DNA of 20,492 bases from a virus. This document shows positions 1 to 20,492 of this stretch, piece after piece. The position numbers and the translations under genes are program-made. Position 1 is the stretch's first letter. Each line of letters starts with the position of its first letter. The DNA is taken from the IMG/VR virus record IMGVR_UViG_3300031951_001485, positions 1 to 20,492 of that record. One strand, written 5' to 3'. The notes beneath the pieces are model-generated. The model did no database searches. It was given only the letters and a program-made list of their open reading frames with translations, and was not told where the DNA came from.

Positions 1-118
1 ATGTATTATTTGGGTTTTTACCAAATATAGGGTAGACATCGTTTTCATCCAATGTCCATTCTTTATAAACCTTTAAAGGTCTATTAATTATATCTGATTT
101 TGGGATTTCCTTAAACAT
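1..118 (-). CDS. Partial CDS, N-terminus of an unknown protein, probably virion-associated
   Basis: An open frame begins with ATG at 118-116 and stays open to the left edge, giving 39 residues that start MFKEIPKSDI and include KVYKEWTLDEND. The 3' end lies outside the window. It follows a strong terminator (153-174) and the recurrent ATATTTATA element (134-142), so it should be the first gene of a new transcription unit. There is no Shine-Dalgarno sequence; the leader is A/T-rich. The family is not recognisable from 39 residues. A virion structural role is inferred only from position and strand. Confidence 0.65.
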   Translation of the reverse strand, partial: MFKEIPKSDIINRPLKVYKEWTLDENDVYPIFGKNPNNT

Positions 119-133
119 TAATTTTGTGTTTTA

Positions 134-142
134 TATAAATAT
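134..142 (-). promoter_or_regulatory. Candidate promoter element ATATTTATA upstream of the gene at 118
   Basis: The coding strand reads ATATTTATA, 15 nt before the ATG at 118 and just after the terminator at 153-174. The same 9-mer, exact or with one mismatch, is in each of the other three gaps longer than 50 nt. The complement (plus strand) is TATAAATAT, which contains the T4 late-promoter box TATAAATA pointing away from the genes. Promoter function is inferred from recurrence and position. Confidence 0.45.
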
Positions 143-152
143 TTCTTAAACG

Positions 153-174
153 AAAAACCCCCTTTCGGGGGTTT
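153..174 (-). terminator. Strong Rho-independent terminator ending the 208-aa/421-aa gene block
   Basis: On the minus strand the sequence is AAACCCCC, a GAAA tetraloop (GNRA type), then GGGGGTTT, forming an 8-bp stem with five G:C pairs. The T run is TTTTT, counting the last three bases of the stem. The hairpin starts 22 nt past the stop codon of the 421-aa gene (197-199). Polarity fits the minus strand better, because on the plus strand the T run is only TTT followed by C. This is the only GC-rich hairpin I see in the window. Confidence 0.9.
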
Positions 175-196
175 CTATATTAAAGTTTAAGTTTTA

Positions 197-1462
197 TTAG
201 AATGAAAGTTTAACTTTTATTAATACTTCTTTATCAAATGATTTTACAATTGGTTGAGAAGTTTTTGCTACTGCAATTAATTCATTTGCATCATTATACA
301 ATCCGATTGTTGTAATATAAGTTTGCGGGTCAGTTTCAAATGTAGATTCAATAAAGAAACCATCTGCATCAATATATGTTGGATTATTTGAATAGTTAAA
401 TTCTCTATTAGTAGCTCTTACAAAGAAATGTTGAGTAGAGATATTTTCGGTTCTACGTGCTTCAAAATCACCACCTGCTTCTATTGCTTTGTGTAATCTA
501 AATTGATTAAATTGCTCTCTATCTTGGTTGATTGAACCACTTAAACTTCCACTTAGTAAATAAGAACCATCTTTTGTATAAACTCTGAATGCATCAATTG
601 AACCAACAACTGAACCTATTGCTTTTGCGTTCAATACTATAATACCTCTATCAGGATAGAATAAACCATATCCTTCTCCTGTTGCTGGTTTTCCTACTGC
701 TAAATCTGTTGCTGTATCTGCTGTGTTTTTGATTGTAGCTTCACTTTCAGTTCCTAAGTTTAGAGAACCAGAAACAACTTTGAATGTTCTACCACTCAAT
801 CCTAAATCATCACCAAACTTTTTACCACTATTATCAATAAAAGTAAATTTACCATTTGAACCCTGTAATTTAAGAGACCAGTTACCGGCATCCATTTTTT
901 CTCTAAATCTACCTCTTGCTACGTTAATAACATAGATTCCGTTAGCATCGGTTGAAATACCAGAAGAATTTTCAAATGAAAACTTTGTATCGGTTGGGTC
1001 TAATAACATTGAACGATATTGAGCGTATGTTGCTTTTGTTGCTAACAATGCATTATCATTATCTGCTAAATTCATAGAACCGCTACCATTAACATGCCCA
1101 TATGCAATAGCATATTGAATTTCTGCTGTATCGGCGTATGCTATCGGGTTATAATCGTAAATGTTTGTATAATAATATCCACTTGTTCCTAATGTTTGTG
1201 AGGAAGCAGTGTAGAATTGATTAAGTGAACCAGAATCACCAGTCCACAAACCAGTTGTTACAACTTCTACTTTAGCGTTTACTTTATCAAAGTCACCAAA
1301 TCTTTTGTACACACCAGTTGTAAAACCGGCATTAGTTGCGATTTGCTGACCAGCTGGTAGCACACTATTAAGAAGTGTTACTAATTGGTTTGAATCAATT
1401 GTACCCGTATTAGCTAAATCCCTAATTTGGGCGGTTATGTTTGGATCTGTAATTAATGCCAT
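197..1462 (-). CDS. Tail/baseplate-associated virion structural protein, 421 aa
   Basis: No catalytic motif is visible. The protein is rich in Ser, Thr, Asn and Gly. The N-terminus (about 1-50) looks helical (ITDPNITAQIRDLANTG); the rest looks beta-rich. The last 45 residues (TYITTIGLYNDANELIAVAK, then a KVKLSF end) form a compact C-terminal segment of a kind I associate with structural proteins of T4-like marine phages, though I cannot name the family with certainty. It is the last gene before the terminator at 153-174 and lies 14 nt after the 208-aa gene, so the two should be co-transcribed. The start ATG is preceded by ATATAAA with no Shine-Dalgarno sequence. A structural role at the tail tip or baseplate is inferred from context; an accessory fibre or adhesin is an alternative. 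Confidence 0.7.
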   Translation of the reverse strand: MALITDPNITAQIRDLANTGTIDSNQLVTLLNSVLPAGQQIATNAGFTTGVYKRFGDFDKVNAKVEVVTTGLWTGDSGSLNQFYTASSQTLGTSGYYYTNIYDYNPIAYADTAEIQYAIAYGHVNGSGSMNLADNDNALLATKATYAQYRSMLLDPTDTKFSFENSSGISTDANGIYVINVARGRFREKMDAGNWSLKLQGSNGKFTFIDNSGKKFGDDLGLSGRTFKVVSGSLNLGTESEATIKNTADTATDLAVGKPATGEGYGLFYPDRGIIVLNAKAIGSVVGSIDAFRVYTKDGSYLLSGSLSGSINQDREQFNQFRLHKAIEAGGDFEARRTENISTQHFFVRATNREFNYSNNPTYIDADGFFIESTFETDPQTYITTIGLYNDANELIAVAKTSQPIVKSFDKEVLIKVKLSF

Positions 1463-1476
1463 TTTATATATCTATT

Positions 1477-2103
1477 TTATGCTTTATAAGTTACTGTTAC
1501 AGGGATTGTTTGAGAACCTCCAGTTTCATTTCCATAAACAGTAATAGTTGTTGCAATATCAATTGTTAAGTTTGGATTAGGAGTAAAGTTAAATCTCTTA
1601 CCACTTACAACTTGTGCAGTTGTTGTAATTTCTTCTCCTAAGAATACAGGCACAGTTCCGTTTCCAGCTGTTGCTCCTTCTGTTGCAACAATTGTTCCTG
1701 CTCTTTGGTCTGCTAATACTACAGTGTAACCAGCACTTGAGTTACCAGTTGGTGTAGTTGTTGGTGTTAATGGAACAACACCTTCGTTTTGATTTACAGC
1801 TATTTGAGGATATCCCAATCTTACGGTTGGAATTTGTGTAGTTCCTTTTGGAAGAGTCACCAATTTATATCTCAATACTTGAGTTTCATCAGGTGATGCT
1901 TCAGTTACAGGAATAGCTCTAATTGCTGAATCGTAATAAGCTGAACCCTTTGGGTGAGCTGGTTCGTAAAGTGTATAATCAATTTCGTCATCTCCCAAAG
2001 CGAATTTGGTGATGTTAAGAGATTGACCGGATGCTAGTTTTTGTCTACCTTTTTTGGTAAGGATTGCATCTACGGTAATTTCGGTATTATCTAAATATGC
2101 CAT
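1477..2103 (-). CDS. Small virion structural protein, 208 aa, beta-rich and Thr-rich
   Basis: The N-terminal half (about 1-60) has a distinctive charged segment, including AILTKKGRQKLASGQ and FALGDDEIDYTLYEPAHPKG, which looks like a folded module. The C-terminal half (about 110-208) is rich in Thr, Val and Gly with repeated beta-strand-like stretches, as in tail-decoration or fibre-attachment proteins. No signal peptide or transmembrane segment is seen. It is the first gene of a two-gene unit (208 aa, then 421 aa) following a 61-nt gap with a promoter-like element at 2135-2143. The start lacks a Shine-Dalgarno sequence, with an AATATCAA leader. The function is not recognised; a structural role downstream of the large tail-tip protein is inferred. 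Confidence 0.7.
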   Translation of the reverse strand: MAYLDNTEITVDAILTKKGRQKLASGQSLNITKFALGDDEIDYTLYEPAHPKGSAYYDSAIRAIPVTEASPDETQVLRYKLVTLPKGTTQIPTVRLGYPQIAVNQNEGVVPLTPTTTPTGNSSAGYTVVLADQRAGTIVATEGATAGNGTVPVFLGEEITTTAQVVSGKRFNFTPNPNLTIDIATTITVYGNETGGSQTIPVTVTYKA

Positions 2104-2134
2104 TTGATATTGTTTTTTAATGCTTTATTTCTAA

Positions 2135-2143
2135 AATAAATAT
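2135..2143 (-). promoter_or_regulatory. Candidate promoter element ATATTTATT upstream of the 208-aa gene
   Basis: The coding strand reads ATATTTATT, one mismatch from the ATATTTATA found in the other three large gaps, and lies 31 nt before the start codon at 2103. It overlaps a small AT-only inverted repeat (TTTATTT, 3-nt loop, AAATAAA at 2124-2140) that is too weak to be a terminator on its own. This is the weakest of the four copies. Confidence 0.35.
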
Positions 2144-2164
2144 AACCATTTAGTATTTTCAATC

Positions 2165-5100
2165 TTAATCAACTTCAAGTATTGGTTCACCACTACCTCT
2201 ACCAGTCTTAGCCACTCTAAGAATGTTAGGATTTGTTGTAAATGTTTCTACTGGAGATAATCCGTCCGGCGTTGTTGCTGCTGTTTGCTGCGAACCTTTC
2301 CAAAATGAACGTATCATACCTTCTGCCAAATTATTTTTAAATTTATAGTGAGATGGTAAGTAACCATTTACTGATTGTACCTCAACTACATCATTTCCTA
2401 TTTGAACACTTCCACTAAAAGGTAAAGTTGACACTCTATATTTGTATTTTGTAACAGGTTGTTTTTTATATTTTACTTGGTCTCCCGGTTGGTATCCAGA
2501 AACAGGATATCCAGATATTTGCTCATTAACAAATTCTGTATATTGCTCTTTTACTAAGAATATAGATTTTCTACTTCCCGTAAGTTGACAATTTCCAAAC
2601 ACTCCTTCCCAATTTCTTACAATACCATTACCTTTCTTTGCATACAAACCAAATCCCGCATTTGCTAAAGAATCTTTTTCCATTCCAATTTGTGTAGAAG
2701 TAAATACATCCACACTTCCCAACAATGTTTCACCCAATGGGAATGTAATATTAATTGAGCCTGTATTTGGATATGTAGGATATGCAGTTTCAATTAAATT
2801 ATCAAAACTATAATTTATTTTAGAATCATAGGTTGGATTTGTACTTTCTAAGATTACTATATTATTTGCATCAACCGATGTATCATAATTTGGTAAATCA
2901 ACTAAAAATGATGTTACTTCTTCATTATTAATAAAAGCATTCTTTACTGAATATTCTAATTCAATTTGATTATCATCTGCTGTATTTATTTTTGTTTCGT
3001 AGTCATTTCTTAAAGATTCCGGTTTACTCCATTTAGTTTTACTTCTTTCCAAATAGTGAGGTTCAATTAATAAACCTTTAGATATTTTTGCTCTAGCTGG
3101 TGCTAAATCAGCAAGAACTTCAAATAAAGATTTATCAATGTATTTTATTAATCTAATATATTCGTAAATGTCTCTGTTTTCAAGTCTTTCAAAATAGTAA
3201 CTTCTTAAATCATCTAAAGTTTTATATCTATCTCTATAATCATCCGATGGGTCACCTATATAGTTATCAATATTAAAATCACCAAACGCTTTTAATATAT
3301 CCATATTCAACTCCTTAATTGGAGAGAAAAATAATCCTAAACGAGATGAATCAATAGGGGCTTGGTCAAAAGATTTTTTAGTTGCTCTTGTTTTATAAGA
3401 AAGGTCAGTTACTAATGATGCGGATTCAAAACGAATTTTATTTGAATATGTAAATCCTAAAGATGGAACTGTTGCTGTTACAGTTCTATCGTATGGTGTA
3501 TATTGATATGGATATGTTGATGCAGAATACATCATACTTGCTGATGCGAACTTAACATCATAGCTTGTATTTATAGATACGTTTTTAATACCAATATCAG
3601 ATGTTCTATCTTTTGGATATTCAAAATCTAAACGGAATACTAAATCAGCGGTCGATGCTGTATATGAGTTTCCATTTATTGCGTCTGGAAATAATGTATG
3701 GTTTTCAAATTTACTTCTTAACAATGGTGTTTTCCATAAACGGAATTCATCCACATTACCTTCATAGTTATTTCCACCAATTTGTAAGAATGAACCAGTT
3801 TCCCATTCGGTATCATCTGTTTGTAAAGACATACTAACAAATGTTGTAATTCTTGTACCATTTGTAGTTGCATATAATACTTCAAACCACGAAGAGGAAT
3901 CTGGATTATTATGTCTATTAATTAAAACATTTGAATAGTATTCAGTTGAAACAGGAAAATGTAAACTTCCAGTTTTATAATCAGGTCCATATGCATAAGG
4001 TTCATCATTTATATATTCAATATAAACAGTTGAAACAAATGGAGAACCACTTACAAATGGTTCATCAAAGTATGTACTTGTTGATTTATCACCACCAAAG
4101 TTTAATTCTAATTTAGCAAATGAACCGGTAGTTTTTACTAAATCCAAACTCCACTCACTACCTGATATTAGAGTGTATATTGGATTTGGTGTATATGTTG
4201 GTTTAATTCTAAATTCAACTGCATTTGGGTAATCTCCAAAGCCAGTAATAGTTTTCCAAGGTATTTTTACATTTGCATCATCTTTTAAATAAATTGCTGC
4301 TGTTCTATCATCAAATGTAAATTGAGATGATGCACCTTTAGTTGGGTCTTGCGGTCCACCAAATTCCATAATCGTTAACATGGATTGTGGTACACCATAA
4401 CAAGCCATTACAGCTTTCATTGCTCTTGCTGTACCTTTATGTTTTAACAAATATGGTAAGTTATTTAAAATTCTTCTCCACACTTCGTTATTGGCATCCT
4501 CTAAACTTCTTCCATATTTATAACCACCTTCTTTTGATGTTCCTAAAACATATTCCCACAAAAATTGAGAATCAAATGCTCTTTTACCTTTCCAACCCAA
4601 CGAATCCAACATTTGATATACCATAGCATTTGATATACCAACATCTTGCTTATGTTCTAAATTTTTATTTGCTTTTAATGCGTTTATATAACACCACAAT
4701 ATATCAAAGTGTTGACCAACCATATCTAAGAATAACAAAAATTCTGCATTTTGATAGTCTTCGATAATATGTTCAGGCATATTGTTTTTCATAGAGTGTG
4801 GATTATCCACATCATAAATTGCTCCAGAGTTTGAAGCAAAATCTAGCCAACTTTGAGCTTGAGAAGTTTGCCATCCTCTAACAACTCTAAAAACAACTCC
4901 GTTTGGTGCTATATAATTTTCTTTTGGAAATGCTAAATAATGCTCTGTTTTGTATAGCCATTTTTCAAATCCATCGAAACTTTTTATTAAATTATTAATT
5001 TTATTAGCTAAGGATTCCAGTTCTTCAGTTTGTGATAATCCTTGCTGTAAATAAACTTCCCAATTTAATGAATATAATGCATCTTCAGTTTGTATTTCTT

Positions 5101-7429
5101 CATTACCATCTATTTCGGGAGTACCAGCGCCACCAACATCTTCAGTCAATAATGCAGCTTGCAAATATTCATAAGGTGGTGTAAAAGTTTCTGCATAAAG
5201 AGTTTTATATTTTATTGTTAAATTTTCTAAAACTTTTAATTTATAAAAGAAATTATTAACTCTTTCTTCAGCCGAACCAAAGTGTACATAGTTATCCCAC
5301 ACATAATCAGAACCACTTACATATTGAATGTTTAATTTTTCTGTATCAATTGTGTTTTGTTCTGCGAATTTATTAATTAATTCTGCGGATGTATTAGAAC
5401 CGCTTGCTATTAATTCATCAAAAACTTTAAATCCAATCCCATTATCAGGCTCTAATGAAAAATTAGGTCCTTTTAATGGTGGGCAATAAGAAGTATCAAC
5501 GCCACTTATTGTGATTGTTTCTACAATAGGATTTGCTTGTAATTTTGAAATCCAAACTTGTTGGTTTGGTTGTACCGAGGTTGGTAATGGTTCGTATAGT
5601 TTTAAAATTAAAGAACCTTTATGTCCTGTCCAAGTAGTAATTACTTTATTATCACCTCCACCTAAATGTAATAAGTGAGTTAAATATTTAGATGTATCTA
5701 TGTTAAATACACTATCATTAAATTGATTAATAAATCCTTCAATAATTCTATTGATAGCTAAATCTCTAGGTATTGTTAAATCACCTTTATCAAACTTAAT
5801 AGTAATTATTTCTTCTTTTCCAGTTACTACTTCGTTTCCTTCTTCATTATAAGGTACTAATTTTAAAACAACAGATATTTTATCTACATCATCAAAATTT
5901 GATGAACCATCTAGTAATAAAAGTTGTTCAAAATTTAAATCAATTTTTCCACTAGGTGCAGCTTTTATAAATTTATCAGTTCCTACTTTATAAATTCTTA
6001 CATAATCAGTATTTACCGAATCGTATGATATTGAAAAATCAACATTTGTACCTACATAATCAGGTCCAAATAATTCAGATGGATATGTTATATTTCTTAT
6101 ATCAGGAACACCAACATAAAATTCATCAACAACATTAATTGTTAATTCTAAAAACTCACCATCTCCTCTTGTATTAGATGGTAAAAGTAAAACCTTATAT
6201 GCTCCTAATCTAGTAAAATTGTTAGATGGTATAGAAATTATAAATTCATTTGTTTGTGGTACATTGAACTCTATTTCTTTTTCATTTATATAAACTTTTA
6301 AATTAGAAACAGTTGTAAGTTTTCTTAATCCAATTGGTATATCTGAATTAGAATTTATATTATACTCTCTGCTTGTTTCCGAATTAATAAATTCTAATTT
6401 TGCAAAATCATCTAATTGTACAACAGGCACTTCTTCTACAACTAAATTTATAATATCTCCAGCTGCAGGTGAATACGTTAAACTTAAACTTTCTGTTGGT
6501 AATGCAGTTTTATCTTCATTAAAATTATTAATTGTAGAAATGTATTGTAAAGAAGAAATCCTATATGTTCTATTTGTTGCCTTTAAAATATATGTTGTAT
6601 TAGTATCTAATGATAATTCATTTGTACCAACTGATAAATTTAATGGCGTTCTTCTAATTGATATCCCAGATGGTGCTATTTCAGCAGAACCATCTATACC
6701 TTTTAAATTTATTTTAACATTTACAAAATTATCCACCGGCGGAGTATCAATTGGTGGTGTATCTTTTGGTATTTCTTTTGTTACTTTTGTAAATTCTAAT
6801 ATTTTTAATAACGAATCTATATTATATGGATATTCTTCAATAGTATTTTCATCACTATAATATAAAATCTTAACTGTCCATAATGGTGTATTAGAGTATG
6901 CAATATTTGAGTTTGATATATCAATAATTCCTCTATTTGCATATCCAAATAAACTATCAAACGGATTTATATTTAAATTTAAATTAAAATTTGGATTTTC
7001 AACAACTGTAATTACAAATTTTTCTTTTGATGTATAACCTAATTTTTCTAATGTAACTTCAATAGGGTTTACTAAAATTTCACTTATTTTTTTAGAAAAT
7101 GTATGTGGCGTTGTTTGAAATGTATTTTCTTTATTAAAAAATACAGAAGCTCCTTCAATATTAGATGAAACTCTAAATCTATAAAAAATATCAGATGTTG
7201 CCGTACCACTTTGCTCTGTAATTGGAAGGTATCCTAAATTAGTTGATTCTCCTTTTGGTGATGTGATAACAGTATCGGTTGTATATGGTACAGCTACTCC
7301 GGTAAAATTATAGTTATCTCCACCCACCACACTTGGGCCGGCAAATCCAGATCCGCCACCAAAAGAAACACCGTTTCTAAATGGTACTGCATCATCTAAG
7401 AGATAACTATTGAATTCCTTTTCTATCAT
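2165..7429 (-). CDS. Giant tail-tip/baseplate protein with GpI-like segment and LamG-like lectin domain, 1754 aa
   Basis: This is the largest gene here. Residues 1-50 are Gly-rich (VSFGGGSGFAGP). Residues about 50-600 look like serial beta-sandwich modules with short linkers such as DTPPIDTPPVD. Around 990-1030 is NLPYLLKHKGTARAMKAVMACYG followed by MEFGGPQ, the pattern of tail protein I/P2 GpI-like proteins that link gp6/J to fibres. Residues about 1060-1280 look like a concanavalin A/LamG fold, ending with EGNVDEFRLWKTPLL and a LVFRLDFEYP strand. Residues 1380-1450 are rich in aromatic and charged residues (DDYRDRYKTLDDLRSYYFERL), followed by a beta-rich tail. Gene order (gp5/V, gp25/W, gp6/J, then this) agrees with a protein-I role. 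It probably carries both wedge-to-fibre attachment and a sugar-binding surface. The domain calls rest on motif recognition only; the structural role is firm. Confidence 0.8.
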   Translation of the reverse strand: MIEKEFNSYLLDDAVPFRNGVSFGGGSGFAGPSVVGGDNYNFTGVAVPYTTDTVITSPKGESTNLGYLPITEQSGTATSDIFYRFRVSSNIEGASVFFNKENTFQTTPHTFSKKISEILVNPIEVTLEKLGYTSKEKFVITVVENPNFNLNLNINPFDSLFGYANRGIIDISNSNIAYSNTPLWTVKILYYSDENTIEEYPYNIDSLLKILEFTKVTKEIPKDTPPIDTPPVDNFVNVKINLKGIDGSAEIAPSGISIRRTPLNLSVGTNELSLDTNTTYILKATNRTYRISSLQYISTINNFNEDKTALPTESLSLTYSPAAGDIINLVVEEVPVVQLDDFAKLEFINSETSREYNINSNSDIPIGLRKLTTVSNLKVYINEKEIEFNVPQTNEFIISIPSNNFTRLGAYKVLLLPSNTRGDGEFLELTINVVDEFYVGVPDIRNITYPSELFGPDYVGTNVDFSISYDSVNTDYVRIYKVGTDKFIKAAPSGKIDLNFEQLLLLDGSSNFDDVDKISVVLKLVPYNEEGNEVVTGKEEIITIKFDKGDLTIPRDLAINRIIEGFINQFNDSVFNIDTSKYLTHLLHLGGGDNKVITTWTGHKGSLILKLYEPLPTSVQPNQQVWISKLQANPIVETITISGVDTSYCPPLKGPNFSLEPDNGIGFKVFDELIASGSNTSAELINKFAEQNTIDTEKLNIQYVSGSDYVWDNYVHFGSAEERVNNFFYKLKVLENLTIKYKTLYAETFTPPYEYLQAALLTEDVGGAGTPEIDGNEEIQTEDALYSLNWEVYLQQGLSQTEELESLANKINNLIKSFDGFEKWLYKTEHYLAFPKENYIAPNGVVFRVVRGWQTSQAQSWLDFASNSGAIYDVDNPHSMKNNMPEHIIEDYQNAEFLLFLDMVGQHFDILWCYINALKANKNLEHKQDVGISNAMVYQMLDSLGWKGKRAFDSQFLWEYVLGTSKEGGYKYGRSLEDANNEVWRRILNNLPYLLKHKGTARAMKAVMACYGVPQSMLTIMEFGGPQDPTKGASSQFTFDDRTAAIYLKDDANVKIPWKTITGFGDYPNAVEFRIKPTYTPNPIYTLISGSEWSLDLVKTTGSFAKLELNFGGDKSTSTYFDEPFVSGSPFVSTVYIEYINDEPYAYGPDYKTGSLHFPVSTEYYSNVLINRHNNPDSSSWFEVLYATTNGTRITTFVSMSLQTDDTEWETGSFLQIGGNNYEGNVDEFRLWKTPLLRSKFENHTLFPDAINGNSYTASTADLVFRLDFEYPKDRTSDIGIKNVSINTSYDVKFASASMMYSASTYPYQYTPYDRTVTATVPSLGFTYSNKIRFESASLVTDLSYKTRATKKSFDQAPIDSSRLGLFFSPIKELNMDILKAFGDFNIDNYIGDPSDDYRDRYKTLDDLRSYYFERLENRDIYEYIRLIKYIDKSLFEVLADLAPARAKISKGLLIEPHYLERSKTKWSKPESLRNDYETKINTADDNQIELEYSVKNAFINNEEVTSFLVDLPNYDTSVDANNIVILESTNPTYDSKINYSFDNLIETAYPTYPNTGSINITFPLGETLLGSVDVFTSTQIGMEKDSLANAGFGLYAKKGNGIVRNWEGVFGNCQLTGSRKSIFLVKEQYTEFVNEQISGYPVSGYQPGDQVKYKKQPVTKYKYRVSTLPFSGSVQIGNDVVEVQSVNGYLPSHYKFKNNLAEGMIRSFWKGSQQTAATTPDGLSPVETFTTNPNILRVAKTGRGSGEPILEVD

Positions 7430-7438
7430 TATAATTTT

Positions 7439-9013
7439 TTATAAATCATTTGTTGTTCTTATTTCTTCAATAACTACTTCACCAGAAGGATTTTCATATT
7501 CTACTGTTCTTGTTTTTACCGAAGAACCCCCACTCATATATTTTACAGGTTCTTCATCACCACCCATTGCTCTTTTTGGATTTGTTGTAATAACAATTGG
7601 AGTATCACTTGATGGTTTTGGAACTTCAACCACCGGCAATGGTATCTCAACAGCAGGAACTGGTGTTTCTAATTGTGGAGTTAAAATTATTGGTGGTGGT
7701 GAGTCTGTCTCAATTAATATTGGTATTTCTTTTTTTGCAACATAAATTGGTTCTTCCTCCCTAGCCGGCGGAAAATATACTTGTATATCTCCTGCAGGAG
7801 TTGATATTATCGGTGGTGGTGAATCTTCTTCAATTATTATTGGTATTTGTTTTTTAGGAACAGGTACCTCTATAACAACTGGGTCAGGCTCATAATATGG
7901 TGGTGATTCAATAGGAGTTTCGATTGGAATATCAATCACTGGTGGTGGGTCATCCACTTCTACCGGATTGGGTAATTCCTTTTTAAGCTTTCTTTTGAAC
8001 TCTAATAATTTATCAGAAATTTCTGGCTTTTCTATCTTAACAATTTTTTTCTCAGGCATTGAAGTATCTACTTTTGTACTTGCAGTATATCTCTTTAGTA
8101 CATTAGTTACGTCATCCATACTAGCATCTGTTTGCGATTTGAATGTTGCTGTTTTCTTAACCTCTAATCTAGTAAGATAAAAATCAGTTGCGTTTGCTAA
8201 TAATTGTTTACAAATTTCTTTTACTTCATTTTTAGATAAATCAAGTTTTGGTTTTGCTTTAGATGGTTTTCCATAATTTAAACTACCAACAATTGAATTT
8301 CTATTAGTAAAAGCATAGGTTGCAGATTCTATAAATTTTTTATATATATCGTTTACTAATACATCAAAATTTTTTATTTTATATTCAGATTTTAATTTTT
8401 CAAGCCAAGCGTCACTATATTTTGATTTAATAAATTCTTGAATTTTAGATGGGGTAATTTGTTCTATAAAAATAAATGCAGCATTAATTACATCATCTCT
8501 AAAATGTTGATTTGCCACAAACATATTATATCTTTTCTCTAACTCTGGGTTACTATAAGATGCGTTTCTTATTGGAAAAAGTCTTACCTCAGTTCTTGAA
8601 GGTGAGATTTCTGAAATCCATAATTTGTTTTGGTTTTCATTACTTCCTACTCTTTTATTTATTAAAGTAATTTGTGTTTTAAAAATACCATTATCATACC
8701 CAGATTCTCTTAAAATTCTTTCCACATCTACAAAATATTCAGATGGGAATTGGTTTTGCTGAAACAACGTACCTTCTGCTATTAAAAAATAATCTGCAAT
8801 ATTCTCTGTTGTCATAGGAATATACCTTACTAACTCATCATTAATTTGTGGTAATTGATTATCGTTTATATCATATACTACAAATTCAATAGCATCACTT
8901 TCACCAAATCCAAAAAATGTCTGAAGATTTCCTTCTTCAAAAATTTTTCTATCTTTTGAATTTATACGATAGCCTTTGTTATTGATAATATCTTTAAAAG
9001 TTTTTAATGCCAT
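7439..9013 (-). CDS. Baseplate/tail structural protein with Pro-rich repeat-containing C-terminal region, 524 aa
   Basis: The N-terminal part (about 1-310) is a globular mix of alpha and beta, with segments such as FFGFGESDAIEFVVYDIN and NKLWISEISPSRTEVRLFPI. It reads like a tail-structural domain that recurs in T4-like phages, though I cannot name it. Residues 318-348 are Lys-rich. Residues about 350-475 form an acidic, Pro-rich region with two copies of KK(Q/E)IPI(I/L)IE(E/T)DSPPPII at 387-406 and 427-446, exactly 40 residues apart, plus a weaker related copy (VDDPPPVIDIP) near 353-363. The C-terminus (about 480-524) is Gly/Ser then charged. It lies between the coiled-coil protein and the 1754-aa protein with 9-11 nt spacers. 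The Pro-rich region could be an extended linker or arm. There is no enzyme motif. Confidence 0.75.
   Translation of the reverse strand: MALKTFKDIINNKGYRINSKDRKIFEEGNLQTFFGFGESDAIEFVVYDINDNQLPQINDELVRYIPMTTENIADYFLIAEGTLFQQNQFPSEYFVDVERILRESGYDNGIFKTQITLINKRVGSNENQNKLWISEISPSRTEVRLFPIRNASYSNPELEKRYNMFVANQHFRDDVINAAFIFIEQITPSKIQEFIKSKYSDAWLEKLKSEYKIKNFDVLVNDIYKKFIESATYAFTNRNSIVGSLNYGKPSKAKPKLDLSKNEVKEICKQLLANATDFYLTRLEVKKTATFKSQTDASMDDVTNVLKRYTASTKVDTSMPEKKIVKIEKPEISDKLLEFKRKLKKELPNPVEVDDPPPVIDIPIETPIESPPYYEPDPVVIEVPVPKKQIPIIIEEDSPPPIISTPAGDIQVYFPPAREEEPIYVAKKEIPILIETDSPPPIILTPQLETPVPAVEIPLPVVEVPKPSSDTPIVITTNPKRAMGGDEEPVKYMSGGSSVKTRTVEYENPSGEVVIEEIRTTNDL
7676..7735 (-). repeat. Second copy of a 20-residue coding repeat in the Pro-rich arm
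   Basis: This encodes residues 427-446 of the 524-aa protein (KKEIPILIETDSPPPIILTP). It pairs with 7796-7855 at a spacing of 120 nt, with 16 of 20 residues identical. The DNA of the two copies is also alike, with GGTGGTGGTGA and AATATTGGTATTT stretches on the plus strand, so it probably arose by duplication. Confidence 0.75.
7796..7855 (-). repeat. First copy of a 20-residue coding repeat in the Pro-rich arm
   Basis: This encodes residues 387-406 of the 524-aa protein (KKQIPIIIEEDSPPPIISTP), the partner of the copy at 7676-7735. Substitutions are conservative (Q/E, I/L) or small. The DSPPPII core is invariant. Confidence 0.75.
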
Positions 9014-9024
9014 TTTTATTTATT

Positions 9025-10038
9025 TTAACCCCATTGGTCTCCTCTTTGTTTTTGTAAAGCAACAGGAATATTAAGTGTACCAACTGCTGATTTTAAAATA
9101 AGATTGCCATTATATTCAGTATCACCAATTAATCCAAATCCTGCGCTAGGGCTAAATCCGTCTACTTTACTATCTATTGTTTCAACTTTAAGTCCTTTAT
9201 TTTCACCAGGTTGTAATGTAATAGAAGGTATTGGTTTAAATATACCCTTTATATCTCCATCTTGGGTAAACGATATAGTTACGGGTTTTTTTGTAAAATT
9301 AGAAACTCTAAGCTCAGGACCATTAATAAATCTACCCCTACCATCATCTTTAGCTCTACCTCTAAACGTTAAATCAGGATATTGTTTATCCGATATATTA
9401 ACAACTTTTGCTGCGAAATCATCTGATACTTTAAATCCTTCTTGTATTTTTGCAGCTTTTCCAAATAATTCTTCTCTTAGTGCTTCAATTTGTTTTTCCA
9501 ATGATTGATTAATTGCAAATAAAGATGCTCTTTGTATTGATTCAGCTGTTGCTTTTTGTATAGAATTTTGTAACTCCACAATTGTGCTTGACACTTTTGA
9601 ATTTGCTTGTTGTGTTTGATTTTCAGCAACAGCTACTATTAATTCTTTACCATCAATTTCTACTCTTAAACTTTGACTTACTATTTCTAATTCTTTTACT
9701 TTTGCTCTTAAATCTAATATATTAGCATTTAGTTGTGTAATTATAACATCTCTATTAGCTATTTCTTGAAGTGCCGCATCATACAAACTTTTTAAAACCA
9801 TTTCCGGCAAAACAGGTGGTTCTACCGGAATCAATTCTATAATCGTTGTATCAATTGATTTTAATAGTTCTGATTCTTTGTATTTTGGTTTTGTCAATAC
9901 TCCAGCAACAATACCATCATCTACAACAGATCCACTAAATACATGGACACCAAAATTGTTTTTAGTTTTAATGGCTAAAGAACCACTAACTAAAATTTCA
10001 CCAACTTTTTCTTCATTTCTTAGACCTGTTTTAATCAT
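9025..10038 (-). CDS. Coiled-coil virion protein with C-terminal beta domain, 337 aa
   Basis: Residues 1-50 look beta-rich (GEILVSGSLAIKTK, GVHVFSGSVVDDG). Residues about 78-200 are a long helical, heptad-like region with no proline after about 79 (LRAKVKELEIVSQSLRVEID, LEKQIEALREELFGK). This suggests an oligomeric, probably trimeric, rod. Residues about 220-337 are a predicted beta-sandwich (FTKKPVTISFTQDGDIKGIF, LNIPVALQKQ). The head-rod-head layout resembles fibritin-like or short fibre proteins, but no sequence match to T4 wac or gp12 is claimed. It follows the 361-aa gene by 2 nt and precedes the 524-aa gene by 11 nt, inside the wedge and fibre cluster. The start has an AATTAAAA leader and no Shine-Dalgarno sequence. 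Confidence 0.7.
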   Translation of the reverse strand: MIKTGLRNEEKVGEILVSGSLAIKTKNNFGVHVFSGSVVDDGIVAGVLTKPKYKESELLKSIDTTIIELIPVEPPVLPEMVLKSLYDAALQEIANRDVIITQLNANILDLRAKVKELEIVSQSLRVEIDGKELIVAVAENQTQQANSKVSSTIVELQNSIQKATAESIQRASLFAINQSLEKQIEALREELFGKAAKIQEGFKVSDDFAAKVVNISDKQYPDLTFRGRAKDDGRGRFINGPELRVSNFTKKPVTISFTQDGDIKGIFKPIPSITLQPGENKGLKVETIDSKVDGFSPSAGFGLIGDTEYNGNLILKSAVGTLNIPVALQKQRGDQWG

Positions 10039-10040
10039 TT

Positions 10041-11126
10041 TTAATTATTAACAAGTTTAAACGTTATATCATCATCAAAATATTGCACATCACCATCATT
10101 TTCAACTTTAAATTCAATTTTGTAAACTCTGTTTGATTCCCAATTTGAAAAATTTGGTTTTATAAAATTACCATTAGAATCACAACTTATTTTTGAGTAG
10201 TTTCCAAATGGTATAATAATATCATTAGATTCAAAATCTCTTATTTGATAATACGATGTGATTGGTAAATATTTTGTAGTATTATATGAAAAAGAATTAC
10301 TAAATGTTCTTAAAGGATACAATTCTCTAGCAAATATAGATAGTTTAGGTTCTGACCCTACTTTGTATTCTTTTTTTAAATTGGTAACTCCTATTTTAAT
10401 ATCGTTTGCTGTAAGTTCGTTTAAAGAACCTGTTGTATAAGTTTGCGAATCCCACCCAATTCTAATTTTTGGTTGGTATATTGTATGAGTTTCTTTACTG
10501 AACAATTTAATAATACCATAATCAGCTGTATTTGATTCTACATCATTTGAATTATCAAAATTTGCATATTTTAATATAAATCCATCATTTGGTTTTGAAC
10601 CACTCATCCAAACCTGTAAAAGTGATTTAACATCCATTTCAATATCTGCTGATTGGTAATCAAAATTTTGTGATGCTCCATGCTGAGTCCACCAAGTTCC
10701 ACCACCACCATTATTTTGGCTTGCTGTTGTATATGAATTAAAATTATTTTCTAACCATTCTAATTTACTATCACCTTCTCTATAATTCCAAGTTACCCCT
10801 TGAGTTGAAATATTATCAAATCTAGTTCCTTTACCCATTTCCCAACTTCCACTCAAAGGTGATGCATAAATTGTATATTTTAATGCAATTTCTTCAGTTT
10901 CAGTTTCTTTAAGTAATAATTTTGCATCACTCATTTTTATAGACGTATCTGATAAAGATGCTGATAGATATCCTAATTCAAATTTTATTAAAGCATGGGA
11001 TACATCTTTTATGTTTCCATAATATACTTTACTTATTTCCAAAATTTCATCTAAACCAGTATTCTGATTAGGTTGTTGGAGATATATCGTTGCATCTTTT
11101 GATGCTGTTAAAAAATAGTATGCCAT
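10041..11126 (-). CDS. Baseplate-wedge-linked beta-sandwich structural protein, 361 aa
   Basis: The pattern in residues about 1-220 fits a DNRLRE/CBM96-like beta-sandwich: a start with SKDATIYLQQPNQNTG, a strand HALIKFEL, then a component strand KMSDAKLLLKETETEEIALKY, and later GVTWNYREGD and a SADIEMDVKSLLQVWMSG helix. In bacterial proteins such folds often bind carbohydrate or serve as structural modules. Residues about 235-361 look like a second beta domain with charged loops. Its start codon overlaps the gp6 stop (TAATG), so translational coupling to gp6 is likely. By position directly after gp6 it may take the place of T4 gp7/gp8 wedge parts or be a fibre-network component. No enzyme motif is seen. 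The domain call is tentative, the structural role less so. Confidence 0.7.
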   Translation of the reverse strand: MAYYFLTASKDATIYLQQPNQNTGLDEILEISKVYYGNIKDVSHALIKFELGYLSASLSDTSIKMSDAKLLLKETETEEIALKYTIYASPLSGSWEMGKGTRFDNISTQGVTWNYREGDSKLEWLENNFNSYTTASQNNGGGGTWWTQHGASQNFDYQSADIEMDVKSLLQVWMSGSKPNDGFILKYANFDNSNDVESNTADYGIIKLFSKETHTIYQPKIRIGWDSQTYTTGSLNELTANDIKIGVTNLKKEYKVGSEPKLSIFARELYPLRTFSNSFSYNTTKYLPITSYYQIRDFESNDIIIPFGNYSKISCDSNGNFIKPNFSNWESNRVYKIEFKVENDGDVQYFDDDITFKLVNN

Positions 11127-13162
11127 TATCTTACTCTACCTTTAATGTCTGAATCAGGAAACTTTATTTCAAAAACTGAAGGGTCTAAAGATGGATAAAT
11201 AATTTTATCTTTAGTAGCTGCTTCAATATTATAAGAATTGGAAGAATACTTTCCTCCGCATTTATTTGTAAATTTTAACATTGGTACAGATGAAACACCT
11301 TCTACATTTGCTATTAACAATTCTACCTCACTCAAATTAATTGTCTGATTAAATGTCCAATTATCGATATTAAAATAATCTTTAAGTTCGTTTATTACTT
11401 TTAAAAGAATTTCACTTTTATTGTAATTTCCATAAACAACAATTTCAAAATCTAAACCAATATTAATTACAAATCCATCATTTATGTTAATACCATCTGT
11501 TAAAATTCTATATTCATTTAAGTAAGTTTTAAGATTTTCTTTGACACCTCTATTAAGGTTTGTTAAGTTTCCTCTATTATCATATCCCAACAAATACAAA
11601 TTTATTGCAAACGGATTATTTTTTTCATTTTCATTTGAAGTTTTGCCAATTAAATATTTTGTTATTTCTTCTTTTATACTTTGTTGAGTTGGTTCTTCAG
11701 CATCAGGCTTATTAACAAAACTCATTACTAAATCAGTAAATTCTTGCAAATGATTTGGTGATGCTAATATAGAAGATGGTGAGTTATTATCTAATGTACC
11801 ATCTGCTACAGCGTATGCTTTTGCAATAGCACCATATTTTGCAGGCATTGATAACGTTCTTACTTGATAATCTTTTGCAGTTACTGCTCTATTTTGTGCT
11901 CCAAAGAAAGCTAAAGCGTTTTGTCTAATTTCTTCTAAACTTTCAGCACTTCTACCACCAGTAGCTGGTACTTCATTATCAATTGCTACTGAAGCTTTGA
12001 TTGTATTGTAAATTGCTTTTTCTGCAGTTGTAAAAGCGTCTGTATCTTCATCCAATTCAATCTTACTTATTCTAGTAAGTTGTCCTACTGCTATATTAGA
12101 TTGAACACCTCCGCCAACTAAATACTTTACAGTCATTGTTGTATTTGATGGGGATGTACCATAAGTTTTTGTTTTTAGAAAGTTAGTAGGGTCAAATGAT
12201 TCATCTAATCTATCTATTGAGTTTGGTAAACCAAGTCCTACATTTTTTAAATTTGGTATTAATTGTTCATCACTAGCTGATGAATCGCCTGCACCAAATT
12301 GTATTGTTGTTGTATTATTTTGATTTACTTTTGAAACATATCGTCTTGATGTCTTTATAGTTTTTAAGATATAAGGAACAGTAGATTTAAATTGATACAA
12401 ATCAGGATCATTTTTTTCTAAATTAGGTTCATCTAAAAAAACCATTTCTTGAGCTAAATATGGAACTTCATACCATTTGTTTCCATTACCATCTCTTACA
12501 TCATAAATTTGTATAACATTTGTATCATCTAAAGTAATTTTTTGGAAAGGGGAGTATGCATCAAAAGTAACTGATTTTTGTTTCAGTTCTCCAGATATTG
12601 CTTGAACGTATTTTTTAACTAAATAAAATAAAGGTTCACCAGTATTAGCATCTCTTTGATATATTGTAATTTCTCTATTTGTTTCATCTGAAAAATCTAC
12701 AACATCAGTTGTTCTAAATGTTATAGCTGCTTTGTTTGATTTTGTTATTAATCCTTCTTTAATTCTTAAATAATATTTTGAATCAGGAATGTTATTAATA
12801 CCAGTTCCAATTGATGGAACTAACTGATATATACTTAAATTTGTAACAGCTGGCGCAGATACTTTTGGTTTATATCCCAAATATTGTGCCAATGCTAAAA
12901 CACTTTGAGGGTCTTCCGCATACACCATTAATGATTCTTTTAAAGTATCATCAATATAATATGATAATGAATCACCTATGTACGATGCCATTTCAATAAA
13001 CATCATACCGGGTGATGATTCATTAAAATCTGAATAAGTTTTAGGAAAATACGTTTTAGCAAATTCTATTAAGTTGTTTCTAAATGATACAAAATCTTTA
13101 TTAAGATACTTAATATCTTTTCCTTTATTTTTAAAATTTTTATTTGTAATTGTTACTGACAT
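11126..13162 (-). CDS. 6: Baseplate wedge protein gp6 (baseplate J-like), 678 aa
   Basis: This is the wedge protein that forms the inner ring of the T4 baseplate; T4 gp6 is 660 residues, close to the 678 here. The N-terminal third has the family signature region around 90-120 (LAQYLGYKPKVSAPAVTNLS), preceded by SPGMMFIEMASYIGDSLSYY. The baseplate J core is near residues 395-440 (SAESLEEIRQNALAFFGAQN, then RAVTAKDYQVRTL), the most conserved segment of J/gp6 proteins. The C-terminal part has the gp6-like run of beta strands (FEIVVYGNYNKSEIL) and a closing GRVR. It follows gp25 by 10 nt and overlaps the next gene by one base (TAATG). The gp25-gp6 pair matches W-J synteny of contractile tails. 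Confidence 0.92.
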   Translation of the reverse strand: MSVTITNKNFKNKGKDIKYLNKDFVSFRNNLIEFAKTYFPKTYSDFNESSPGMMFIEMASYIGDSLSYYIDDTLKESLMVYAEDPQSVLALAQYLGYKPKVSAPAVTNLSIYQLVPSIGTGINNIPDSKYYLRIKEGLITKSNKAAITFRTTDVVDFSDETNREITIYQRDANTGEPLFYLVKKYVQAISGELKQKSVTFDAYSPFQKITLDDTNVIQIYDVRDGNGNKWYEVPYLAQEMVFLDEPNLEKNDPDLYQFKSTVPYILKTIKTSRRYVSKVNQNNTTTIQFGAGDSSASDEQLIPNLKNVGLGLPNSIDRLDESFDPTNFLKTKTYGTSPSNTTMTVKYLVGGGVQSNIAVGQLTRISKIELDEDTDAFTTAEKAIYNTIKASVAIDNEVPATGGRSAESLEEIRQNALAFFGAQNRAVTAKDYQVRTLSMPAKYGAIAKAYAVADGTLDNNSPSSILASPNHLQEFTDLVMSFVNKPDAEEPTQQSIKEEITKYLIGKTSNENEKNNPFAINLYLLGYDNRGNLTNLNRGVKENLKTYLNEYRILTDGININDGFVINIGLDFEIVVYGNYNKSEILLKVINELKDYFNIDNWTFNQTINLSEVELLIANVEGVSSVPMLKFTNKCGGKYSSNSYNIEAATKDKIIYPSLDPSVFEIKFPDSDIKGRVR

Positions 13163-13172
13163 ACTTTATAAA

Positions 13173-13601
13173 TTATGCTGCTACGTTAAATGTTACTGTA
13201 TTTAAATTTGCGTTACCCAAAACATTAAATTGAATTGATACTTTTACTGTATTTGTATCTTTATCATAATTTGTTGCTTCAACATCTATTTGTTGAATTG
13301 TTATATAAGGTAACCAAGTTGTAACCGCATTATTGATTGTTTCTTCAATTTTTCCTGCTAATTCATCATCATTAAAATCAAATAACAATTCTTGCAATCC
13401 ACTACCAAATTCAGGTTGCATAATTCTTTCACCTCTTTTAGTTAGTAATAAATTTTTTATATTAGAACTTGCTTGTTCAGCTGTTTTAAATGATTGATTA
13501 AAAGCAGTATTACCTATTTGAATAGGTAGTGTTATACCAACAGCATAATCATCAAATTTTTTTGTATCTTGTACAAGCTTTTGTCCTAATACTACTGCCA
13601 T
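13173..13601 (-). CDS. 25: Baseplate wedge protein gp25 (GPW/gp25 family), 142 aa
   Basis: This is the sheath-initiator wedge protein: T4 gp25 (132 aa) and P2 GpW join the baseplate to the first sheath ring. The family motif is clear at about residues 50-75: NLLLTKRGERIMQPEFGSGL, followed by ELLFDFND. The start is fixed by the TAATG overlap with the stop of the 156-aa gene and by the good fit in length. The next gene is gp6, 10 nt downstream, which is the usual neighbour. Although historically called lysozyme-like, the family is structural; the lysins here are separate genes upstream. Confidence 0.93.
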   Translation of the reverse strand: MAVVLGQKLVQDTKKFDDYAVGITLPIQIGNTAFNQSFKTAEQASSNIKNLLLTKRGERIMQPEFGSGLQELLFDFNDDELAGKIEETINNAVTTWLPYITIQQIDVEATNYDKDTNTVKVSIQFNVLGNANLNTVTFNVAA

Positions 13602-14071
13602 TACTTCTTAAATCTTTTGACAAGCTCAGAATAATCTCTATTCAATGCTTTGTCTAATTCAGCTACACCAGTTTGAACCCCCAATCCAGTCTTTTGAGGT
13701 CCACCACCAGCGAAATCACCATAACCCATTTTTTCAGCAATTGCTGTTCTACCTACTATTGAACCCATATCACCTTGTCCAAAACTCATAGTTCTATAAC
13801 CACCATCGTTTGATACTGCGGCTCTAGTTTCGTTAAGGATTTGATTAATCATTGGGTTTTTAGTATAAGTTTTTTGTTCTGCTAATTTAGGTTCATCATC
13901 ACCTAAAATAGCTTTAGCCATACTCAAACCAGTATTTTTAGGTTGCTTTTGTTCAGCTAATACCTTTTTCATTTCAGCTCTTACAGCTTCCTTAATTATA
14001 CCAGAAAGTTGTTGTTTAACTTCTTCTTTAACTAAGATTTGGATGGCTTGTAATAATTTATCAGTATTCAT
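13601..14071 (-). CDS. Small uncharacterised protein upstream of gp25, 156 aa
   Basis: I do not recognise the family. Residues 1-45 are a strongly helical, charged region (LVKEEVKQQLSGIIKEAVRAEMKK) suited to a coiled coil. Residues about 45-90 look linker-like. Residues 90-135 are Gly-rich (MSFGQGDMGSIVGRT, GDFAGGGPQKTGLG). The C-terminus is basic (LVKRFKK). It is the first gene of the wedge block, placed after a 51-nt gap with the ATATTTATA element (14092-14100), and its stop overlaps the gp25 start. This suggests a baseplate component or assembly factor made in step with gp25. A chaperone or tape-measure-associated role is possible but not shown. Confidence 0.65.
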   Translation of the reverse strand: MNTDKLLQAIQILVKEEVKQQLSGIIKEAVRAEMKKVLAEQKQPKNTGLSMAKAILGDDEPKLAEQKTYTKNPMINQILNETRAAVSNDGGYRTMSFGQGDMGSIVGRTAIAEKMGYGDFAGGGPQKTGLGVQTGVAELDKALNRDYSELVKRFKK

Positions 14072-14091
14072 ACATTATCGTTTGTTATGTT

Positions 14092-14100
14092 TATAAATAT
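14092..14100 (-). promoter_or_regulatory. Candidate promoter element ATATTTATA upstream of the gp25/gp6 block
   Basis: The coding strand reads GAAATATTTATAAAC; the 9-mer lies 20 nt before the ATG at 14071. It sits in the 51-nt gap between the GH19 gene and the 156-aa gene, and no terminator hairpin precedes it, so the blocks may also read through. Confidence 0.45.
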
Positions 14101-14122
14101 TTCAATTGATTATTTTTGGGTT

Positions 14123-15091
14123 TTATGCCCATAATGTGTTATCTTTTTGCAAATCTGTCCAATACAATGTAAATTTCTTAATTCTGTCATCCAATCCATT
14201 ATATCCACCATTAATACGTTTTGTTACAACTTTAATTGTTGTGGTTGATGAATCTACACATTTAGCACCCAATTTATTTGCTTTCCAAAATAAACAAGCT
14301 GTGTCAGCGAAGTATTTTGTACCTACTATTGTTGGATTACTTTCAAAATCAGCTCCAGCAACAGGTCCAAACTTTCTATAATTAGCTCTACCTGTTAATT
14401 GAATATATCCTCTACCTTTGTATCTAGGTCCATCACCAGGTTGAGTATTTCCCAAATCTTTTCTACCTTCGTATGCTTTTCCAGATGCAATTTCTTCTTT
14501 ATATATAAAATTACCTGATTCGTGATTTGTTTGTGCTAAAAAATGTGCTCTTTCCAAAGGTGTTCTACCTACACTATATTTTCTCATTGCTAAAACCAAT
14601 TCATTTGGTACTTTAAGTTTACTTTTATAATTTGGTTCTTTTGGTATATCATTTTTAGGTTTTTCCTCATCTGTTAATGGTGGGTCTGGTGTATTACCTG
14701 CCTCTTGTTCTAATTGTTTTTCTATTTCTTCTAATTGTGCAGTAACATTTTCTGTTTCTTCCGGTGTAGCTGGTTCAACAACTACTTCTTCATCAAATGC
14801 AACCGCTGTTGCTTCGTTTATATCAGCGCCTTCTAAAGTTGCTTCTTCTGATGCTAATAATTGTGCATCGGTCATTTCAATTTCTTCAGTACTAACTGTT
14901 GTGGTAGATGGATTTGGTGGTTCTACATTATATCCCTGCCAATTAGCTATACCAGGTCCTGGTGTATTGGCTGGTGGATATGTTGATACCGTATTAACAA
15001 TACCACTAACTGTGGTTAAATGCTGCTGGGCATACCTAATAAATTCATCAATTAATAATTCGTAATTTTTAGTAGGAGGTATTGCTGCCAT
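14123..15091 (-). CDS. Tail-associated GH19-type lysin (glycosidase) with acidic linker, 322 aa
   Basis: The C-terminal domain (about 160-322) is a glycoside hydrolase 19/chitinase-like lysozyme of the kind found in endolysins. It has AHFLAQTNHESGNF with the likely catalytic acid Glu191, a second candidate Glu at 199-200, the hallmark GPRYKGRGYIQLTGRANY at 221-238, and RINGGYNGLDDR at 292-303. Residues 1-65 form a small helical then Pro-rich region, and 66-155 a long acidic linker. It probably cleaves peptidoglycan glycan strands. It is placed between the M15 lysin (1-nt gap) and the wedge genes, not next to a holin, and has an N-terminal extension. I therefore infer a tail-borne entry lysin rather than an endolysin, although a dual or endolysin role cannot be excluded. 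Confidence 0.88.
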   Translation of the reverse strand: MAAIPPTKNYELLIDEFIRYAQQHLTTVSGIVNTVSTYPPANTPGPGIANWQGYNVEPPNPSTTTVSTEEIEMTDAQLLASEEATLEGADINEATAVAFDEEVVVEPATPEETENVTAQLEEIEKQLEQEAGNTPDPPLTDEEKPKNDIPKEPNYKSKLKVPNELVLAMRKYSVGRTPLERAHFLAQTNHESGNFIYKEEIASGKAYEGRKDLGNTQPGDGPRYKGRGYIQLTGRANYRKFGPVAGADFESNPTIVGTKYFADTACLFWKANKLGAKCVDSSTTTIKVVTKRINGGYNGLDDRIKKFTLYWTDLQKDNTLWA

Positions 15092-15092
15092 A

Positions 15093-16769
15093 TTATGCTT
15101 CTCTTTGTTGTTTTGTCAATGTTTGAAATCCCCAATATTCCCAATGCCAAGCTTCATCACACCCCTGCCCATCTGCTAGTCTATATGGATTATACCAACC
15201 AAATGCAGGTCCATTCTTTGCTAACCATTGATAAATTTTAGAGTTTTCTCTGGTATATTTTGCTGGAGCTGGTTTTGCTCTACCAACGCCCAATTGTTTT
15301 GCTTTAGCCTCTTGCATACCACATATCTCACCAAAATCTAAAGATAATCCCCAACCATGTGGTGATGAACCTGGCTTAGCAGCACTGCTGGGTCCATACT
15401 TTTCATAACAAGCAAGTTGACCAGCATAGTCTCTATATGTAGATGATACTCTCCATTTTATTCCATCTTTTTTTGCTCTAGCAATAAGTTTGTTATACAT
15501 TTTTGCAGCCTCAACGTGCAATATACCACTACCATAAGATGAATCAATATTTCCTAATTTATCTTTTGGAATTTTACCATTTCCAAAGCTAGCTAAACCT
15601 GGAGGTGGTGGTGGTGCAGTTGCTCCAACATTTGTTGCAATTTTAGGAGGGTCTCCACCTTCTGATACTGTTGTTGGCTTTCTTTCTGTTGTTACTAAAT
15701 TTGCTTTTTCTTTTCCAACATATGTAAGAGAACCCCAATGACTTATTCCGCTTGGTGTTTTTGAAGTACCACTTATAGCACTACCTCTAGCTTCGGTAGG
15801 ACCTGAATAAACATTTAGTATTGGTACACCATTTTTTATTGCATTTAAAATTATTTCTTTTGTATTTGCAGATTCGGTAAATGGTTCTATTATAAATAAT
15901 TTTGATTTATCAACAATTTCACTATTCGATAATTCAAAAGCTCTAACACATCCTGCACTAAATAAAAATACAGGAACTTTAGGACTATTTTTCATACCCA
16001 AAATTACTTCAGCTGAAGTTGTTGTATATCTAAATCCTTTTACTTTTTTATTTTTTCCAAAACCATCTTTAAATAATTCAACTTGCTTATCAATATTATA
16101 ATCACCATCTCTATAATCTAATCCACCAACTAAAATTGCATCAAATTCTGGTAGCGGTTCTGTTTCTTCAACTGGTTCTTCTTTTACTTCACCAATTTCT
16201 ACTTCTTGTGGTTCATAAAGTTCAACAGTAACTTCTTCTACAGATTCAACTTCTACCGCAACATCATCAATTGGTACTTCACCTAAAATTTCTTCCGTTT
16301 CGCCAATTTCAACTTCAGGCATATCATCATCTTTTTCATTTTCATTTCTTATATCAGGTTCTTCTCCCAAAACTGGTTGCTGCCAAGTTCCAGCATTTGT
16401 ACAAGTCATACTTACAATTTGAATATTTTGCACTGCGCCTGTTGCTGGTGGTGTTTGTGGTGGATTTTGTATTGATGTTGGGTCTAATTGAGCCCCATTC
16501 CAATATGCTAATACACCCTTTCCCATTTCTCCTACCAAATCATATGGTTCTGTCTGAGAATTTCCTTTTTCTAAAGCTAATTTAAATAAATCTTTTAATG
16601 AGCCGGAATTACCCATTTTAAATTTAGCTTGAAACAAATTATCTTTTCCTCTTTTTATTGCTTCATCATATTCAGTTGCATAAGCTGTTGCAACCACTTC
16701 AATATCGTTTATTGATTCTGGATTTTGTGCTAATCTTAATATATTTTGCTTAAAAGTTTCCCAAGACAT
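15093..16769 (-). CDS. Tail-associated lysin: unknown alpha/beta domain plus M15 (VanY-like) Zn-peptidase, 558 aa
   Basis: The C-terminal domain (about 405-550) is an M15-type D,D-peptidase/L-Ala-D-Glu peptidase. It has VSSTYRDYAGQLACY at 441-455, the SPHGWGLSLDFG zinc motif with His471 and Asp478, and EAWHWEYWG with catalytic Glu539 and zinc ligand His542. It should cut peptidoglycan stem peptides. The N-terminus (1-115) is a helical module likely to dock the protein. Residues 134-208 are a highly acidic linker. Residues about 208-352 form a separate alpha/beta domain (FDAILVGGLDYRDGD, VFLFSAGC with Ser271 and Cys274, GISHWGSLTYVG) of unknown function. Residues 353-400 are a Pro-rich linker (APPPPPG). 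It lies 1 nt after the spike gene and 1 nt before the GH19 lysin, which points to a hub-associated entry enzyme. Confidence 0.88.
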   Translation of the reverse strand: MSWETFKQNILRLAQNPESINDIEVVATAYATEYDEAIKRGKDNLFQAKFKMGNSGSLKDLFKLALEKGNSQTEPYDLVGEMGKGVLAYWNGAQLDPTSIQNPPQTPPATGAVQNIQIVSMTCTNAGTWQQPVLGEEPDIRNENEKDDDMPEVEIGETEEILGEVPIDDVAVEVESVEEVTVELYEPQEVEIGEVKEEPVEETEPLPEFDAILVGGLDYRDGDYNIDKQVELFKDGFGKNKKVKGFRYTTTSAEVILGMKNSPKVPVFLFSAGCVRAFELSNSEIVDKSKLFIIEPFTESANTKEIILNAIKNGVPILNVYSGPTEARGSAISGTSKTPSGISHWGSLTYVGKEKANLVTTERKPTTVSEGGDPPKIATNVGATAPPPPPGLASFGNGKIPKDKLGNIDSSYGSGILHVEAAKMYNKLIARAKKDGIKWRVSSTYRDYAGQLACYEKYGPSSAAKPGSSPHGWGLSLDFGEICGMQEAKAKQLGVGRAKPAPAKYTRENSKIYQWLAKNGPAFGWYNPYRLADGQGCDEAWHWEYWGFQTLTKQQREA

Positions 16770-16770
16770 T

Positions 16771-18021
16771 TTAAGATGTTTTATTAAGTTCGCTCAATAC
16801 TGATTTTAATTTGGATTTGATTGTATTAAATTTAGGAACATTTGTTGGTCCTGTTGCAGATGGACCTGCTGGTGTTAAGAATACTTGTTGAACTATTGCA
16901 TCTATTAATTCTTCCATCAATGAAACCCAAGCATCACCTTTTACCAATGGTTCTAATTTTGTATTTCCCAAATTAATTTTTCCATTACCAGTATTTAAAT
17001 TTATATCTCTATCGTTAGTATTATAATTTGTAGAATCACCAACGTTTACATCAACTCCTAATTTATTATCAATAGAAAGAGAACCATCTGAAATAAATCC
17101 ATAATTTTTCTTTGAATAAAAAATCATTTCAGCGTTTTTAGCCGAAAGAATAATTCTTCCAGAATTTATTAATATTTGGTCTCCAATTAATTTAGATGGA
17201 TACGCTTTAAACGTATTTGGTTTCGTTTCAAAATCAGTAGAACCTTTATCATCAACAGTTCCAGGTTGAAATGGTAATTGATATTGATTTGATGATAAAA
17301 CAATTATACTACCATCTCTATTAATATCTTCTTCAGTAGAAACCTTTAATTCTTTCTTTTTTGATTCAGCATTTTCAGAATTTCTTATAATAGTTGTTGG
17401 AGAAAATATTTTTTGAGAATTGTTATATCCACTAAATCTTATAGATTGTCCAAATCTTGTCTCTATTAAACTATCACCTTCATATAATTTTAATTTATGA
17501 ATTCCAGCTTCACCTTCAAAATAATTTCCATATTTGTCATACTTTGATGATTCTTTTACGTTAGTTTTTGGCGTATTGGTTTCTGCTGTTGTTTTATATG
17601 ATGTATTTTTGTCTTCTGGAATTTGGGTTGGCGGAAATGTTTCAGAAATTATTGTTTTTTTAGCATCAACATTTGGTGTTTTTTCTTGACCAATTCTTTT
17701 ATAATATGATGTACCACCATTTTGAAATATTTCTACCGATTCATTTATTAATGGTAGTGTTTTAAAATTTTTATCAAAAGGAAATGCAACTGGTAAAGAT
17801 GCATCATCTGAAGATGGTTGTCCAACTAATCTATATTGAACTGCTCCTATATAAGATGTTTCTCCAAAAAATTCTAAATCTTTATCACCAACGTGCTTAA
17901 TATACTCATGCGTTTCATCAAGTATGATAGAATACACTATTCCAAACCCCTTTGGTGCACCAGATCCCGCCGTTTGTGCCGATTGAGCCGCTGCTGATTG
18001 TGGACTTGATAATTCTGCCAT
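16771..18021 (-). CDS. 5: Baseplate hub/central spike protein (gp5/gpV-like) without lysozyme domain, 416 aa
   Basis: This resembles the OB-fold plus beta-helix spike of contractile tails. After a Ala/Ser/Gln-rich N-terminus (1-22), residues about 24-112 fit the OB fold (GFGIVYSIILDETHEY, IGAVQYRLVG, LPLINESVEIFQ). Residues about 168-200 hold GDSLIETRFGQSIRFSG. Residues about 275-352 carry short strand repeats (QILINSGRIILSAKNAEMIF, then SIDNKLGVDVNVGD and DINLNTGNGKINLG), suited to an intertwined trimeric beta-helix. The end (353-416) has the EPLVKGDAWVSLMEELID helix typical of this family. T4 gp5 (575 aa) has a lysozyme domain between OB fold and helix; here that region (113-167) is a short polar linker, and the lysins are the next two genes. 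The gene symbol is by analogy. Confidence 0.8.
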   Translation of the reverse strand: MAELSSPQSAAAQSAQTAGSGAPKGFGIVYSIILDETHEYIKHVGDKDLEFFGETSYIGAVQYRLVGQPSSDDASLPVAFPFDKNFKTLPLINESVEIFQNGGTSYYKRIGQEKTPNVDAKKTIISETFPPTQIPEDKNTSYKTTAETNTPKTNVKESSKYDKYGNYFEGEAGIHKLKLYEGDSLIETRFGQSIRFSGYNNSQKIFSPTTIIRNSENAESKKKELKVSTEEDINRDGSIIVLSSNQYQLPFQPGTVDDKGSTDFETKPNTFKAYPSKLIGDQILINSGRIILSAKNAEMIFYSKKNYGFISDGSLSIDNKLGVDVNVGDSTNYNTNDRDINLNTGNGKINLGNTKLEPLVKGDAWVSLMEELIDAIVQQVFLTPAGPSATGPTNVPKFNTIKSKLKSVLSELNKTS

Positions 18022-18022
18022 T

Positions 18023-18415
18023 TTACTTTATTGATTTTTTAAGTTCTTCTAATTCAAACTCCAAATCATCCACTCTTTCAACTTCTTGCTTAGTTTCTTC
18101 CAACTCTTTAAGTAGTTGATTTTTTTCAAATTCCGTAAGAAATCCATCCTGTCCTTCAGTCTTTTTATCAGCTGCTATAATCTTTGTTGCAATAGTTGCT
18201 AACTTAACTAATTGGTCATCATTCTTTACAGAACTATCAATAAGCGAAGATAGTACAGGTCCTACGGTAGCAACATCACCTGCATGCTTTACCATTTTTT
18301 TCAGTTCTTCTATAAGACCTGATATTTTTTGTTTTTTGGAAAGTTGGTTGTTATAGATATCCTCAAATAGAGAACTTAGGTTTTTTCCTTTAAATAACTC
18401 GAATTCTGTTGACAT
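18023..18415 (-). CDS. Small coiled-coil structural protein preceding the spike gene, 130 aa
   Basis: It is helical throughout. The N-terminus has FELFKGKNLSSLFEDIYNNQ; the middle (about 27-85) has ISGLIEELKKMVKHAGDVAT and VKNDDQLVKLATIATKIIAA; residues about 95-129 form an acidic and basic heptad pattern (LLKELEETKQEVERVDDLEF) suited to a coiled coil. There is no transmembrane or catalytic motif. It is the first gene of the spike-lysin block, after a 51-nt gap with the ATATTTATA element, and ends 1 nt before the spike gene. I recall similar proteins ahead of hub genes in other T4-like phages but cannot name the family. A hub assembly or tail-tube-end role is inferred. Confidence 0.7.
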   Translation of the reverse strand: MSTEFELFKGKNLSSLFEDIYNNQLSKKQKISGLIEELKKMVKHAGDVATVGPVLSSLIDSSVKNDDQLVKLATIATKIIAADKKTEGQDGFLTEFEKNQLLKELEETKQEVERVDDLEFELEELKKSIK

Positions 18416-18437
18416 ACTTTTAGTTTTAATGTACGTC

Positions 18438-18446
18438 TATAAATAT
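18438..18446 (-). promoter_or_regulatory. Candidate promoter element ATATTTATA upstream of the spike/lysin block
   Basis: The coding strand reads CATATTTATAGAC; the 9-mer lies 22 nt before the ATG at 18415, in the 51-nt gap after the Ntn-hydrolase gene. A CCCCACTTTTTT stretch near 18455-18466 on the coding strand has a T run but no matching stem, so no terminator is called there. Confidence 0.45.
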
Positions 18447-18466
18447 GTATTATGAAAAAAGTGGGG

Positions 18467-19279
18467 TTATTCTGCGATTACCTCAATCTTAATCTTTGGT
18501 TGATAATCTTTTGGTAATTTGTTAGTAATACCTTTAAATTCTTTTACTTTGTTCTTAAAATAAGTAATTTGTAAGATTTTATCAGTAAGATTCATTACAG
18601 TCTGAGAAGAAGTTGACATCTCATTTGTATCTCTTTTCATATTCAATTGAGGTCTTTTTGGGAAGAACTCTTTTCTCATAGCTGCTGCTATTTCTTTCCA
18701 ATCTTCAACTCTATCAACTGATTTTTCAGCTGATATCTTTCTCATTTTTGATGATAGGTATTTCTCACCATGTGTGTATCCGGCATCAGTAAAAAGATGT
18801 CCGTGATTTGTACGAACAACTGGTGATTCGGAGTTTTGAAGTTTAACATCAGGCTTATGCTTTGATGTAGTTTCAATACTAATCAAATGTTTTGGTGATG
18901 ATACGAAAGTGTGACCTTTAAGAGATAAACCACTACTACCTTTATAAGATATTGCAGCTCTAACGGCTTTTATTAGTGTAGGTTGTTTAATAATATTTCT
19001 CATCTTATCACCATCAGGACCCGGCTTACCACCTTTCTTTACTATCTTAGCTTCTGCTTCATCATGTCCAACAAGTAATGCTGAGTTTACTACACCAATA
19101 CCATGTTCATTCAAACCTTCACTCCAATCAGTAATTAAATCATGCAAATACGCAACTTCTACACCATCAATAATGGTATGGACAATTTCAAGTTCTGGAT
19201 TATACATTCTATCCCTATTTTTAGCAAGGATAAATTTATCACCAACTTCTTTTGATACAATAATACATTCGTTTATCAT
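18467..19279 (-). CDS. C45-like N-terminal-nucleophile (Ntn) hydrolase, 270 aa
   Basis: The order of motifs matches Ntn-hydrolases of the acyl-CoA:6-APA acyltransferase/C45 type: a nucleophile candidate Cys5 (MINECIIVSK), LAKNRDR with Asn21-Arg22-Asp23, GLNEHGIGVVNSAL at 55-68, VVRTNHGHLF with the T-N-H triad at 157-159, then LSSKMR at 175-180. These enzymes hydrolyse or transfer amide-linked acyl groups and need a free N-terminal nucleophile, so removal of MINE would be required, as in penicillin V acylase, which loses a short propeptide. Bacterial relatives are often about 350 residues, so this is compact. The C-terminal 60 residues (LTDKILQITYFKNKVKEFKG) look helical and basic. The start overlaps the upstream stop (ATGA). 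The substrate is unknown; candidates are N-acyl signals, peptides or wall components. Confidence 0.68.
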   Translation of the reverse strand: MINECIIVSKEVGDKFILAKNRDRMYNPELEIVHTIIDGVEVAYLHDLITDWSEGLNEHGIGVVNSALLVGHDEAEAKIVKKGGKPGPDGDKMRNIIKQPTLIKAVRAAISYKGSSGLSLKGHTFVSSPKHLISIETTSKHKPDVKLQNSESPVVRTNHGHLFTDAGYTHGEKYLSSKMRKISAEKSVDRVEDWKEIAAAMRKEFFPKRPQLNMKRDTNEMSTSSQTVMNLTDKILQITYFKNKVKEFKGITNKLPKDYQPKIKIEVIAE

Positions 19280-19509
19280 CTTACAGTACTGCTAAATGCT
19301 TTTTTTAAATCGTATGTTTGTGAAAGGTCTATAACCTGGACTCTTAATTTTGTCAAACCATGTTTTTGTTTAAGAATATCCATTACCTTCTTAGCTTCAG
19401 GCATACTCTTAGCTTTTGTATATGCTACAACTTCATCTCTTTCACCAGGAGGAACTCCCCAAATGATGAATTCTTTTTCTTCTTTTAATAATGATTTAAG
19501 AGTTATCAT
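19276..19509 (-). CDS. Small protein with capsid-targeting-like 10-residue leader, 77 aa
   Basis: The first ten residues are MITLKSLLKE, nearly identical to the leader of the upstream 182-aa protein (MIKLKSLLKE), while the bodies are unrelated. The leader ends in L-K-E, which fits the T4 prohead protease consensus (I/L)-X-E, with Glu at position 10 as in T4 internal protein leaders (for example MKTYQEFIAE). The body of 67 residues looks like a small alpha/beta fold (FIIWGVPPGERDEVVAYTKA, then MPEAKKVMDILKQKHG and RVQVIDLSQT) with basic residues. There are ATGA overlaps at both ends (19506-19509, 19276-19279). Packaging in the head is inferred from the leader; the function after that is unknown. 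Confidence 0.7.
   Translation of the reverse strand: MITLKSLLKEEKEFIIWGVPPGERDEVVAYTKAKSMPEAKKVMDILKQKHGLTKLRVQVIDLSQTYDLKKAFSSTVR
19480..19509 (-). other. Leader-coding segment 2 (MITLKSLLKE)
   Basis: These 30 nt encode the shared leader in the 77-aa gene and are identical at 26 of 30 positions to the leader segment of the 182-aa gene (20025-20054), whereas the rest of the two genes shows no similarity. Confidence 0.75.
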
Positions 19510-20054
19510 ATAGTTTGTAGCCCTTGTTTTTCTGCGTATTGATTAATAAAACCTTTTACTTGTCCACTTTTTAAAACATCGGTAAATTCTTCAACTGCTT
19601 TATTTAATGTATTTAATTTCCATTGTGAATATGTAAGTTCTAATTTTGTATCACCAGGTATATCCTTTGAATTTTTATCTTTAGATGGATATAATTCTTT
19701 AAACACTTTATCTAACTCATCTTCTGCAGGCTTACTTGTCAACCATTTTTTAACTAATGATTTTTCATAAACAAAAGCCTCAAAGTTAAACTTACCATCT
19801 TTTGATTTTGATTCTAAACTTTTTAGCTTATTATCATTTTTTAAAGTGTAGTAAACAAACTTATTAAACTTATCATTTTTATCTAATCTATCTAACCACT
19901 TTAAATAAGCTTTACCAATTTCTTTTTCTTTTACCGAACCACTTCTGAATGAAAGGATAGCTTGTTTAATTGCCCATATAGCAGCGGTTACTGCTATATT
20001 AATTAATATAGTTGTAGTGATATCTTCTTTTAAAAGTGATTTAAGTTTTATCAT
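19506..20054 (-). CDS. Membrane-segment protein with capsid-targeting-like 10-residue leader, 182 aa
   Basis: The leader MIKLKSLLKE matches that of the 77-aa protein and the T4-type processing site L-K-E. Immediately after it, residues about 12-36 (ITTTILINIAVTAAIWAI and onward) form a hydrophobic helix long enough to span a membrane. The rest (40-182) is Lys/Asp-rich, soluble and helical, with many Lys-Asp pairs (KNDNKLKSLESKSKDGKFNF). If cleaved after Glu10, the product would have a membrane-active N-terminus of about 25 residues and a charged body. It starts one base inside the stop of the 143-aa gene (TAATG) and ends in an ATGA overlap. No known family is recognised. An injected or membrane-inserting role is an inference. 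Confidence 0.65.
   Translation of the reverse strand: MIKLKSLLKEDITTTILINIAVTAAIWAIKQAILSFRSGSVKEKEIGKAYLKWLDRLDKNDKFNKFVYYTLKNDNKLKSLESKSKDGKFNFEAFVYEKSLVKKWLTSKPAEDELDKVFKELYPSKDKNSKDIPGDTKLELTYSQWKLNTLNKAVEEFTDVLKSGQVKGFINQYAEKQGLQTI
20025..20054 (-). other. Leader-coding segment 1 (MIKLKSLLKE)
   Basis: These 30 nt encode the shared leader in the 182-aa gene; the partner is 19480-19509. Four mismatches, two in codon 3 and two in codon 7 (CTT versus TTA, both Leu), separate the two copies. Confidence 0.75.
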
Positions 20055-20485
20055 TATCCTTTACAGGTTTTCCAGCCACCACCTTTTGATTTGTAATTTT
20101 TTGCAGCCCAACCATTTGCGTAAGCCGATGGATATACATCAAACTTTCTTTTTGCTGCTGCTTTTGATGCTGACCATTTTGCTGGGTCAGTTGGACAATT
20201 CTTTTCTAAGAATAATTCTATTGCTTCTTCAACAACTTCTCTTTTCTTTCTACCCTGACAATGTGCTTTTTGAGAAAATCCTTTTGGGTTATTACAATCA
20301 ATAGAACGTTTATAAGATGTACTCCATTTTTCATTCATTTCACCAAGCCCACATCTTTCCATAAACTCATCGGCGTTTACATCAATACCTTCTTTTTTGA
20401 AATCTCTTAATCTATCCAATGCCATTTGTTTGCGGTTATCTATATCTTTAACCTGAACTAGCATTTCAACAATACCATCAATCAT
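20054..20485 (-). CDS. YPSAYANGWA-motif protein with Cys/His basic segment, 143 aa; start uncertain
   Basis: The C-terminal part (about 97-138) carries SASKAAAKRKFDVYPSAYAN then GWAAKNYK, a motif I associate with DUF5872-like domains of T4-like phages and giant viruses; the function is not established. Residues 58-82 hold YKRSIDCNNPKGFSQKAHCQ followed by GRKKR, a basic Cys/His segment that could bind nucleic acid or metal. The first 45 residues are a charged helix (IVEMLVQVKDIDNRKQ, LDRLRDFKKEGIDV). The frame remains open from the ATG at 20485 to the right edge (two more codons, Lys-Glu), so a start upstream of the window is possible and the protein may be 5'-truncated here. The stop overlaps the next start (TAATG), which ties it to the leader-bearing proteins. 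Confidence 0.65.
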   Translation of the reverse strand: MIDGIVEMLVQVKDIDNRKQMALDRLRDFKKEGIDVNADEFMERCGLGEMNEKWSTSYKRSIDCNNPKGFSQKAHCQGRKKREVVEEAIELFLEKNCPTDPAKWSASKAAAKRKFDVYPSAYANGWAAKNYKSKGGGWKTCKG

Positions 20486-20492
20486 TTCTTTT

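Follow-up and report, generated by a model that had tools for sequence, protein, structure and literature searches.

A ten-residue leader on unrelated proteins of T4-like myoviruses, a probable capsid-targeting propeptide

A ten-residue leader of the general form MIxL..LLxE was found at the start of many otherwise unrelated proteins encoded by a T4-like myovirus and its relatives, and its conservation ends at residue 10. Judging from the sequences, it is very likely that this leader is a capsid-targeting propeptide and that the proteins bearing it are packaged and cleaved. A wider reading is given about an even chance: environmental T4-like phages would use a common ten-residue tag, outside the T-even phages, to load their heads with a large and fast-exchanged range of unrelated effectors (ADP-ribosyltransferases, NUDIX, tRNA repair, DHH, zeta-toxin-like proteins, and acetyltransferases) that are delivered together with the genome; some tags would be internal and mark polyproteins that gp21 opens, and gp21 may also activate an adjacent Ntn-hydrolase.

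The stretch of DNA analyzed here, referred to as the window, spans an entire IMG/VR record (20,492 bases) and represents a fragment of a T4-like myovirus. It includes gp6-like and gp25-like baseplate wedge genes, and the nearest annotated gp6 homologues are from Microcystis phage Mel-JY01, an uncultured phage, and Flavobacterium phage immuto, with 38-43% identity. The preliminary description of this DNA reported two adjacent genes with nearly identical starts, and this observation is confirmed: the two leaders are identical at 26 of 30 bases and 9 of 10 residues, while the bodies of the 77-aa and 182-aa proteins are unrelated. The observation was understated, since a third gene in the row carries the leader too. 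This gene is cut by the end of the window; its longer copies in three relatives (G003, G005, and G007) start 17 residues earlier with MIKLSNLLKE and encode 160 aa (MIKLSNLLKEEQPHQKE). Its C-terminus includes a DUF5872-like motif, below the family cut-off. The features are listed in Table 1.

Table 1. Leader genes and constant downstream flank genes in the window (arrow, predicted or possible cut)
Feature	Position	Strand	Remarks
77-aa gene	19276-19509	minus	MITLKSLLKE start
Leader, 77-aa gene: MITLKSLLKE	19480-19509	minus	predicted cut after Glu10
Body, 77-aa gene, residues 11-77	19279-19479	minus	
182-aa gene	19506-20054	minus	MIKLKSLLKE start
Leader, 182-aa gene: MIKLKSLLKE	20025-20054	minus	predicted cut after Glu10
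Body, 182-aa gene, residues 11-182	19509-20024	minus	helical
Third leader gene, cut by window end	20054-20492	minus	143-aa frame at 20054-20485
Ntn-hydrolase-like protein, 270 aa, constant downstream flank	18467-19279	minus	start MINE↓C
130-aa gene, MSTEFELFKGK..., constant downstream flank	18023-18415	minus	first of block leading into tail genes

Searches of Pfam, PHROGs, and NCBIfam with the 77-aa and 182-aa proteins gave no significant family. For the 182-aa protein, a fold search of its model against PDB gave no match at E ≤ 0.001, and tblastn against annotated phages gave no match. A hydrophobic segment lies directly behind the predicted cut in the 182-aa body. The 77-aa body has a leaderless homologue, gp88 of Rhodobacter phage RcPescado, a phage in which no gp21 match was found.

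Nine relatives were gathered through body homology, and in them the leader genes are placed between constant flanks: a 218-aa and a 90-aa gene upstream, and the Ntn-hydrolase and 130-aa genes downstream. In every close relative with a contig reaching that far, the 130-aa gene is found at the same position. Between the flanks there are one to six genes, a number that partly depends on the contig coverage of the region. All 33 of these genes start with MIxL when alternative starts are picked in favour of MIxL, and 31 have Glu10. Among the 21 distinct ten-mers, positions 1, 2, and 4 are fully constant, position 7 is Leu or Ile, position 8 is hydrophobic (L, I, M, or F), and Glu10 is present in 20; the one family without it starts with MIRLSDIFVK. 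The 90-aa flank gene itself starts with MI(K/R)LxxLNE↓A, a nine-residue variant of the leader.

Gene content and order vary between the flanks. The 182-type gene is followed by the 77-type gene in one relative (G003), while the 77-type gene is followed by a 189-aa gene in another (G004); one cassette (G010) is without a 182-type gene, and one (G002) includes a DHH phosphoesterase-like gene. Two in-frame fusions were also recognized. In G002 the 77-aa body lies behind another leader protein with the internal ITLKSFLKE↓EKEF kept, and in G001 the 182-aa body lies behind another leader segment with the internal SKLSEILKE↓GILQ kept. The suggestion of a modular cassette, in which bodies are exchanged and the leader stays fixed, is thus well supported by the constant MIxL of genes whose set and order change. 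Such an array would gain, lose, reorder, and fuse bodies while retaining the leader.

Modules of the window cassette were also seen in cyanophage proteins encoded beside the small terminase gene, in S-BM3 (L358, 1318-2331) and Sf-CH8 (L357, 1501-3022). In S-BM3, one chain contains two such modules in fused form, and (M/L)xE stands at their joints. The gene that follows in Sf-CH8 (Sf-CH8_73) starts with MKSYKQFMSE, near the T4 tag.

The first ten residues of the T4 internal protein IPIII are sufficient for packaging; mutations at residues 4 and 7 mainly affect targeting and those at residues 8 and 10 processing, and gp21 cleaves after L/I-X-E (PMC9026906). From T4 gp24, gp21 removes exactly ten residues (PMC9958956). 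The conserved positions of the leader are the key IPIII positions 4, 7, 8, and 10, plus residue 2. When frames were selected by residues 1-8 alone, 64 of the 85 had Glu10, and from residue 11 on the sequences were near background. A cut after residue 10 had been predicted in the preliminary description; Glu10 in nearly all cassette genes and the end of conservation at that point agree with it.

A leader matrix built from one leader per body cluster was applied to T4 frames, and gp24 (MAKINELLRE) ranked first among 256. The IPII/IPIII tags (MKTYQEFIAE) were not among the best T4 scores, which indicates that the leader resembles them by position, not by letters. Intermediate tag forms exist, such as MKTFKEFIKE in T4 gp61.1 and the start of Sf-CH8_73. 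The proposal of a T4-style capsid-targeting leader therefore holds for the key positions, but the letters are nearer to the gp24 propeptide than to the internal-protein tag; the leader would work like the T4 tag, yet is not filed as the same family.

In the proposed mechanism, the leader would bind the prohead core during head assembly, and any body following it would be built into the prohead. A gp21-type prohead protease would cut after Glu10 at (L/I)-x-E and free the mature body within the head. The DNA would be packed around the freed body, which would probably be delivered along with it at infection. Injection of the bodies with the DNA is probable, and an anti-defence role for at least some of them is given a little less than an even chance.

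The preliminary description proposed to look for further leader genes in related phages, and this search was productive. A degenerate leader pattern was found in nine of 10 related records, mostly two to three times each, and never in the reversed control. The same pattern matched at least 120 stretches in IMG/VR, compared with eight matches of the reversed pattern in the whole collection. Among the IMG/VR matches listed, 138 of 139 stand at the start of a frame that is 50 aa or longer or runs off the contig. With a slightly wider protein motif, 223 leader genes from 126 records were collected, with none in reversed DNA. They encode 188 distinct bodies, which fall into at least 90 unrelated clusters at phmmer E < 1e-3.

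Bacterial and archaeal genomes (257 Gb) were scanned as well; among the leader matches listed there, 34 of 118 head a frame of this kind, in line with chance hits in so large a body of DNA. A cellular origin of the leader was rejected, since the bacterial matches are short frames and a recurrent uracil-DNA-glycosylase-like start, and look like chance.

A gp21-like protease, which the preliminary description expected to be encoded, was not found in the window's own 20,492-base record and was found in its relatives. Both gp21 (PF03420) and gp23 (PF07068) are above cut-off in G001, immuto (MW353176.1), and Mel-JY01 (PP395634.1), and gp21 is present also in G002. Among 16 large leader-bearing contigs, 12 have gp21; the remaining four have neither gp21 nor gp23, and the head region is therefore probably missing from them. 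The gp21 profile matched 32 records, and in all 32 leader genes lie on the gp21 strand, several of them within 20 bp. The listed IMG/VR stretches with the degenerate pattern have a mean length of 9.1 kb, and gp21 was found in about a quarter of them, which appears well above the expectation for a random segment of a 150-kb genome. On one contig (L147), four leader genes separate gp21 from the scaffold and capsid genes, and one of the four is a homologue of the N-terminal part of the window's third leader gene. The capsid proteins of relatives have QLLDE↓A, QIVSE↓A, and QLISE↓A near the T4 cut.

The bodies behind the leader show Pfam matches to ART-PolyVal, Zeta_toxin with NT5C, NUDIX, GNAT, DHH, a metallopeptidase-like domain, M23 with Phage_lysozyme2, and Phage_lysozyme, some of them below the curated cut-offs. 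NCBIfam indicated a CCA tRNA nucleotidyltransferase-like protein with the variant leader MRISLKSILLE. Such domains would suit delivery into the host, for example for tRNA repair or nucleotide signalling. The preliminary description expected the leader to be absent from proteins clearly not in the head. It was not found on obvious replication genes, but two leader-bearing bodies are peptidoglycan hydrolases, which could belong to the tail or to lysis.

Related proteins with the leaders MIKLKSLLQE, MIKLKSLLKE, and MIKLMSLVTE are encoded at 60276-62718 of Mel-JY01, a cultured phage, and the bodies behind these leaders start with ISDRVWH(L/V)T and are possibly ADP-ribosyltransferase-like. Individual leader genes lie at 60276-60926 and 62056-62718 of Mel-JY01 and at 24977-25402 of immuto. 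Large nucleotidyltransferase-like proteins with a GRFQPxxxGHH motif region and leader-like starts are encoded upstream of the terminase gene in G001 (45026-47374) and Mel-JY01 (11243-13162). A second, longer leader class, MxNFxLKxFLxEN(K/R)LTxNSxxLxE, was observed in immuto (1803-2318, 117587-118588, and 118588-118887). It heads three otherwise different proteins, two of which adjoin each other and lie just upstream of the terminase.

The Ntn-hydrolase-like protein next to the window cassette has PDB matches to bile salt hydrolases (E 4e-4), obtained with a low-confidence model (mean pLDDT 66). One homologue is just over the PF03417 cut-off, and a C45_proenzyme match (E 1e-5) is below its cut-off. 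Hydrolases of the C45/bile-salt type require a free N-terminal Cys. Glu4-Cys5 is invariant in 10 homologues of the 270-aa protein, and Glu always precedes the predicted catalytic Cys, in MINE in the window and in KLSE, ILQE, KLLE, LKE, and MEE in relatives (L145, L187, L133, L082, and G009). This pattern tentatively suggests that Cys5 may be exposed by a gp21 cut after Glu4; self-cleavage is at least as likely.

Alternatively, the leader could be a propeptide for the prohead core, with most of the bodies being core, structural, or DNA-condensing proteins that remain in the head and are not injected. Many leader genes do sit in the operon of gp21, scaffold, and capsid genes, the best T4 match gp24 is a shell protein, and one basic module is shared with the cyanophage proteins encoded beside terminase and neck genes. 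However, a fixed structural role does not fit bodies so varied and so readily exchanged, the ART-PolyVal, NUDIX, CCA tRNA nucleotidyltransferase-like, DHH, and GNAT enzymes have no obvious role in the head, and T4 Ip1-3, which bear an analogous tag, are injected (PMC12373910). It is thus unlikely that most bodies stay in the head.

An improbable explanation is that the leader is another targeting or interaction signal, such as a short amphipathic helix that sends proteins to the tail, to the membrane, or to some other assembly, with Glu10 left uncut. The amphipathic look of the leader, the position of the window cassette directly upstream of tail genes, and the two peptidoglycan hydrolases fit such a signal, but it does not account for a constant Glu10 with conservation lost right behind it, the position-by-position match with the T4 tag and the first rank of gp24, the adjacency of leader genes to gp21, and the (L/I)-x-E sites retained in fusions. 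The shared start could also be a feature of DNA or RNA, namely a translation start region or a recombination site, encoding a functionless peptide. The DNA identity between the window leaders and the 4-bp overlaps of several cassette genes make it conceivable that a common start assists coupling or exchange. Such a nucleotide-level signal was nevertheless rejected and is regarded as extremely improbable, because codon differences between homologous leaders of relatives are mostly synonymous; the same peptide is encoded by many codon choices, and in the fusions the peptide persists as an internal leader that has no start codon.

Under the preferred reading as a capsid-targeting propeptide, the closest known system is that of the T-even internal proteins. 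T4 Ip1-3 are injected and inhibit GmrSD restriction enzymes, and the leader is all they share (PMC12373910); T-even internal proteins have been characterised as a diverse defence set in which the tag alone is conserved (PMC3012670). As in Ip1-Ip3, the leader described here is a ten-residue N-terminal tag with key positions 4, 7, 8, and 10 and a terminal (L/I)-x-E, the bodies are unrelated, gp21 is encoded in the phage, and the genes are small and lie in exchangeable loci. Unlike in IPII/IPIII, the letters are MIxL..LLxE instead of MKTYQEFIAE, and the leader proteins are known from genes alone. The body families number about 90, in contrast to at least 10 reported from T-even phages (PMC12373910).

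The gp24 propeptide is likewise exactly ten residues long and is the best T4 match, but gp24 is one shell protein, whereas the leader begins many unrelated proteins, among which no capsid protein was recognised. T4 Alt is an injected, head-packaged ADP-ribosyltransferase whose short N-terminal propeptide is cut at ITE-6, and gp53 and gp54 of the phiKZ-like phage SPN3US are diverged proteins with identical N-terminal 15 residues including protease motifs (PMC5694885). An ART-PolyVal body bears the leader here, while Alt has no ten-residue tag and is cut at its C-terminus too. The SPN3US proteins differ in being a paralogue pair with longer propeptides that are cut after A-x-E. A literature search with the letters of this leader and of the T4 leader, which included few subscription papers and no bioRxiv preprints, gave no match. 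The principle is known from T4. Within the literature searched, no description was found of this tag lineage, its spread, or its range of cargo, all of which look new.

If the preferred reading is true, one short motif flags probable injected proteins from sequence in a large, mostly uncultured phage group, most of these proteins lacking annotation, and the phage proteins that enter first become a testable list. New anti-defence and takeover proteins would be drawn from among them, and the leader would be an address tag for loading cargo into the heads of non-T4 phages.

In T4 itself (NC_000866), gp61.1 (18966-19130) is a 54-aa hypothetical protein with the tag-like start given above, and may be an unrecognised internal protein.
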